Shown: piece by piece, positions 1 through 64,000 of the stretch | Numbering within the stretch: the stretch's first letter is position 1 | How the letters are laid out: each line of letters begins with the position of its first letter | DNA from: Agrobacterium tumefaciens | GTDB taxonomy: Bacteria; Pseudomonadota; Alphaproteobacteria; Rhizobiales; Rhizobiaceae | Direction of reading: 5' to 3' | Assembly (NCBI GenBank): GCA_025560025.1 | Contig: CP048486.1 | Location: forward strand, 1,142,501 to 1,206,500 | DNA length: 64,000 nucleotides | Translations under genes and position numbers: made by a program | The notes under the pieces: model-generated | What the model was told of the DNA's origin: nothing | Databases searched by the model: none | The model's input: the letters and a program-made list of their open reading frames with translations, nothing else

Positions 1-140
1 GGTATGGCTTCGAGGTGCACCGGCGTGCCCTCAAAGAAGACCGTACCGACACGTCGATGTCATCATGAAATGGCTTGATTGTAAAAGGTAATCAGGTTGC
101 CGTTCTTAATTGAACGGCTATGGATGAGCATAGACAATGA

Positions 141-2945
<2,805 letters not shown>

Positions 2946-3192
2946 TTGAATATGTTCATCAAGCAAAGCTTGATGACATCATCTTCTGTCCTCACGGGCC
3001 ACAAGGCCCTGCGGACGGCGCGCCAAACGATTGGCGACGGACTAGCGTCCTGTATGGCTGCCAAACTCAACATCGAGCAAGGCAGGCAAGCGGACCAGTC
3101 ACAGAAAGACGTGTAAATTAAAACGAAGCGCAAGCTTCCCAGCTTCTCGAAACAACACGCATGTGAAAACATGTTCAATGTTGCGTTTTGCC

Positions 3193-3310
3193 GACCTGGT
3201 GGTTATCGCGGGGCGGCTGCACCCGTTCCCTTTCCGAACACGGCCGTGAAACGCCCCAGCGCCAATGGTACTTCGTCTCAAGACGCGGGAGAGTAGGTCG
3301 CTGCCAGGTC
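3193..3310 (+). rRNA. rrf: 5S ribosomal RNA
   Basis: About 118 nt, bounded by the complementary ends GACCTGG (3193) and CCAGGTC (ending 3310), with the typical internal block ACCCGTTCCCTTTCCGAAC and GGGAGAGTAGGTC near the 3' end. It follows the 23S gene after a spacer of about 250 bp in which no further gene is seen. Confidence 0.95.
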
Positions 3311-3365
3311 TGCAAAACGCAACATTCTATCTTCTCTAAACAAACTTCGGCCCAGCCGATACATA

Positions 3366-3387
3366 GGGCCGCTTACGCGGCCTTTTT
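3366..3387 (+). terminator. Rho-independent terminator after 5S
   Basis: Perfect GGCCGC/GCGGCC stem (3367-3372 with 3377-3382) around a TTAC loop, followed directly by TTTTT. It lies 56 bp after 5S but before the initiator tRNA, so it may end part of the rRNA transcript, or tRNA-Met may have its own promoter. Confidence 0.75.
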
Positions 3388-3534
3388 GCATTCCGGGACT
3401 TAAAACCATAAGGCAAACGCCTCGTGCGTCCCTAACAGGAGACAAATCGCCTTCCGCAATTTGCTCCGGCACTAGCCATCACAGCTTCCCTGTGATGCAG
3501 TCGCGATAAATCCAATAGGGATTTACGCTGGTAA

Positions 3535-3613
<79 letters not shown>

Positions 3614-3639
3614 ACTCATAAGACATTCAGGACTTATCA

Positions 3640-3668
3640 AAGGGCCCGAGGAAACTCAGGGCCCTTTT
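3640..3668 (+). terminator. Terminator ending the rrn operon
   Basis: Stem AAGGGCC-C-GAG / CTC-A-GGGCCCTT with a GAAA loop (3651-3654), followed by a T run. It lies 28 bp after tRNA-Met. Confidence 0.8.
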
Positions 3669-3698
3669 GGTGTTGTGCGGAAATTGTCATTCAAGCAG

Positions 3699-3860
3699 CT
3701 AAGCCGGCCGCCCGTAAACAGGTAAATGCAGAAATGCAGGCATGGAACCGCCCTCTGATCGCCTGGCGTGATAGAGGCGGGCGGTGTCGAGTGCCTCCCG
3801 GATGGTCATGTCCATGTCGAGATAGCGATAGGTCCCAAGGCGGCAACGTTGATCCCTTGC
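3699..3860 (-). pseudogene. Remnant of UDP-galactopyranose mutase C-terminus
   Basis: One reverse frame reads DQRCRLGTYRYLDMDMTIRE and runs on to a stop at 3699. This resembles the end of Glf-type UDP-galactopyranose mutases, where a (G)R-L-x-T-Y-x-Y-x-D-M-D stretch binds flavin and substrate. An in-frame stop lies just upstream (near 3861), so only about 50 codons survive and no start or Rossmann domain is present. The remaining bases between the tRNA terminator and the next gene (3671-3971) hold nothing else that I recognise. The assignment rests on one short motif. Confidence 0.45.
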
Positions 3861-3971
3861 TTATAGGGGCGCGCATCGGACATACTCGCACTCGAACCAC
3901 AAAGGCCACGGGCAAGACGATGCCAGAGACGCAGTGCTGGATCGCGGCGCCATGCGAGAAGATTTTACCTC

Positions 3972-4880
3972 ATGAATACGCGATTTCTCGAGACTTTCCT
4001 CTGGGCTGCACGGCTGAACAGCTTTTCGGCAACTGCGGAACGTTTGCACACCACCCAGGCATCCGTGTCTAACCGCATTGCCGCGCTGGAGAGGGAGCTT
4101 GGCGTCGTGCTGTTCACGCGTGATGTGCGCTGCGTCAACTTGACGCCTGCCGGTCGTCTGGCGCTGCAGCATGCTGAAAAGATCGTCAACCTGACCGGGG
4201 AGTTCCGGCAGATCGTGAGTAGCCGTGAGGCGCTGAGAGGCACAGTGCGCATCGGCGCTGCGGATACGATTGTCTATGCGTGGTTACCACAACTCATTCG
4301 CCGTATGAACGAACGATATCCCGGTGTCAGCCTGGATCTGACCATCGACACCAGCCTGAAATTATCCCAGCGCATTCAGAATGGTGAGGTGGATGTCGGT
4401 TTCATCATGGGGCCGGTCATGGCCGCGAATATCTATAATTCGCCGCTCTGTACATTCGAATCCTGTTGGGTCGGCGCGATGGAACTGGCGTTGCCGGAAA
4501 CGGGGGTCACACTCGAAGATATCGCGCATTTTCCGCTGCTTACCTTCTCGACAGGATCGCAGCCGCACCAGGCACTGCGCGCGCTGCTCGATTCCCACGG
4601 GCTGTCTGACAGCCGTATCTATAATTCCAACTCCCTGTCGATCATGACCCGCCTTGTGGCGGCGGCCGTTGGCGTGGGTGCGTTGCCGCGCGTGCTGGTG
4701 GAGGGAATCATCAAATCAGGCGAAGCGCGTATTCTCGATATCACGCCGTCGGTTCCGCCTCTGACCTTTCACACCGTTTATCAGGAGCGGGGCGACAACG
4801 CGCTTGCCCGCGCCATTGCCGACATGGCGACGGAAATCGTCAGTGAAACCACCACGCAATGGATGACGGCTGCCGCCTAA
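3972..4880 (+). CDS. LysR-family transcriptional regulator
   Basis: 302 residues, normal for LysR regulators. The N-terminal winged helix-turn-helix is clear (residues ~1-60, FLWAARLNSFSATAERLHTT then ASVSNRIAALERELG), followed by a periplasmic-binding-like effector domain (~90-295). It lies 126 bp upstream of, and in the same direction as, the nitrilase-rraA-ABC-eutBC operon. The gap holds a palindrome of the LysR T-N11-A type (4912-4926), so this is the likely regulator of that operon. The inducer is unknown; an amine or amide is a reasonable guess from the downstream enzymes. Confidence 0.9.
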   Translation: MNTRFLETFLWAARLNSFSATAERLHTTQASVSNRIAALERELGVVLFTRDVRCVNLTPAGRLALQHAEKIVNLTGEFRQIVSSREALRGTVRIGAADTIVYAWLPQLIRRMNERYPGVSLDLTIDTSLKLSQRIQNGEVDVGFIMGPVMAANIYNSPLCTFESCWVGAMELALPETGVTLEDIAHFPLLTFSTGSQPHQALRALLDSHGLSDSRIYNSNSLSIMTRLVAAAVGVGALPRVLVEGIIKSGEARILDITPSVPPLTFHTVYQERGDNALARAIADMATEIVSETTTQWMTAAA

Positions 4881-4911
4881 ATTTTTTGCTGCACCGCAAA
4901 ACGATTAATCT

Positions 4912-4926
4912 ATAAGCTTACCTTAT
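4912..4926. promoter_or_regulatory. Putative LysR operator (T-N11-A palindrome)
   Basis: ATAAG-CTTAC-CTTAT is an inverted repeat of 15 bp with the T-N11-A spacing typical of LysR regulators. It sits 81 bp before the GTG of the nitrilase gene and directly after the LysR gene at 3972-4880. Position and symmetry are seen; binding is inferred. Confidence 0.5.
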
Positions 4927-5006
4927 GGGGTTCGATAGAGTTTTTCCGTTTGTAATGGAAACAGTTCCCGTTCTTAATTCTCCTCGCAACATGAGAGGAG
5001 AGCAAC

Positions 5007-5810
5007 GTGAAAGTCTCACTTGTTCAAATGAATACCCAGAATAACAAGGCAGAAAACCTCAAGGTTGCTGCCGATCTAATTGAGAAAGCAGTCAAGGCGG
5101 ATAATCCTGACCTTGTTGTTCTTCCAGAATACTTCGCATTTCTTGGAGATAATCCTCAGGAGATGCATGAAAGCGGGGAAGAATTCCCCGGCGGCGAAAT
5201 CTACGCGCTGCTGTCGGGACTGGCCAAGAAGCACGCGATCACGCTGCATGCCGGTTCCATCGTCGAGAAGGAAGGCAATCGCTTCTATAATTCGACACTC
5301 GTTTTTGGTCCGGACGGTAATCAGATCGCCCGCTACCGCAAAATTCATCTGTTCGACGTCGATACGCCGAACGGCATCAGCTATCGCGAATCCGATTCAG
5401 TCGCCCGAGGCGAAGATGTCGTGACCTACAAGGTGGGTGACAAGACGGTTGGTTGTGGCATTTGCTACGATATTCGCTTCCCCGAACTGTTCCGCGCCCT
5501 GCGGGATAAAGGTGCAGACGTCATCGTTCTGCCAGCCGCCTTCACCCTGATGACAGGCAAGGACCATTGGGAAGTGCTGGCCCGCGCCCGTGCCGTCGAA
5601 ACCCAGACCTACTTTCTGGCTGTCGGCCAGATCGGCACCCACGCAGGTGGCAAGAAGGCCTGCTGGGGGCATTCCATGGTCATCGATCCGTGGGGCCACA
5701 TCGTTGCGCAATGCTCCGACAGTGTTGGAACTGCCGGCGCTGCCCTCGATTTCGACTATTCGGCCAAGGTGCGCGCCAACGTGCCGGTGGCGAACCACCA
5801 CGTTCTCTGA
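5007..5810 (+). CDS. Carbon-nitrogen hydrolase (Nit2/omega-amidase-like)
   Basis: 267 residues of the nitrilase superfamily. The Glu-Lys-Cys triad is visible: E41 in VVLPEYFAF, K112 in RYRKIHLFD, and C153 in GCGICYDIRFPE. The surrounding sequence is closest to Nit2/omega-amidase enzymes, which hydrolyse small omega-amides such as 2-oxoglutaramate; true nitrile hydrolysis is less likely. No signal peptide, so cytoplasmic. It starts at GTG 5007, eight bases after a GAGAGGAG ribosome site. First gene of a long co-directional operon; RraA follows after 15 bp. In this setting it may free an amine from an imported amide, or remove amide nitrogen made during catabolism. Confidence 0.85.
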   Translation: MKVSLVQMNTQNNKAENLKVAADLIEKAVKADNPDLVVLPEYFAFLGDNPQEMHESGEEFPGGEIYALLSGLAKKHAITLHAGSIVEKEGNRFYNSTLVFGPDGNQIARYRKIHLFDVDTPNGISYRESDSVARGEDVVTYKVGDKTVGCGICYDIRFPELFRALRDKGADVIVLPAAFTLMTGKDHWEVLARARAVETQTYFLAVGQIGTHAGGKKACWGHSMVIDPWGHIVAQCSDSVGTAGAALDFDYSAKVRANVPVANHHVL

Positions 5811-5825
5811 TCGGAGAAAAACCCA

Positions 5826-6491
5826 ATGTTTATCGTCAACCCAATGCCGGACCATATCGACGCGGACATCATCGAGCTTCTTGAAAAGGTCGAAGTCGCA
5901 ACGATCGGTCATGTGCTTCATTCCGGCTTCGTCGATCCTGAAATCCGGGCGGTTCTTCCGGGCAAGCGGGTGGCTGGCACCGCCGTCACGCTGCGTATCC
6001 CGAACGCGGATTCGACCATGCTCCACTACCTGACGCAGCTCGTGCGTCCGGGCGATATCGTCCTGATCGACCGTTGTGGTGATACCCGCCACGCCTGCTG
6101 GGGCGGTGTCATTACCAACACCATGAAGATGGCCGGCGTTAAGGCCGGTGTCGTCGATGGCCCGGCGACCGACTTCTCGGAGTTCACCAAGGTCGACATG
6201 CCCATGTGGTGCCGCGGCCCGTCGCCCATTACCACCAAGATCCTCGGGCTGGAAGGCGCGATCAATGTTCCGATTAGCGTCGGTGGCCAGATGATCAATC
6301 CGGGTGATGCGATCCTGTGTGATGAAAGCGGCGTTGTCGCCCTTCATCCGAGCCAGGCCCGGGCCATGGCGGAACGCGCCATCAGCATGCAGGAGGCCGA
6401 GATCGTGCTTCTGGAACGCCTGCGCAACGGCGAAAAGCTGCCGGATATTTCAGGTGCCAACAAATTCGTCCAGGCCAAGCTAAGCGCCTGA
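5826..6491 (+). CDS. RraA / HMG-aldolase-fold protein
   Basis: 221 residues of the RraA-like family, which includes 4-hydroxy-4-methyl-2-oxoglutarate aldolases, oxaloacetate decarboxylases and the E. coli RNase E inhibitor RraA. The family core is present (GDIVLIDRCGDTRHACWGGV, then GVKAGVVDGPATD near residues 105-116). The aldolases have D-G-x-x-R-D here; this protein has D111-G-P-A-T115-D116, so the catalytic/substrate Arg is Thr. That argues against a standard HMG aldolase. It sits between the nitrilase and the ABC binding protein, so a metabolic role in the pathway is more likely than RNase control. Confidence 0.7.
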   Translation: MFIVNPMPDHIDADIIELLEKVEVATIGHVLHSGFVDPEIRAVLPGKRVAGTAVTLRIPNADSTMLHYLTQLVRPGDIVLIDRCGDTRHACWGGVITNTMKMAGVKAGVVDGPATDFSEFTKVDMPMWCRGPSPITTKILGLEGAINVPISVGGQMINPGDAILCDESGVVALHPSQARAMAERAISMQEAEIVLLERLRNGEKLPDISGANKFVQAKLSA

Positions 6492-6553
6492 CACAATCTT
6501 ACGGGTGGCGGATCCGTTCGCCACTCCCAATAACAATAGAGGAGAACAGGACA

Positions 6554-7594
6554 ATGAAGAAATCGATACTTCTGAGTGGGATTCTCATGCTTGGCGCGGC
6601 CGCCCTGCCGGCGCATGCCCAGCAGACCGTAACGTTCCTCGGCTATAGCGGCCTTTTCCAAGAGCGTTATACCAAGGCCGTCATCGAGCCTTTCATGGCC
6701 GCCAACCCTGATATCAAGGTCGAATATTTCCCGCAGCAGGGCTCCGCCGCCATGCTTGGTTCGCTGCGCGCCCAGAAAGCTGCTCCGCAATCGGATATCG
6801 CGCTGATGGATGTCTCCGTGGCCAAAACCGGCACGGATGAAGGTCTGTTCGACAAGATCGATGAAAGCGTCACCAAGAATGTCGCCGACCTCTATCCCAA
6901 TGCGCGTTTCGAAGGCGTGGCTGGTGTTGGCGTAACGTTCGACAATCTCGTACTCATTTACAATACCGACGCCATCAAGACGGCGCCTGACAGCTGGAAT
7001 ACCCTGAAGGATAGCGCCTTCAAGGGCAAAGTCGCCATGCTGAGCGCCCCCGATATCGTCGGTATCGGCACGACCATCATCATGAATCACATGAATGGCG
7101 GCACCGACTTCATCAAGAACATCGATGCCGGCATCAATGCCATGGCTGAAGTTGCTCCAAACGTCCAGACCTGGGAGCCGAAGCCGGAAGTCTATCCGAA
7201 TGTCGTCAACGGCCAGGTGTCGCTGGGCGTGGGCTGGAACGCCCGCAGCCAGGTAAATGCCGATGGTTCCAAGGGCAAAATGAAGGTCGTCCTTCCGAAG
7301 GAAGGCACGATCCTCCAGATCAATACGCTCAATCTCGTCAAGGGTGGCCCGTCGACCGAGGCCGCGCGAAAGTTCGTTGATTATGCGCTGAGTCCGGAAG
7401 CCCAGGCCGCCTTTACCGCCGCCATGTATTATGCGCCGACCAACTCCAAATCCACCATCGCTGCCGATGTGAGCGAGCGCACGGTCGTCAAGGCGATGGA
7501 CAAGGTCATCCCCGTGGACTGGATCGGTCTCTCCAAGGTCCGCGACCAGATTACGCAGGACTGGCGCCGCAAGGTCATTCCGCTCAGCCGTTGA
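6554..7594 (+). CDS. ABC transporter substrate-binding protein (PotD-like)
   Basis: 346 residues with a cleavable signal peptide (MKKSILLSGILMLGAAALPAHA, cut near 22). The mature part is a two-lobe solute-binding protein of the spermidine/putrescine/thiamine type (extracellular solute-binding family 1), with the typical NLVLIYNTDAIK and PDSWNTL segments. It would capture the ligand in the periplasm for the ATPase and two permeases encoded downstream. A GGAG ribosome site lies 9-10 bp before ATG 6554. The ligand cannot be read from sequence; eutBC in the operon favours a small amine or amino-alcohol conjugate. Confidence 0.85.
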   Translation: MKKSILLSGILMLGAAALPAHAQQTVTFLGYSGLFQERYTKAVIEPFMAANPDIKVEYFPQQGSAAMLGSLRAQKAAPQSDIALMDVSVAKTGTDEGLFDKIDESVTKNVADLYPNARFEGVAGVGVTFDNLVLIYNTDAIKTAPDSWNTLKDSAFKGKVAMLSAPDIVGIGTTIIMNHMNGGTDFIKNIDAGINAMAEVAPNVQTWEPKPEVYPNVVNGQVSLGVGWNARSQVNADGSKGKMKVVLPKEGTILQINTLNLVKGGPSTEAARKFVDYALSPEAQAAFTAAMYYAPTNSKSTIAADVSERTVVKAMDKVIPVDWIGLSKVRDQITQDWRRKVIPLSR

Positions 7595-7623
7595 GACTTT
7601 GCGCCGAGCGCAAAATGAAAGGA

Positions 7624-7653
7624 TTTCCGCAACCTCCATAGCGGTTGCGGAAA
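7624..7653 (+). repeat. Intercistronic hairpin after the binding-protein gene
   Basis: TTTCCGCAACC (7624-7634) and GGTTGCGGAAA (7643-7653) form a perfect 11-bp stem with an 8-nt loop, 30 bp after the binding-protein stop. There is no T run, so it is not an intrinsic terminator. Stems here often protect the 3' end of the binding-protein mRNA and set its excess over the membrane subunits. The rest of the 280-bp gap (7595-7874) shows nothing else clear. Confidence 0.6.
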
Positions 7654-7874
7654 CAGTATATCAAACCCCTCGGCTCATTTCTTCTGTCGGCGCTGGGGCG
7701 ACGGAAGGAGTGAACTGACGCGGCGATGCATTCCGAGCGAGCCGACAGGCCTGCTAAAAGGGAGGCGCCGTGAAACAGCGCCGCGAATTTCGCGACGCCT
7801 GCTTAGATCAAGGGACAGGGCATTTCCGCTCCCCTGCGGGCTGGAGGTGTTCTGGAGAAAGGCAAGAAGCCATA

Positions 7875-8966
7875 ATGGGAACTTCAGATATCATGCAGCC
7901 AGGATTCCTCTCGATTCGTTCACTGACCAAGCGCTACGAGACCATCGTCGCCGTGGATAATCTCAATCTCGAGATTCCCAAGGGTGAGCTGGTTGCCTTC
8001 CTCGGACCTTCGGGCTGCGGCAAGTCGACGTCGCTGCGGATGATTGCAGGCCTCTCTCCCGTCTCCTCGGGCTCGATCCTGATCGACGGCAAGGACGTGA
8101 CGAAGCTTGCGCCCTACAAGCGGGACATTGGCCTCGTTTTCCAGAGCTACGCGCTCTTTCCCCATATGACGGTCCTCAAGAACGTCATGTTCGGTCTTGA
8201 AATGCGCAAGGTGCCGGCTGCCGAAGCGGAACGGCGTGCCCGTGAAGCCGTTGCCATGGTCCGACTGGAGGGGCGCGAAGACCGCCGCCCAGCCCAGCTT
8301 TCCGGCGGCCAGCAGCAGCGCGTCGCCCTCGCGCGCGCCCTCGTCATCCAGCCCTCCATCCTTTTGTTCGACGAACCCCTTTCCAATCTCGATGCCAAGC
8401 TGCGTGACGAGATGCGCGCTGAAATCCGGCGCATCCAGAAACAGCTCGGCATCACATCCATCTTCGTCACGCATGATCAGGTGGAGGCGCTCAGCATGTG
8501 TGACAAGGTCGCCGTGCTCAACGGCGGTCGCCTGGAACAGCTCGGCACACCGCACGATCTCTATGAGCGTCCGGCGACCGCTTTCGTCGCCTCCTTTGTC
8601 GGCCGTACCAACAGGCTGGTCGGCAATGCGGCGGGCGACCGCATCACGGTTGGTGATGCGGTGCTGCGCGCGCCCGGCGCGCATAGTGGCGAAATCGACC
8701 TGATGGTACGGCCGCATCGTATGGCCATGACGGTCGCCGGCGATGCCGCGCCCGATTTCGACGGCGCGCCCGTCAATCGCATCGCCGGCGAAGTCCGCGA
8801 TGTCTATTATGCGGGTGACATCCTGCATTACGAGATTGCTGCCGGCGGACAGACCCTGTCCGTGGAGCGTGCGACCTCGGGCGGCGAGACGCCGGTTTCG
8901 GCAGGTAGCGCAGTCAGTCTTGTCTGGCGCGTGGAGGATACTCTGGTCTTCGGAGCGAACCGATGA
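7875..8966 (+). CDS. ABC transporter ATP-binding protein (PotA-like)
   Basis: ATPase of the importer, 363 residues. Walker A GPSGCGKST, the ABC signature LSGGQQQR and Walker B ILLFDEPLSNLD are all present in the first ~200 residues, followed by a TOBE-type C-terminal domain (~260-360), as in PotA/MalK-type ATPases. A start at 7770 is open in frame, but its first 35 codons look non-coding; ATG 7875 has a GAGAAAGG-type site upstream and begins MGTSDIMQPG. The stop overlaps the first permease start (ATGA at 8963). Confidence 0.92.
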   Translation: MGTSDIMQPGFLSIRSLTKRYETIVAVDNLNLEIPKGELVAFLGPSGCGKSTSLRMIAGLSPVSSGSILIDGKDVTKLAPYKRDIGLVFQSYALFPHMTVLKNVMFGLEMRKVPAAEAERRAREAVAMVRLEGREDRRPAQLSGGQQQRVALARALVIQPSILLFDEPLSNLDAKLRDEMRAEIRRIQKQLGITSIFVTHDQVEALSMCDKVAVLNGGRLEQLGTPHDLYERPATAFVASFVGRTNRLVGNAAGDRITVGDAVLRAPGAHSGEIDLMVRPHRMAMTVAGDAAPDFDGAPVNRIAGEVRDVYYAGDILHYEIAAGGQTLSVERATSGGETPVSAGSAVSLVWRVEDTLVFGANR

Positions 8967-9841
8967 CAGCGGCGGTCATGATCACGGCTCCCGGCGGCCG
9001 CACCTCTTCCATCGTTTTTCTCGCAACCCTTCTTCTTGGGCCGATCATTGCGGTCAACGGTCTGGCCTTCGTCATGCCCGTCTTCAATCTGCTCCTACTT
9101 TCCTTCCGCGAAAGCCTCGGCGGCGGCGGTCTCGGGGAGGCGCACACACTCGAAAACTGGTCGTCAACACTAACGGACGGATTCTATATCGAACTGATCG
9201 GTCAGAGCATTCTCACCAGCCTTCTGATCACCGTCCTGACGCTTGTCGCCTCCTACCCCATCGCGCTTTATCTTCACCGGGCACAGGGCCGCTGGAAGAC
9301 GCTGCTGCTGGTGCTGGTCATTTCACCGCTGCTCACGTCGGCGGTGGTGCGCACCTATGGCTGGATCGCGATCCTTGCGGATGATGGCCTCATCAACAAC
9401 ATCCTTTTCGCGCTGGGCGCTGAAAGTGGCGTGCGTCTGCTGTTCAACAAGATCGGCGTCGTCATCGGGCTTACCGAAATCCTGATGCCCTACATGATCC
9501 TGGCGCTGCTCGCCGGTTTCGGCAGGCTCGATCCACGGGTCGAGGAAGCGGCAGAAACGCTCGGCGCATCGCCCTGGAAAGTGTTCTGGCGGATCATCGT
9601 ACCGCTCACCATGCCCGGTGTGGCGCTGGGCTGTCTGCTCTCCTTCGTTCTGGCGGTCAGCTCGTTCATCACACCCAAGCTGCTCGGCGGCGGCCGTGTC
9701 TTCCTTCTGGCAACGGAAATCTACGATCAGGCCATCGTGACGCTCAACTGGCCTCTCGCCGCGACGCTTTCGATGATCATCCTCGTGATCTTCGGTGCCG
9801 CTCTGGTGCTCTATTCCCGGCTTCTGCGGGCCATTCTGTAA
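8963..9841 (+). CDS. ABC transporter permease (PotB-like)
   Basis: 292-residue inner-membrane permease with about six hydrophobic segments and the binding-protein-dependent transport 'EAA' loop (EEAAETLGASPWKVFWRIIV, near residues 193-212) that docks on the ATPase. It overlaps the ATPase gene by 4 bp (ATGA) and precedes the second permease by 12 bp, so translation is probably coupled. Closest type is PotB of polyamine importers. Confidence 0.9.
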   Translation: MTAAVMITAPGGRTSSIVFLATLLLGPIIAVNGLAFVMPVFNLLLLSFRESLGGGGLGEAHTLENWSSTLTDGFYIELIGQSILTSLLITVLTLVASYPIALYLHRAQGRWKTLLLVLVISPLLTSAVVRTYGWIAILADDGLINNILFALGAESGVRLLFNKIGVVIGLTEILMPYMILALLAGFGRLDPRVEEAAETLGASPWKVFWRIIVPLTMPGVALGCLLSFVLAVSSFITPKLLGGGRVFLLATEIYDQAIVTLNWPLAATLSMIILVIFGAALVLYSRLLRAIL

Positions 9842-9853
9842 AGGAGATCGAAG

Positions 9854-10648
9854 ATGGAAGAATGTCCCGCTCCGCTGGCGCTGAAAATCGTCGCCTTCAT
9901 CATGTTCCTTTTTCTGCTTGCGCCTGTCGTGCTCGTCGTGCCGATCTCGTTTTCGGCCGACAGCTACATGAGCTTCCCGCCTTCGGGCTGGAGCCTGCGC
10001 TGGTATGTCGATCTCATGCACAATTCCAAGATGATTGGCGCCCTCGGCACCAGCACGCTTCTTGCGATCATCGTCACCGTGTTGTCGATGCTGATCGCGC
10101 TGCCCGCCTCCTATGCCATCGTGCGGATGCGGGTGCTCGGCGCGGATGCATTGCTCGCCTTCTTTACAGCACCGCTGCTTCTGCCAACCATCGTTCTCGG
10201 CCTTGCGATCCTGATCGTCTTTGCCGGCGCGGGCCTGCTCGGCACCTTTACCGGTCTGGTGATCGCCCATCTTATCATCGTCTTGCCCTATGCGCTGCGT
10301 GTACTCACCACCTCGCTTGCGGGCCTGCCGCTGATCTTCGAGGAGGCCGCCTCCACGCTTGGGGCATCACCGCTCACGGTCTTTAGCCGGGTCACCATGC
10401 CGATGATTGCGCCCGGCATCGTCGCGACGGCAGCACTTTCCTTTCTCGTCTCGTTCGATGAAGCCGTGATTTCGCTGTTCCTCACCGGTCCGCGCATCAC
10501 AACTCTTCCCGTCGCCATGTATCAGCATGTCGAAACTCAGGCCGATCCGCTTGTTGCCGCCATTTCCGTTCTTCTGATCGTGCTGACGCTTGCCGTTGTC
10601 CTTATCGTGGATCGCACGGTGGGCCTGACGAAGACCTTCGTGAAATAA
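9854..10648 (+). CDS. ABC transporter permease (PotC-like)
   Basis: 264-residue second permease, PotC type, with six membrane spans and the EAA loop FEEAASTLGASPLTVFSRVT (near 155-175). An AAGGAG site precedes ATG 9854. With the gene before it, it forms the heterodimeric channel of the importer. The gap to eutB is only 11 bp, which ties transport to ethanolamine ammonia-lyase in one transcript. Confidence 0.9.
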   Translation: MEECPAPLALKIVAFIMFLFLLAPVVLVVPISFSADSYMSFPPSGWSLRWYVDLMHNSKMIGALGTSTLLAIIVTVLSMLIALPASYAIVRMRVLGADALLAFFTAPLLLPTIVLGLAILIVFAGAGLLGTFTGLVIAHLIIVLPYALRVLTTSLAGLPLIFEEAASTLGASPLTVFSRVTMPMIAPGIVATAALSFLVSFDEAVISLFLTGPRITTLPVAMYQHVETQADPLVAAISVLLIVLTLAVVLIVDRTVGLTKTFVK

Positions 10649-10659
10649 GGGCCAGAAGA

Positions 10660-12060
10660 ATGGCATATCGACAGATCGCCGCCGGCACGACCTATCGTTT
10701 CGACGATTTGAAGACCCTGATGGCGAAGGCGACGCCGGAAAGGTCCGGCGACCAGCTCGCCGGGCTGTCGGCGGAGGGGCCGGTGGAGCGGCTGGCGGCG
10801 CAGATGGCGCTTGCCGATCTGCCGCTTTCCACCTTCGTTGCACAGGAATTGATCGCCTCTGATGAGGACGAGATTTCGGCGCTGATCGCTCGCCAGCATG
10901 ATGCGCAGGCTTTTGCCCCCGTGGCTTCCTTGACGGTGGGTGAGTTTCGCGAATGGCTGCTTAATCCCAGGGTCGGGCAGGCGGAACTCGAAGCGGTGAC
11001 CTGGGGCCTGACGCCGGAAATGGTGGCGGCGGTCTCAAAGATCATGCGGCTTCAGGATCTGGTGACGGTATCGGCCAAGCGGGAAGTCGTAACCCGCTTC
11101 CGCAACACGATTGGTCTTTCCGGCCACCTGTCCACCCGCAACCAGCCCAATCATCCCACTGACAATTCCCGAGGCATCGCCATCTCGGCCATTGATGGGC
11201 TGCTGCTGGGCAGCGGCGATGCGGTGATCGGCGTTAATCCGGCCACCAGTGCGGTGTCGGACTATATCCGCGTCGTGCAGCTGCTCGATGATCTGCGGCA
11301 ATGGCTCGACATTCCAACCCAAACCTGCTGCCTTGGCCATGTGACAACGGCGATACGGGCAATGGAACGGGCTGCGCCCGTTGATCTGGTGTTCCAGTCG
11401 ATTGCCGGTTCCCAGAAGGCCAATGCGGGCTTCGGCGTCGATCTCGCCGTTCTGCGCGAGGCCCATGAGGCGGGTCTGTCGCTCAAGCGCGGAACGATCG
11501 GCAGCAACCTCATGTATTTCGAGACGGGGCAGGGTGCTGCCCTGTCGGCGGGTGCGCATTTTGGCATTGATCAGCAAACGATGGAGGCGCGTGCCTATGC
11601 CGTGGCGCGCGAATTCTCACCGCTTCTGGTCAATACGGTCGTCGGCTTCATCGGTCCCGAATATCTCTACAATGGCAAGCAGATCATCCGCGCCGGCCTG
11701 GAAGACCATTTCTGCGGCAAATTGCTCGGCCTGCCGATGGGTGTGGATGTCTGCTACACCAACCATGCCGATGCCGATCAGGAAGACATGGATGTGTTGC
11801 TGACCATGCTTTGCGCCGCCAATGTCAATTTCGTCATTACCGTGCCCGGTTCGGACGATGTGATGTTGAACTATCAGACGCTTTCCCATCATGATTCCAT
11901 CTATGCCCGCGAAACGCTGAAGCGTCGGCCCGCGCCGGAATTCGAAGCCTGGCTGGTGACTATGGGCGTCACGGATGCCGCTGGCGATATGATCGAGAAC
12001 CCGGCGCTGATGAACCGCGGCCTTCGCGAACTCGATTTTCTGGCAAAGGACGCTGCCTGA
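10660..12060 (+). CDS. eutB: Ethanolamine ammonia-lyase large subunit
   Basis: 466 residues, close to the usual ~450-465 of EutB, the catalytic TIM-barrel subunit of adenosylcobalamin-dependent ethanolamine ammonia-lyase (ethanolamine to acetaldehyde plus ammonia). Family stretches are recognised across the whole length, including GTIGSNLMYFETGQGAALSA and the LGLPMGVDVCYTNHADADQ region. The gene overlaps eutC by one base (TGATG at 12060). No eutA reactivase, acetaldehyde dehydrogenase or microcompartment shell gene is nearby, so this is the compartment-free proteobacterial arrangement. Confidence 0.93.
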   Translation: MAYRQIAAGTTYRFDDLKTLMAKATPERSGDQLAGLSAEGPVERLAAQMALADLPLSTFVAQELIASDEDEISALIARQHDAQAFAPVASLTVGEFREWLLNPRVGQAELEAVTWGLTPEMVAAVSKIMRLQDLVTVSAKREVVTRFRNTIGLSGHLSTRNQPNHPTDNSRGIAISAIDGLLLGSGDAVIGVNPATSAVSDYIRVVQLLDDLRQWLDIPTQTCCLGHVTTAIRAMERAAPVDLVFQSIAGSQKANAGFGVDLAVLREAHEAGLSLKRGTIGSNLMYFETGQGAALSAGAHFGIDQQTMEARAYAVAREFSPLLVNTVVGFIGPEYLYNGKQIIRAGLEDHFCGKLLGLPMGVDVCYTNHADADQEDMDVLLTMLCAANVNFVITVPGSDDVMLNYQTLSHHDSIYARETLKRRPAPEFEAWLVTMGVTDAAGDMIENPALMNRGLRELDFLAKDAA

Positions 12061-12836
12061 TGCGCCATCCCCGGTCTTTCCTCATCTCCGGTCCGCCGGA
12101 ACGTCTCAAGGCCCTGCGGGTTGCAACCGATGCACGGGTGGCGCTTGGTCGCGCTGGCGCGGGCCTGCCCACGGGCGCGGTGCAGAGATTTCTGCTGGAT
12201 CATGCGCAGGCGCGTCAGGCCGTGTGGCGTCCGCTGGATGTTGACAGGGTGGAGTGTGAGTTGCGCGAGGCGGGTGCTGATATTGTGCATGTCGCAAGCC
12301 GCGCGCCAGGCCGTGCGGATTATCTGCGGCGACCCGATCTCGGCCGCGCGCTCTCAGCCGAGGGCCGTGCCGCGCTGGAAGGGCATGGCAAAGGGGCCGA
12401 CGTCGCGCTGGTGATCGCCGATGGGCTTTCGGCGACGGCTGTGGAGATGAATGCCGTACCGGTAGCAACGGTGCTGCTGGAAGCGCTGGCAGGCGAAGGG
12501 TTGACGGTCGCGCCGGTCACTCTTGCCACGCAGGCGCGGGTGGCATTGGCGGACGATGTAGGCGCTGCGCTTGGAGCAAAGGTGTCGGTGATCCTGATTG
12601 GCGAACGGCCCGGCCTTTCGGCCGCAGACAGTCTGGGGGCCTATGTCACCTTCGGGCCAGAGACCGGATTGCCCGATTCCCGCCGAAACTGCATCTCGAA
12701 CATTCGCGATGGCGGCGTGTCGCCCGCCGAAGCGGCCGGCAGGATCATGGCCCTGATCAGCGCCATGTGCCAGCAGCAGACGAGTGGCGTGACACTGATT
12801 GAATCCGAAAGGCCGGTGACGGCTTTGTCCGACTAA
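12060..12836 (+). CDS. eutC: Ethanolamine ammonia-lyase small subunit
   Basis: 258 residues, somewhat shorter than the ~295 of enterobacterial EutC, as usual outside the enterics. EutC binds adenosylcobalamin together with EutB. Landmarks: ARVALGRAGAGLPTGAVQRF near the N-terminus, VALVIADGLSATAV, VSVILIGERPGLSAADSLGA and the closing PETGLPDSRRNCISNIRD. Translationally coupled to eutB. A 104-bp gap follows before the FAD enzyme genes. Confidence 0.93.
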   Translation: MRHPRSFLISGPPERLKALRVATDARVALGRAGAGLPTGAVQRFLLDHAQARQAVWRPLDVDRVECELREAGADIVHVASRAPGRADYLRRPDLGRALSAEGRAALEGHGKGADVALVIADGLSATAVEMNAVPVATVLLEALAGEGLTVAPVTLATQARVALADDVGAALGAKVSVILIGERPGLSAADSLGAYVTFGPETGLPDSRRNCISNIRDGGVSPAEAAGRIMALISAMCQQQTSGVTLIESERPVTALSD

Positions 12837-12940
12837 CAGCAGACCGAATCTCATTCTCAGGCACGACCCCGCAGGGTGTATAGGCTCGATCCGTCGCGCC
12901 TGCCGATTGCGTTTTTGAACCACTAAAATGAAGGGACGTC

Positions 12941-14338
12941 ATGGTCCAGAACCCCTCCATAAAATTCGACATCGCCGTCATCGGGGCCGGGGTGGTCGGT
13001 TGCGCGGTTGCCCGTCGTTTCGCGCTGGCCGGTGCGAAAGTCGTGGTCATCGAAAAAGGTTCAGATATCCTTTCCGGGGCGTCTAAGGCCAACAGCGCTA
13101 TCCTGCATACCGGCTTCGACGCGCCGGAAGGCAGTCTGGAACTGGAACTGGTGAAGGCGGGCCGGGCGGAATATCTGTCGATTCATGGGCAGATGGGCCT
13201 CAGCCTTGTTGAAACCGGCGCGCTGGTCTGCGCGTGGAATATCGACGAGGCGCAAAGTCTGGAAGCGATCGCCGGGCAGGGGCGGCGCAACGGGATTGCA
13301 GAACTCGGTCTCCTCACGGCGCGGCAGGCCCGGGAAACCATGCCGGGCTTGTCGGGCCATCTTATTGCCGCGCTCGAAGTCCCCGGCGAACATGTCATCG
13401 ATCCGTGGTCCGCACCGCTGGGCTATCTCACACAGGCGGTGGCGCTGGGCGCGCAGCTGGTGTGCAACGCCGAAGTCCTCTCCGGCGTGTTCGACGGGGC
13501 GTGGCGTATCGAGACGACCGCGGGTCCGATCCTTGCGGCAGGCGTTGTCAATGCCGCCGGGCTGTTCGGCGATATTGTCGATGCGCGGCTGGGCCTTATC
13601 CCGGACTTCACCATCAAGCCTCGCAAGGGACAATTCGTCGTTCTCGACAAGGCTGCCCGCCGGCATGTGCCGCGCATCGTCCTGCCGGTTCCCACCGAAA
13701 TCACCAAGGGCATCGTGGTGTGTCCGACCGCCTTCGGCAACGTTCTCATCGGCCCGACGGCGGAAGAGCAGGATGATCGCGACCGCGCGACGGTCGAGAC
13801 GGCGGCGCTGGAAGCGCTGCTGAAGCGCGGTACGGAGATCGTTCCGGCACTGGCCTCCGCTTCCGTGACGGCTATCTATGCCGGCTTGCGCCCGGCCTCT
13901 GAAAAGAAGCATTACCGGATCTCTGCGCGGCAGGACCGGCGGGCGATAACGCTTGGCGGCGTCCGTTCCACCGGCCTCAGCGCGGCGCTCGGTCTGGCAC
14001 AGCATGCTCTGGCGCTTCACGAAAGTTTCGGCACGAGCTTTGTGCCTCCTTCCGTGGTGCCTGAGGTAAAAATGCCAAACCTCACCGAAACCTGCGAGCG
14101 CGACTGGCAGCGCGCCGATCATGGCGAAATCATCTGCCATTGCGAACTTGTCACCCGGCGCGAGATCGACGCGACATTTTCCAGTCCGGTGCCGCCGGGC
14201 GATTTCGGCGGGCTGCGGCGGCGCACCCGCGCCGGCATGGGGCGCTGTCAGGGTTTTTACTGCAATGCCCGGCTGGCAGCGATGACGGGCGACCGTCTGG
14301 CTGTACCGCTTGCAGTCCGTCCGGGAGACGATCGATGA
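12941..14338 (+). CDS. FAD-dependent oxidoreductase, GlpA-like with [2Fe-2S] tail
   Basis: 465 residues. The N-terminus is an FAD Rossmann motif (DIAVIGAGVVGCAVARRF) and the body is a DAO/glycerol-3-phosphate-dehydrogenase fold. The C-terminal ~60 residues carry a BFD-like [2Fe-2S] domain: CHC in GEIICHCELVTRREI and the later pair in GRCQGFYCNARL. This is the architecture of anaerobic GlpA-type dehydrogenases that work with a second flavoprotein. That partner follows, overlapping by 4 bp (ATGA at 14335), with a glycerol-kinase-like gene after it. Likely substrate: a glycerol-3-phosphate-like polyol phosphate; inferred. Confidence 0.85.
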   Translation: MVQNPSIKFDIAVIGAGVVGCAVARRFALAGAKVVVIEKGSDILSGASKANSAILHTGFDAPEGSLELELVKAGRAEYLSIHGQMGLSLVETGALVCAWNIDEAQSLEAIAGQGRRNGIAELGLLTARQARETMPGLSGHLIAALEVPGEHVIDPWSAPLGYLTQAVALGAQLVCNAEVLSGVFDGAWRIETTAGPILAAGVVNAAGLFGDIVDARLGLIPDFTIKPRKGQFVVLDKAARRHVPRIVLPVPTEITKGIVVCPTAFGNVLIGPTAEEQDDRDRATVETAALEALLKRGTEIVPALASASVTAIYAGLRPASEKKHYRISARQDRRAITLGGVRSTGLSAALGLAQHALALHESFGTSFVPPSVVPEVKMPNLTETCERDWQRADHGEIICHCELVTRREIDATFSSPVPPGDFGGLRRRTRAGMGRCQGFYCNARLAAMTGDRLAVPLAVRPGDDR

Positions 14339-15597
14339 ACGTCTTGCAGCCTTTTCAGCAGACGTGTGAAAATGTTCCAAATGCGGATGTCATCGTGGTC
14401 GGTGGTGGCCCGGCGGGTGTGGCGGCAGCGCTGGAGCTGAAGACCCGTGGCATTGCGCGCGTGATGATCCTCGAACGTGAACCGGCACTGGGCGGCGCGA
14501 CCCGGCATTGTTCGCACTCGCCCTTCGGCATGCGCGAATTCGGACGCATCTATTTCGGCCCGGCCTATGCGCAACGCCTGCAGCGGCAGGCGCAGAATGC
14601 CGGTGTGGATATCCGCACCGGTCATTCCGTTGTGGAACTGGGACAGGACGGCTCGCTGCTGGTGACATCGGCGCGCGGGGTCGAAACGTTGAAGGCGCGG
14701 CGCATCGTGCTCGCCACCGGCGCGCGGGAAAAACCACGCTCCGTGCGGCTTCTACCGGGCGACCGGCCGGTGGGCGTGATCACAACAGGCACGCTGCAAT
14801 CCTATGTCGCCTTTCACGGCATCATGCCCTTTCGCCGGCCGCTTATCATTGGTTCGGAGCTGGTGTCCTTCTCCGCGCTCCTCACCTGTCTGTCGCATCA
14901 TGCGCGGCCGGTGGCGATGATCGAGCCTGAGCCGAAACCGCTGGCGCGGTCGTTTTTCCGGTGGTTTCCGCGACTGGTTGGCGTGCCGTTTCATTGCCAT
15001 GCGGTGCTCACGGATATTCGCGGGCGCGACCGTGTTGAAGAGGCAGACATCCGGCTGGGGGATGGCCGGGTCCTGACCGTCAAGTGCGATGGTGTTCTTC
15101 TGACCGGGCGGTTCACACCGGAGGCCGCACTCCTGAACGCATCCCCGGTCGATGTGGCGGCGGGCAGCGCGGGGCCGATGATGGATCAGGACGGCCGAAT
15201 GGCCAACCCGATCTTCTTTGCCGGGGGGAACATATTGCGGGCCGTGGAAACGGGTGGCTGGTCGTTCCGCGAAGGCAGCCGCGTGGGCGCCGCCGTCGCC
15301 GCCGATCTCGCCCGCGAGCCTGGTAACGACCGGCCAGTCCCTGTCACTTTCGCCGATCCCGTCAAACTCGCCGTACCCACCATGGTGCGATCGCAGGGAC
15401 TTGAGCGGCCGGCTTTTCGCGATTTTCAGCTGCGCTTTACCAGACGTGTTCGAGGTAGGCTTTCGCTTCATCTCGATGGAACGGAAGTGTGGAGCAAGGC
15501 CGGCCTATGGCTGCCTGAACGCCGTGTGCTTGTGCCTATTCCCCGTGCCGCTGTTGAAGCGAGCCAAATTGCCTTTCAGTTCCGGGAGACGGATTGA
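14335..15597 (+). CDS. NAD(P)/FAD-dependent oxidoreductase partner subunit
   Basis: 420 residues from ATG 14335; a longer frame upstream merely runs through the previous gene. The N-terminal FAD site is VIVVGGGPAGVAAALELKTR (near 19-38), followed by a pyridine-nucleotide-disulfide-oxidoreductase body without an obvious CxxC redox pair. The last ~80 residues form an extra domain (from about VKLAVPTMVRSQ). It resembles the second flavoprotein found next to GlpA-like enzymes in glp-type clusters and in opine-oxidase-type complexes. It overlaps both neighbours (ATGA at 14335, TGATG at 15595-15599), so a complex with the GlpA-like protein is likely. Confidence 0.8.
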   Translation: MNVLQPFQQTCENVPNADVIVVGGGPAGVAAALELKTRGIARVMILEREPALGGATRHCSHSPFGMREFGRIYFGPAYAQRLQRQAQNAGVDIRTGHSVVELGQDGSLLVTSARGVETLKARRIVLATGAREKPRSVRLLPGDRPVGVITTGTLQSYVAFHGIMPFRRPLIIGSELVSFSALLTCLSHHARPVAMIEPEPKPLARSFFRWFPRLVGVPFHCHAVLTDIRGRDRVEEADIRLGDGRVLTVKCDGVLLTGRFTPEAALLNASPVDVAAGSAGPMMDQDGRMANPIFFAGGNILRAVETGGWSFREGSRVGAAVAADLAREPGNDRPVPVTFADPVKLAVPTMVRSQGLERPAFRDFQLRFTRRVRGRLSLHLDGTEVWSKAGLWLPERRVLVPIPRAAVEASQIAFQFRETD

Positions 15598-16994
15598 TGC
15601 GCATTGCAGCTATCGATCAGGGAACGACATCAACCCGATGCCTCGTGGTAAGCGACGGGGGTACGGCAGAGGTGGTCGCCAGCCTGCGTCATGCGCAATT
15701 TTATCCGGCGCCTGGCCATGTGGAGCATGACCCGGAAGAGCTGCTGCGCAACATCCGCGCGGTACTGGCCGCTGCCGGGCCGGTGGATGGCATCGCCATC
15801 GCCAACCAGGGCGAGAGTTGTCTGGCCTGGGATGCCGAAAGCGGTGAGGCGCTCTCTCCGGTCATCGTCTGGCAGGATGCCCGCACTGCCGAAGCCCTGG
15901 AGGCTTTACCGCCATTGGCTGCGCAACGATCAAAAGAGATTTGCGGTTTGCCGCTGGACCCCTATTTTTCGGCGAGCAAACTATCCTGGCTGGTGAAGCA
16001 CAATCCGGCGGTGGCGCAGGCGAGGGCCGAGGGGCGGTTGCGGCTGGGCACCACCGATGCCTTCTTTCTGGATCGGCTGACTGGCCGTTTCCGAACCGAC
16101 CTTGCAACGGCTTCGCGCACCGGTCTCATTGATCTGGCAACCGGTGACTGGAGCCCGGAACTTTGCGCGCTTCACGGCGTGCCGCTGGATTGCCTGCCCG
16201 CCATCGGCTCTGTCGATGGCGGATTCGGTTCCTTTGAGGGAACGCCGATCCGCGTTTCCATCGTTGATCAGCAGGCGGCGCTTTATGGCCATGGTTGCCG
16301 TAAACCTGGCGATTGCAAGATTACCTTCGGTACGGGAGCTTTCCTGCTGGCCGTCTCAGGGAATGAACCTCCGCTGAAAGGAGAGCTTCTGCCGACCATT
16401 GGCTGGCAAAAGCAGGACGCGCCCGCCATTTTCGCCATCGAAGGCGGGGTCTACGATGCCGGCGCCGCGCTCGAATGGGCGCGAAAGATCGGCCTCTATA
16501 CTGACAATGCGGAACTCGACGGTTTCGAGGGACCGTCGGCCATTCGCCGCGGCCTCGTATTCGTCCCCGCACTTTCAGGCCTTGCCGCACCCTACTGGGA
16601 CAGGCAGGCCGTGCCGCTCTTCATTGGCATGGACCATGCCACCGGGCGGAGTGACATGGTGCGGGCCCTGCTTGAGGGCATTGCCTTGCTGACCGTTCGA
16701 TTGATCGAGGCGGCGCAGGCCGTCGTTCCCGTCGGCGATACAATTTCCATCGATGGCGGCCTGTCGAACAGTCGCTATTTCGCCCGTTTCCTGGCTGCTG
16801 CCAGTGGCCGGACTATTCGCGTTCCGGCCATGCGCGAATTGACGGCGCTTGGTCTGGCGGAACTATGCGACATCAATGTCGCCGCCATGCGAAACGATAC
16901 CGAGATATTTACACCTGATGGTTCGGTTGAAACCGCAGACCACGCTCGGTTTGCGCGCGCGATCGACAATGCACGGGGCTGGCGCAACCCGTGA
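15597..16994 (+). CDS. FGGY-family kinase, glycerol-kinase-like
   Basis: 465 residues of the FGGY sugar/polyol kinase family, closest to glycerol kinase: the N-terminal phosphate loop DQGTTSTR, WQDARTAE, YFSASKLSWL, VDQQAALYGHG and the ATP-site GTGAFLL are all GlpK-like. One substrate residue differs: GlpK has Asn-Gln-Arg83-Glu84, here it is N70-Q71-G72-E73. Loss of the Arg that binds glycerol hydroxyls suggests an altered polyol substrate. It overlaps the flavoprotein gene (TGATG) and is the last gene of the operon; the converging diguanylate cyclase ends 12 bp away. Confidence 0.85.
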   Translation: MRIAAIDQGTTSTRCLVVSDGGTAEVVASLRHAQFYPAPGHVEHDPEELLRNIRAVLAAAGPVDGIAIANQGESCLAWDAESGEALSPVIVWQDARTAEALEALPPLAAQRSKEICGLPLDPYFSASKLSWLVKHNPAVAQARAEGRLRLGTTDAFFLDRLTGRFRTDLATASRTGLIDLATGDWSPELCALHGVPLDCLPAIGSVDGGFGSFEGTPIRVSIVDQQAALYGHGCRKPGDCKITFGTGAFLLAVSGNEPPLKGELLPTIGWQKQDAPAIFAIEGGVYDAGAALEWARKIGLYTDNAELDGFEGPSAIRRGLVFVPALSGLAAPYWDRQAVPLFIGMDHATGRSDMVRALLEGIALLTVRLIEAAQAVVPVGDTISIDGGLSNSRYFARFLAAASGRTIRVPAMRELTALGLAELCDINVAAMRNDTEIFTPDGSVETADHARFARAIDNARGWRNP

Positions 16995-17005
16995 GGCCTT
17001 GCCAT

Positions 17006-18775
17006 TCACATGGCGTCCGACGATACCCACCTGTTCCGTCCCGTCTGCTTGGCGTTTAGAAGAGCGGCATCCGCTCTTTCCAATACGCTGCTTACGGTCC
17101 CCGCCTCTGGTGACGTTGCGATGCCGATAGAGATGGTAACCGGATCAAGCAGGCGGCCGCGATAGGTAAAGGGCGCCCGTTCAACGGCGTATCGAAGTTT
17201 TTCTGCAAGTTTGATGGCATCTTCAATGCCCGCGGCGGGCATCAGCACGGTGAATTCCTCACCGCCGAAACGGAATAATTCACCCAGATTGCCAACGGCC
17301 TCCGAAAGGACCTGGGCGACATATTGCATCACCGCGTCTCCGGCATCATGGCCGAAGCGGTCATTGAAGCGCTTGAAATGGTCGATGTCGAGCATCAGGC
17401 AGGCAAGCGTGCTGGTTGGCTTTTCAATATGCCTGTTCAGCGCCTCATCGAGAGACCGACGGTTCAAAAGACCGGTCAAGGCATCCTGTTTTGCCATGCC
17501 GACCAGTCGCTGCCGAAGCTGAAGGTTTGCAACGGCAAGGCCGATATTTTCGGCGAGGAGTTCCAGATACAGGCGCTCTGCCTCCAGAGCCTCGCTGCTC
17601 TGCGGAATTTCAAGATACAACAAGCCAACGGTATCGCCCAATGCCGTCAGTGGTATGCACAGGCCCGTTCCAAAATTTCCCTGTAGGTGGTGGCAGACGA
17701 CATCGTCGCCGTCCGGTTTGCTGGCATGGGGGCGTCCGCGGCGGAGCGCCCAGCAATCGTCTATCGAAAACTCCGGGGCGGAAGATGAAGGATCGGACCA
17801 TTGGCCCGTCGATTGGAGGACCGAACTATGTTCCTTGAGCACGAGCAGCCGGCCGGCGATGGCGGGGAAAATCTGCGGCATGAATTTCGAGACGACGTCG
17901 GATAATTCATCCTGATTCTGACAGGCCTGAATTCGGTGCATCATTTGCAGGATCAGGTCCTTTATGCGCTGGTTCTTGCGATGCTCCGCGTCAAGCCGTT
18001 CCCGTTCCAGCCCGTTGCTGCGGAAGATCCTGATGGCCTGGTTCATTTCGCCAATTTCGTCACGGCGTCCTTCGTCGGGAACGTCGATACTGTAATCCTG
18101 GCGGGCAAGGCGCATGACAATATTGCTCATCCTGATGAGGGGTACGGCAACACGCCTGCTGAGGACGAAATAGAGTACGGCCACAAACATCAGGGCGGTC
18201 AGGGCAAGCATGACCTTGGCGATCGACCCGTAGAAATCACTTCGGCTTTTGGCCTGGTCAACGGTTGCCTGCGATCGGGCTGCAATGGTCTGCCTCAGCG
18301 TCTCGACGGTGCTTACCAGACCCGTATGCAGTTGATAATATTCATCGCCAAACAGAAGTTGTTGCGCATCGTTCTGGCGGCCCGATCGATAGAGACCGAT
18401 GGCCTCGCGCTCCATCCTGTCCAGTGCATCGGCACGCTTGCGTATATCCATAAATGTGCTGGACTCTTCCGGGGAAACACCGTGGGCGGTCAGTTTAGGC
18501 AGGGTGTTCTCGAGGCGGTTTTCCTGATCTTCATCGACGTAAAATTTCGCCAGATGCTGCTCATCGCCGCGCATGACGTAAAGACGCGCCTCCTCGGTAC
18601 GCTCATCCGCAATGATCGCCAGTTCCTCAGCGAGATCGTTGAGATCAAGGTGAGTTTGGATCGCCACCCGCTCCTGGGAGGCGCTTCTGGCCGACAGAAT
18701 GAACGTCGTTGCCGATACTGTCGTGAGCACGAGGGTTACGGCATAAGCCAGGTTCGTGATGGTGCTGAGTCGCAT
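17006..18775 (-). CDS. Membrane diguanylate cyclase (HAMP-GAF-GGDEF)
   Basis: 589 residues. Order: membrane segment ~8-28, a periplasmic four-helix-bundle-like sensor region ~30-188, second membrane segment ~190-210, HAMP linker ~211-265, a GAF domain ~275-410, and a GGDEF domain ~425-585 with an intact GGEEF active site (LFRFGGEEFTVL). It should make cyclic di-GMP from GTP. The RxxD inhibitory site expected five residues before GGEEF is absent, so product inhibition may be lost. The signal is unknown. The upstream gap 18776-19094 (319 bp) separates it from a divergent gene and must carry both promoters; I see no clear motif there. Confidence 0.92.
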   Translation of the reverse strand: MRLSTITNLAYAVTLVLTTVSATTFILSARSASQERVAIQTHLDLNDLAEELAIIADERTEEARLYVMRGDEQHLAKFYVDEDQENRLENTLPKLTAHGVSPEESSTFMDIRKRADALDRMEREAIGLYRSGRQNDAQQLLFGDEYYQLHTGLVSTVETLRQTIAARSQATVDQAKSRSDFYGSIAKVMLALTALMFVAVLYFVLSRRVAVPLIRMSNIVMRLARQDYSIDVPDEGRRDEIGEMNQAIRIFRSNGLERERLDAEHRKNQRIKDLILQMMHRIQACQNQDELSDVVSKFMPQIFPAIAGRLLVLKEHSSVLQSTGQWSDPSSSAPEFSIDDCWALRRGRPHASKPDGDDVVCHHLQGNFGTGLCIPLTALGDTVGLLYLEIPQSSEALEAERLYLELLAENIGLAVANLQLRQRLVGMAKQDALTGLLNRRSLDEALNRHIEKPTSTLACLMLDIDHFKRFNDRFGHDAGDAVMQYVAQVLSEAVGNLGELFRFGGEEFTVLMPAAGIEDAIKLAEKLRYAVERAPFTYRGRLLDPVTISIGIATSPEAGTVSSVLERADAALLNAKQTGRNRWVSSDAM

Positions 18776-19094
18776 GATGGGCGCCGTCTGCTTGCCGCAA
18801 GGTGTGATGACCGGATGCGGCGGGTCTAATTTCAGTGTCTGCTTATTTTAAGCCATCTCGTTAAACGGGAAGTCAACGCTCCGGTTACATCTGCACGCTG
18901 CCAACGGGAACGAAACCGCGGCAATTTCGAAATCAAGGGCCGCCCGCTGTCTCATTTCGAACAGCCACCCGCGTACCAAAAGTTGTTATCGGAGATTGAC
19001 TCTCGTTTAAGAGTAAGTGAGCTTCGGTAAAGATGGGGCATCGTTCTGACGCGACCCGCTAAAAAGTCAAACATCACCGAAATTGGACATTGAT

Positions 19095-19499
19095 ATGAGA
19101 ACTGTAATTGCCGCCCTCGGCTTCGTTGCCGTTTCGAGTTCCGCTTTTGCCGCTTCTTGCGAAAAAAACTTCACGGTTTCAGGCGTTCCGATGGTAACGG
19201 CCGTTTCCTATAAATCCTGGCAGGAATTGCCGAAGGCAAAGGCGTCAACAGTTCTCCAGAAGCTTGCCCAGGCCGTGGCAGCGGAAGGCTTCTCCGGTAT
19301 CCAGGTCAACAAGGCTTTGTCATCGGTCGATGCGCATCAGGAGACGACCGGGAGCGGAAGAGTTCAGACCCTTCGGGTTGTCGCGCGGCAGAAGGGCGCA
19401 GGCGTGCGGATCGACGTTGTGTTCAACATTCAGGCGGGGCAGATCACCGACAAGAACGTCGTTCGCACAGGCATCTGCAACATCATCAGCGGCGCCTGA
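19095..19499 (+). CDS. Small exported protein of unknown function
   Basis: 134 residues from ATG 19095 (a TTG four codons earlier is open but less likely). A signal peptide is clear (MRTVIAALGFVAVSSSAFAA, cut near 20). The mature ~114 residues hold two cysteines, at the start (ASCEKNF) and near the end (GICNIIS), which could form a periplasmic disulfide. No family recognised. It is transcribed away from the diguanylate cyclase gene and converges with an SDR gene. A perfect 11-bp inverted repeat follows at 19538-19573. Confidence 0.7.
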   Translation: MRTVIAALGFVAVSSSAFAASCEKNFTVSGVPMVTAVSYKSWQELPKAKASTVLQKLAQAVAAEGFSGIQVNKALSSVDAHQETTGSGRVQTLRVVARQKGAGVRIDVVFNIQAGQITDKNVVRTGICNIISGA

Positions 19500-19537
19500 T
19501 AAAACGCGGCGGAGCCATTATTACCCTGGCGGAGATC

Positions 19538-19573
19538 GAGATCGTCCAGTCGTTCGACAAAATGGACGATCTC
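19538..19573. repeat. Inverted repeat between convergent genes
   Basis: GAGATCGTCCA (19538-19548) and TGGACGATCTC (19563-19573) are perfect complements around a 14-nt loop, placed between the exported-protein gene and the convergent SDR gene. There is no T run on either side, so a terminator role is only possible. Confidence 0.5.
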
Positions 19574-19605
19574 TTCGAGAGGCGGAGGATTTTCGACGAT
19601 CCCCG

Positions 19606-20325
19606 CTACCGCAGGGAATAACCGCCGTCGCTGAACAGCGTATTGCCCGTCATGTTGGTGTTGTCGAGCAGGAAAAGCGCCGCGTGTGCCTGCTCCTCAA
19701 CCGTTGCCGGGCGCTGAACGAGGCAAAGCTTTCCCCAATATTCATAGGCGGGTTCACGTATCTCAGCCGGCCGTTTGCGCCATAACTCGCTATCGGTTGT
19801 TCCCGGTGAAAGGCAATTGACCCGGATCGGATTGAGTTCAATGGCAAGTCCACGCGCCAGTCCTTCCAGCGCCGAATTACAGGCGGCGTAGGCCGGTGCA
19901 CCAATAGGGCGCACGGATGCCGCGCCTGACATCAGAAGGACGGATGCGTCAGACGTCAAACGGGGCAGGGCGGCGTGAATGGCCCAATATTGCCCCCAGA
20001 ATTTCGCTGTGAACAGGTCCTCGCTGGTCTCCGGGTCGCCTTCCGCGAATGTGCCGGTGCTGTATGACGCTGCCGGCGTGAAAAGCCCGGAAAGCGAAGG
20101 GGCTTCGGCAAAGAATTGGGCAAGCGAGGCACGATCGGTGATTTCTACGGTGCGGCCTGAAGCCCGATCGCCCAATTCGGCGAGCGTCTTTGACAATCGT
20201 TCCTGAGAACGGCCGCCGAGCAGGACATGATCTCCCCGTTCAACGAGTTTGCGGGCGAGTGCCAATCCGATACCGGATGTGCCCCCGATGATGGCGTAGG
20301 TTTGATTTTTGCTCATGGAAGACAT
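19606..20325 (-). CDS. Short-chain dehydrogenase/reductase with altered YxxxK
   Basis: 239 residues. The SDR cofactor motif is clear (YAIIGGTSGIGLALARKL), as are the catalytic Ser133 (LLMSGAAS), Tyr146 and the closing FSDGGYSLR. However, the catalytic Lys four residues after Tyr is Asn: Y146-A-A-C-N150. The late region keeps the SPG motif. It is divergent from a LysR gene 76 bp away, its probable regulator. Whether it is an active oxidoreductase is open because of the Lys-to-Asn change. Confidence 0.85.
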   Translation of the reverse strand: MSSMSKNQTYAIIGGTSGIGLALARKLVERGDHVLLGGRSQERLSKTLAELGDRASGRTVEITDRASLAQFFAEAPSLSGLFTPAASYSTGTFAEGDPETSEDLFTAKFWGQYWAIHAALPRLTSDASVLLMSGAASVRPIGAPAYAACNSALEGLARGLAIELNPIRVNCLSPGTTDSELWRKRPAEIREPAYEYWGKLCLVQRPATVEEQAHAALFLLDNTNMTGNTLFSDGGYSLR

Positions 20326-20401
20326 CTTACGTCAGATCTTTCACGCGGCAGAAGCGCATAATTTTCCTTCGATTACGGAATGAAATTCGTTAGTAGAAAT
20401 T

Positions 20402-21322
20402 ATGCGACATCAATCCGGCGATGACATCGGCGCGTTTCTGGCAGTCTGCGAAGCGGGGAGCTTCGTCGCGGCCTCGGTGCGCCTGCGGCTTTCGGCTTCT
20501 GCTGTGGCAAAGTCCGTGGGGCGATTGGAAAATCGGCTGGGTATAAGACTGTTTCAGCGTACGACACGCAGGCTGCACCTGACGGCAGAGGGTGTGATTT
20601 ATCGCGATGTTTGCCAGCGCGCGCGCAAGGAGATCGAGCGAACCGAGGCAGCAATCGCGGGTCTCGCGCATGAACCGGTTGGCACACTCAATGTCAGTTT
20701 GCCGCCGCTCTTTGGTGCGAGGATCGTTGCGCCGGCGCTCTATGCGCTCTGCCGGCAATGGGTAAACCTTGATTTCAGCATTTCCACTTCGACGGAACCG
20801 AGCAACCTCTTGGATGGCACGACCGATCTTGCGGTCAGGATTGGCGAAGTTCCGGATGTGAGCGGGCTCAAGGCTCGTTTGCTCGGTCACCAGCGCATTG
20901 TTCTCTGTGCTTCCAAGGCCTACTTTGAAGGGCGGCCGGTGCCGCAGAAAATTGAAGATCTGGCGGATCACACCGTGATCGCTTCTCCACGCAACGGCAA
21001 ACCTGCGCCATGGCAATTTCGCGGCGCTGAAAGCGAACTCCTGACCTGGCATCCCAAGGCGCGCCTTTTGCTGGATGGAAGCCTGCTGACGTTTTCGGCA
21101 ATTGTGGAAGGGCAGGGGCTCGGTCTTTTGCCCCGCTGGCTCATTCGTGACGAACTGTCCAGCGGACGTCTGGTTTCCGTTCTGGATGATCGGGTTGCCG
21201 GGCATTTGCCTATCCATGTGCTGTGGCCGGCTTCACCCCTCATGCTGCCTCGGTTGCGGGTGGCGATTGATGCCATTGTGCACGCCACGAGGCCTTTGTT
21301 TATGGATGGGACGCTGGCCTAA
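20402..21322 (+). CDS. LysR-family transcriptional regulator
   Basis: 306 residues; winged HTH at ~5-62 (FLAVCEAGSFVAASVRLRLS then AVAKSVGRLENRLGIRLFQR) and a LysR substrate-binding domain of the CrgA/AaeR-like type. Divergent from the SDR gene at 19606-20325 with a 76-bp shared promoter region, the standard layout for a LysR regulator and its target. CATAATTT (20357-20364) and AAATTATG (20397-20404), the latter over the start codon, form a wide inverted repeat in that gap. Confidence 0.88.
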   Translation: MRHQSGDDIGAFLAVCEAGSFVAASVRLRLSASAVAKSVGRLENRLGIRLFQRTTRRLHLTAEGVIYRDVCQRARKEIERTEAAIAGLAHEPVGTLNVSLPPLFGARIVAPALYALCRQWVNLDFSISTSTEPSNLLDGTTDLAVRIGEVPDVSGLKARLLGHQRIVLCASKAYFEGRPVPQKIEDLADHTVIASPRNGKPAPWQFRGAESELLTWHPKARLLLDGSLLTFSAIVEGQGLGLLPRWLIRDELSSGRLVSVLDDRVAGHLPIHVLWPASPLMLPRLRVAIDAIVHATRPLFMDGTLA

Positions 21323-21431
21323 GCGGCAGAAACATATGCGGACGATCGCTGCCCCAGAAGAAAATTGGAGAATGTATCACCTTCCCTCACGAGGGCGTGA
21401 AACCTTTCAGGCGATCATCCGTTAAGCGCCC

Positions 21432-23381
21432 ATGACCGACGCTGACGCAGGACCGAAACCGGTCGATGGTGCCGACCAGAATGGTACCAAAACCGCATCC
21501 GCGAAGGATGCTCACGATACCGATGATCCCCTCCCGCCAGAGGAGATGGAAGCTGCTTTGGGCTTGACGCCTGAAGAGGCCGAACAGGCTCGTCGGAGAT
21601 ATCTGCTGAAGCGCTTCTGGATCAGCGCGCGAGGTTTCTGGAGCCGTCGTGGCGATGGGCTTGCATGGCCATTCTCGCTCGGGCTTCTGGCAATGATTGG
21701 CATAAATGTCGGTGTCCAATATGGCATCAATGTCTGGAATCGCGGGATCTTTGACGCGATTGAGAAGAGAGACGCGGCTACGGTCTATTTTCTCGGATCC
21801 GTTTTTCCGCCACTCGTCCTGGGAAGCGTCTTCATCGTGACCTCACAGGTCTATGTCAGGATGCGTATTCAGCGGCGCTGGCGATCCTGGCTGACAAAGG
21901 CGCTGGTTGGAAGATGGATCGCAAATGGCCGTTATTATCAGCTCAATCTGATCGATGGCGACCATCAAAATCCGGAGGCGAGGCTTTCTGAGGATATGCG
22001 GATCGCCACCGAGGCACCCGTGGATTTCATTTCGGGTGTCATCGCTGCTTTTGTATCGGCTTCCACCTTTATCGTTGTTTTGTGGACGATTGGTGGCGCC
22101 CTGACGGTCTCGATCGGCGGTACTGTGATCACGATCCCCGGCTTTCTCGTCATTGCGGCCGTCATCTATGCGCTCATCACATCCAGTTCCATAGCCTTCA
22201 TTGCCCGGAACTTCGTCAAGGTTTCCGAAGTCAAAAACCAGGTCGAAGCGGAGTTCCGCTACACGCTCACCCGCGTCAGGGAAAATGGCGAGAGTATCGC
22301 CTTGCTTGGCGGCGAAGACGAGGAGCGCAGCGATCTCGACAAGAGGTTCGGTAATGTCCGGCGGCAGTGGCGGTTGATGGCGCAGCAATATATGCGCACG
22401 ACAATTGTGTCGAATGGATCGATGCTGATTGCCCCCGTCGTGCCGGTTCTGCTCTGTGCGCCGAAATTTCTCGATGGAAGCATGTCCCTTGGCGAGGTGA
22501 TGCAGTCCGCGTCCGCTTTCACCATCGTCCAGTCCGCATTTGGCTGGCTGGTCGACAATTATCCCCGCCTTGCCGACTGGAATGCCTGCGCGCGACGCGT
22601 TGCCTCCCTGATGATGTCGCTGGATGGTCTCGAACGGGCTGAAAAGAGCGACACTCTCGGTCGGATCGTGCGTGGCGAAGCGGAAGGCGAGACAATACTC
22701 AGCCTCAAGGATGTTTCCGTTTCGCTGGGTGACGGAACGGCTGTCGTCAAAGAGACGGATGTCGAAATCGGCTCGGGCGAGAGGGTATTGGTGGCGGGGG
22801 AATCCGGATCGGGCAAGAGCACGCTGGTTCGGGCCATTTCCGGTCTTTGGCCATGGGGTGGGGGCAGCGTGAATTTCCGCGCCGGCAGCCGATTGTTCAT
22901 GCTGCCGCAACGGCCGTATATTCCTGCCGGCACGCTCCGTCGGGCGGTCTGCTATCCGCAAGCGGCTGAGAGCTGGACGCTGGACGAGATCGGGGCGGCT
23001 CTCGACAAGGTTGGTCTCGGTCAACTCAAGGACAGAATCGAAGACGATGCGCCCTGGGACCAGACGTTGTCGGGCGGCGAAAAACAAAGGCTGACCTTCG
23101 CGCGCCTGTTATTGAATGCCCCCGATATCATCGTCATGGATGAGGCGACGGCAGCCCTGGACGAAAAAAGTCAGGACAAGATGATGCAGACGGTGATCGA
23201 CGAACTACCCGACGCCACGATCATAAGCGTGGCGCATCGTGCCGAACTGGAAGCATTTCATAGCCGCAAGATCACACTGGAACGTCGGGAAGGCGGCGCG
23301 AAGCTTGTCAGCGATATCGATCTCATTCCCCGCAAGGCGAGAGCAGGCTCGCTGCTTCGCCGAATGGTCAAGCGGAAGTGA
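21432..23381 (+). CDS. ABC transporter, fused permease-ATPase (YddA-like)
   Basis: 649 residues, half-transporter with membrane domain first and ATPase second. After an acidic, probably disordered ~45-residue start, five to six hydrophobic segments span ~75-330 (ABC membrane family 2, as in YddA, SbmA/BacA-related and peroxisomal ABCD proteins). The ATPase at ~420-620 has Walker A (AGESGSGKSTL), the signature LSGGEKQRL and Walker B (DIIVMDEATAALDE). It probably works as a homodimer. Substrate unknown; relatives move peptides or fatty-acyl compounds. The gene stands alone between a LysR and a convergent MFS gene. Confidence 0.85.
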   Translation: MTDADAGPKPVDGADQNGTKTASAKDAHDTDDPLPPEEMEAALGLTPEEAEQARRRYLLKRFWISARGFWSRRGDGLAWPFSLGLLAMIGINVGVQYGINVWNRGIFDAIEKRDAATVYFLGSVFPPLVLGSVFIVTSQVYVRMRIQRRWRSWLTKALVGRWIANGRYYQLNLIDGDHQNPEARLSEDMRIATEAPVDFISGVIAAFVSASTFIVVLWTIGGALTVSIGGTVITIPGFLVIAAVIYALITSSSIAFIARNFVKVSEVKNQVEAEFRYTLTRVRENGESIALLGGEDEERSDLDKRFGNVRRQWRLMAQQYMRTTIVSNGSMLIAPVVPVLLCAPKFLDGSMSLGEVMQSASAFTIVQSAFGWLVDNYPRLADWNACARRVASLMMSLDGLERAEKSDTLGRIVRGEAEGETILSLKDVSVSLGDGTAVVKETDVEIGSGERVLVAGESGSGKSTLVRAISGLWPWGGGSVNFRAGSRLFMLPQRPYIPAGTLRRAVCYPQAAESWTLDEIGAALDKVGLGQLKDRIEDDAPWDQTLSGGEKQRLTFARLLLNAPDIIVMDEATAALDEKSQDKMMQTVIDELPDATIISVAHRAELEAFHSRKITLERREGGAKLVSDIDLIPRKARAGSLLRRMVKRK

Positions 23382-23408
23382 CGTTTCAGCCGAGACCTTG
23401 CTCCCACG

Positions 23409-24662
23409 TTACGAGCCCGTCTGAGAGAGAGGGAGGCGCGACGATGAGATGGCCAGAGGGAGCGCGGTTACAAGCACCGGCACGATCAGCGCCAACCATG
23501 CTGCCCCATAGCCAAAATGGTCGACAAGGAGACCGAATATGTAGGGGCCGATTGCCATGACCGCCAGACAAATGGTGGAAGCGAAGGCGATCGTTGATGC
23601 AATCGAACCTTTCGGCGCACTTTCGGCGATTTCCAGCAGGTAAAGCGGAAACCAGCCGATGCCGAATATACCCAGCAGGACAAGCACCAACAGAATAACG
23701 GGTGCCGGGGTGCCGATGGGAAGGATCGCCAGGATTGCGGCAGTGCCTGCGGCAATGATGGATACACGGCCGAATGATTGACCGCGAAGACCGGGCCGAA
23801 AGCGATCGCTGATCCATGGCAGCAGAATGCGGCCCGGAATGCCCGCAAGCTGTGTTGCGGCGAACATCGAGGAGGCGACAAAGAGGCCAAGCCCCAGTCC
23901 GTCGGCCATGAACCCGATGACATGCGCCGTAAGGGTAAATTGAAAGGCGGACATGGCAATGCCAAGCCGCAATACGGGCCAGAAACTGCTATTCTGACCG
24001 ACGATGCGGGCGAGTTTTACCAGAGGAAGCGGCGGCTCCGTTTTTGCCGCCAAATCGCTTCCCTCGCGATACAGTCCCCAGAAAAGCGCAGCGCCCAGCA
24101 CGGAGATAGCGGCGCAGAGCCATGCTGCGGCATGCCATCCGTAACGGACTGCCATAAAGGGAAGGAGAGCGGCTGCGATCATCGTTCCGAAGGGAACGGC
24201 TGCCTGTCGAAACCCTGTTGCGATGCCGCGTTTGGCGGGCGGGAACCAGCGCATGATCGCCCGCGTGCCGCCCGGCTGGACCGCTGCATAAGTACCGCCC
24301 AGAAACGCGATGCAGACAAGCAGCGCAGGCAGGCTGTTTGCGAATGCCGCCGCACATGCCATCGCGATCGCCATGCCGAGCATGGCAATGCCGACGATGC
24401 GGCGTTCGCCATGAATGTCGATGGCGCGGCCGAGCGTGAACATGGTCACGATCTGGATAGCGTTCATGACGGTGACGGCGAGTGACGCGGACGCAAGAGA
24501 GACGCCAAAGGCTTCACGCCAGAAGGGCACGAGAATGTAGATGCCCTGCGACACGAACGAGCCGGCGGTCTGCGTGCCGACTGCCACGGCAAGCACGGCC
24601 CAGATCCTGGGATCGGTGGCGGAAACGGGTGTGGGCGAAGTCGAAGAAATCTGTGACGACAC
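23409..24662 (-). CDS. Major facilitator superfamily transporter
   Basis: 417 residues with about 12 membrane segments and the MFS loop motif between spans 2 and 3 (LGRAIDIHGERRIV). A longer frame to 24734 is open, but the GTG at 24662 is preceded by AGGAG at the right distance and begins VSSQISSTSPTP just before the first span, so I prefer it. Divergent from the LysR gene at 24755, with a LysR-type palindrome between them, which suggests a regulator-exporter pair. Substrate unknown. Confidence 0.85.
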   Translation of the reverse strand: MSSQISSTSPTPVSATDPRIWAVLAVAVGTQTAGSFVSQGIYILVPFWREAFGVSLASASLAVTVMNAIQIVTMFTLGRAIDIHGERRIVGIAMLGMAIAMACAAAFANSLPALLVCIAFLGGTYAAVQPGGTRAIMRWFPPAKRGIATGFRQAAVPFGTMIAAALLPFMAVRYGWHAAAWLCAAISVLGAALFWGLYREGSDLAAKTEPPLPLVKLARIVGQNSSFWPVLRLGIAMSAFQFTLTAHVIGFMADGLGLGLFVASSMFAATQLAGIPGRILLPWISDRFRPGLRGQSFGRVSIIAAGTAAILAILPIGTPAPVILLVLVLLGIFGIGWFPLYLLEIAESAPKGSIASTIAFASTICLAVMAIGPYIFGLLVDHFGYGAAWLALIVPVLVTALPLAISSSRLPLSQTGS

Positions 24663-24741
24663 GGAAAAGCTCCTATCAAGAGTTTTCGTGCAATAGCCTT
24701 CCCGGAGAGCAGACAGAATTAAGGACTTGCACATTTCAATG

Positions 24742-24756
24742 ATAACAGCTTGTTAT
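24742..24756. promoter_or_regulatory. Putative LysR operator over the LysR start codon
   Basis: ATAACA-GCT-TGTTAT is a perfect 15-bp palindrome with T-N11-A form in the MFS/LysR divergent gap. Its right arm covers the ATG (24755) of the LysR gene, which would suit autorepression. Confidence 0.5.
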
Positions 24757-25606
24757 GCAGGCCATGCGCTCATTGGATCCCATAGCCGTCGAGGCTTTTC
24801 TTCTTGTTGCCGAACTGCAGTCGTTCACCCGCGTTGCGGGCGTGATGAATACGTCGCAGGCCGCCATATCCCTGCGCCTGCGTCGGCTTGAAGAAATGTT
24901 GGGGCATCGCCTGGTCGAACGGACACCGCGCCGGGTGCGATTGACGGCGGCAGGGGAGCGCTTCCTGGAGCCGGCACGCGCCTATGTCGCCGCCGGCCGT
25001 CGTGCGAGTGATGTCTTTGAGCAGGAGCCGACACGTCTGGCGATCGGCGTCACGCATCATTTGATCGGAGCCGACCTGCCTCGAATACTCCGGGTGATCA
25101 GTGAACTCGAGACCAGCGTCACGCTTCATCTTCGTACAGCCGGCACAAGGACCCTGCTTGAACTCTACGATGCCGGAGAGCTCGATGCGATCGTCGTGTT
25201 GCGGCATGACGATATCCGGCGAGATGGTGAGCCTCTGTTTCAGGAAAGCTTTGGCTGGTACTCCAGCCCGGATTTTGATCTTCCTGCAAGCGCCCCGGTG
25301 CCGCTGGTTCTTCAACCGGAGCCCTGCAATTTACGAGCCATGGCTCTTCGGGCGCTGGATAGCGTGGATATTGCCTGGCGCGAGGCTTTTGTCGGAACCG
25401 GGGCAACGGCGGTGGGCGCAGCGGCGGAAGCCGGCATCGGCGTCGCGCTCCTGGCGCGAAGCGCCGCTCCGGCGGGTGTGCGGGAGGTGCGGAGCCGCTT
25501 TCTGCCGGCGCTTCCAAAACTGGATGTCGTGATGATTTCCACAGTGACCGGCGATCGCGCGAACTCCGCGCTCGCACGTATCACCCGTGCATTTCGATCA
25601 TCCTGA
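24755..25606 (+). CDS. LysR-family transcriptional regulator
   Basis: 283 residues, slightly short for the family. HTH at ~7-65 (FLLVAELQSFTRVAGVMNTS then AAISLRLRRLEEMLGHRLVE) and a C-terminal effector domain. Divergent from the MFS transporter gene, which it probably controls. A 15-bp palindrome overlaps its start codon. The 169 bp after it, up to the Mop gene, show no feature. Confidence 0.88.
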   Translation: MQAMRSLDPIAVEAFLLVAELQSFTRVAGVMNTSQAAISLRLRRLEEMLGHRLVERTPRRVRLTAAGERFLEPARAYVAAGRRASDVFEQEPTRLAIGVTHHLIGADLPRILRVISELETSVTLHLRTAGTRTLLELYDAGELDAIVVLRHDDIRRDGEPLFQESFGWYSSPDFDLPASAPVPLVLQPEPCNLRAMALRALDSVDIAWREAFVGTGATAVGAAAEAGIGVALLARSAAPAGVREVRSRFLPALPKLDVVMISTVTGDRANSALARITRAFRSS

Positions 25607-25775
25607 CGAGGCGGGTATTTGCCTTTTCTGGGCTTTTGGAAAGCCAGCGACGAAGTACCTTTGGTTCAACTGCCTCGTAAATTCTTTTAGTCATTGGCCC
25701 CGTAAATTCTTGGCAGCCGCCGCAGAGCATCTTAGACTCGGCCGATCATATCGACATGGGCAGAAGGAGTTGACG

Positions 25776-25985
25776 ATGAAGATCAGTGCGCGCAATCGCC
25801 TCAAGGGCAAGATCATCGATGTCGTCAAAGGGGCGACCACTGCACATGTGCGTATCGATATCGGTGGCGGTATTGTTGTCACCTCATCCATCACCAATGA
25901 TGCCGTCGATGAACTTGGGCTGAAGGTCGGCGGTGACGCCTATGCTGTCGTCAAGGCATCGGACGTCATGGTCGCGGTGGACTGA
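25776..25985 (+). CDS. Molybdenum-pterin-binding (Mop/TOBE) protein
   Basis: 69 residues, one Mop/TOBE domain (MKISARNRLKGKIIDVVKG, ending VVKASDVMVAVD), the usual size of Mop-type molbindins, which bind molybdate or similar oxyanions in the cytoplasm as oligomers. AAGGAG lies 8 bp before ATG 25776. It stands alone here with no molybdate transporter next to it. Confidence 0.88.
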   Translation: MKISARNRLKGKIIDVVKGATTAHVRIDIGGGIVVTSSITNDAVDELGLKVGGDAYAVVKASDVMVAVD

Positions 25986-26012
25986 TCCGCACCCTCGGGC
26001 TTCTGACAAAAA

Positions 26013-26055
26013 AGCGCTGTCCGCTCATCCGTATATTGGGTGAGCGGACAGCGCT
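26013..26055 (-). terminator. Strong hairpin, intrinsic terminator on the minus strand
   Basis: AGCGCTGTCCGCTCA (26013-26027) and TGAGCGGACAGCGCT (26041-26055) are perfect 15-bp complements around a 13-nt loop. On the minus strand the stem is followed by TTTTTTG, so it is a good terminator for leftward transcripts; on the plus strand no T run follows. No clear leftward gene exists upstream of it (26056-26325): an 80-codon frame at 26084-26326 is open but unconvincing. An antisense RNA or leader of unknown nature is possible. Nothing else is seen in the 340-bp gap. Confidence 0.7.
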
Positions 26056-26325
26056 CGCAAGTTAAGTCCTTGCCGATGGTCATTTAAGCGACTACCGATA
26101 TATTCTCATAAACATATCGACGATCATCAATACCGGGGTGACTTATCAGCGCTGCCGCGCCGAATTTTCGGGACGGCCAGACCTTCAGGCCGAAACGGAA
26201 TGGCCGCGTTACACCTTGAAATGGCGTTTGCGTCCCGATCACGAATATGTGCTCCGAGGGCTGTAACTTCCTCGGCCTTGCCCTCGTAAATATTGAAAGA
26301 ATTGGTTCAACGGGAGGATCGAGCA

Positions 26326-26811
26326 ATGGTGAACAGACGAGAGCTTCTCAAAGGGGCGGCATTCGCGGCGATTGCGCTTCAGCTTGGTGGCGGTCGAGCG
26401 TTTGCCGCGACGGGTTCTTTCCCCATTACCCTGACCGATGAGGAATGGCGCAAACGCCTGACCCCGGATCAATATGAGGTTTTGCGGAAAGAGGGCACGG
26501 AATATCCGGGATCCAGCCCGTTGCTGCATGAAAAGCGCCGGGGCAATTTCGCCTGCGCCGGTTGCGATCAGGAGGCGTTTTCTTCCACCACCAAGTTCGA
26601 AAGTGGAACCGGGTGGCCGAGCTTCTGGGCCCCCTTGGAAAACGCGGTCGGCACCACACAGGACACCTCTCTTGGAATGGTGCGAACGGAGGTCCATTGC
26701 GCCCGTTGCGGCGGTCATCTGGGCCATGTTTTCGATGATGGACCCAAGCCAACCGGTCTTCGCTATTGCCTGAACGGCGTGGCGCTGAACTTCCATCCGA
26801 CGTCGGCCTGA
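26326..26811 (+). CDS. msrB: Peptide-methionine (R)-S-oxide reductase, Tat-exported
   Basis: 161 residues. A twin-arginine signal ([17 protein letters not shown], cut near AFAA) points to folded export to the periplasm. The MsrB domain follows: zinc cysteines CAGC and [15 protein letters not shown], and the catalytic Cys in [12 protein letters not shown]. The position that often carries the resolving Cys (WPSFW region) has none, so this is a one-Cys MsrB that needs an external thiol donor. GGGAGG precedes ATG 26326. First gene of msrB-dipZ-msrA-fRmsr, 18 bp before dipZ. Confidence 0.92.
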
Positions 26812-26829
26812 CCGATAGGGAATATTGCG

Positions 26830-28704
26830 ATGTTGCTGTTTCTTCTCGCCTATACAGGCGGCGTGCTGACGATCGTCAGTCCCTGCATCCTGCCGGTTTT
26901 GCCGTTTGTTTTTGCACGTGCCGGTCGACCTTTCATGACCAGCATCCTTCCCATGCTGGTCGGCATGGCGGCAACCTTCGCCGGCGTGGCGACACTCGCG
27001 GCGGTCGGGGGTGGCTGGGCGGTCGAAGCCAATGAATATGGCCGGGTGGCGGCCATCACGCTGCTGGCAGTCTTTGGCATCTTTCTGCTCTTCCCGTCAT
27101 TGTCGGAGCGTCTGACCCGGCCGCTGGTGGCGCTCGGCGCTAGACTTTCGCAATCAGCCGACCGGGAAACGGGTCGTGGTTCGGCTGTCGTCGGATCGTT
27201 GATGCTCGGCGTCGCCACCGGCCTCCTGTGGGCCCCGTGCGCGGGACCGGTTCTCGGCCTCATTCTGACTGGAGCGGCACTACAGGGGGCCAATGTTGGA
27301 ACCTCACTTCTGCTGCTTGCCTATGCGCTTGGCGCGGCGACGTCTTTGATGCTTGCCCTTCTGATCGGCGGCCGGGTTTTTCAGGCCATGAAACGTTCCA
27401 TCGGGGCAGGGGAATGGATAAGGCGCGGCCTGGGCGTTGCCGTGCTTGTCGCGGTCGCCGCAATCGGCCTCGGCCTCGATACCGGTTTCCTGACACAGGC
27501 GTCGCTTGCCAGCACCTCAGCGCTCGAACAGAAGCTGATCGATGGATTGGGCGGCAAGCCGGATCAGGATATCGCTGGAGGCGGCGCGATGAAGCCTTCG
27601 ACCGTGATGCAGAAGGATGCCGTGCAGAATGGCGCGATGCAGGGCAATCCCGCGATGATGTCTGCCAATCCGGCCGCGATGAGTGGCTCGAGCGCGATGA
27701 TGATGCAGGGCAAGCCATCGGCGTCCACCGCAGAACAGCTTCCGGTCGAAGGCACCGCTCCGTCGCTCGCAGGCGCGGTTGAATGGCTCAATTCGCAACC
27801 CCTGAGCATGGAGCAGCTGAAGGGCAAGGTCGTGCTTGTCGACTTCTGGACCTATTCCTGCATCAACTGCCTGCGGTCTATCCCCTATGTCCGCGCCTGG
27901 GCCGAAAAATACAGGGATCAGGGACTTGTCGTGATCGGCGTGCACGCACCGGAATTCGCTTTTGAAAAACGCGTCGACAATGTCAAAAAGGCGATTGCTG
28001 ATCTCGGTATTGTTTACCCCGTCGCCGTCGATAATGACTATGCGATCTGGCGGGCATTCAATAATCAATATTGGCCGGCGCATTACTTCATCGACGCAAA
28101 GGGGCAGGTCCGCTACCATCATTTTGGTGAGGGCGAATACGACCGGTCGGAGCGTGTCATCCAGCAGCTTCTTGCGGAAGCGGGAAAGACGGATGTCGGC
28201 TCGGATATCGTCGCGGTCAACGCAAGCGGCGCGCAGGCGGCCTCCGACACGGCCGACGTGCAATCGCCGGAAACCTATGTCGGTTACGAACGGGCGCAGA
28301 ACTTCATCAGTGCCGGCGGGATCGTCAACGATCAGGCTCACGCCTATGTCGAGGAAAAGCCCCGGCGCAACGAATGGGGTCTAACCGGCAACTGGACGGT
28401 TGGTGCCGAACATGCGGCATTGAATGACAGCGGCGGCGGCATCTATTATCGGTTCCGGGCCCGGGACCTGCATCTGGTCCTTGGTCCAGGTGCAGATGGC
28501 AAGCCGGTGCGCTTCCAGGTCACGATTGATGGCAAGCCGCCGCGTGAAGACCATGGCATGGATGTCGATCCCGATGGAAACGGCACCATTACCGAACAGC
28601 GCCTTTATCAACTCGTCCGCCAGAGTGGACCGGTAGAAGATCACACATTCGAAATCCGCTTTCTGGACGCTGGTCCCGAAGCCTATGCATTCACCTTCGG
28701 TTGA
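26830..28704 (+). CDS. DipZ-type thiol-disulfide carrier (CcdA + thioredoxin fusion)
   Basis: 624 residues. Residues ~1-235 are a CcdA/DsbD-like membrane domain with about six spans and its redox cysteines (SPCILPVLPF and WAPCAGPVLG). Residues ~250-305 are a Met/Ala/Asn-rich linker with repeats such as QNGAMQGNPAMMSANPAAM. Residues ~310-450 form a periplasmic TlpA-like thioredoxin domain with the C-I-N-C pair (WTYSCINCLRS). The last ~150 residues are the beta-rich domain typical of DipZ proteins. It would carry electrons from cytosolic thioredoxin to the periplasm. Between msrB and msrA, it is the obvious reductant source for both. Confidence 0.9.
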   Translation: MLLFLLAYTGGVLTIVSPCILPVLPFVFARAGRPFMTSILPMLVGMAATFAGVATLAAVGGGWAVEANEYGRVAAITLLAVFGIFLLFPSLSERLTRPLVALGARLSQSADRETGRGSAVVGSLMLGVATGLLWAPCAGPVLGLILTGAALQGANVGTSLLLLAYALGAATSLMLALLIGGRVFQAMKRSIGAGEWIRRGLGVAVLVAVAAIGLGLDTGFLTQASLASTSALEQKLIDGLGGKPDQDIAGGGAMKPSTVMQKDAVQNGAMQGNPAMMSANPAAMSGSSAMMMQGKPSASTAEQLPVEGTAPSLAGAVEWLNSQPLSMEQLKGKVVLVDFWTYSCINCLRSIPYVRAWAEKYRDQGLVVIGVHAPEFAFEKRVDNVKKAIADLGIVYPVAVDNDYAIWRAFNNQYWPAHYFIDAKGQVRYHHFGEGEYDRSERVIQQLLAEAGKTDVGSDIVAVNASGAQAASDTADVQSPETYVGYERAQNFISAGGIVNDQAHAYVEEKPRRNEWGLTGNWTVGAEHAALNDSGGGIYYRFRARDLHLVLGPGADGKPVRFQVTIDGKPPREDHGMDVDPDGNGTITEQRLYQLVRQSGPVEDHTFEIRFLDAGPEAYAFTFG

Positions 28705-28716
28705 AAGGAAAAGGTC

Positions 28717-29427
28717 ATGAGACGCATGTTTGCCTGGAAAGCGATAACGACAACGCTGGCCGTCGGATCCGCGATAATGTTGGCAAGTCTGAGTGTAGCC
28801 TCGGCGCAGGAAGGCATAGCGCTTCCCGCGCCTGCGGCTGATGTTTCCGCAAGTACCGCAGCCACCGAAACGGCGGTTTTTGCCGGCGGTTGTTTCTGGG
28901 GCGTGCAGGGTGTCTTCCAGCATGTGAGCGGCGTCAAAAACGCAGTCTCCGGTTATGCGGGCGGCGCAAGGCAGACGGCGAATTATGAAGCGGTCGGCAG
29001 TGGCAAGACCGGCCATGCGGAGGCCGTGAAGGTAACCTATGATCCGAAGCAGGTGACCTATGGCCATCTGCTGCAGATCTATTTTTCAGTGGCCCACGAT
29101 CCGACCGAGCTTAACCGCCAGGGGCCGGATATCGGCACGCAGTATCGTTCCGCCATCTTTCCCGCAAATGAGGATCAGGGCCGTGTGGCGAAAGCCTATA
29201 TTGCCCAGCTCAACAAGGCACGTCTTTACGACGCGGCGATCGTGACGACAATCGAGCCGGGCCATGCTTTTTATCCCGCCGAAGCTTACCATCAGGATTT
29301 CCTGACGAACAATCCGACCTATCCCTACATCGTCTACAACGACCTTCCGAAGCTCGAAAACCTGCGCAAACTGTTTGCAAGGGATTTTCGCGAGAAGCCC
29401 GTGCTGGTCGCCGAGAACGGTATTTGA
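28717..29427 (+). CDS. msrA: Peptide-methionine (S)-S-oxide reductase, exported
   Basis: 236 residues; N-terminal signal peptide (~1-30, ...SLSVASAQ), then a short linker and a full MsrA domain with the catalytic Cys in GGCFWGVQGVF and the signature YAGGARQTANYEAVGSGKTGH. The Cys in GGCFW is the only cysteine in the whole protein, so the resolving cysteines of typical MsrA are missing and the sulfenic acid must be reduced by a partner, presumably DipZ encoded just upstream (12-bp gap). Reduces Met-S-sulfoxide in periplasmic proteins. Confidence 0.92.
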   Translation: MRRMFAWKAITTTLAVGSAIMLASLSVASAQEGIALPAPAADVSASTAATETAVFAGGCFWGVQGVFQHVSGVKNAVSGYAGGARQTANYEAVGSGKTGHAEAVKVTYDPKQVTYGHLLQIYFSVAHDPTELNRQGPDIGTQYRSAIFPANEDQGRVAKAYIAQLNKARLYDAAIVTTIEPGHAFYPAEAYHQDFLTNNPTYPYIVYNDLPKLENLRKLFARDFREKPVLVAENGI

Positions 29428-29467
29428 TATCAGCCTTCAACCCAGACGATTAAGGAAGGTGCCGGAC

Positions 29468-29950
29468 ATGTTTGAAGCGGTCTCTATCGACACTGCCGAC
29501 AAGACCGAGTTTTACCGCGTGCTCGCCCAGCAATTGCAAGCCTTGTTCGAGGGAGAGGCGGACATGATCGCCAATGCCGCCAACATGTCGGCGCTGATCT
29601 ATCAGATGATGCCAGACCTCAATTGGGCGGGTGTCTACCTGTTGAAGGGCGAGCAGCTGGTTCTCGGGCCGTTCCAGGGAAAACCAGCCTGCGTTCGTAT
29701 CCCCGTTGGCCGCGGCGTTTGCGGCAGTGCCGTTGAGCGGAAGTCGTCGATCCTGGTTGAGGATGTCCATGCCTTCCCTGGCCACATCGCCTGTGACGCA
29801 GCCTCGCGCTCGGAACTGGTCGTCCCGATTTTTCGGGACGGTGCGACGATCGGTGTCATCGATCTCGATAGCCCGTTGCCGTCACGGTTCGATGCCGACG
29901 ATCAGGCGGGTATCGAAAGGCTGGCGAAAATCTTCGCAGGTTCATTTTAG
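29468..29950 (+). CDS. Free methionine-(R)-sulfoxide reductase (GAF)
   Basis: 160 residues, a single GAF domain of the fRMsr (YebR) type. The family blocks WAGVYLLKGEQLVLGPFQGK, ACVRIPVGRGVCG and HAFPGHIACDAASRSELVVP are present with all three redox cysteines. It reduces free Met-R-sulfoxide in the cytosol; no signal peptide is seen. ATG 29468 follows AAGGAAGG. It lies 40 bp after msrA, so the locus covers protein Met-R-O, protein Met-S-O and free Met-R-O. Confidence 0.9.
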   Translation: MFEAVSIDTADKTEFYRVLAQQLQALFEGEADMIANAANMSALIYQMMPDLNWAGVYLLKGEQLVLGPFQGKPACVRIPVGRGVCGSAVERKSSILVEDVHAFPGHIACDAASRSELVVPIFRDGATIGVIDLDSPLPSRFDADDQAGIERLAKIFAGSF

Positions 29951-30004
29951 GCTGCAAGGAGAGGCAGCGGCTTGCAGAGAGGCGGTTCTGAAACGATCCG
30001 TCTT

Positions 30005-30820
30005 TCAGGCCAACTGGTCTTCCATGCCAAGAAAGCTGGTTGGCGTCATGTTCGTGACCTGCCGAAAGGCATGCGAGAACGAGGCAGTACTGGAAAAGCC
30101 GAATTCGGCCGCCACCCCGGCGATAGGGTTTCCTCTGGCGAGGTGATCCATGGCCTGCACGATACGAGCCCGTTGCCGCCAGGCCTTAAATGTCAGGCTT
30201 GTCTCTAAAGGAAAAAGCCTGCTCAGGGTTCGGACCGATGTCGCGGCTCTCGAGGCCAGTTCCTCAATGTTCAATCTGTTTTTACGGTCGTCCAGAGCCA
30301 TATTGGCGACACGTATCCCGATCGTGCTCGTTGGCAGCGGCAGGAATGTGGGGGCATGGGCGGTGGATGTCAGTTCGTGTAGCATGAGCCTTGCAATGAG
30401 TTCGGCCTTCTCCTCCTCGATCTCGGCGACGAAAGCTGCCTCGAGCAGGGATTGCATGAGCGGGGTAACATGCAGGGCAAATGTACGCTCAAGCGGCATC
30501 GGTGGCGCCCATGCTCGTGCTGCCGATGGCTCCCAATGAACCATCCATAATTCGGCATCCGTCAGGACATCGACGCGATGGGCAACGCGGGCAGGAATCC
30601 AGACTGCGAGCTGGGAGGGCACCAACCATCGGCCCTCTTCGGTATGGACCTGCACCATGCCGGATGCTGCAAAGGTCAGTTGCGCCTCGTCATGGGCATG
30701 GATTGGCAAGCCGCCGCCGCGCTGCTTGAAGCCTCGTTGAAACATAAACGGACGTCCGGGCATGATTGGCCTCTCAGCGATGTCGATTGGCAGCACATCG
30801 ATAAGGCGTTTGGCTAGCAT
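30005..30820 (-). CDS. AraC-family transcriptional regulator
   Basis: 271 residues from ATG 30820. N-terminal cupin-like sensor (~20-120, with [17 protein letters not shown]), C-terminal AraC double HTH (~170-268: [20 protein letters not shown] and [20 protein letters not shown]). A longer frame to 31117 only reads antisense through the next gene. Divergent from the zinc-free MDR oxidoreductase gene with a 55-bp gap, so it probably regulates that gene. Confidence 0.9.
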
Positions 30821-30875
30821 GGAAAATGTCGATGGTCGAGGACTCATCGAAGCCGGAACAAAGGTGAGTGAAGAT

Positions 30876-31793
30876 ATGAAATCAGTGGTCATCAACGAAT
30901 ATGGCGACAACGCCGTGCTCACAGTTGCCGATGTTGAACGTCCGGAGCCGGGTCCCGGCGAGGTTTTGGTGAAGGTGCATGCGGCAGGCGTGAACCCCAT
31001 CGACTGGAAGATCCGCAGCGGCGCCGGCCAGCGGATGGGCATGACCCTGCCGATCCATCTTGGCGGCGAGATCGCCGGCATTGTTGAAAAGCTTGGACCG
31101 GGCGTCAGCGAATTCAAACTGGGCGACGGTGTTTACGGCATCATCAAGGCTGGCGGGTTCTCGGAATATGCGGTCGCCAAAGTGACGGATATAGCAGGCA
31201 AACCTTCCAACCTGGAGTTCATCGAGACGGCTGCGGTGCCGCTCGGCGCCTTGACCGCGTGGCAGGCACTGTTCGATGTGGCCGGCCTTTCAAATGGCCA
31301 GCGCCTGCTCGTCACCAACAGCGCGGGCGGCGTCGGTTCTCTGGCTGTGCAGCTTGCCAGGGCGAGAGGGGCGCATGTCACCGCAATGGCGTCCAGCCGG
31401 AACGAGGCATACGTCCAAAGCCTCGGCGCGGACGAGTTTATCGACTATACGAAGCAGCCCTTCGAGCTGGTCGCTCGCGATATGGATGTCGTCTTCGACA
31501 CGGTTGGAAGCGACACGTTCAAGCGGGCGTTCGCCACTCTCAAACAGGGCGGTTTTCTGGTAACGGCGGTGGCTTTCCCCAGCGAAGAGGACAAGCGCCA
31601 TGGCATCGGCCTCGCGCGTGTGCAATGCAAGCCCGATGCGGAACAGCTCGCATCCATCCGCAAACTGGTCGAGGAGGAGAAGGTGAGGCCCCATGTGGCA
31701 ACCGTCCTGCCGCTTGCGAGCATCGGGCAAGCGCTGGAACTGTCCGAAAGCGGGCGCACCCGCGGCAAGGTCGTTCTGCAGATCAGCAGCTAG
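30876..31793 (+). CDS. NADP-dependent quinone-oxidoreductase-like MDR enzyme
   Basis: 305 residues from ATG 30876 ([15 protein letters not shown]), where the family normally begins; earlier in-frame codons are open. Medium-chain dehydrogenase/reductase without zinc cysteines, zeta-crystallin/QOR type, with the cofactor motif [19 protein letters not shown] (near 144-162) and [20 protein letters not shown] at the start. Likely reduces quinones or enals with NADPH. Divergent from an AraC gene and ended by a strong terminator. Confidence 0.88.
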
Positions 31794-31823
31794 GGACAGC
31801 GGTTTCGCATCAGCATGGATGGA

Positions 31824-31849
31824 GGCTCCGGCTCAAGCCGGAGCCTTTT
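31824..31849 (+). terminator. Rho-independent terminator of the MDR gene
   Basis: GGCTCCGGC (31824-31832) pairs with GCCGGAGCC (31837-31845) around TCAA, followed by TTTT. It lies between the plus-strand MDR gene and the end of the minus-strand alginate operon. Confidence 0.85.
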
Positions 31850-31880
31850 CCTGGTCCGAAACATTGTGATCGGGTTCTGG

Positions 31881-33128
31881 TTACCAGCGCGGCACGCGTC
31901 TTTCATAGGCTGGATCGAAGAGCTTCATGTAAGCCGTGTCATCACGCTCTCTCATGGCTGTCTGCTCATAGAGTGCGGCAAGTTCGGAAAGCTTCTGCCG
32001 GTCGAGCGTGACGCCAAGTCCCGGTCCCTCGGGTACATCCAGCCGGCCACCCCGGAACGTGAATGGCGTGCCTTCGATGACGTCGACACCCGTCCATGGG
32101 TAATGCGTGTCGCAGTCGAAACTCAGGTTTGGCGTTGCCGCGGCCACGTGGATCATTGCCGCAAGGGTGATGCCGAGGTGGGAATTGGAATGCATGGAGA
32201 CGCCAAGCCCCAATGTCTCGCAGACTTTTCCAAGATGGGTCGAGGCGCGCAGTCCTCCCCAATAATGGTGATCCGACAGCACGATCTGTACCGCGTTTTT
32301 GCGGAAGGCCGTGGCGATCTGGTCGAATTCCAGAACGATCATGTTGGTGGCGAGCGGGATGGACGTCGCGGCTGCAACCTGCGCCATCTGGTCCATGCCG
32401 ATGACCGGATCCTCCAGATATTCCAGAACATTTTCGAGCTTGCGGGCAATGTAAATCGCCGTCTCCACGGTCCAGCCACCGTTGGGGTCAATCCGCAACG
32501 GATGATTGGGAAAGGCTTCCCGGAGCTTCAGCATCGTCTCGATCTCAAGATCGGGATGCAGAACGCCGCCTTTCAGTTTCAGCGACTGGAAACCGTATGT
32601 GTCAACCATCCTGCGGGCTTCGCCAACCATCTGGTCCGGTGTGAGAACCTCTCCCCATTCATCCGGCGCCTCGCCGATGTGGCCCGCAAATTTGAAAAAC
32701 AGATAGGCGCTGAAGGGAACGCTGGTGCGAACCGCGCCGCCAAGCAGATCAGAGACCGGCCGCCCGAGAAGCTTGCCCTGAATGTCGAGGCAGGGGACTT
32801 CGAAGGCCGAGGCGACCACGTCCGTCAACTTGTGATCAGCCACCGCCGATTTGGCATTGATGCCGCCGCTGCCCGGCAATGCGGCGACGACGCGGGATTT
32901 CAGCTCGTGAAGATGAAACGGGTCCAGCCCGATGAGCGCCGGTGCCGCGCGCCGCAACCCGTCCAGCGCCTTGATGCTTCCGTAGCTTTCCCCGAGGCCG
33001 GCCGTGCCGTCGTCGCATATGACCTCGATGACGGTACGCAATGCATGGGGCTGATGGACGCCCTTGCAGTTCAGCAGCGGCCTGTCAGGAATGGCGACCG
33101 GTGTTAGGTGAATCTCGGCTATGCGCAT
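31881..33128 (-). CDS. Enolase-superfamily dehydratase, glucarate-dehydratase-like
   Basis: 415 residues from ATG 33128; an in-frame extension upstream overlaps the next gene. Mandelate-racemase/enolase barrel with K-L-K (QSLKLKGG), metal ligands in RIDPNGGW and YLEDPVIG, then ATNM, IVLSDHHYWGGL and the catalytic His region GVSMHSNSHLGIT, a pattern very close to glucarate dehydratase. Predicted to dehydrate a sugar acid to a keto-deoxy acid. Last gene of the operon, coupled to the isomerase gene (TGATG overlap). Its substrate in an alginate setting is unclear. Confidence 0.85.
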   Translation of the reverse strand: MRIAEIHLTPVAIPDRPLLNCKGVHQPHALRTVIEVICDDGTAGLGESYGSIKALDGLRRAAPALIGLDPFHLHELKSRVVAALPGSGGINAKSAVADHKLTDVVASAFEVPCLDIQGKLLGRPVSDLLGGAVRTSVPFSAYLFFKFAGHIGEAPDEWGEVLTPDQMVGEARRMVDTYGFQSLKLKGGVLHPDLEIETMLKLREAFPNHPLRIDPNGGWTVETAIYIARKLENVLEYLEDPVIGMDQMAQVAAATSIPLATNMIVLEFDQIATAFRKNAVQIVLSDHHYWGGLRASTHLGKVCETLGLGVSMHSNSHLGITLAAMIHVAAATPNLSFDCDTHYPWTGVDVIEGTPFTFRGGRLDVPEGPGLGVTLDRQKLSELAALYEQTAMRERDDTAYMKLFDPAYERRVPRW

Positions 33129-33925
33129 CAAAAAGCTCCTTGTCGCCACCAGCTGCGCGCAGCTTTGAGCGCATCGTACAGCGGTGGCAGTTCGGGATGC
33201 CAGTGGCGTTCCCATTCCAGACTGAGGGGGATGTGTCGTTCGTCCGACTGTAGAATCGAAAGCAGGTCCGCCATGGGAAAATCACCCTGGCCGGGCAAAA
33301 CATAGCGTCGCCGACCATCGCTATCCGTCTTGCTGTCCTTGACGTGCAGATGGACGATGTTTTTCGCGATATGGTGCCAAAGGGTCTTAAGATCGCTGCC
33401 TTTGGCCCAGGTGTGGTGGGTATCCCATAAAATCCGTGCTGTCGGCACGCGTTCGATGAAGGTGAGAAGCTGATTGAAATCCGCCAGCGCATCGTGGGTC
33501 TCGATCATCAGATCGACATTCAACCCGCGGGACTGCCGCCGCGCACGCCAGTCCTCCAACAGCGCTGCTGCGCGGTTTATCTCGTCCGGTGTCAACCGTT
33601 TGCCACCGTCGAAGATGCGCAAATAGGAAATGTCAGCAGCTTCTGCCCAGTCAATGAAAGGCTCGATGGCGGCGAGATCGGTACTTCCGAAGAGCCGAAT
33701 GGACGTGTTGAGAGCGGCAATCTTCAGATCGCGTTCGGCCAGAAATGCTGCAAACGCCGCAGGTGTGCCAAACTCGGAGGCGAGGGCCGGGATCAGCTCG
33801 ACCGTGCCGGATAGTGCGCGCAATTCCACGGTCGCAATATCGTGTCGTTGCGCCAGATCGGCTGTCTCATGAAGGCTGAGCTCGGAGCAGCCGAGGGTCG
33901 AAAAGCAATGCTGGAAAATGTTCAT
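33128..33925 (-). CDS. Sugar phosphate isomerase/epimerase (TIM barrel)
   Basis: 265 residues of the xylose-isomerase-like TIM-barrel / AP endonuclease 2 family. Metal-site landmarks include LMIETHDAL, ILWDTHHTWAKG, HLHVKDSK and SLEWERHW. The family covers sugar and inositol-type isomerases, epimerases and related enzymes, so the substrate is not predictable. It overlaps the hydroxyacid dehydrogenase gene by 4 bp and the enolase gene by 1 bp, so the three are translated together. Confidence 0.8.
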   Translation of the reverse strand: MNIFQHCFSTLGCSELSLHETADLAQRHDIATVELRALSGTVELIPALASEFGTPAAFAAFLAERDLKIAALNTSIRLFGSTDLAAIEPFIDWAEAADISYLRIFDGGKRLTPDEINRAAALLEDWRARRQSRGLNVDLMIETHDALADFNQLLTFIERVPTARILWDTHHTWAKGSDLKTLWHHIAKNIVHLHVKDSKTDSDGRRRYVLPGQGDFPMADLLSILQSDERHIPLSLEWERHWHPELPPLYDALKAARSWWRQGAF

Positions 33926-34956
33926 GCCATACGCTCCATATCCCGCTTATGGACTGGATGAAGCGGGGCAAGCCCCGCGATGAAACGTTCGATCTCGGTA
34001 ATGGCAAGATCGGACAGCGCCCTTAACTCATTGCCCAGCGAGCCGGCGATATGCGGCGTGAGGATGACATTGGGCAAATCGTAAAACGGGCTGTCCGTCG
34101 GCAATGGTTCCGGTTCCGGTGTATCGATGAGAATGCGCAACCGTCCTGAAACTGCCTCTGTCAGCAATGCGTCATGATCGACCAGCCAGCCCCGCGCCGT
34201 GTTGATGAAAATGGCATGATCCGCCATCAGCGCCAGCTCGCGGGCGCCAATCATATGGCGGGTTTCGGGCAGGATCGGTGCATGCAGGGACACGACGTCG
34301 GACCAGGCGAGAAGCGCGTTGAGCTCCATTTTCGTCGCGCCAAGTGCCGCCGCCTCATCCACCGAAAGAAAAGGGTCGTAAACGGCGATTTCGAATTTGC
34401 CGCGCGCCAGCATCTCCATGACCAGCCGACCAATTCGTGAAGCGCCGACAATACCGATCCTGCGGGCATGATTGCCGAGATGGGGCAGGTTCATGCCTCG
34501 CCTGCTGCCAAACCCACCGGTGCCGCGCTCGGCCCTGTGTTCGTCGCGCAGACGAAACACATCCTTGCCGCACATGATGATGGCCGCATAGGTAAATTCG
34601 GCAACCGGAACGGCCATGGCGGATGCCGCCGTGGTGATGAGAATATTGGACGTTTCCCAGAATTCGCTGGGTGCAACCGTTCGCACCGAGGATGCGGCAT
34701 AGGCGATCATTTTTAACTTTGGCGCACGGGCGAGGCGCTCGCGCGTCAAGGAAGGTGTACCCCAGGCGGCCAGCAGGATATCCGCTTCGGCCAGCGCCTC
34801 GGCCCCCGTTGCCGTGTCGAAATCCGTATAGGGGAAACCGGGGATGATATCCGTCACCGCATTCAACCGTGCCCATTCGCGCGTACCGAAGAAACCTTCC
34901 GGTAGTTCCTGGCGCATGGCGATTAAAAGCCGTGGTCTCTTCTGAAATTGTCTCAT
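33922..34956 (-). CDS. D-2-hydroxyacid dehydrogenase family protein
   Basis: 344 residues of the D-isomer-specific 2-hydroxyacid dehydrogenase family (phosphoglycerate/formate dehydrogenase type). NAD site GIVGASRIGRLVMEML; catalytic Arg in INTARGWLVDHDAL, Glu in the EPEPLP stretch, and His in LTPHIAGSLGNE. Overlaps its neighbours by 4 bp on both sides. It may oxidise or reduce a 2-keto acid from the operon's sugar-acid pathway; the substrate is inferred from context only. Confidence 0.87.
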   Translation of the reverse strand: MRQFQKRPRLLIAMRQELPEGFFGTREWARLNAVTDIIPGFPYTDFDTATGAEALAEADILLAAWGTPSLTRERLARAPKLKMIAYAASSVRTVAPSEFWETSNILITTAASAMAVPVAEFTYAAIIMCGKDVFRLRDEHRAERGTGGFGSRRGMNLPHLGNHARRIGIVGASRIGRLVMEMLARGKFEIAVYDPFLSVDEAAALGATKMELNALLAWSDVVSLHAPILPETRHMIGARELALMADHAIFINTARGWLVDHDALLTEAVSGRLRILIDTPEPEPLPTDSPFYDLPNVILTPHIAGSLGNELRALSDLAITEIERFIAGLAPLHPVHKRDMERMA

Positions 34957-36122
34957 ACGCGCACCGGACTTGAAACAGGACGAACATCGATGCGGCCAAC
35001 CTCGATTTCGATCGGTCGGGAACCGGGCCGCAGGATGACATCGAGAAAAAGCTTCGGAGGCGCTTCACCCGGCCTGAGTTTCAGCGGAGGAGTCCTGAGC
35101 GCTCCGCTCCATTGGGCGGCCGGGAAAGGGAAAAGCGAGCCGTTCATCGCGCGGAAAGGCGCAAGTGCGATTGCTTCCTGCCCTTCGGCTACAGCATCTT
35201 TCAGCCGGAGCGATATTCCGAGCACGTCCCCATGCGCCGGCACCTCCACATCGCATATCGCCTCCACCCAGAAGCCCGTGCCCGGATGGACAAGCTGCCC
35301 GCCGAGACTATGGCTTTGCTCACTCGTTTCCGTGACTGTCAGGGCTGAAAAATCCGATGCCAGATTGCCTGTCGGGTTGTTTACCGGGTCGAAACGGTCG
35401 TCTTTTGGCAGGATGCGGGCCGGCGCGCGCGGCACGATCGTTTCGAGATAGGTCGCAAGCCGCTTTCCGACGGCAAAAGCGCCGGAAACGGCAAAATGGG
35501 TGCCGTCATCGGAATAGCCGGAATAGGGCTCGCCAAATTCACTTTCGGGGTCAACCCACGCCGAATTCCAGTCGAAGACATGGCAATTGGCGTGGCCGGC
35601 GGCAAATTCGGTGCTCTGCCGGTTGATCCAATGCGCCTTTGCCCGTTCCGCACCGCCGGCCGGCCATTTCCCAATGCCCCGTGCGAGGATCGGAAGCAGG
35701 ATGACTACCTTGCCCGCGTCGAGCAGAGCCGAGACGATCCGCGCCCGCGTATTGGCAATCGTCTGGCGTGTTTCCACCATCATGTCGTTGGTGCCGGCAT
35801 CGACGATGGTCAGATCGAAATCCGATTGCAGCAGTCGCGGCAGCCGCCGTTCAATCTCGATCGCTTTCTGGCCGGAAACCCCGAAATTGAGGCCGGAAAA
35901 GAACCGGCTGACACCCGGCCGGTTGCTCGGCTCCCAGCCAGGCGGCACGCTTAAATCGTGGTACACAGGGCAGCAAAGCCTGCCATGCGACAGGACCTCC
36001 GCCCAGCTCATCCAGCCGCGTGCCGATGTGGCAAGCGAGCTGGCGTCACCAATATGGTTCTGCTGGACGAGCGAGGTGCCGAGAATGGCAATCCGGCTCG
36101 CCCTTGGTAACGATACGGACAT
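34953..36122 (-). CDS. SGNH/GDSL hydrolase, possible uronate deacetylase
   Basis: 389 residues. SGNH blocks: the nucleophile Ser in block I (AILGTSLVQQNHIG), Asn in block III (VDAGTNDMM), and Asp-x-x-His in block V (DDGTHFAVSG), in about the first 220 residues; the last ~150 residues form a beta-rich domain I do not recognise. No signal peptide, so cytoplasmic. Its place between the alginate lyase/SDR genes and the hydroxyacid dehydrogenase suggests removal of O-acetyl groups from imported alginate oligosaccharides, since bacterial alginates are acetylated. That role is inference. Confidence 0.75.
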   Translation of the reverse strand: MSVSLPRASRIAILGTSLVQQNHIGDASSLATSARGWMSWAEVLSHGRLCCPVYHDLSVPPGWEPSNRPGVSRFFSGLNFGVSGQKAIEIERRLPRLLQSDFDLTIVDAGTNDMMVETRQTIANTRARIVSALLDAGKVVILLPILARGIGKWPAGGAERAKAHWINRQSTEFAAGHANCHVFDWNSAWVDPESEFGEPYSGYSDDGTHFAVSGAFAVGKRLATYLETIVPRAPARILPKDDRFDPVNNPTGNLASDFSALTVTETSEQSHSLGGQLVHPGTGFWVEAICDVEVPAHGDVLGISLRLKDAVAEGQEAIALAPFRAMNGSLFPFPAAQWSGALRTPPLKLRPGEAPPKLFLDVILRPGSRPIEIEVGRIDVRPVSSPVRV

Positions 36123-36137
36123 GGTTTTACCGGGATA

Positions 36138-36887
36138 TCAGGAGAACAGGACGCCGCCATTGATGTCGTAGCAGGCGCCGGTGATATAGGCGGCATCGTC
36201 GGATGCGAGGAAAGCCACCAGACCGGCAACGTCTTCGCTTGAGCCTTCCCGCTTCAGCGATGTGGCACCCGCCACCCTTTCACGCACCTCCGGTTTGGTG
36301 AAGGTGTCATGGAAGGTGGTCGAGATCATGCCCGGGCAAACGGCGTTCACGCGAATGTTCGGGCCGGCTTCCTTGGCAAGGCCGCGGGTAAAGGTCATCA
36401 CGGCACCCTTGGAGGTCGCATAGGCAAGCGCGCCCGGACCGCCGCCGTCACGGCCAGCCTGCGACGAGAAGGTGACTATCGCCCCGCCCTTTGCCATTTT
36501 AGGCAGTGCGGCCTTCGCCGTCAGGAACAGCGACGTCAGATTGACGTCGAGGACCTGATGCCAGAAGGCTTCGTCCATATCCGCAATTGTCTTGCGGGCG
36601 ATAAGGCCACCGGCAACATGGACGAGGCCATGGATCTCGCCGAATTTGTCCGAGGCAGCTGAAATCGCGGCCTCGACTTCGCCTGCATTTGTCAGGTCGG
36701 CCTTGATTGCCAGAGCCGAACGGCCAAGTTTTTTGATTTCGGCAACGGCCGTGGCCGCACCCTCGGCCGCACCATTATAGGTGAGAACGACATTGGCACC
36801 TTCCTGCGCAAAACGAATGGCGCATGCCCGGCCGATATCCCGACCGGCGCCGGCGACAACAACGGTCCTGTTGGTAAAACGCTGCAT
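36138..36887 (-). CDS. SDR oxidoreductase, probable DEH reductase
   Basis: 249 residues from ATG 36887, which has GAGG upstream. Classical SDR: cofactor motif [21 protein letters not shown]-like HVAGG, catalytic Ser in VTFSSQAG, and Y-A-T-S-K. It lies directly after the PL15 alginate lyase gene (17 bp). In alginate degraders the unsaturated monomer opens to 4-deoxy-L-erythro-5-hexoseulose uronate (DEH), which an SDR reduces to 2-keto-3-deoxygluconate; this is the natural candidate. The family alone (FabG-like) would not give the substrate. Confidence 0.8.
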
Positions 36888-36904
36888 TGGAAAACCTCGT
36901 ATCA

Positions 36905-39235
36905 TTAGAACTGCTTGGGGAGAGAGAGCTTGAAACGCTCGTCATCGACATCGCTGAAATAGATGTCGGTGGAAAAACCCTGGTCATCGATGAAGCTGAA
37001 GATGCGCTTCGGCTCCTTCAGGCTGTAAGGCACGAAAAGGGTGACAAGGCGATGCCGGGTTGCGGCCGGAACGGTGGCGCAGACATGGTGGTGAATGTCG
37101 AGCCCCTCGAATTCCTTAGGATCGATGTCGGGAAAACCCTCGACGGCGCTGATCTGTGGCGTGCCGGCTGACGAATAGACGAACTGTCCGTAAAAGCCCG
37201 CTTTCTGACCATTGTAGCGGAAGCTCGACCTGCCGGTCTGCGGTGCTCCAATCGTGTGGCAAAGCCATTGCAGTTCCTGTGGCTCTGAACATTCGACCTC
37301 ATCGACAATCACGAAATAGCTGTCGTTGACGAAGTGGATTTCGCGCAGCACCTTTTGAACCAGCGGGTTCGCAACCTGGTAGGCGGCGGTTGCATCGCCG
37401 ACGATGCGAACATGGCCGGGCTTTTCCTCGACCGAAACGATGCGGCCGGCGGCGCGGCGGGCAAGCGCCTTGTCCTTTTCGGCATATTGTCCCTTGCCGC
37501 CGATCAGCACGGCGTTTTTCGACCGTGTCTGGCGACGCCAGTTCAGATGCATCTGCGAATTGAACGCTACGTAATAGCCGGACTGGATCGCCAGATCCTC
37601 GCCATGGGCATAGAGGACAAAGGCATTCTGGTCGCCATGGCTGTGGCTCAGTGAACCATAGGGGCTGGATTTGAAGACAAATTGCAGATGCCGGTCCGGG
37701 TCTTCCATGTGCTTCTGGATGGTCGCCCAACCGATATCGTCGAAAACCGCGAGTGCGGGTAAATCGGCCGGTGAAACGGCTTCCACCTGTTGGTAGTCGT
37801 GGCGATAGACGAGATCGTCGAAGTTCAGATCCCACCAGCCGTAATTGTAAAAGGCCATTTCCGTGCCCGTCGCATCGGTCTTGATGTGATCGAAATACCA
37901 TTGATAGTGGCCGTTGCCGGTAACGCCGGCAAATTGGCGGACGTTGTAGCCGAGCTTCAGGCCGGGAAGGTCGCCGAGCGTGGAGTCGTCGCCGAAATTG
38001 GCGCGACGGGTTCCCGGCGCCTTGGTATAAAGCGGGAAGCGCCCGGTATTCTGGAAAAACGGCCGCTGATAGAGATCGTAACCCATATAGGAACGGATCA
38101 GATTGGCAGCCTCGATGAGATAGGCCATGCCGGTCATCCAGTAGTGCGGACCTTCCGCCCAGCCACCATCGGTTCCGGCCCATGGGGAATAGAGGGTGGC
38201 GAGGAATTCAACGGTATAATCGAGCCATTCGCCTGCCTCGTCGCTTTCGCCCCGCAACGCGATGCAGGCCGGTGTCAGGACTGCCGAAAGCGAGCGAACC
38301 GCATGGCTGTCATAGGGAAACACGTGGATGCGGGCATGCGCGATGACATGGTCGGCAACCTCGCGTGTCCGTTCAAGCAGAACCGAACGCACGGTTTCTC
38401 GCTCGTCTTCGCTCAGATGGTCGTAGAGCCAGTCGTAACCCCAGGCGAGTGCGACGACGACACGGAAACCCGCCTCGTCATTATAGGCCCGGGAGGTCGC
38501 GCCTTTCGGATCCCAGCCGGCGACCGCCAGCAGCCACTTGCGGGATGCATCGAGCAGATCGTCGCGTCCAAGCACACGGCCCGCTATGGCCAGATGCCGG
38601 ATCGCATAGATCACTTCCTGGCAGTCAATATACATCTGCCGCCAGAGTGTCGCGACGCGCATATTGTTGGGATAGGGCTGTGGTTCCGGCATGACCGGCC
38701 GCTCCAGCCAGGGTTTGACCGATTTTTCGTAGAATTCGGACCAGCCGCAATGGTTGGGGTCCTTTGCCACGGCGTCCGCGAAGGCGCTCAACTGCTCGGG
38801 ATTGAGCCACAGCCTTGGATGGCTGGCATGGGCGGCGGCATGGCGCGCCTGCCTGCCGGGCAGCGGCGTTTTCGGCAGCGACGCGCCGATCTCGAAGCTG
38901 CGCACGGTGCTCCAGTTGGACTCCGGCGTTGCGGTGGTCTCATCCCACAGCGCATAACACCAGTGATAACGGCCTTCCGGCAAGGCCTCATCCGGCGTGA
39001 AGAAATTCCAGGCGAGATCTTCGAAGACGAGTGTTTTTTTGTCGGCGAAACCGGGATCGGTAGAAATGCGCAGCACGTAACGTGCGCCGTCGTCGATATC
39101 GGGTAGCCATGAAAAGCGCGGAGGGTTCTCCGTCGGTGGTGCTTCTTCGCTCGGCTCGTAGCCAATGGTCAATGAACCCGGCCGGGGTTCATCGAGAAGT
39201 GTCTGTCTGGATATGGCCGGGGCAGAGGGACGCAT
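36905..39235 (-). CDS. Exolytic oligoalginate lyase (PL15, heparinase II/III-like)
   Basis: 776 residues, the same length as Atu3025, the structurally known exotype alginate lyase of A. tumefaciens. The catalytic pair reported for that enzyme, His311 and Tyr365, falls exactly on H311 (DSHAVRSL) and Y365 (GPHYWMTG) here. Layout: N-terminal beta domain (~20-120), alpha/alpha-barrel (~130-440), then heparinase II/III-like beta sheets. No signal peptide, so it acts in the cytoplasm on imported oligosaccharides, releasing unsaturated monomers by beta-elimination. It sits between the importer's binding protein and the SDR gene. Confidence 0.95.
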
Positions 39236-39306
39236 TGCGCTCTAACTCCTATGAAAACGGAAGGAAAAGGATGGCGGCGACAAGGCCGCCATCACGGTCG
39301 AAGGGT

Positions 39307-40875
39307 TTATTGCGCGGCCTTGTATTGACGGTCATAGGCCGATTGCATGATCTTGATGACCTCGTCGTAGCCGAGTGCGGTGAGGCGCTTCTTGTAGGCG
39401 TCCCAGCCGGTATCGACGTCCTGCGCGCCGAGAATCCAGGTCTGCTGCATCTCGGTCATGTAGGTGAGGATGCTCGGCCAGTAGCGGTCGAAGGTCGCCT
39501 TTTCCTCGGCGTTCAGGGAAACCCCCATGAACTCGTCCTTGAGGCAATTGCACTTCTCGTACATGTCGATGCCTTCGAGCGCGATCTTGTTCGTCCACTG
39601 GCGCTCATATTCGTAGTCCATCCAGTATCCGCGCGGGATCGCCGCACCGACGGCCCATAGCTGGGCATTCACCGGATCCTTGTTGGCGAGGATTTCCTTC
39701 TTGAATTGCGGCTTGCCGTCGACCATCTCGTAGGTCAGGCCCTCGACGCCGAAATTCGACAGGATGCGGCCCTGCTGCGAGAACCAGAAATCGAAATATT
39801 TGATGGTTTCGACCGGGTGCTCATTGGTCGCCGAAATGGCCCAGCCGACGGGCTGGACACGCAGGCGGCGGGAATCTTCGAAGCGCTGGCCGGAGACCGT
39901 TTTTGGCGGCAGCATCGGCTTTAGCGCAAAGCCCTCGATCTTGGGCGACAGCGCATCATTGTAGGTCGAGGTGCTGGCGAACCAGTCATGTGTCATGCCG
40001 CCGAGATTGTTGCCCAGAAGATATTCGCGCGAGCGCGCGCCGCGGGTGAAAATCTCCTTGTCGATCAGGCCTTCCTTGTACCACTTGGCAACATTGGAAA
40101 TCCCGGTCTTGTAGTTTTCCTCCGCCCAGGGGTGACGCAGCTGCCCGTCATAAACGGCGAAGTCACCATAACGTTCGGATCCGGACACGCGCGCATCCCA
40201 CAGATTGATGAGGCGGACGGCATCGATTTCCTCGCGGGCGAAATAGGGAACCTCATCCTTGAGGCCGTTGCCGTTCGGGTCCTTGTCGCGGAAGGCTTTC
40301 AGAACCTCATAGACTTCTTCCGGCGTTTCCGGCTGCTTGAGGCCAAGCTTGTCGAGCCAGTCCTGACGGATAAACCAGCCGCGCGAGAACTTGCCATCAG
40401 GCACATAGGGAATGAAATAAAGCTTGCCGTCCGGTCCGGAGATGGCGTTGCGGATTTCCTTGTGGCTGTCGAAGAAGGCTTTGAGGTTGGGGGCGTTTTC
40501 CTCGATCAGCTCATCAAGCGGAATGAACGCGCCCTCCAGCCCGTAGCGAATGAAGTCTTCCTTCAGTCCGCCGGAGGCGTCACCGCCGACGATATCGGGC
40601 AGGTTGCCAGAGGCGATCAGAAGGTTGAAGGCATCGCGGCTGCTGGTGGTTGCCAGCGACGCCACGTTGCGGACATGGATGTTGGTGATTTCCGCCGCCT
40701 TCTGCTCTACCGGCCATTTTTCCGAATAGACGTATTTGTCGCGGAAGTGGAAATGGATCGTCAGTTCCAGCGGGTCTTCGGTGATCTTGCCTGAATCCTG
40801 TGCCGATGCCGGCAAGGCCAGGGTCGCGGCTGTCATCAACGCCAGTAGGGGCGCGCCTTTTCGTAGTGCTCTCAC
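39307..40875 (-). CDS. Alginate-oligosaccharide binding protein (AlgQ/LplA-like)
   Basis: 522 residues; signal peptide MRALRKGAPLLALMTAATLA to about residue 25. A large extracellular solute-binding protein of the LplA/AlgQ type, similar in size to the ~500-residue alginate-binding AlgQ1/AlgQ2 of Sphingomonas. It includes an Asp-rich turn, FRDKDPNGNGLKDEVPYF, of the calcium-binding kind seen in AlgQ proteins. It sits 71 bp upstream of the lyase and 21 bp downstream of a permease, so its ligand is very probably an alginate oligosaccharide. Confidence 0.88.
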   Translation of the reverse strand: MRALRKGAPLLALMTAATLALPASAQDSGKITEDPLELTIHFHFRDKYVYSEKWPVEQKAAEITNIHVRNVASLATTSSRDAFNLLIASGNLPDIVGGDASGGLKEDFIRYGLEGAFIPLDELIEENAPNLKAFFDSHKEIRNAISGPDGKLYFIPYVPDGKFSRGWFIRQDWLDKLGLKQPETPEEVYEVLKAFRDKDPNGNGLKDEVPYFAREEIDAVRLINLWDARVSGSERYGDFAVYDGQLRHPWAEENYKTGISNVAKWYKEGLIDKEIFTRGARSREYLLGNNLGGMTHDWFASTSTYNDALSPKIEGFALKPMLPPKTVSGQRFEDSRRLRVQPVGWAISATNEHPVETIKYFDFWFSQQGRILSNFGVEGLTYEMVDGKPQFKKEILANKDPVNAQLWAVGAAIPRGYWMDYEYERQWTNKIALEGIDMYEKCNCLKDEFMGVSLNAEEKATFDRYWPSILTYMTEMQQTWILGAQDVDTGWDAYKKRLTALGYDEVIKIMQSAYDRQYKAAQ

Positions 40876-40896
40876 AGGTTCTCCTCCCTTGTGCTG

Positions 40897-41778
40897 CTAC
40901 TCTTTCACTCCGCCCAGCAGAATTCCTTTGGTGAAATACTTCTGCGCGTAGGGGTAAATGATGAGGACGGGAATGATGGAAGCGATCATGATCGCTGACG
41001 TCACCGTCTCGAACGAATAGTGGGCGGTGAGCAGGCTCGAGGCGAATTCGTCGTTCGAGTTCAGATCGACGATGACGCGCTTCAGATAGACCTGAAGCGG
41101 GATCTTTTCCTCGCCGCGCAACAGCACCATGGCCCAGAAATAACCGTTCCAGCGCGAGACGATGCAGAACAGCGCAACGGTGACGATGGCGGGTTTCGAC
41201 AGTGGAATGAATACCTTCCACAGCAGCTGCAATTCGCTGGCGCCATCCATCTTGGCGGCCTCTTCGAAGGATTTAGGCACGGCTTCGAAAAAATTGCGCA
41301 GCAGAATGACGTTGAACGCATTGGCGGCAAACCCGAGAATGATGCCGAAGCGGCTGTCGAGAAGCCCGAGATCGCGCATGTTCAGGAAGAAGGGGATCAT
41401 GCCGGCGTTGAACCAGAGCGTAAATGCGATGGCGATGTTAAAGAAGGTGCGACCACGCAGGCGTTTGCGCGAAAGGGCATAAGCTCCGGGGATCATGATC
41501 AGCAGGCTCATGAGCGTGCCGCCGAAGGTGTAGATGAAGGTGTTGCCATAGGCGACCCAGAACATCCTGTCGGACAAGACCCGGTCATAGGCGGCAAGCG
41601 TGACGTCGACCGGCCAGAGCGTGACGCGGCCGGCGGTGACGGCGGCGCCCGAGGAGAGCGAGACCGACAGCACGTAAATGAAGGGATAGAGCGTCGACAG
41701 GACGAACAGGCCGAGAAGAATGGCGTTTGCCCAGCCGAAAATCTTGTCGCCGCGGGAATAGAGATTGAAGTTTGCCAT
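40897..41778 (-). CDS. ABC transporter permease (AlgM2/LplC-like)
   Basis: 293 residues with six membrane spans and the permease EAA loop (SFEEAAKMDGASELQLLWKV, near 180-200). C-terminal YAQKYFTKGILLGGVKE is typical of the LplC/YtcP and AlgM2 group. Eleven bp after the other permease. The two should form the channel for alginate oligosaccharides. Confidence 0.9.
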   Translation of the reverse strand: MANFNLYSRGDKIFGWANAILLGLFVLSTLYPFIYVLSVSLSSGAAVTAGRVTLWPVDVTLAAYDRVLSDRMFWVAYGNTFIYTFGGTLMSLLIMIPGAYALSRKRLRGRTFFNIAIAFTLWFNAGMIPFFLNMRDLGLLDSRFGIILGFAANAFNVILLRNFFEAVPKSFEEAAKMDGASELQLLWKVFIPLSKPAIVTVALFCIVSRWNGYFWAMVLLRGEEKIPLQVYLKRVIVDLNSNDEFASSLLTAHYSFETVTSAIMIASIIPVLIIYPYAQKYFTKGILLGGVKE

Positions 41779-41789
41779 GTTTCAGCTCC

Positions 41790-42719
41790 TCACCACAGCG
41801 ATGTCGACGAGACTTTTCGGCTGATGCGATTGGCCGAATAGACGAGAACGAAAGCGATGACGGCGTTGAACAGTCCGGCGGCCGTGGCCAGGTCATACTG
41901 GGTGCCCTGCAGGCCGGTGCGGTAGATGAAGGTGGAAACGACGTCCGCCGTCTCATAGGTGGATGGGCGATAGAGCAGGATGATATATTCGAACCCGACT
42001 TCGACCAGATTGCCGATGCGGATGATCAGCATGATCACGATTGTCGGCAGGATGCAGGGCAGGGTGATGCGCCACATCATCTGCCAGCGCGATGCGCCGT
42101 CCACCCGGGCGGATTCATAAAGCGTCGGGCTCACGCCGGCGATGGCGGCGAGATAGACGATGGATTCGAAACCTGCCTCCTTCCAGACCGACGAGCCGAT
42201 ATAAATGGGACGAAACCATTCCGGCTGGGTCAGGAAGTAGATCGGCTCAAACCCAAGGCCTTTCAGCAGAAGATTGACGATACCGATCGATGGCGACAGG
42301 AAATTGATGACGATGCCGGCAACGATCACCACCGAAATAAAGTGCGGCAGGTAAACGACCGTCTGAGCCCAGCGGCGTGCGACGCCATTTTGAACCTCGT
42401 TGAACATTAGGGCCAGAATGATGGGGACCGGAAAGGCGAAGATCAGTCCAAGGCCGCTGATCTTGATGGTGTTCCAGAAGGAGCGCACGAACATGTCATT
42501 GTGGAAGAGTTCGATAAAATTCGCAAAACCGACCCAGGGACTTTTTTCGATACCGCGAAAAATCGAGAAGTCCTGGAATGCGATGACCAGCCCGTACATG
42601 GGCTTGTAGAGGAAGACTGCAAACCAGATGAGCATCGGCGCCAGCAGCAGATAGAGCTGCCAGTCGCGGCGCATATCTTCCTGAAGATCGTGGAGGCGTT
42701 CCTGAAAGCCCTGTTTCAT
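41790..42719 (-). CDS. ABC transporter permease (AlgM1/LplB-like)
   Basis: 309 residues, six membrane spans after a ~25-residue cytoplasmic start; EAA loop LYESARVDGASRWQMMWRIT (near 212-232). LplB/AlgM1 group, the partner of the permease encoded next. Overlaps the ATPase gene by 4 bp. Confidence 0.9.
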   Translation of the reverse strand: MKQGFQERLHDLQEDMRRDWQLYLLLAPMLIWFAVFLYKPMYGLVIAFQDFSIFRGIEKSPWVGFANFIELFHNDMFVRSFWNTIKISGLGLIFAFPVPIILALMFNEVQNGVARRWAQTVVYLPHFISVVIVAGIVINFLSPSIGIVNLLLKGLGFEPIYFLTQPEWFRPIYIGSSVWKEAGFESIVYLAAIAGVSPTLYESARVDGASRWQMMWRITLPCILPTIVIMLIIRIGNLVEVGFEYIILLYRPSTYETADVVSTFIYRTGLQGTQYDLATAAGLFNAVIAFVLVYSANRISRKVSSTSLW

Positions 42720-43831
42720 GCCAGCGCCTCACCTCTGGCCTTCAGCGACCTGCCGGTCGCCGCATCGAAGACGTGGATGCGCGCGGTATCAATACCGAGG
42801 CGGTTGACGCCGTTCAGAGTATGGTCGCCATAGAGTGTTTCGGCCTTGGCGATAAATGGCTGGCCATCGGCCGTGCCATGCAGGAGCGCTTCCGCGCCCA
42901 GTGGCTCCACGAGGTCGATGCTGCAATTTAATGTTTCACGACCCTCTTCGGTCTCTACCGACATGATTTCCGGTCGCAGGCCTAGCTTGACCGGCTGCCC
43001 TTCCGTGGCGTTCTTCGCGAAAGCTTCGGGAATGCTGAAGCGCTGGCCGGAACCGCCCGCAAGCACAACCTTCACGTTGCCGTCCCGCTTCTCGATGGTC
43101 CCATCGAGAAGGTTCATCGGCGGCGAGCCGATAAAGCTTGCGACAAACGTATTTGCCGGTTCGAGGAAGACCTCCATCGGCGAGCCGACCTGCTCGATAT
43201 GGCCGCCATTCATGATGACGATACGGTCGGCGAGCGTCATCGCCTCGACCTGGTCATGGGTGACATAGATGCTGGTGGCCTGCATCCGCTTGTGCAGCAG
43301 CTTTATTTCGGCGCGCATGTGGGTGCGCAGCTTGGCGTCGAGGTTCGAGAGCGGCTCGTCGAAAAGGAAGATTTTCGGCCTGCGCACGATGGCGCGACCC
43401 ATGGCGACGCGCTGACGCTGGCCGCCGGAAAGATCGGCCGGCTTGCGGGCCAGATATTCGGTGAGCCCCAGTATCTGGGCGGCTTCCGCAACGGCCTTGT
43501 CGATGGCGGCTCGTTTCTCGCCCCGGACACGCAGGCCGAATGCGATGTTATCGGCGACGCTCAGATGCGGGTAAAGCGCGTAGTTCTGGAACACCATGGC
43601 GACATCGCGGTCTTTCGGGGCGATCTTGTTGACCACCCGGCCGTCCATCGAAACGGTGCCGTCCGAGATGTCTTCCAGCCCTGCAAGCATGCGCAGCGTG
43701 GTGGATTTTCCGCATCCCGAGGGACCAACGAGGACAACGAATTCCTGCGGCTGTATGGAAAGATTGATACCGTGGACGACTTCGAGAGCGCCGTAGCGCT
43801 TGACGACATCGTTGATTTGAACTGCAGACAT
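42716..43831 (-). CDS. ABC transporter ATPase (AlgS/UgpC/MalK-like)
   Basis: 371 residues. Walker A GPSGCGKST, signature LSGGQRQRVAMGRAIV, Walker B IFLFDEPLSNLDAKL, and a C-terminal OB/TOBE regulatory domain (~240-365), as in MalK, UgpC and AlgS. Energises the alginate-oligosaccharide importer. It follows the GntR gene by 30 bp and overlaps the first permease gene. Confidence 0.92.
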   Translation of the reverse strand: MSAVQINDVVKRYGALEVVHGINLSIQPQEFVVLVGPSGCGKSTTLRMLAGLEDISDGTVSMDGRVVNKIAPKDRDVAMVFQNYALYPHLSVADNIAFGLRVRGEKRAAIDKAVAEAAQILGLTEYLARKPADLSGGQRQRVAMGRAIVRRPKIFLFDEPLSNLDAKLRTHMRAEIKLLHKRMQATSIYVTHDQVEAMTLADRIVIMNGGHIEQVGSPMEVFLEPANTFVASFIGSPPMNLLDGTIEKRDGNVKVVLAGGSGQRFSIPEAFAKNATEGQPVKLGLRPEIMSVETEEGRETLNCSIDLVEPLGAEALLHGTADGQPFIAKAETLYGDHTLNGVNRLGIDTARIHVFDAATGRSLKARGEALA

Positions 43832-43861
43832 GAAAGGCCCCTCCTCAAAAGCCTTGAATGT

Positions 43862-44650
43862 TCAGTCAGGCGTCTTCGACCCCCGTGAAGCGCGCTTCCT
43901 CGTGACGCGCGTGTTGACCTGTTCGATGAAGGTCCAGATCTTCGGGTTTCTGGAGAGTTCTGCGATCTTGGTTTCGAGTGATCCGAGATGGCGCTGGACG
44001 GCTTCGCGTGCGGCCTCGACATCGCCCGACTCGATGGCGCTTACGATTGCCTCGTGCTCCCCGATCACCTTTTCGGTGCGGCGAACTGCAAAGACGCGCT
44101 TCAGGTGGCGCATGCGGTCCATTTCACCTTTCGCCTGATTGACGACGCTCCAGGCGCCGGGAAGGCGGGCTGCTGCGAAGATCGTGCGGTGAAACTCTTC
44201 GTCCAGCAGGAAGAAGTCCGTGAATTCCTCGTCTTCGGCTGCCGTGCGCTGCTGGGAAATGCAGGTTTTCAGACGGGCGATATCTTCAAGCGAATGCCGC
44301 TTGGTCGCCTCTATGACAGCGCCCTCTTCCAGCTTGAACCGGATGAAGCAGGCTTCCATGTAACGCTGAACGTCAATCGGCGAGATATAGGTGCCGCCCT
44401 GCGGCACGACAGTCACGAAACCTTCCTCGGAGAGACGGATGATCGCCTCGCGCACGGGCGTCTTGCTGACGTGAAGCAGCGCAGCGATCTCCTTCTCAGA
44501 CAGCGCCCGTCCGGGAAGAAGCTTTACCTCGACAATCAGTTTGCGAAGCAGGGCATGAATCCGATTGGTCATGTTCCCGTCAGCCGGCAGATCTTGCGGG
44601 GTGACGAGTTCGGACAATGGCAGCGATGGAAATTCGACCGGGTTAGACAT
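43862..44650 (-). CDS. GntR-family regulator, FCD subfamily
   Basis: 262 residues from ATG 44650. N-terminal GntR winged HTH (~35-100: ALSEKEIAALLHVSKTPVRE), C-terminal all-helical FCD effector domain (~110-240) with the metal/ligand His residues of that group (FHRTIF, GEHEAIVSAIE). It heads the ten-gene alginate operon and probably represses it until a breakdown product such as KDG or DEH binds. Three 20-bp-spaced repeats cover its start and upstream DNA (44646-44700). Confidence 0.9.
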   Translation of the reverse strand: MSNPVEFPSLPLSELVTPQDLPADGNMTNRIHALLRKLIVEVKLLPGRALSEKEIAALLHVSKTPVREAIIRLSEEGFVTVVPQGGTYISPIDVQRYMEACFIRFKLEEGAVIEATKRHSLEDIARLKTCISQQRTAAEDEEFTDFFLLDEEFHRTIFAAARLPGAWSVVNQAKGEMDRMRHLKRVFAVRRTEKVIGEHEAIVSAIESGDVEAAREAVQRHLGSLETKIAELSRNPKIWTFIEQVNTRVTRKRASRGSKTPD

Positions 44651-44700
44651 ATCAATTACCAAACTGAGATATCAGATGTGGTTATGACATATCTGTTGTG
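44646..44700. promoter_or_regulatory. Three phased GA(C/G)ATATC repeats, likely operator
   Basis: GACATATCA (44646), GAGATATCA (44666) and GACATATCT (44686) recur every 20 bp, about two helical turns. The last two extend to ATATCAGATGTG and ATATCTGTTGTG, 10 of 12 bases alike. The first covers the GntR start codon. Together they look like a multi-site operator for the operon; which protein binds is inferred. Confidence 0.55.
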
Positions 44701-44894
44701 TTTTGGTGAGTCAAGCCGCGTTGATCAGCTTGGTGGGTTAGGAGATCAACTTGGCTGAAGGGATCCAAGCTTACCGTGATGCCTCGAGACAGAAGTTTGC
44801 TTTTAACGCCAAACGTTTGCAGCACGATTTGGTACCGGAACGCTTGCGGGAGAGTCCTGTCCCACGTACTCGCCTCGATGGCAGATTTGCTAGT

Positions 44895-44920
44895 GAGGTC
44901 GTTCCGGTTGGAACGACCTC
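44895..44920. repeat. Perfect 11-bp inverted repeat in intergenic region
   Basis: GAGGTCGTTCC (44895-44905) and GGAACGACCTC (44910-44920) pair around GGTT. No T run follows on either strand, so it is not a standard terminator; it could be an operator or an mRNA structure after the minus-strand DJ-1 gene. Apart from this and the GntR operator, the gap 44651-44998 holds no gene I can support. Confidence 0.6.
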
Positions 44921-44998
44921 ATCGCAGTCAAAGCAGAAGATTAGCCGGATAGTAAATGTGCTCGGCCGGACGAGCTTTTCTCTCCAACCCAACGGTCG

Positions 44999-45850
44999 TC
45001 ACATCTTTGTTTTCAAACGCTTGAGGATTTCGCTTGCGACTTGATTCGCGGTTGCCGGGTTCTGGCCTGTGATCAATTCACGGTCAGTTACCATGTTCGG
45101 TTCGAAGGCCGTCTTGTTGCTGACGAAAATCGCGCCGGCTTGCTGCAGGGCATCCTGGGGATAGAACCTCATCTCACCGCCGCCAAGCAACGGCTTGGCC
45201 ATTTCTTCTTCCTCATTGCTGAAGACGGTGACCCTGTATCCGGCATAAATCCAGTCGGCGGGGGTCTTCGGGGTCGCACCGGTCTCCAGGCCGTCTTTGA
45301 ATGTAGCGGCATCGTTCAGAGTGGACATCAGGGCAATCGGCCCATGGCACATCAGCGCCGTTATCTTTCCCTCCGTGTGAAACTGCCGGAGAAGCGCGCC
45401 AAGTTCGGGGCTGACCAGCAAATCCTGCATGGGGGCATGTCCGCCCGGAACATAGACCGCGTCGAAATGATCATAACCGATCTGTTCGATGCGCGAGAGG
45501 CTAACGACGGGTGAAGCGCGCTCATCCAGTATCTTCAGTTCCGCAAGCAGGGCTTCGCCCGCGCGCATGGCTGCCTCGTCTCCGCCGAAATACATTTTGT
45601 CGATCGAGGTCTTGTCGACGGCCGGGATTTTGCCCTTCGGCGTTGCGAAGGTCACCTCGTGGCCGGCGTCGAGAAAGGCCTTCACCGGCTGCATCAGTTC
45701 ATTGAGATAGAAACCGGTCTTGAAAACCTTGCCGTCCTTGAGATCAAGATGATTTTCGTCCGAGAGCACGACGAGGATGTTGGCAGCTTCGGCCTGCGCG
45801 CCGGCGAAGATGAGTGCAAGCGTTGCCGCAAGCGAACGGATCAGTTTCAT
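44999..45850 (-). CDS. Exported DJ-1/PfpI (Hsp31-like) protein
   Basis: 283 residues with a signal peptide (MKLIRSLAATLALIFAGAQAEAA, cut near 22). DJ-1/PfpI fold, class I glutamine-amidotransferase-like; nucleophile Cys in ALMCHGPIAL and the preceding YVPGGHAPMQDL stretch, as in Hsp31-type chaperone/glyoxalase III proteins. The predicted export is unusual for the family. Divergent from a LysR gene (131-bp gap) that may control it. Confidence 0.83.
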   Translation of the reverse strand: MKLIRSLAATLALIFAGAQAEAANILVVLSDENHLDLKDGKVFKTGFYLNELMQPVKAFLDAGHEVTFATPKGKIPAVDKTSIDKMYFGGDEAAMRAGEALLAELKILDERASPVVSLSRIEQIGYDHFDAVYVPGGHAPMQDLLVSPELGALLRQFHTEGKITALMCHGPIALMSTLNDAATFKDGLETGATPKTPADWIYAGYRVTVFSNEEEEMAKPLLGGGEMRFYPQDALQQAGAIFVSNKTAFEPNMVTDRELITGQNPATANQVASEILKRLKTKM

Positions 45851-45981
45851 GTCTGTCTCCTGGGGTGACTGATATCATCGGCGGCGGGGCCGCATGCATT
45901 CGATGAAGAGCATTTATTCTCTCCGAAGAAGGCGATAAACATGACGCCGTGGAAATCATCTGTTCTCCAGAGGGTATAATC

Positions 45982-46872
45982 ATGCGGCGTTTCGATTATC
46001 TCGGTGACGTGGAGGCTTTTGTCACCGTTATCGACAAAGGGTCGATCAGCGCCGGTGCGGTGGCGCTCTCCACAACGCCATCGGTCCTCAGCAGGGCGAT
46101 CACGCGCCTCGAAACGCGTCTGGGAACGCAACTGGTGCGAAGGACGACACGGCGTCTCAGCCTGACCGAAGCAGGCCTTGCCTATCTGGAACAGGCTCGA
46201 GCGGCTTTCACGATAATCAGCGATGCCGAGCGGGCGGTGCAGGGGCGGGATGGCCCGCTCGGCGGGCGCATACGCATCAGTGTTTCCACGACCTACGGGC
46301 ATTTCCGGCTACCGGAAAAACTGGCGCGCTTCGCCACCCTTCATCCGAAGGTGCAGATCGAAGTCAGTATTTCAAACCGGAATGTCGATCTGGTCGCCGA
46401 GGGTTATGATATCGCCATCCGTCTCGGTCACCTTCCTGACAGCGGGCTTGTCGGTCGCAAGCTGGAGGATGCGCCGCTGCGCCTGGTTGCCTCCCCTGCC
46501 TATCTCAAGCGCATGGGTATGCCACGCTCGGTCGACGATCTGGGTCGGCATCAATGCCTTCCATTCATCATGCCCAGTACCGGCCGTCCGGGCGCCTGGC
46601 TGTTTTCAGTTGATGGTAAAGATATAGACTGGATGCCGCAGGGCACGGTCGAGGTTTCTGAGGACGTGTTGGGCGTCATGTCCCTGGCCGAGGCGGGCAT
46701 GGGCATCTGCCAGACCTATGATTTCATTGTGCGCGAACGGATCGAACGCGGCAGCCTTGTTGAACTTTTGCCGCAGGCGTCAGGTCGCTCGCGCCCGTTC
46801 TCGATCCTTTACGTTCCCCATAGAAGCCTTTCTGCCGCTACCCGCGCGCTCGTCGAGACGCTGCTCGAGTAG
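45982..46872 (+). CDS. LysR-family transcriptional regulator
   Basis: 296 residues from ATG 45982. HTH ~5-62 (FVTVIDKGSISAGAVALSTT then SVLSRAITRLETRLGTQLVR) and a CrgA/AaeR-like effector domain. Divergent from the DJ-1 gene and tail-to-tail with another LysR gene 42 bp on. Confidence 0.88.
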   Translation: MRRFDYLGDVEAFVTVIDKGSISAGAVALSTTPSVLSRAITRLETRLGTQLVRRTTRRLSLTEAGLAYLEQARAAFTIISDAERAVQGRDGPLGGRIRISVSTTYGHFRLPEKLARFATLHPKVQIEVSISNRNVDLVAEGYDIAIRLGHLPDSGLVGRKLEDAPLRLVASPAYLKRMGMPRSVDDLGRHQCLPFIMPSTGRPGAWLFSVDGKDIDWMPQGTVEVSEDVLGVMSLAEAGMGICQTYDFIVRERIERGSLVELLPQASGRSRPFSILYVPHRSLSAATRALVETLLE

Positions 46873-46914
46873 CGTGTGATGCAAGAGCGCGCAGGGGAAT
46901 GCCGATCCTGAAGC

Positions 46915-47814
46915 CTACCCCAGCGCCACCATATAGGCCGGCAGCTGCTCCTCAAAGAATTTCGAGAAAGTGGCGATGCGGGGTGGCAGGGCCTGATAGG
47001 GCGGGTAATAGAGCGTCAACCAGAGTTCCGGCGGCGCCCAGCCGGGCAGGACATGAATGAGTCGGCCGCTGCGAATATGTTCGGCGATGTGAAATCCCGG
47101 CAGCATCGCCACGCCTGCGCCATCCGCCGCCATGTCAGCCAGCACCTCGCCATTATTGGCGCTGAATGCGCGACCGGCCGCGATGGTAATGCTCGATCCG
47201 CCGTCCGAGAGTGCCCAGTTCTCCCGCCGGCTTTCGCCGCTATAGGCAAGGCAATCGTCAGGGGTCAGTTCGCTTGGATGTTCCATCTGCGTAAAACGGC
47301 TGCCCGGTGCCGCCACCAATATTCTCGGCACGGCCCTGATCTTGCGCCAGATGGTGAATTTGTCCGATGGGGCCGACGAGATGCGGATTGCGAGATCGTA
47401 GTCGTCGTCAACGATGTTGACGAGGCCGTCCGAGAGGGAAATCTCGAAGCACATTTTCGGATAGAGTTCACGGAAGCCGGACAGGATTGGCGGCAGCACC
47501 GTCTTGCCGAGCCAAGTCGGTGCGCTGATCCGCAACCGCCCTTCGTCGGCCTTATGGGCATTGCGGACATCGCGCCGTGCATTCTCGAGCGCCTCGACCG
47601 CCGGCTGAATCTGCGCGGCAAAGACAGCGCCATCCGTCGTCAACGACACCTGACGGGTCGTGCGGACAAATAGTTGCACACCCAGATCATCTTCAAGCGC
47701 GGCAATCGCACGGGTGACGGCGGCGGCCGTCATGCCCAGTTCGCGGGCGACCTGCGCGAAGTTGCGCTTTTCGGCCGCCATCAAAAACGTTTTGAGAGCT
47801 TTGTGATCGTTCAT
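46915..47814 (-). CDS. LysR-family transcriptional regulator
   Basis: 299 residues. HTH ~5-62 (FLMAAEKRNFAQVARELGMT then AAVTRAIAALEDDLGVQLFV) plus effector domain. Divergent from the ring-cleaving dioxygenase gene at 47931; two near-identical ATTGCAAT palindromes lie between them. It probably senses a quinone or phenolic and controls the plus-strand genes 47931-54267. Confidence 0.88.
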   Translation of the reverse strand: MNDHKALKTFLMAAEKRNFAQVARELGMTAAAVTRAIAALEDDLGVQLFVRTTRQVSLTTDGAVFAAQIQPAVEALENARRDVRNAHKADEGRLRISAPTWLGKTVLPPILSGFRELYPKMCFEISLSDGLVNIVDDDYDLAIRISSAPSDKFTIWRKIRAVPRILVAAPGSRFTQMEHPSELTPDDCLAYSGESRRENWALSDGGSSITIAAGRAFSANNGEVLADMAADGAGVAMLPGFHIAEHIRSGRLIHVLPGWAPPELWLTLYYPPYQALPPRIATFSKFFEEQLPAYMVALG

Positions 47815-47828
47815 TTCATTATTTCAAA

Positions 47829-47861
47829 AATTGCAATTCATTCGAGAGAAATATTGCAATT
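47829..47861. promoter_or_regulatory. Paired ATTGCAAT palindromes, likely LysR operator
   Basis: AATTGCAATT (47829-47838) and TATTGCAATT (47852-47861) are two 8-bp palindromes with centres 23 bp apart, with a partial third copy ATGCAAT at 47867. They lie 15 bp upstream of the LysR start, between it and the dioxygenase gene. Confidence 0.5.
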
Positions 47862-47930
47862 CCGCGATGCAATCAAGCGGGTTACATCTTTGTCATCGAA
47901 ACGGACACACCAGCAAGAAAGGCTCCGGCC

Positions 47931-48863
47931 ATGATCAAGGATATCAAGGGTCTGCACCACGTCACTTCCATGGCGTCGGATGCCAGGCAGAACAACAGAT
48001 TTTTCACCGAAACGCTCGGGCTTCGCCGGGTGAAGAAGACCGTCAACTTCGACGAGCCCAGTGTTTATCACCTCTATTACGGGGATGAAAATGGAACGCC
48101 CGGCACGGTCATGACCTATTTTCCCTTTGCCAACATGATGGCCGGTCGTCCCGGCGTCGGCGAAGTGGGCGAGACCCAGTTCTCCATTCCGAAGGGTTCG
48201 CTGGGCTTTTGGAAAGAGCGTCTCAGTGCCAAGGGTGCCACCGGCATTCAGGCCGACACGGTCTTTGGCGCCAATCGCCTGCGCTTCACCGGTCCCGATG
48301 GCGATGGCCTTGCACTCATCGAAACAGCTGATGATGCTCGTGCCGCCTGGCTGGCTGAGGGTATTTCCGAAGACAACGCCATACGCGGCTTCACCGGCGC
48401 GCGCTTCAATCTTAACGACACGGCCGCGACTGAGGAACTTCTTCACTTCATGGGATATGAACGGGCAGAAGTCGAAGGCAATGTGACGCGCTTCATCGTT
48501 CCCGGGGGCAACGGGGCCGATACGATCGATCTCGCAACCCTGCCAAAGACGCCCTTTGCCCGTCCGGGAGCAGGCTCTGTCCACCATATCGCCTTCGCAG
48601 TCGAAAACCGCGAAAAGCAGCTCGAAGTGCGCAAGGCGCTGATGGATACCGGCTATCAGGTTACCCCTGTTATCGACCGTGATTATTTCTGGGCGATCTA
48701 TTTCCGCACACCGGGCGGCATCCTGTTCGAGATCGCCACCAACGAACCCGGCTTCGACCGGGACGAGGATACGGCGCATCTCGGCGAAGCACTCAAGCTG
48801 CCGAACCGCTATGAGCCGTTCCGCAATCAGATCGAGGCAAATCTCGCTCCTCTCGCTGCATAA
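47931..48863 (+). CDS. Ring-cleaving dioxygenase (VOC family)
   Basis: 310 residues, two glyoxalase/VOC modules (~3-135 and ~150-290). Metal ligands expected of the family: His in GLHHVTSMAS, His in SVHHIAFAV and Glu in ILFEIATNEPGF. Similar proteins (MhqO/LinE-like) open hydroquinones or catechols and take part in quinone detoxification. Divergent from its likely LysR regulator. Confidence 0.87.
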   Translation: MIKDIKGLHHVTSMASDARQNNRFFTETLGLRRVKKTVNFDEPSVYHLYYGDENGTPGTVMTYFPFANMMAGRPGVGEVGETQFSIPKGSLGFWKERLSAKGATGIQADTVFGANRLRFTGPDGDGLALIETADDARAAWLAEGISEDNAIRGFTGARFNLNDTAATEELLHFMGYERAEVEGNVTRFIVPGGNGADTIDLATLPKTPFARPGAGSVHHIAFAVENREKQLEVRKALMDTGYQVTPVIDRDYFWAIYFRTPGGILFEIATNEPGFDRDEDTAHLGEALKLPNRYEPFRNQIEANLAPLAA

Positions 48864-49005
48864 ACCGGGCGTGTAATCCACACCCACTGATCGATACTTC
48901 CGCGCCTTTTCAAGACGGCTGCCCGTGCCGGGCAGCCGATTGGCGAAGCCTTGTCAATTTCCACCGCCGCAGATCGGCAATCACCACCAGAACGGAGAAA
49001 CGAAA

Positions 49006-49698
49006 ATGTCCAAGCTCGAAGTCCTGACCCCCGCCAACAGCCAGCTCATCTTCATCGACCAGCAGCCGCAGATGGCTTTCGGTGTGCAGTCGATCGACCG
49101 CCAGACCCTGAAGAACAATGTCGTCGGCCTCGCCAAGGCGGCAAAGATTTTCAATATCCCGACGACCATCACCACGGTCGAAACGGAAAGCTTCTCCGGC
49201 AACACCTTCCCGGAACTGCTCGCGGTCTTCCCAGAGAACGATATCCTCGAACGCACTTCGATGAATTCCTGGGATGACCAGAATGTCCGCGATGCGCTGG
49301 CGAAGAATGCGGCGGCCGGCCGCAAGAAGATCGTCGTCTCCGGTCTCTGGACGGAAGTGTGCAACACCACCTTTGCGCTCTCCGCGCTCCACGATGTCGC
49401 AGATTACGAGATTTACATGGTGGCGGACGCCTCCGGCGGCACCTCCGTCGATGCGCACAAATATGCCATGGACCGCATGGTGCAGGCCGGCATCATTCCC
49501 GTCACCTGGCAGCAGGTGCTGCTGGAATGGCAGCGCGACTGGGCACGCAAGGAAACCTATGACGCCGTCACCTCGCTGGTGAAGGAACATTCCGGCGCTT
49601 ACGGCATGGGCATCGACTATGCCGTCACCCATGTCCATGGCGGCGAAGAGCGCGTCAAGCACGGCAAGCGCATCGGCCCCAACCCGGCCAAGAAATAA
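49006..49698 (+). CDS. Isochorismatase-fold hydrolase (YcaC-like)
   Basis: 230 residues from ATG 49006 (MSKLEVLTP), preceded by GGAG. Cysteine hydrolase of the isochorismatase superfamily, YcaC subgroup: catalytic Asp in FIDQQPQMAF, and the nucleophile Cys in VVSGLWTEVCNTTF. Substrate unknown; members act on small amides or N-carbamoyl compounds. It precedes a XapX gene and an amidohydrolase gene in the same direction. Confidence 0.88.
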   Translation: MSKLEVLTPANSQLIFIDQQPQMAFGVQSIDRQTLKNNVVGLAKAAKIFNIPTTITTVETESFSGNTFPELLAVFPENDILERTSMNSWDDQNVRDALAKNAAAGRKKIVVSGLWTEVCNTTFALSALHDVADYEIYMVADASGGTSVDAHKYAMDRMVQAGIIPVTWQQVLLEWQRDWARKETYDAVTSLVKEHSGAYGMGIDYAVTHVHGGEERVKHGKRIGPNPAKK

Positions 49699-49770
49699 GC
49701 TTTCAACCGCGCCGCGCCGGCAGGATCGCCATCCAGCCCGGTGCGGCTTTCACCCATCGAGGAGGTTCCC

Positions 49771-50061
49771 ATGAAAGTCTATCTTCTGTCCCTTGGCGCC
49801 GGCCTGCTGGTCGGCATCGTTTACAGCCTGCTTAACGTGCGTTCTCCCGCACCGCCCGTCATCGCTCTCGTCGGCCTGCTCGGCATCCTGGTTGGAGAGC
49901 AGATCATTCCCTTTGCGAAGACGATTGCCGGCAAGGAACCGGCCGTCGTTTCATGGATCAACCAGATCAAGCCGCACATGTTCGGCCATATGCCGAAGGG
50001 TGGCGCTGAAACAACTGGCCTTGCCGAGATCAAGCAGCCGACCGAGCGGGAGAGAAGCTGA
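49771..50061 (+). CDS. XapX (DUF1427) domain membrane protein
   Basis: 96 residues from ATG 49771, after GGAGG. Two hydrophobic helices (~3-20 and ~32-50) joined by the XapX-type loop LNVRSPAPPVIALVGLLGIL; the tail is hydrophilic. Function unknown; XapX proteins often sit next to hydrolase genes. One-base overlap (TGATG) with the amidohydrolase gene. Confidence 0.85.
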   Translation: MKVYLLSLGAGLLVGIVYSLLNVRSPAPPVIALVGLLGILVGEQIIPFAKTIAGKEPAVVSWINQIKPHMFGHMPKGGAETTGLAEIKQPTERERS

Positions 50062-52043
50062 TGCCGACACGACGCACCTTTCTTGGCGCGGCCTCGAGCC
50101 TTGCCTTTCCGAATCTGTTTTCACCGGCTAAGGCCGCTGATCCCACCAAGACCGGAGGTTCTTCCATGCATCCAGATACGATCCTTCACAATGGCCGCTT
50201 CACGACGCTCGACCGCGGCAATCCGAATGCAACGGCAGTCGCCATCAAGGACGGCCTGTTTCTGGAGGTAGGAAGCGACGCCGAGGTCATGGCCCTTGCC
50301 GGGCCGGATACGAAGATCATCGATCTGAAGGGCAAGCGGGTGCTGCCCGGCCTGATCGACAACCACACCCACGTCGTTCGCGGCGGCCTGAACTTCAACA
50401 TAGAACTGCGCTGGGACGGCGTGCGCTCGCTCGCCGATGCCATGGACATGCTGAAGCGTCAGGTGGCGATCACCCCGGCGCCGCAGTGGGTACGGGTCGT
50501 GGGCGGCTTCACCGAACATCAATTCGTCGAAAAGCGCCTGCCGACCATCGAGGAAATCAATGCGGTAGCACCGGATACGCCGGTCTTCCTGTTGCATCTT
50601 TACGACCGGGCGCTGCTGAATGGCGCAGCCCTTCGGGCCGTCGGCTACACGAAGGACACGCCGAACCCGCCCGGCGGCGAGATTACCCGCGATGCCAACG
50701 GCAATCCGACCGGCCTGCTGCTGGCCAAGCCGAATGCCGGCATCCTCTATTCGACGCTCGCCAAGGGGCCGAAGCTGCCGCTCGATTATCAGGTCAATTC
50801 CACCCGCCACTTCATGCGCGAGCTGAACCGGCTGGGTGTGACCGGCGTGATCGATGCTGGCGGCGGCTTCCAGAATTATCCTGACGATTACGAGGTGATC
50901 CAGAAACTGTCGGATGAGAACCAGATGACAGTTCGGCTGGCCTACAACCTCTTCACGCAGAAGCCGAAACAGGAGAAGGAGGATTTCCTCAACTGGACGT
51001 CATCGGTCAAATACAAGCAGGGCAACGACTATTTCCGGCACAATGGCGCAGGCGAAATGCTGGTCTTTTCCGCTGCCGATTTCGAGGATTTCCGCCAGCC
51101 GCGCCCGGACATGCCGCCGGAAATGGAAGGCGAGCTCGAAGACGTCGTCCGGATTCTGGCGGAAAACCGCTGGCCCTGGCGTCTGCACGCCACCTATGAC
51201 GAGACGATTTCGCGGGCGCTGGATGTCTTCGAAAAGGTCAACCGGGATATTCCGCTCGAAGGCTTGAACTGGTTCTTCGACCATGCCGAAACCATCTCCG
51301 ACCGCTCCATCGACCGTATCGCAGCCCTTGGCGGCGGCATCGCAACCCAGCACCGCATGGCCTATCAGGGCGAATATTTCGTCGAGCGTTATGGTCAGGG
51401 CGTGGCGGAAGCCACACCGCCGATTGCGCGGATGCTGGAAAAGGGCGTGAACGTTTCGGCCGGCACGGATGCAACGCGCGTTGCCTCCTATAATCCGTGG
51501 GTGTCGCTGTTCTGGATGGTGACGGGCAAGACGGTGGGCGGCATGCAGCTTTATCCGCGCGCCAATTGCCTCGACCGTGAGACGGCGCTGCGCATGTGGA
51601 CCGAAAAAGTCACCTGGTTCTCGAACGAGGAAGGCAAGAAGGGCCGCATCGAAAAAGGCCAGTTTGCGGATCTCGTGGTGCCGGACAAGGATTATTTCTC
51701 CTGCGCGGAAGATGAGATTTCCTTCCTCACCTCGGAACTGACCATGGTGGGCGGCAAGGTCGTTTATGGCGCCGGTGATTTCAGGACGCTGGATGAAAGC
51801 AATATTCCGCCGGCGATGCCCGACTGGTCGCCTGTGCGAACCTTCGGCGGTTATGCCGCCTGGGGTGAGCCGCAGGGTGCTGGAAAGAACTCGCTCAGAC
51901 GGGCTGCTATCTCCTCCTGCGGCTGCGCCAATGATTGCGGCGTTCACGGCCATGACCATGCCGGAGCCTGGACGTCGAAATTGCCGATTGCCGATCTGAA
52001 GGGCTTCTTCGGAGCGCTGGGCTGCTCCTGCTGGGCAGTCTGA
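50061..52043 (+). CDS. YtcJ-like amidohydrolase, Tat-exported, Cys-rich tail
   Basis: 660 residues. Twin-arginine signal MPTRRTFLGAASSLAF, so likely periplasmic. Amidohydrolase_3 metallo-barrel with the metal motif DNHTHVVRGG and the late GTDATRVASYNPW block. The C-terminus has two Cys clusters, SSCGCANDCGVHGHDHAG and a final GCSCWAV, with His residues, which may bind metal. Substrate unknown. Translationally coupled to xapX; with the isochorismatase-fold enzyme it may break down a cyclic amide. Confidence 0.85.
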   Translation: MPTRRTFLGAASSLAFPNLFSPAKAADPTKTGGSSMHPDTILHNGRFTTLDRGNPNATAVAIKDGLFLEVGSDAEVMALAGPDTKIIDLKGKRVLPGLIDNHTHVVRGGLNFNIELRWDGVRSLADAMDMLKRQVAITPAPQWVRVVGGFTEHQFVEKRLPTIEEINAVAPDTPVFLLHLYDRALLNGAALRAVGYTKDTPNPPGGEITRDANGNPTGLLLAKPNAGILYSTLAKGPKLPLDYQVNSTRHFMRELNRLGVTGVIDAGGGFQNYPDDYEVIQKLSDENQMTVRLAYNLFTQKPKQEKEDFLNWTSSVKYKQGNDYFRHNGAGEMLVFSAADFEDFRQPRPDMPPEMEGELEDVVRILAENRWPWRLHATYDETISRALDVFEKVNRDIPLEGLNWFFDHAETISDRSIDRIAALGGGIATQHRMAYQGEYFVERYGQGVAEATPPIARMLEKGVNVSAGTDATRVASYNPWVSLFWMVTGKTVGGMQLYPRANCLDRETALRMWTEKVTWFSNEEGKKGRIEKGQFADLVVPDKDYFSCAEDEISFLTSELTMVGGKVVYGAGDFRTLDESNIPPAMPDWSPVRTFGGYAAWGEPQGAGKNSLRRAAISSCGCANDCGVHGHDHAGAWTSKLPIADLKGFFGALGCSCWAV

Positions 52044-52231
52044 GCCCGGCCAGCGGAAAAATCCACCGGGCAGCGGATCGCCGCTGCCCGGCCTGCTCAA
52101 GAATATTGCGAAATACGCAATTATATAGAAACTATTGATGCAATTGTTGGCGATAATCCTTTGCGCCAATATCGCTCCATCAGATAAACGCAGCGCCGCT
52201 CGAACCGACCGGCCAGATCGCAGGAGCAAAA

Positions 52232-52672
52232 ATGACCGAGCCATCTTCAACCCTTCGCCTTCGCGGGTTTCTCGCCGATATCGTTGCCGCACCCGCCACA
52301 AAAACCTTAGCGCTTCTGGCGCTCTGCTCGGCCTATATTCAGGGGCCGCTGACCAAGATCTTCGACTTTCCCGGCGCGATTGCGGAGATGAATCATTTTG
52401 GCCTTCAGCCGGCGATCGCATTCGCTGTCGTCGTTATCCTGTTCGAGCTTACCGCCTCCGCTCTGGTGGTGTCGGGCTTCCTGCGCTGGGCCGGCGCTCT
52501 GGCGCTGGCAGGCTTCACGCTTCTGGCCACCTTCATCGCTCTCCGTTTCTGGGAAATGGCGCCCGGCATGGACCGCATGATGGCCACCAACGCCTTCTTC
52601 GAGCATCTTGGCCTTGCCGGCGCCTTCATCATCGTCGCTGCAATCGATCTCACGAAAGGAACAGGCAAATGA
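52232..52672 (+). CDS. DoxX-family membrane protein
   Basis: 146 residues with four hydrophobic segments, DoxX type (TKTLALLALCSAYIQGPLTK at the start). DoxX proteins are linked to redox and thiol stress in several bacteria; the exact role is unknown. Overlaps the MFS gene start (ATGA at 52669), so the two are co-translated. Confidence 0.83.
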   Translation: MTEPSSTLRLRGFLADIVAAPATKTLALLALCSAYIQGPLTKIFDFPGAIAEMNHFGLQPAIAFAVVVILFELTASALVVSGFLRWAGALALAGFTLLATFIALRFWEMAPGMDRMMATNAFFEHLGLAGAFIIVAAIDLTKGTGK

Positions 52673-54267
52673 GTGCCGCAAAATCCTCCGCGAGCAGCTT
52701 TGCTCCCCTTGCACAACCGGTTTTCGCGGTCCTCTGGGCGGCGACGGTGCTTGGCAATACCGGCAGCTTCATGCGCGATGTCGCCAGTTCATGGCTGATG
52801 ACCGATCTTTCGGCCTCGCCGGCGGCCGTCGCTATGGTTCAGGCGGCCGGAACCCTGCCGATCTTTCTTCTGGCGATCCCGGCCGGCGTGCTGACAGATA
52901 TTCTCGACCGCCGCAAGTTCCTGATCGCGGTCCAGCTTCTGCTGGCCTCGGTCAGCGTCACCCTCATGGTTCTTTCCCATACCGGCCTGTTGTCCGTCAG
53001 CGCGCTGATCGGGCTCACCTTCCTCGGCGGTATTGGTGCGGCGCTGATGGGGCCGACCTGGCAGGCCATCGTGCCGGAACTGGTGAAACGTGAGGATATC
53101 AAGAGCGCCGTGGCGCTGAACTCGCTGGGCATCAATATCGCCCGCTCCATCGGTCCCGCCGCCGGCGGCATCCTGCTTGCAGCTTTCGGGGCGGCATTCA
53201 CCTATGGTGCCGATGTCGCAAGCTATTTCGTGGTCATCGCCGCGCTTTTATGGTGGCCAAGGGCAAAGAACGCCAATGATGCACTGGCCGAAGGTTTCTT
53301 CGGGGCATTCCGGGCGGGCCTTCGTTACACCCGCGCCAGCCGGCCGTTGCATGTCGTCCTGCTGCGGGCCGCGATCTTCTTTGCTTTTGCCAGTGCCGTC
53401 TGGGCACTGTTGCCTCTGGTCGCCCGGCAATTGCTCGGCGGAGATGCCAGCTTTTATGGCATCCTGCTTGGCGCGGTCGGTGCCGGCGCCATCGGCGGCG
53501 CGTTGATCATGCCGAAACTGCGCGCACGTTTCGATGCTGATGGCTTGCTTCTGGGGGCGGCCCTTATCACCGCACTCGTCATGGCGGGATTGTCGCTTGC
53601 TCCGCCCAAATGGCTTGCCATCATCATCCTTCTCTTTCTTGGCGGCGCATGGATCACGGCGCTGACGACGCTGAACGGTGCTGCTCAGGCTATTCTTCCG
53701 AACTGGGTGCGCGGCCGTGGCCTCGCGGTCTATCTCACCGTCTTTAATGGCGCCATGACGGCGGGCAGCATCGGCTGGGGTGCGGTTGGCGAAGCGGTGG
53801 GCGTGCCGGGAACCCTGCTGATTGGCGCTGCTGGTTTGTTCGTCGCCGGTCTCGTCATGCATAGGCTGAAGCTGCCTGCCGGAGATGCGGATATGGTGCC
53901 TTCCAACCATTGGCCCGAGCCGCTCGTTGCAGAGCCGGTGGCCCATGACCGTGGCCCGGTTCTGATACTGATCGAATACAATGTCGAAAAGCATCACCGC
54001 AGCGCATTCCTGCATGCACTTGATGAGCTGTCCCAGGAACGTCGACGGGATGGCGCCTATGGATGGGGTGTGACCGAAGATTCCGCCGATCCGCAGAAGA
54101 TCGTCGAATGGTTCATGGTGGAATCCTGGGCCGAGCACCTGCGACAGCACAAGCGGGTCTCCAATGCCGATGCGGATCTGCAGGGCAAGGTACTCGCCTA
54201 TCACTCGGGTCTGGAAAGACCGGTCGTGCGGCACTTCCTGACGATCAATCGTCCAGGCAAAGCTTAA
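52669..54267 (+). CDS. MFS exporter with extra C-terminal domain
   Basis: 532 residues from ATG 52669; an in-frame extension back to 52135 only reads through doxX. About 11-12 membrane spans (~20-400) of the MFS_3 (enterobactin-exporter-like) group, then a ~110-residue soluble tail (from about RGPVLILIEYNVEKHHRSAF) that looks like a small antibiotic-biosynthesis-monooxygenase-like ferredoxin fold. MFS proteins with such a tail are known but uncommon. Ended by a strong terminator. Confidence 0.85.
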   Translation: MSAAKSSASSFAPLAQPVFAVLWAATVLGNTGSFMRDVASSWLMTDLSASPAAVAMVQAAGTLPIFLLAIPAGVLTDILDRRKFLIAVQLLLASVSVTLMVLSHTGLLSVSALIGLTFLGGIGAALMGPTWQAIVPELVKREDIKSAVALNSLGINIARSIGPAAGGILLAAFGAAFTYGADVASYFVVIAALLWWPRAKNANDALAEGFFGAFRAGLRYTRASRPLHVVLLRAAIFFAFASAVWALLPLVARQLLGGDASFYGILLGAVGAGAIGGALIMPKLRARFDADGLLLGAALITALVMAGLSLAPPKWLAIIILLFLGGAWITALTTLNGAAQAILPNWVRGRGLAVYLTVFNGAMTAGSIGWGAVGEAVGVPGTLLIGAAGLFVAGLVMHRLKLPAGDADMVPSNHWPEPLVAEPVAHDRGPVLILIEYNVEKHHRSAFLHALDELSQERRRDGAYGWGVTEDSADPQKIVEWFMVESWAEHLRQHKRVSNADADLQGKVLAYHSGLERPVVRHFLTINRPGKA

Positions 54268-54272
54268 ATTGG

Positions 54273-54298
54273 AAAAGGGGCCGATTGGCCCCTTTTTA
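54273..54298. terminator. Bidirectional terminator
   Basis: AAAAGGGGCC (54273-54282) and GGCCCCTTTT (54287-54296) form a stem around GATT, with T runs on both strands. It separates the convergent MFS and NUDIX genes. Confidence 0.88.
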
Positions 54299-54313
54299 TT
54301 ATCCGGGTCAGGA

Positions 54314-54910
54314 TCAGCGCAGGCCGTGCTTTTCCTGCAAAAGCCGAAGGGCAAGATGCTGGAGCAGAATAATCGTCTTTGCATCGCGGATTTCGCCACG
54401 ATCGATCATCCGCATCGCCTCGGGAAGGGCGATTTCCAGCACATCAATATCCTCTCCCTCGGCAGGGGAGCCGCCACCCGCGCCGACCTTGTGTTTTTCG
54501 GCATATTCGCCATGGAAAAAGGCCAGATATTCCGTGACCGATCCGGGGCTCATATAGATATCGAACAGATGCGTGAGTTCGGAAACCTCATAGCCGGTCT
54601 CCTCCATCAGTTCCGCACGCATGCGCGTTGCAGGCTCCGCGCCTTCCAGCAGCCCCGCCGGTGTCTCGATCAGTGATTTCAGGCCGCCGTTCAAAAGAAC
54701 CGGCAGCCGGAACTGGCGCGTCAGCAGGACATGGTCGTTCGCGGGATTATACAACAGGCATGTCGCCCCGTTGCCGCGATCATAGGCCTCCCGGGTCTGC
54801 CGCTGCCAGCTTCCGTCTCTGAGCCGGAGTTCATATTCATATTTGGTCAGCCGTCCCCAATCATCTGCCAAGACGCGTTCGGAAATCGGGCGGTAAACGC
54901 TGCTGTCCAT
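54314..54910 (-). CDS. nudK: NUDIX hydrolase, GDP-mannose pyrophosphatase-like
   Basis: 198 residues, the usual NudK length. The Nudix helix is the shortened form seen in NudK (GLLEGAEPATRMRAELMEETG), preceded by NPANDHVLLTRQFRLP. NudK splits GDP-mannose to GMP and mannose-1-phosphate. It converges with the MFS gene at a terminator and follows a PhzF gene by 27 bp. Confidence 0.85.
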   Translation of the reverse strand: MDSSVYRPISERVLADDWGRLTKYEYELRLRDGSWQRQTREAYDRGNGATCLLYNPANDHVLLTRQFRLPVLLNGGLKSLIETPAGLLEGAEPATRMRAELMEETGYEVSELTHLFDIYMSPGSVTEYLAFFHGEYAEKHKVGAGGGSPAEGEDIDVLEIALPEAMRMIDRGEIRDAKTIILLQHLALRLLQEKHGLR

Positions 54911-54937
54911 CCAGTCACCTCGTTTTCATCTGTCTTT

Positions 54938-55783
54938 TCAAAGGCCTTGCAGCCCGCCCTCGACATGTGTGTGCGTTTCGCCCCCGACCCATATCTGGCC
55001 GGCATCGTCGCGTGTCAGGTAAATGCGGCCGTTCCGGCCAAGGCGTGTGCCTTGCGCGGCGATATAGTCCTGCTTTACCACGCCCGTGGCAAACAGCCAT
55101 TGCGCCAGCGAGGCGTTGAGGCTTCCTGTGACGGGATCTTCGGCGATGGTGCCCAGATGATCGCTGAAGAAAGCGCGGACCTCAAAGGCGGTCTCGCCGC
55201 CTGTCGCATGCGGACCCACCACGCCGATATCGATATGCCGGTGCCAGCTGCGGGCTGGGTCAAGAGCAAGCACTTTTTCTGCTGAAGCAAGTCTGATCCC
55301 CAGCCAGCCGGGACCATTATCGACCCAGGCGACATCAACAATGTCGCGGGCTTCGATGCGCAGGATCTGCAATGCCTCTTCCAGTTCAGCCGGCGTTGGG
55401 GCACCGGAACGGATCAGAGGCGGGGCGGCAAAGGAAAGCCGTCCATGCTCATTCCGGATCGTGACCAGCCCCGCACCGCATTCCTGCACGATTTCCGTTT
55501 CGTTTTTTGGCGTACCCTTGGCGGAGAGCCAGGCATGGCAGCTGCCCAGTGTGGGGTGCCCGGCAAAGGGCAACTCCCTGTCCAGCGAGAATATCCTGAC
55601 CCGGTAGTCAGCCTTTGGATGCGTAGGCGGCAGCAGAAATGTGGTTTCGGAAAGATTGAACCACCGTGTCAGTCGCTGCATGTCATCCGTCGTCAAATTG
55701 TCGGCGCCGGTGACGACCGCCAGCGGATTGCCGGAAAGCGGACCGGCGCTGAACACATCGATCATATGGAGTGTAAAGGTCAT
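54938..55783 (-). CDS. PhzF-family isomerase
   Basis: 281 residues, two-lobed diaminopimelate-epimerase fold of PhzF proteins. Family blocks: IDVFSAGPLSGNPLAVV, the catalytic Glu in LSETTFLLPP, LPFAGHPTLGS and EDPVTGSLNASLAQW. No phenazine genes are near, so this is one of the common orphan PhzF isomerases of unknown substrate. Just upstream of nudK on the same strand. Confidence 0.9.
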   Translation of the reverse strand: MTFTLHMIDVFSAGPLSGNPLAVVTGADNLTTDDMQRLTRWFNLSETTFLLPPTHPKADYRVRIFSLDRELPFAGHPTLGSCHAWLSAKGTPKNETEIVQECGAGLVTIRNEHGRLSFAAPPLIRSGAPTPAELEEALQILRIEARDIVDVAWVDNGPGWLGIRLASAEKVLALDPARSWHRHIDIGVVGPHATGGETAFEVRAFFSDHLGTIAEDPVTGSLNASLAQWLFATGVVKQDYIAAQGTRLGRNGRIYLTRDDAGQIWVGGETHTHVEGGLQGL

Positions 55784-55840
55784 AACATCGCTCTTTCAGT
55801 TTGAATCAATGGGTGGTGGTCGTGCGGAGGGTTGGGGCGT

Positions 55841-56470
55841 TCAGCCCTGCCAGACAAGCAGTTTAATGCCAGCAATGGCAAACACGGCAGAAAGCACGGA
55901 TTCGATCCAGCGCCGCAATCTGGTGTAGAGCGCAACCATCGAGGCCGTAGAAAAGAGCAGGGCATAGCCGCCGAATACGATGATACCGAGGATTGCGCAG
56001 CCGCCAATGATTGCCGGCAGCATGCCGGCTGACCCTTCCGCGCGAAACCCGAGCGACATGATCGCTATCCAGGAGAGGATGGCCTTGGGGTTTCCGATAT
56101 GCATGAGAAGGCCCTGCCGGTAGAGCGCCCGATAGCGCGGCCCTGCACGCCCGGCATTGGTGCCTGCGATGTCGTGGGCCGGCTTCAGGGCCGATCTGCC
56201 GGCGCGCAAGGCGAGATACAGCAGATAGAAGCCGCCGACGATCTTGATGACGAAAAGCGCCTGGGCATAGGTGGTGAGCACGGCGGACAGGCCGGTCGCG
56301 GTAAGGATCGCCCAGAAGAGCGAGCCGGTGATAACGCCTGCGGCCAGGACGAGCGCTGGCAAGCGGCCGTCACGCATCGCCGTCGCCATGATCGCCATGT
56401 TGCTCGGCCCCGGGCTCGCGGTGGCGATGAGATAGGTGCCATAGACGAGGGCGAGCTGACTGGCGATCAT
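55841..56470 (-). CDS. LysE/RhtB-family exporter
   Basis: 209 residues from ATG 56470, with GGAG upstream; a TTG six codons earlier is less likely. About six membrane spans and the family start ATASPGPSNMAIMATAM. LysE/RhtB proteins export amino acids or their analogues. Divergent from a MocR-type regulator with a three-part operator between them. Confidence 0.88.
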   Translation of the reverse strand: MIASQLALVYGTYLIATASPGPSNMAIMATAMRDGRLPALVLAAGVITGSLFWAILTATGLSAVLTTYAQALFVIKIVGGFYLLYLALRAGRSALKPAHDIAGTNAGRAGPRYRALYRQGLLMHIGNPKAILSWIAIMSLGFRAEGSAGMLPAIIGGCAILGIIVFGGYALLFSTASMVALYTRLRRWIESVLSAVFAIAGIKLLVWQG

Positions 56471-56567
56471 TCGGACGTTCTCCGGCAATCAAAGGGCGTC
56501 CCCCGGCAAGAGCGGGAGGTCGTCGCGTTGAACGATGTGGGTTTCACGAAGCGACGTCATAGCCTAT

Positions 56568-56608
56568 GTTACACTTGCTGTTTATTGAAATAGTGTAACG
56601 TGACACTT
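56568..56608. promoter_or_regulatory. MocR-type operator (two direct and one inverted repeat)
   Basis: GTTACACTT (56568-56576) and GTGACACTT (56600-56608) are direct repeats 32 bp apart, about three helical turns; AGTGTAAC (56592-56599) is the inverted complement of the first. Such sets are typical of MocR/GabR/PdxR regulators. It lies between the LysE and MocR genes. Confidence 0.6.
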
Positions 56609-56625
56609 TAAACGAGGTGGTGCCT

Positions 56626-57999
56626 GTGCTGCTGCAATCCCCCTGGACGCCCCGCCTCGCGAACATCGAGGCGAATGCAGCCGAGCGGCTGGTGCTTGCC
56701 CTTGCCGATGACATTATCGAGGGGCGGCTGGCGGGGGGTGACCGCCTGCCCGCCCATCGTGATCTGGCATGGAAACTGGGCGTTGGCCTCGGCACGGTGA
56801 CGAAAGCCTATGCGGCTCTTGAACGGCGCGGCCTGACGCGCAGCGTCAAGGGGCGGGGTACATTCGTGGCGCTGCAGGAGGCGCATGCCGATCGGCAGAT
56901 CGACCTGTCCTCCAACGCGCCACCGCCCACGCTCAACCCCCGCATTCTGGCAAAAACGCTGACCGGGATCGCGCGCAAGATCGATGCGGATCATTTCAAT
57001 CTCTACGCCCCGCCCGCCGGGCATGTGGAACACCGCCGTGTTCTGGCGCGGTGGCTGGAAACGCTGGGATTGTCCATCGATCCGTCGCATCTGGTGCTGA
57101 CGAGTGGCGCCCGTCAGGCGCTGGCGCTGGCCTTCGATCTTGCCTGCGGTCCCGACGGTCTGCTGCTGACCGAGCGGATCACCTATCCCGGCGCCCTTTC
57201 GCTTCTCCGGCGCAAGGGGTGCCTGATGCGGGGGGTGGAGATAGACGCCGAGGGTATGGTGCCTGAGGCGCTTGCGGAAGCGCTTGGCGGCACGACCCCG
57301 CGCGGTGGCAGGGCGGTCTATCTGACGCCGACATTGCACAACCCGACAACTGCCACCATGGGCGCGGCGCGACGTCAGGCCATTGCGGATATTTGTCGCC
57401 GGGCCGGCGTCTGGATCATTGAGGACGGCGTGTATGCGGCATCCGAACCCGGTTTGCGCCCCCTGGCGGCATTGGCGCCTGACATTTCATTACATGTGAA
57501 TGGATTGTCCAAATCGCTCGGTCCCGGTTTGCAGATCGGCATGCTCACGCTGCCGGCAGGATTGAAGGGCGCAGCGGAGCGTCTTTTGCAGGATGTGCCG
57601 ATGGCCCCTTCGGCGCTTTCCTGCGCGGTGGTCGAGGAGTGGCTGGCTACCGGCATCATTGCGTCGGTCCAGCGGGATCTGCATCACGAGGCGCGGCGGC
57701 GCTCTGCTCTCGCTGTTTCTCTTCTCGGTGTCAGCGAGCTGGTCTCGCATCCAGCTGCATATAATGTCTGGCTTCCGATGGAACGTGACGCCGCCGATCG
57801 TTTCGTATCCATCGCATCCGCAAGCGGTATAGGATTGACCGCTCCGAAGTCCATGATGGTGGATCCGCAGGATCAGGCAAGCGGCATTCGGTTTTGCCTC
57901 GGCGGCCCGTCATTCGACGACCTGACCGGGGCAATGATGCTTCTGGCGGGACTGCTGAAACGGTGGCCCGACGCAGCCAGTACCAAATCACGACCATGA
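56626..57999 (+). CDS. MocR-family regulator (GntR HTH + aminotransferase)
   Basis: 457 residues from GTG 56626 (GTG codons at 56617 and 56620 are also open, but the GAGG at 56614-56617 fits 56626). GntR wHTH at ~15-85 (GGDRLPAHRDLAWKLGVGLG then TVTKAYAALERRGL) linked to a PLP aminotransferase-I domain (~110-450) with the PLP Lys in NGLSKSLGPGLQIG. It should sense PLP or an amino compound and control the divergent LysE exporter. Confidence 0.92.
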   Translation: MLLQSPWTPRLANIEANAAERLVLALADDIIEGRLAGGDRLPAHRDLAWKLGVGLGTVTKAYAALERRGLTRSVKGRGTFVALQEAHADRQIDLSSNAPPPTLNPRILAKTLTGIARKIDADHFNLYAPPAGHVEHRRVLARWLETLGLSIDPSHLVLTSGARQALALAFDLACGPDGLLLTERITYPGALSLLRRKGCLMRGVEIDAEGMVPEALAEALGGTTPRGGRAVYLTPTLHNPTTATMGAARRQAIADICRRAGVWIIEDGVYAASEPGLRPLAALAPDISLHVNGLSKSLGPGLQIGMLTLPAGLKGAAERLLQDVPMAPSALSCAVVEEWLATGIIASVQRDLHHEARRRSALAVSLLGVSELVSHPAAYNVWLPMERDAADRFVSIASASGIGLTAPKSMMVDPQDQASGIRFCLGGPSFDDLTGAMMLLAGLLKRWPDAASTKSRP

Positions 58000-58023
58000 C
58001 AATCGCATAAGAGACCCGATAGC

Positions 58024-58632
58024 ATGAATAATCAAAGCCTTGTCCCTGATCAGGATATCTGGGAGCCCTGGAGCCCTGCCGAGCTTTTTCGGCGATTGAG
58101 CAACGTATCGCGACCTTGGTGCGTGGTTGGCGGATGGGCTCTCGATCTGGGGCACGGGAAGAAGACACGCGAGCATGAGGATCTGGAATTCACGGTCCTG
58201 CGTGAGGATCTGGGCATTTTCCGGCGTGAATTGAACGATATGGAATTTTACACCGTCAATGACGGCTTGCTCGAGCGGTTGGCCGCCGACCGGGAACCGG
58301 CGACGGAGATTTTCCAGATATGGTGTTTCGATCGTGCTGCCCTCCGCTGGCGGGTTGATATGATGATCGAGCCGGGAACGGATGACAGCTGGGTCTACAA
58401 AAGGGATCCGCAAATTACGCGGCCCCGCACCGAAATGGTTGCGCTGACCACAGACGGTATTCCTTACCTAAACCCCGCCGCCGTTCTGCTGTTCAAGGCA
58501 AAGCACCGCCGGCCCAAGGACGAGGAGGATTTCGCACACGCCGCGCCGAAATTGCCGGCGTCCGAGCGTCGGTGGCTGCGGGATTGTCTCGAACACCTCC
58601 ACCCCGAACACGAGTGGGCAAAGGCGCTATAG
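58024..58632 (+). CDS. Nucleotidyltransferase-like protein (ANT(2'')-type fold)
   Basis: 202 residues resembling aminoglycoside-2''-adenylyltransferase-like nucleotidyltransferases: CVVGGWALDLGHGKKTREHE is followed by D-L-E, where active enzymes have D-x-D. The second acid is thus Glu, which may weaken or change metal binding. Fewer than 25 codons separate it from the MocR gene. Resistance activity cannot be claimed; many such chromosomal proteins are of unknown function. Confidence 0.75.
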   Translation: MNNQSLVPDQDIWEPWSPAELFRRLSNVSRPWCVVGGWALDLGHGKKTREHEDLEFTVLREDLGIFRRELNDMEFYTVNDGLLERLAADREPATEIFQIWCFDRAALRWRVDMMIEPGTDDSWVYKRDPQITRPRTEMVALTTDGIPYLNPAAVLLFKAKHRRPKDEEDFAHAAPKLPASERRWLRDCLEHLHPEHEWAKAL

Positions 58633-58646
58633 GCATCGAATTGCGC

Positions 58647-59429
58647 CTATTGAGCAATCCGCTCCAGCACGCGGCTCAAAGCCTGCTTCAGCGCATCCGA
58701 ACCGCCATTGTCGTTGAAATCGTTCAAGACCTGCTCATTGAGCCCGCCTTTGGTGGCGAATTCACGGCTGAGGTCGATGAAGTCGACGTCCCTGCCGGCA
58801 TGGAGCGTCACCTCGGATAGGCCGGCGAAGAGGGGTGCAAGATAGGCGCGCCCCTTTTCTTCCGGCAGGCCGTTTTCGACAAGCCACTCCGTCGTGTGCT
58901 GCAAAATGCCGAAATAGGTGGCCATTAGCGCGCTTGCGGCGGCGAGAAGGTCGTATTCCGCCTTGGTTTCGCATTCCACCGCATTGCCGAGAACGTTGAA
59001 GATCGCCGCCGTATCCATATCGGGCGGATATATGGCGGTGACGCCCTTGCGTCGGGCAACGAAGGGCAGGGGGATCGCCTGCGTGAGGCGCACATCCGCA
59101 CCGATCCAGTCGAGAAGGGCCTGCCGGTCTGTCGCGGCAACGACGCTTATGACCCTCTGCCCATCGCGAAACCGCAAGGCGCGGATGACCTCTTCGGCGA
59201 TCTGCGGTCGGATCGCCAGCATGACGGTGTCGCAGCCGTCGACGATTGCCTGATTGTCGCCGGACACGATCACCTGCGGAAAATCGGCGGCAAGCCGGGC
59301 CGAGATATCCGCGCTGCGCTGGGAGACCATGACATGTGGCACGGCGGCGGGCTTGCCGAGCAGGCCCCTTACCATGGCATCGGTGATCGCTCCGGTTCCG
59401 ATGAAACCGATCTTCTGGGGAAGGGACAT
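58647..59429 (-). CDS. proC: Pyrroline-5-carboxylate reductase family protein
   Basis: 260 residues from ATG 59429 (MSLPQKIGFIGTGAITDAMV). NADP Rossmann motif IGFIGTGAITDAM and a C-terminal dimerisation helix region with FAGLSEVTLHAGRDVDFIDL. The canonical ProC end motif (PGGTT) is replaced by FATKGGLNEQVLND, so it is a ProC-like paralogue rather than the certain housekeeping enzyme. Downstream of the orphan atpB (114 bp), same strand. Confidence 0.8.
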   Translation of the reverse strand: MSLPQKIGFIGTGAITDAMVRGLLGKPAAVPHVMVSQRSADISARLAADFPQVIVSGDNQAIVDGCDTVMLAIRPQIAEEVIRALRFRDGQRVISVVAATDRQALLDWIGADVRLTQAIPLPFVARRKGVTAIYPPDMDTAAIFNVLGNAVECETKAEYDLLAAASALMATYFGILQHTTEWLVENGLPEEKGRAYLAPLFAGLSEVTLHAGRDVDFIDLSREFATKGGLNEQVLNDFNDNGGSDALKQALSRVLERIAQ

Positions 59430-59543
59430 GTTTGCTCCGCGCGGTGAGGGCCGAAAATACGTCGGCCATCTGATTTTCACGCAATGCTAAATTTTCAGCC
59501 CGGAATTGTCGACACGCAGGTGGCCGATTTCCAGATCGGTATG

Positions 59544-60290
59544 CTAGTGGCCCGGATGCAAGGCGTCATTGAGGTACATGCAGGTCAGCATGGTGAAGAC
59601 ATAGGCCTGAATAGCGGCCATCAGGAATTCCAGCGCCGTGATCGCGACCGTCATGAAAAGCGGTGCGATGGCGCCGATCATGCCGAGGGCATTGACGCTG
59701 GCCAGCGACACGACAAAACCGGCAAAGACCTTTAAGGTGATGTGACCGGCAAGCATGACGGCAAACAGGCGGACGGAGTGGCTGACCGGTCGCGACATAT
59801 AGGAGATGATTTCAATCGGCACGATGATGGGTGCGAGAATTGCCGGGATCCCGGCCGGCTTGAACAGCCCGAGAAAACGAATGCCGTGTTTGAAAAGCCC
59901 ATAAAGCGTGACGGTGCCGAACACCATCATGGCCAGACCGAATGTGACGATGATCTGACTGGTGACGGTGAAAGCGTAAGGAAACATGCCGATCATGTTC
60001 GCAAACAGAATGAACATGAAAAGCGAGAAGACGAAGGGGAAGAACCGCATTCCCTGCTCGCCGGCATTGTCACGCAGTGTCTTGGCGACGAACAGGTAAA
60101 GCATTTCAGCACTGGATTGCCACCGGCCGGGCACGAGGCGCGCCCTGCTCGTGGCCAGCAGCAGGAACGAACTCGCCAGGGTGACGGTGAGGAACATGTA
60201 TGCCGAGGCATTGGTGAAGCTCAGATCGATATCACCGATGGTAATTTCAACGAGAGGTTTGACTTCGAATTGCTCGATAGGGCCGGCCAT
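59544..60290 (-). CDS. Orphan F0F1 ATP synthase subunit a (AtpB paralogue)
   Basis: 248 residues from ATG 60290, after GAAGGA. A full subunit a: five to six membrane helices, the essential Arg in [20 protein letters not shown], and the C-terminal [15 protein letters not shown] typical of alphaproteobacterial AtpB. The rest of the F0 operon (atpI, atpE, atpF) is not here, so it is a standalone copy; in Rhizobiaceae the housekeeping atpB lies with atpE/atpF elsewhere. A 40-codon upstream ORF and a guanidine-II-like riboswitch precede it. Confidence 0.9.
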
Positions 60291-60300
60291 GGAAGGTCCT

Positions 60301-60423
60301 TCAGTAGATTGCGGCAATGACGGGGACATGCTGATGCGCAAGGTCGCGGCTCTGCCGGACGCAGGAAGGCCGCGCGTTTGATGGAGCATCAGAAATGAGG
60401 AGGGTGTTCGCTAGGTCGGTCAT
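60301..60423 (-). CDS. Possible 40-residue upstream ORF before atpB paralogue
   Basis: ATG 60423 opens 41 codons starting [20 protein letters not shown] and ending VIAAIY, with its TGA at 60301 inside the atpB ribosome-binding region (TGAAGGA). GGGATCAGG lies just before the ATG. It begins right after riboswitch A, so the RNA may act on this ORF and on atpB through coupling. No homology recognised; it could be non-functional. Confidence 0.35.
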
Positions 60424-60697
60424 CCTGATCCCAAGATTGAGAATCAGGGCCGTCCCCGGAACGCTTCAAGGCGCGGGTCGTCCCGCGCGAGCGCTTTCTA
60501 GCCAAATCGCCGGCGGGTGGCAATGGCTTTCGGGCAAATGCATCGGCGCGGGAAAGTCTGACCGCGTGGTTGGCGACAAAAATGAAGATCAAAGCCGATG
60601 ATATCAGCGTTTTCCAGCTTGCAGTGCGCTCGTGCGCACTCCGCATGGCCGTTTCCGAAATGTCTCGATAAAGCGTCTGCGGCGTTTTCCACATCAT
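60389..60697 (-). CDS. Small membrane ORF downstream of riboswitch B
   Basis: 102 codons from ATG 60697 ([20 protein letters not shown]), 16 bp after riboswitch hairpin B2, with GTGAG as a weak ribosome site. One membrane helix (~34-52, [19 protein letters not shown]), then an Arg/Ser-rich tail that is read through riboswitch A. No family recognised. The overlap with A suggests either a real small protein with a nested RNA or the remains of a gene whose 3' end was replaced. Confidence 0.4.
60446..60488 (-). promoter_or_regulatory. Guanidine-II (mini-ykkC)-like riboswitch A
   Basis: Read on the minus strand: hairpin 1 GCGCGGG-ACGA-CCCGCGC (60488-60471, 7 bp), a 13-nt linker, then hairpin 2 GGGG-ACGG-CCCT (60457-60446; three G-C pairs and a G-T). 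Two tandem hairpins with ACGR tetraloops closed by G-C pairs are the defining form of guanidine-II riboswitches. It lies upstream of the 40-codon ORF and the atpB paralogue. Confidence 0.8.
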
Positions 60698-60712
60698 GAA
60701 TCTCACGATTGT

Positions 60713-60756
60713 GGGGCCGTCCCCGTTTGGTGTTGCAGAGCGCGGGCCGTCCCGCG
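60713..60756 (-). promoter_or_regulatory. Guanidine-II (mini-ykkC)-like riboswitch B
   Basis: Minus strand: hairpin 1 CGCGGG-ACGG-CCCGCG (60756-60741), a 16-nt linker, hairpin 2 GGGG-ACGG-CCCC (60724-60713). It lies between the end of chaA and the small membrane ORF at 60697. Confidence 0.82.
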
Positions 60757-60769
60757 ATGCCGGACGTTT

Positions 60770-61930
60770 TCAGGCCGTAAACAGCAGCAGCCCAAAGATC
60801 GCGAACAGCATCAGGTGCAGAAGACCCTGTACCGCGGAGGTTCGCCTGCCCAGATAGGTGAGGGTCGTCAGTGCGATGGTCAGCGTAAACAGGATGGTTT
60901 CCGTGGACGAAATTCCAAAGATCACCGTTTTGCCGGAGAGGAGGCCGACTGTCAGAACTGCCGGCACGGTCAGCCCGACTGTCGAGACGAATGCACCGAG
61001 GCACAGGTTGATTGCCCTTTGTGTCTCGTTTTTCAGCGCAGCCTTGACGGCCGTGATCGATTCCGGCGTGAAGACGATGATCGCGATGAGCACGCCGCCA
61101 ACCGCCACGGGAGCTCCGGCCCGGGCGACGCCATAATCGATGACGACGGCAAGGTCATGCGCGAGCAGCACGATCGGTAACATCAACCCGATCAGCATTG
61201 CCGAATGAGCGATGTTTTTTCTGCGGGCCCCGCCCTCCACTGGAGCATGATCATCCGTCATGCCGCGAGCGATTGGTTCCGCCAGCCGGATCGACATCCG
61301 GCCCGGTTCGGGCTGCATGAAGTGGCTGCGGTAGCGCCCCATCTGAAGGGCAAGGAACCCGCCGTAGACAATCACGGTCACGAGCGAAACCACAACGGCC
61401 TGAAGAGCGGTAAAGGTGCCGTTGCCTGCCGGCAGCGTATTCGGCACCAGCAGCGCGACCCCGGCCAATACGACCGTCATTGCGATGAAGGAGACGGCCC
61501 CCGGCGCATTATATTCCTGTTCGCCATACCGTATCGCGCCCGCGAGCAGGCAGATACCCGTCACGAGGTTGAGAATGATCATCATCACCGCGAATATGGA
61601 ATCTCGTCCGATCGTCGGCGCCTCGTTGGGCCCGAGCATCACGGCGGCAATCAGGATCACCTCGATTGCAACGATCGAGAGGGTGAGAATGAGCGTTCCG
61701 TAAGGTTCGCCCAACTGATGGGCCAGTTCGTCAGCCTCTTTCACGACGCCGAAGGCCGCCATCAGGATTGTGATAAAGAGAACGAGAAAGCAGGAGATTG
61801 CAATGGCCGGCGTCATATCGGGCGAAAGCCACGACTTACCGGTGAATTGGAAAACCACGACGACCAGCCAGGCCACGATGAGTTTGGGCCAGGGGCCCCG
61901 GATGAATGATGGAGATTTTGTATCTGACAT
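60770..61930 (-). CDS. chaA: ChaA-family Ca2+(Na+,K+)/H+ antiporter
   Basis: 386 residues from ATG 61930, with GAGG nine bases before; an ATG at 61945 touches the riboswitch hairpin and lacks a ribosome site. About 11 membrane spans in the CaCA/CAX two-fold repeat, with acidic signature regions SIVAIEVILIAAVMLGPNEA and VFTPESITAVKAALKNETQR. Exchanges cations for protons across the inner membrane. Its leader carries riboswitch C, whose second hairpin ends only a few bases before the GAGG, well placed to control translation. Confidence 0.9.
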   Translation of the reverse strand: MSDTKSPSFIRGPWPKLIVAWLVVVVFQFTGKSWLSPDMTPAIAISCFLVLFITILMAAFGVVKEADELAHQLGEPYGTLILTLSIVAIEVILIAAVMLGPNEAPTIGRDSIFAVMMIILNLVTGICLLAGAIRYGEQEYNAPGAVSFIAMTVVLAGVALLVPNTLPAGNGTFTALQAVVVSLVTVIVYGGFLALQMGRYRSHFMQPEPGRMSIRLAEPIARGMTDDHAPVEGGARRKNIAHSAMLIGLMLPIVLLAHDLAVVIDYGVARAGAPVAVGGVLIAIIVFTPESITAVKAALKNETQRAINLCLGAFVSTVGLTVPAVLTVGLLSGKTVIFGISSTETILFTLTIALTTLTYLGRRTSAVQGLLHLMLFAIFGLLLFTA

Positions 61931-61947
61931 TGCAGGCGACCTCATCT

Positions 61948-61989
61948 GGGGTCGTCCCCGGCAATCTGTCGCATTCGGGTCGTCCCGAA
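61948..61989 (-). promoter_or_regulatory. Guanidine-II (mini-ykkC)-like riboswitch C
   Basis: Minus strand: hairpin 1 TTCGGG-ACGA-CCCGAA (61989-61974), a 14-nt linker, hairpin 2 GGGG-ACGA-CCCC (61959-61948). The chaA ribosome site follows within about ten bases. The outer stem of hairpin 1 differs from copies A and B (TTC/GAA against CGC/GCG) with pairing kept. Confidence 0.87.
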
Positions 61990-62103
61990 CGAAGCTTCGT
62001 CAAGCAGCTGGCTTCAGCGATACCATGACCGGGTTCTTGAAGGCAATGGCGCTTAAATAGCTGTCTTGAAGATAGGTGCGACCGATGATAGCACCCATTT
62101 GTG

Positions 62104-62145
62104 CAGGACGACCTGCGCCATCCGGATCGAGAGGGGACGGCCCCG
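62104..62145 (+). promoter_or_regulatory. Guanidine-II (mini-ykkC)-like riboswitch D
   Basis: Plus strand: hairpin 1 GCAGG-ACGA-CCTGC (62104-62117), a 16-nt linker, hairpin 2 GGGG-ACGG-CCCC (62134-62145). A strong ribosome site GAGGAGAG (62159-62166) follows, then ATG 62172. This is the only copy on the plus strand, matching the only plus-strand gene of the group. Confidence 0.87.
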
Positions 62146-62171
62146 TGTGTAAAGAACACGAGGAGAGAGCC

Positions 62172-62231
62172 ATGATCCCTTCCGATTACCCTGTGCAGAT
62201 TTGCCTTCTTTCTCCGGCGCGACCTTGTTGA
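62172..62231 (+). CDS. 19-residue leader ORF before mrpF
   Basis: ATG 62172, six bases after GAGGAGAG, opens MIPSDYPVQICLLSPARPC and stops at 62231, three bases before the GTG (62235) of the mrpF-like gene, which itself lacks a good ribosome site. Translation of mrpF is therefore probably coupled to this short ORF, which the riboswitch could gate. Confidence 0.5.
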   Translation: MIPSDYPVQICLLSPARPC

Positions 62232-62234
62232 GCG

Positions 62235-62528
62235 GTGTCGGCGATGTTGAGTTCGGATATCATTTATTGGTCGACCAGTTTTGCCCAGGGAATGCTTCTG
62301 CTTTCCATGGCGCTTGCCACATATCGCCTGATCAAGGGGCCACGCGCGCAAGATCGTGTCATGGCTGTCGATACCATCTACAATCTGGGAATATTACAGG
62401 CGCTGGTGTTGGCGATTAAAACCGGAAACGCCCTCTACCTTCCCTTCATTCTCATCCTTGCAGTTCTCGGCTTCGTTTCGACGGTCGCGCTGGCGAAGTT
62501 TCTCATGCGAGGTGAGGTGATCGAGTAA
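62235..62528 (+). CDS. Orphan MrpF/MnhF-like antiporter subunit
   Basis: 97 residues from GTG 62235 (or 94 from ATG 62244). Three membrane helices and the MrpF hallmark ATYRLIKGPRAQDRVMAVDT, then ALYLPFILILAVLGFVSTVA. MrpF is normally one of six or seven subunits of the Mrp Na+/H+ antiporter (mrpABCDEFG); none of the others is here. It follows riboswitch D and a leader ORF. The 103 bp after it, up to the monooxygenase gene, hold only a weak hairpin (near 62569-62588). Confidence 0.85.
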   Translation: MSAMLSSDIIYWSTSFAQGMLLLSMALATYRLIKGPRAQDRVMAVDTIYNLGILQALVLAIKTGNALYLPFILILAVLGFVSTVALAKFLMRGEVIE

Positions 62529-62631
62529 CGGGTTGGCTTCGGTCGTGTCGGTAAAATGCTGGAGCTGGCGGCGGCTTTTGCCGCCGTCAAGCGCATCGTT
62601 AAGCAAGGCCGATTCCCTGCTTCAGCTACTG

Positions 62632-64000
62632 TCAAGCCACGCCGACCCATCGGGCCGCCGCCTGCGCGATTTCCTCGTTGTCGGCAATGGAATCCGCAGC
62701 CCAGGCGACGATCCCGTCAGGACGCACCAGCACGGTGCTCAATCCCAATCGATCCGCAGCGTCGACCGCGACATATGCGATCTGTCCATTCCAGCGATCG
62801 CTCAGTGATTGAAGGGATGCATCCGCGCCAAAGTTCAAGAGCAGGCCTTTTCCTTCTCGCAAAAGTTCGCCGGTCCTCCTCCCATCCGCCAGTTGGAAGT
62901 CCGGGACGCTGTGGCCGACAAGCGGATGGTTGCCGCCAAGATCGTGGCGGATGGAAACGCCCCAGACGCGCTCGGCAAAATATGTCGCGCCATCGCGGGT
63001 CTCGATGAGATCGCGGATGATGGCCTCCAGCGCCCGGCTGCTCCGGCTTGGACGCATGAGCGCGACCTGGGCGCGCGACCAGTCGAGAACCCGCGCGCCG
63101 ATCGGGTGCCGTTCGCTCGTATAGCTGTCCAGCAATCCGTCCGGTGCAGTGCCATGTATCGTCGCTGCAAGTTTCCAGCCAAGATTGATGGCGTCGCCCA
63201 GCCCGAGATTGAGCCCCTGTCCGCCAAGCGGAGAGTGGATATGCGCGGCATCACCCGCCAGCAATACCCGGCCCCTGCGGTATGTCGTGGCCTGATAGGC
63301 GCGGTCCGTCCAGGTGGTTGCAAGCTGAAGATTGGTGACCGTGACGTCGGTGCCGGAAACATGCCGCAATACCGCTTGCACATGCTCCAGCGCTATCGGG
63401 CTGGTGCGGTGAAACCGGCCGCCGTCAAAATCGACCATCGCGATGGTTCCGGGCTTCTGGTAGGTATACATGCCGGTTGGCGTGTAGTGACGACCCGCAG
63501 CGAGTTTTTCCGGATCCGCCATTTCGACCTCGACGGAATAGCCGGTAAATTCGGGGTCGGTGCCGATAAAATCGAAACCGCCAGCCTTGCGCACGGTGCT
63601 GCGGCCGCCATCGCAGCCAACGAGCCACCGTCCGCGAAATGTCCGGCCGCCGGCGCGAATGGTTACGGCCCCGTCCGACTGCTCGAAGCCATCAATACCG
63701 GCACCCCGCCGGATCTCGGCACCCATAATATTGGCACGTGTCTCCAGAACGGATTCGATCTCTTCCATGCTGGAAGCCATGGTAACGGGTGTCGAATCCG
63801 GCAGGCGATAGGCCCATTTCGAGGGATCGATATTGTCGTGGAAAAACTGAATGCCGGCGAAGTGGCCGCCTGGACGGCGCTGCTGGTGCATCCAGTGCTG
63901 GGCCGACAAATGGCTGTCGTTCGATTGCTCTTTGGTGCGCTGCCGTTCGGCAAGATCATCCAGCAAGCCGCGCCGGTCGAAACTCTCGATGGTCGGCGCG
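62632..64000 (-). CDS. FAD-dependent aromatic monooxygenase (partial)
   Basis: At least 455 residues; the reading frame is open to the window edge (APTIESFDRRGLLDDLAERQ at the visible start), so the N-terminal GxGxxG FAD motif lies outside. PHBH/RdmE-type flavoprotein hydroxylase: second FAD motif VLLAGDAAHIHSPLGGQGLN, WLVGCDGGRSTVRK (the DG motif) and a C-terminal thioredoxin-like domain (~370-450). Typical of NAD(P)H-dependent hydroxylases of polyketide aromatics, rifamycin or phenols. No link to the riboswitch group is seen; it converges with mrpF. Confidence 0.9.
   Translation of the reverse strand, partial: APTIESFDRRGLLDDLAERQRTKEQSNDSHLSAQHWMHQQRRPGGHFAGIQFFHDNIDPSKWAYRLPDSTPVTMASSMEEIESVLETRANIMGAEIRRGAGIDGFEQSDGAVTIRAGGRTFRGRWLVGCDGGRSTVRKAGGFDFIGTDPEFTGYSVEVEMADPEKLAAGRHYTPTGMYTYQKPGTIAMVDFDGGRFHRTSPIALEHVQAVLRHVSGTDVTVTNLQLATTWTDRAYQATTYRRGRVLLAGDAAHIHSPLGGQGLNLGLGDAINLGWKLAATIHGTAPDGLLDSYTSERHPIGARVLDWSRAQVALMRPSRSSRALEAIIRDLIETRDGATYFAERVWGVSIRHDLGGNHPLVGHSVPDFQLADGRRTGELLREGKGLLLNFGADASLQSLSDRWNGQIAYVAVDAADRLGLSTVLVRPDGIVAWAADSIADNEEIAQAAARWVGVA

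Follow-up and report, generated by a model that had tools for sequence, protein, structure and literature searches.

Guanidine-II elements ahead of an ATP synthase subunit a paralogue and an antiporter subunit paralogue in Agrobacterium tumefaciens: likely guanidinium-induced subunit replacement

Introduction

Guanidine-II (mini-ykkC) riboswitches of the gdx/sugE type (Rfam RF01068) are reported to act on translation (PMC12186494), and their usual targets are SMR exporters or guanidine-degrading enzymes. Other riboswitches that respond to cations are reported to control Na+-type ATP synthase genes, as in the Na+-I class (PMC9971707), or nhaA antiporters, as in the Li+ riboswitches (PMC9646797).

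The locus described here lies in a 64 kb stretch of Agrobacterium tumefaciens DNA, hereafter the window. It shares with the gdx/sugE riboswitch the paired hairpins with ACGR loops, placed on the sense strand in 5' leaders, but differs in that four such elements occur within 1.7 kb and the genes behind them, unlike the usual targets, encode paralogues of one ATP synthase subunit and one antiporter subunit, together with a CaCA antiporter. As with Na+-I, a cation-sensing riboswitch would govern a rotary ATP synthase; there, however, the targets are Na+-driven ATP synthase complexes or components, whereas here they comprise one paralogous subunit a, with guanidinium as the predicted ligand. The likeness to the Li+/nhaA riboswitches is that an RNA senses a toxic monovalent cation and the output is a cation transporter, although RNA class, ligand and transporter family all differ. 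A further parallel is the fluoride riboswitch associated with spare copies of fluoride-sensitive enzymes, where the RNA senses an inhibitor and a substitute for the inhibited protein is produced; at the present locus the replaced parts would instead be subunits within membrane complexes. The preliminary description of this DNA knew of no account of such a gene set, and the papers searched likewise contained no report of a guanidine regulon with subunit replacement.

Results

Four Guanidine-II elements in the window

Element A, 60445-60489, minus strand: Guanidine-II element, P1 loop ACGA, P2 loop ACGG; RF01068 39.1 bits, E 3.5e-5; found by the strict hairpin scan; atpB2 leader
Element B, 60712-60758, minus strand: Guanidine-II element, loops ACGG/ACGG; RF01068 38.9 bits; found by the strict scan; leader of a small ORF
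Element C, 61947-61991, minus strand: Guanidine-II element, loops ACGA/ACGA; RF01068 40.3 bits, E 1.8e-5; leader of a chaA-like gene
Element D, 62100-62144, plus strand: Guanidine-II element, loops ACGA/ACGG; RF01068 31.7 bits, E 0.0021; mrpF2 leader

The preliminary description had recognized eight hairpins as four tandem pairs with ACGA or ACGG loops, three facing left with left-facing genes and one facing right with mrpF. Both the pairing and the orientation were borne out by a strict scan, in which all four elements consist of two ACGR-loop hairpins and a short linker; the linkers of A, B, C and D measure 12, 16, 12 and 14 nt, against the 13-16 nt given earlier. The scan found no other pairs in 64 kb, and chance occurrence was rejected, as 40 first-order Markov simulations gave an expectation of 0.025 per 64 kb against the four observed. 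The guanidine-II identity proposed earlier was upheld by the Rfam covariance model for three elements (38.9-40.3 bits; gathering cut-off 32 bits), whereas element D falls narrowly short at 31.7. Across the whole genome, five copies score over or near the threshold, each on the sense strand and 5' of a gene. The P2 end of element A lies ~154 nt upstream of the atpB2 start codon, and element B ~16 nt from the ATG of the small ORF. Promoter and terminator scans were uninformative (one promoter vs 1.0 expected, five terminators vs 2.8 expected).

AtpB2 and the housekeeping ATP synthase

atpB2, 59544..60290, minus strand: F0 subunit a paralogue, 248 aa (MAGPIEQF...); PF00119 212.9 bits

AtpB2 is an intact subunit a paralogue, with family profile and essential residues present. 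It scores 360.9 bits against the NCBIfam F0F1 subunit A model (cut-off 225) and is 64% identical to the housekeeping AtpB at C1:391038 of the same genome, which agrees with its first assignment as an F0 subunit a paralogue. The best PDB matches are subunit a of Paracoccus and yeast. In a tree, one branch with support 100/99 parts AtpB2 from housekeeping AtpB; the type occurs in ~80 records, nearly all from Hyphomicrobiales.

The proton-path residues S170, R174, H183, E221 and Q228 are kept in 78/78 AtpB2 sequences. Type-specific residues include L171H, N178V, V224M, L227I, V234M, F106A, I124F and F164Y, and two of these changes, Leu to His (L171H) and Asn to Val (N178V), flank the essential arginine. 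In the 91 stretches found by pattern, H171 and V178 are present by construction of the search pattern; both residues also occur in 28/28 readable AtpB2 reached via the riboswitch and not the motif, a set that shares many genomes with the motif set and excludes L169 (truncated) and L235 (no regular-expression match). Since Paracoccus too has H171 in its housekeeping subunit a, only N178V of the two arginine-adjacent changes looks unusual.

A search of the genome found a single c-subunit gene, adjoining the housekeeping atpB. AtpB2 was accordingly rejected as the sole subunit a of the cell, as the 64% identical copy lies beside this lone gene; with no second c-subunit gene found, AtpB2 would lack a c-ring of its own and a private F0 is unlikely.

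Genes behind the other elements

Small membrane ORF, 60389..60706, minus strand: 105 aa as read; conserved core of ~60 aa, roughly 60523-60697, with one hydrophobic stretch
ChaA-like gene, 60770..61930, minus strand: CaCA-family cation/proton antiporter, 386 aa; PF01699 68 bits
Possible leader ORF, 62172..62231, plus strand: 19 codons, from reading frames; lies after element D and terminates directly ahead of the mrpF2 start
mrpF2, 62235..62528, plus strand: MrpF/PhaF paralogue (Pha-type K+/H+ antiporter subunit F), 97 aa; alternative start ATG 62244

The core of the small-ORF protein is conserved between the window and L138, L037, L110 and L130, the loci in which it was read. BLAST matches in L065, L097, L101, L125 and L126 were set aside, several of them overlapping translated aptamer. 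In the window the frame itself runs through element A, the atpB2 aptamer, whereas the L110 version stops ahead of it. Pfam and NCBIfam gave no match for the small ORF, nor did Pfam for the L110 version.

The antiporter, named ChaA in the preliminary description, is better called a ChaA-like CaCA antiporter, as it stays under the NCBIfam cut-offs for ChaA (PRK10599, 189.8 vs 505 bits) and caca2 (177.5 vs 317). Its nearest other copy in the genome is only 32% identical. Genome G121 carries an element before a ChaA-like gene though only one AtpB is present, and the ChaA-like gene is therefore not tied to AtpB2.

MrpF2 matches PF04066 (60 bits) and exceeds the NCBIfam cut-off for K+/H+ antiporter subunit F (PRK06161, 106.7 vs 93), as anticipated for an MrpF-like protein, and is 55% identical to the copy at C1:168674. 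Element D has counterparts in L037 (genome G190; 37.1 bits, over the cut-off), L110, L130 and L138, and element-led MrpF2 was found in four lineages only. A leader ORF similar to that of the window, ending SARPC*, occurs in L037; L130 has none at the corresponding place.

Conservation across relatives

The AtpB2 search gave 91 stretches, of which six without an AtpB2 ORF (L087, L103, L120, L129, L139, L146) were dropped, leaving 85. Leader counts further exclude L071 (a 35% match from Streptomonospora) and stretches with <300 nt upstream or <200 aligned residues. Comparison with relatives, suggested when the locus was first described, found AtpB2 with its Guanidine-II leader conserved across Hyphomicrobiales: the element precedes AtpB2 in 69/75 readable loci by the hairpin scan and in 72/75 with Rfam added, and neither method found one at two Pseudochrobactrum loci and one Shinella locus. 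The housekeeping atpB, taken as a control, gave 0/30 by the hairpin scan. Pairs 3-7 of P1 differ between AtpB2 leaders, yet pairing is retained in 58 or 59 of the 61, in a scan that itself demanded pairing. Similarly, among genomes of the family with a full-length AtpB2, the element lies upstream in 31/32, one at only 25 bits; G284 has no element upstream of AtpB2.

Beside AtpB2, a gene of SugE/Gdx, a family known to export guanidinium, was found in 25 of the 85 stretches and a ChaA-like gene in 14, never both, and many of these SugE/Gdx genes bear a Guanidine-II element themselves. In the 40 stretches with neither, the recurrent neighbours, judged by eye, were confined to genes specific to a lineage and frames that overlap atpB2. 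The genome studied here has one SMR gene, nearer Qac/EmrE than SugE and without an element. When ~130 candidates were scored per AtpB2 genome, the AtpB2 leader was the sole Guanidine-II element found (E <= 0.001) in 11 of 33, and in these genomes AtpB2 is thus not tied to a co-controlled exporter; Shinella or soil Ensifer carriers of AtpB2 are examples. Guanidine-I was found in one of the 33, outside the 11.

Of 297 genomes sampled across the family, 160 yielded a Guanidine-II match (E <= 0.01). Among the matches listed, 153 elements fall in 139 stretches and precede genes for Gdx/SMR (69), AtpB2 (34), PACE (23), DUF1989 (16), ChaA-like (5), MrpF2 (2) and unclassified proteins (4). The AtpB2 count drops to 30 on leaving out two elements before a small ORF, one that lies within the L195 atpB2 and one that precedes a fragment of AtpB2 in L243. 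Both the ChaA-like and the PACE proteins are candidates for new guanidinium exporters.

Predicted action of the leaders

In the ligand-free fold predicted for element C (RNAfold), the P2 loop (CGACC) pairs with GGTCG over the ribosome-binding site. For P2-loop complementarity in 124 leaders of all classes, the mean was 3.53 vs 3.22 in shuffled sequences (maximum 3.41), a small effect. Short AtpB2 leaders (n=16) gave 4.31 vs 3.43 shuffled (maximum 3.94), whereas long ones (n=50) gave 4.16 vs 3.97 (maximum 4.24), which is not significant. A general rule of pairing between P2 loop and Shine-Dalgarno (SD) sequence thus yielded little, holding for short AtpB2 leaders and not for long. At ~95-229 nt, the Rhizobium/Agrobacterium type of atpB2 leader is long, so a simple SD-masking model is not obviously applicable there.

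Discussion

As judged from sequence and position, the view that the gene set is a conserved guanidine regulon, and no accident of this locus, is well supported. The guanidinium-responsive proton/cation module first suggested is likewise well supported as a prediction at the regulatory level, given the conserved AtpB2 leader and the adjacency of SugE/Gdx. For AtpB2 and MrpF2 alike, only one subunit of a complex encoded at another place in this genome has its paralogue here, a pattern suggestive of subunit replacement. We consider it likely, on balance, that guanidinium triggers the swap of single F1Fo and Pha/Mrp subunits for guanidinium-tolerant versions. As guanidinium rises, it would bind the four leaders, which are predicted to switch on translation of their genes, and expression would go up. 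AtpB2 and MrpF2 would then assemble into the housekeeping F1Fo ATP synthase and Pha/Mrp antiporter, and the ChaA-like protein may export guanidinium against protons, a role held by Gdx in related species. The module as a whole would protect the cell against guanidinium. Free guanidinium is similar to the side chain of the essential arginine and may cause damage by upsetting the normal a/c interface. That it jams this interface as an arginine mimic, while the same ion induces a subunit a that resists it (in Agrobacterium along with a resistant antiporter subunit F), is a more tentative proposal, to which we give somewhat less than even weight; it would be the first case known of a rotary motor exchanging a subunit under riboswitch control. 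The literature searched yielded no paper showing guanidinium inhibition of F0 or of the Pha antiporter, and biguanides are reported to inhibit complex I rather than F0 (PMC9016406).

The genes may instead pay for guanidinium export, with AtpB2, the ChaA-like antiporter and MrpF2 retuning proton and cation flow to steady pH and membrane potential. Gdx, which has been studied in everted vesicles of E. coli KNabc (PMC13064478), is reported to bring in two protons per guanidinium (PMC12186494), and the SugE/Gdx genes adjoining AtpB2 are in keeping with such a cost. This explanation is nevertheless rather unlikely in view of the 11 genomes with a sole element before AtpB2, and what would change is one subunit and not the quantity of complex, which favours a modified site. 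The occurrence of Gdx or ChaA-like genes, but not both, beside AtpB2 in the 85 stretches, and the finding that the only SMR gene found in the genome studied here is not SugE-like, would also suit a new exporter, with guanidinium carried across the membrane by the ChaA-like protein or by AtpB2 together with the c-ring. As a whole this is improbable: all proton-path residues are kept in AtpB2, and guanidinium is large for the c-ring site, which makes transport by AtpB2 unlikely. Guanidinium transport by the ChaA-like protein is compatible with subunit replacement.

Still less probable is that the elements sense another guanidinium-like compound, such as methylguanidine, which the module would handle. 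Although the sole element found in the 11 genomes controls no known guanidine gene, the elements conform to the Rfam family in loops and stems, and others of this kind stand ahead of DUF1989 and SugE/Gdx genes in this family of bacteria. The presence of four copies inside 1.7 kb might also suggest a palindromic repeat that regulates nothing, but this is scarcely credible, since only the five copies over or near the threshold were found in the genome, each on the sense strand 5' of a gene, and P1 stems vary with pairing kept; the position of the element, conserved across genera, already contradicts it.

If guanidinium-induced subunit replacement is correct, the locus would add a second arm to the guanidine response, made up of paralogous subunits of proton-coupled complexes, and would offer a concrete, testable candidate for the cellular damage target of guanidinium. 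AtpB2 also represents a natural variant of a much-studied proton path, with fixed changes next to the essential arginine. Subunit replacement would further imply a new use of riboswitches, by which the composition of the ATP synthase is changed and the poison is not only pumped out.

Guanidine-II elements and the genes they lead

A covariance-model search placed three elements in the window above the Rfam Guanidine-II (RF01068) gathering score and a fourth just below it, and a strict scan for paired ACGR-loop hairpins returned the same four as sole matches in the 64 kb, where 0.025 are expected by chance (mean of 40 Markov simulations). The four guanidine-II-like elements claimed in the preliminary description are thus confirmed, three lying over the gathering score and one marginally short. 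They lead the following genes:

chaA-like gene, minus strand, 386 aa; CaCA-family antiporter, scoring below the ChaA and caca2 cut-offs
small membrane ORF, minus strand; without family
atpB2, minus strand, 248 aa; F0 subunit a
mrpF2, plus strand, 97 aa; MrpF/PhaF protein

The F0 subunit a paralogue, small membrane ORF and MrpF-like protein originally proposed stand; the name 'ChaA' gives way to ChaA-like CaCA antiporter. A possible 19-codon leader ORF (window 62172-62231) separates the fourth element (D) from mrpF2, and stretch L037 has a similar ORF.

Contig C1 of the genome encodes a housekeeping subunit a 64% identical to AtpB2, and the genome has other MrpF copies (55% and 34%); the nearest antiporter relative reaches merely 32%. 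The search for c-subunit genes gave one, which follows the housekeeping atpB at a distance of about 100 bases. Given these housekeeping copies and the single c-subunit gene, AtpB2 and MrpF2 are lone extra subunits of complexes whose genes lie elsewhere. Across the 5.68 Mb genome, one more over-threshold element (36.4 bits; L004/L045:6730-7230, G000:C1:1296726) leads a 144-aa gene, a PACE transporter by profile (L045), and two fainter matches (20.5 and 19.3 bits) are probably noise. The single SMR gene resembles Qac models more than SugE (for which it scores 50.7 vs a cut-off of 126) and lacks a nearby Guanidine-II element, so that the natural candidates for this genome's guanidinium exporter are the ChaA-like and PACE proteins.

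Distribution of AtpB2

Searching about 85,000 species genomes with a degenerate DNA pattern for a 13-residue protein motif yielded 91 stretches, with 77 full-length AtpB2 besides that of the window. By NCBI taxonomy 76 of the 77 belong to Hyphomicrobiales, including Agrobacterium, Rhizobium, Ensifer, Shinella, Brucella, Pseudochrobactrum, Phyllobacterium, Aminobacter, Nitratireductor, Devosia, Afipia and Kaistia; the remaining record, labelled Bacillus subtilis, is probably mislabelled, and its AtpB2 groups with Pseudochrobactrum. Agrobacterium genomosp. 13 CFBP 6927 (L138) carries an identical AtpB2 and the same four-element layout. One stretch was a chance Streptomonospora match (L071) and not AtpB2, and in two Brucella records (L085 and L118) atpB2 is broken into separate frames.

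In a tree without outgroup, a single branch (support 100/99) splits 78 AtpB2 from 30 housekeeping AtpB. Of 75 AtpB2 loci whose upstream sequence was long enough, 69 have an element within 450 nt by the hairpin scan; Rfam adds L105 (34.2 bits), L109 (35.4) and L126 (32.0), giving 72 of 75, and neither method found one in L077, L107 or L091. By the hairpin scan, no housekeeping atpB carries an element (0/30, or 0/31 counting L071). A protein search found full-length AtpB2 in 32 of 294 family genomes, 31 with an element just upstream (G284 is the exception; that of G071 scores only 25 bits).

Partners were counted in 85 stretches with an AtpB-like ORF (8 kb each, often clipped on one side, the Streptomonospora match included). 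The SMR-type exporter Gdx lies just downstream in 25 and a ChaA-like gene just upstream in 14 (three also with MrpF2); the two never occur together, and 46 stretches lack both. Gdx with its own Guanidine-II element directly follows atpB2 in Brucella, Pseudaminobacter, Nitratireductor and others. An element can also lead a ChaA-like gene that is not beside AtpB2: in G096 the two are on different contigs, and G121 has just one AtpB. Among the candidates scored, AtpB2's element was the only one found at E <= 0.001 in 11 of 33 AtpB2 genomes (G236, G063, G075, G175, G157, G219, G070, G209, G154, G216 and G270), the classes covered being Guanidine-II and guanidine-I; genera g75 and g71 together account for six of the 11. 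Guanidine-I turned up in a single genome of the 33, and that one is outside the 11.

The small ORFs of the window/L138, L037, L110 and L130, all of which carry the other three genes, share the core MMW...LYR.I....ALIF...AN..VRF.RA.AF.R. The frame ends before the atpB2 aptamer in L110 and enters it in the others; in the window it reads through the aptamer (60389-60523). Translation of the small ORF could unfold the atpB2 aptamer, coupling both genes. Seven Devosia loci (L074, L112, L134, L135, L140, L153 and L129) have a different membrane ORF of 56-59 aa between the element and atpB2, without Pfam or NCBIfam match in the one checked (L140). Both kinds of small ORF may encode accessory proteins.

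Guanidine-II elements in the family

Guanidine-II matches at E <= 0.01 occur in 160 of 297 family genomes, over the cut-off in 119. A relaxed scan of stretches around the matches listed gave 153 elements in 139 stretches, classed by the nearest recognisable downstream gene.

Genes downstream of 153 Guanidine-II elements (among the matches listed)
SMR/Gdx: 69
AtpB2: 34
PACE: 23
DUF1989: 16
ChaA-like: 5
MrpF2: 2
Unclassified: 4

The AtpB2 class falls to 30 once four elements are set aside: two before the small ORF, one that lies by chance within atpB2 (L195) and one before an AtpB2 fragment (L243). Three of the unclassified elements are absent from the Rfam matches; the fourth leads an ammonium transporter gene (PF00909) in L247 (element 3067-3111, minus strand, 33 bits; gene 1346-2839), an arrangement that would suit a pathway degrading guanidine to ammonia. 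Representatives bore out the class names as SugE-type SMR, PACE and DUF1989/UAAP1, two SMR proteins scoring 142.7 bits (over the SugE cut-off of 126) and 123.1 (just under). SMR proteins under guanidine riboswitches export guanidinium and have been renamed Gdx (PMC12186494); a second family of such exporters may be PACE. In eight cases the Gdx leader is long, about 150-245 nt, and at L243:3077-3122 an 85-aa AtpB2 fragment (40% identity) lies between element and Gdx gene. The fragment and the long leaders are possible remnants of a lost atpB2.

Leader RNA

Published accounts describe Guanidine-II as an on-switch acting on translation (PMC12186494, PMC13064478). In the predicted minimum-energy fold of the chaA-like leader, the second hairpin (P2) is opened and its loop CGACC pairs with a GGTCG that adjoins the start codon, which is predicted to mask the ribosome-binding site. 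Short AtpB2 leaders (n=16) show a similar tendency (longest P2-loop complement 4.31 vs 3.43 shuffled, maximum 3.94), absent from long leaders (n=50; 4.16 vs 3.97, maximum 4.24). Directly 3' of P2, 41 of the 50 long leaders have a third hairpin, counted where 5 or more pairs form and the stem begins no more than 8 nt away (shuffled mean 11.3, maximum 15); in many it reads ATCTC...GAGAT, in the window at about 60424-60447 (minus strand). Pairs 3 to 7 of the first hairpin (P1) vary with pairing retained in 58 or 59 of the 61 leaders compared; since pairing was a condition of the scan, this covariation is supportive only.

Residue changes and possible function

Relative to the 30 housekeeping proteins, AtpB2 (window numbering) differs by F106A, I124F, V/I128T, a change to P at 158, F164Y, L171H, N178V, V224M, L227I, V234M and some N-terminal positions; a few AtpB2 rows deviate at 106, 128, 164 and 234. 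The essential arginine R174 and S170, H183, E221 and Q228 are retained in 78/78. The search pattern itself included H171 and V178; both occur in 28/28 readable AtpB2s found via riboswitch matches. In PDB structures, Paracoccus and yeast subunit a have Asn at position 178, and Paracoccus also has His at 171.

By our alignment, we take R174, position 178 and Q228 to be E. coli R210, N214 and Q252. R210 lies beside the c-ring aspartate, with Q252 nearby (PMC5214741). Two of the AtpB2 changes lie on either side of the essential arginine within its helix and two adjoin the conserved glutamine, sites at which guanidinium would have to compete with the arginine side chain; target replacement is proposed because the changes sit there. 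Complex I is inhibited by biguanides, themselves guanidine compounds, in the millimolar range (PMC9016406); no report of guanidinium acting on F0 was found in the literature searched.

No description of these genes under guanidine control was found in the titles, abstract openings and passages searched of open-licence papers; the passages covered of PMC12186494, PMC9971707, PMC7736828, PMC13064478, PMC7266159 and PMC12342949 do not mention it.

What is reported here on riboswitches and genes is firm, and the guanidine regulon is real and wide. Most likely it serves to exchange individual subunits of proton-coupled complexes when guanidinium induces it, accompanied by a ChaA-like candidate exporter; that the subunit swap is protective is a hypothesis to which we give about an even chance.
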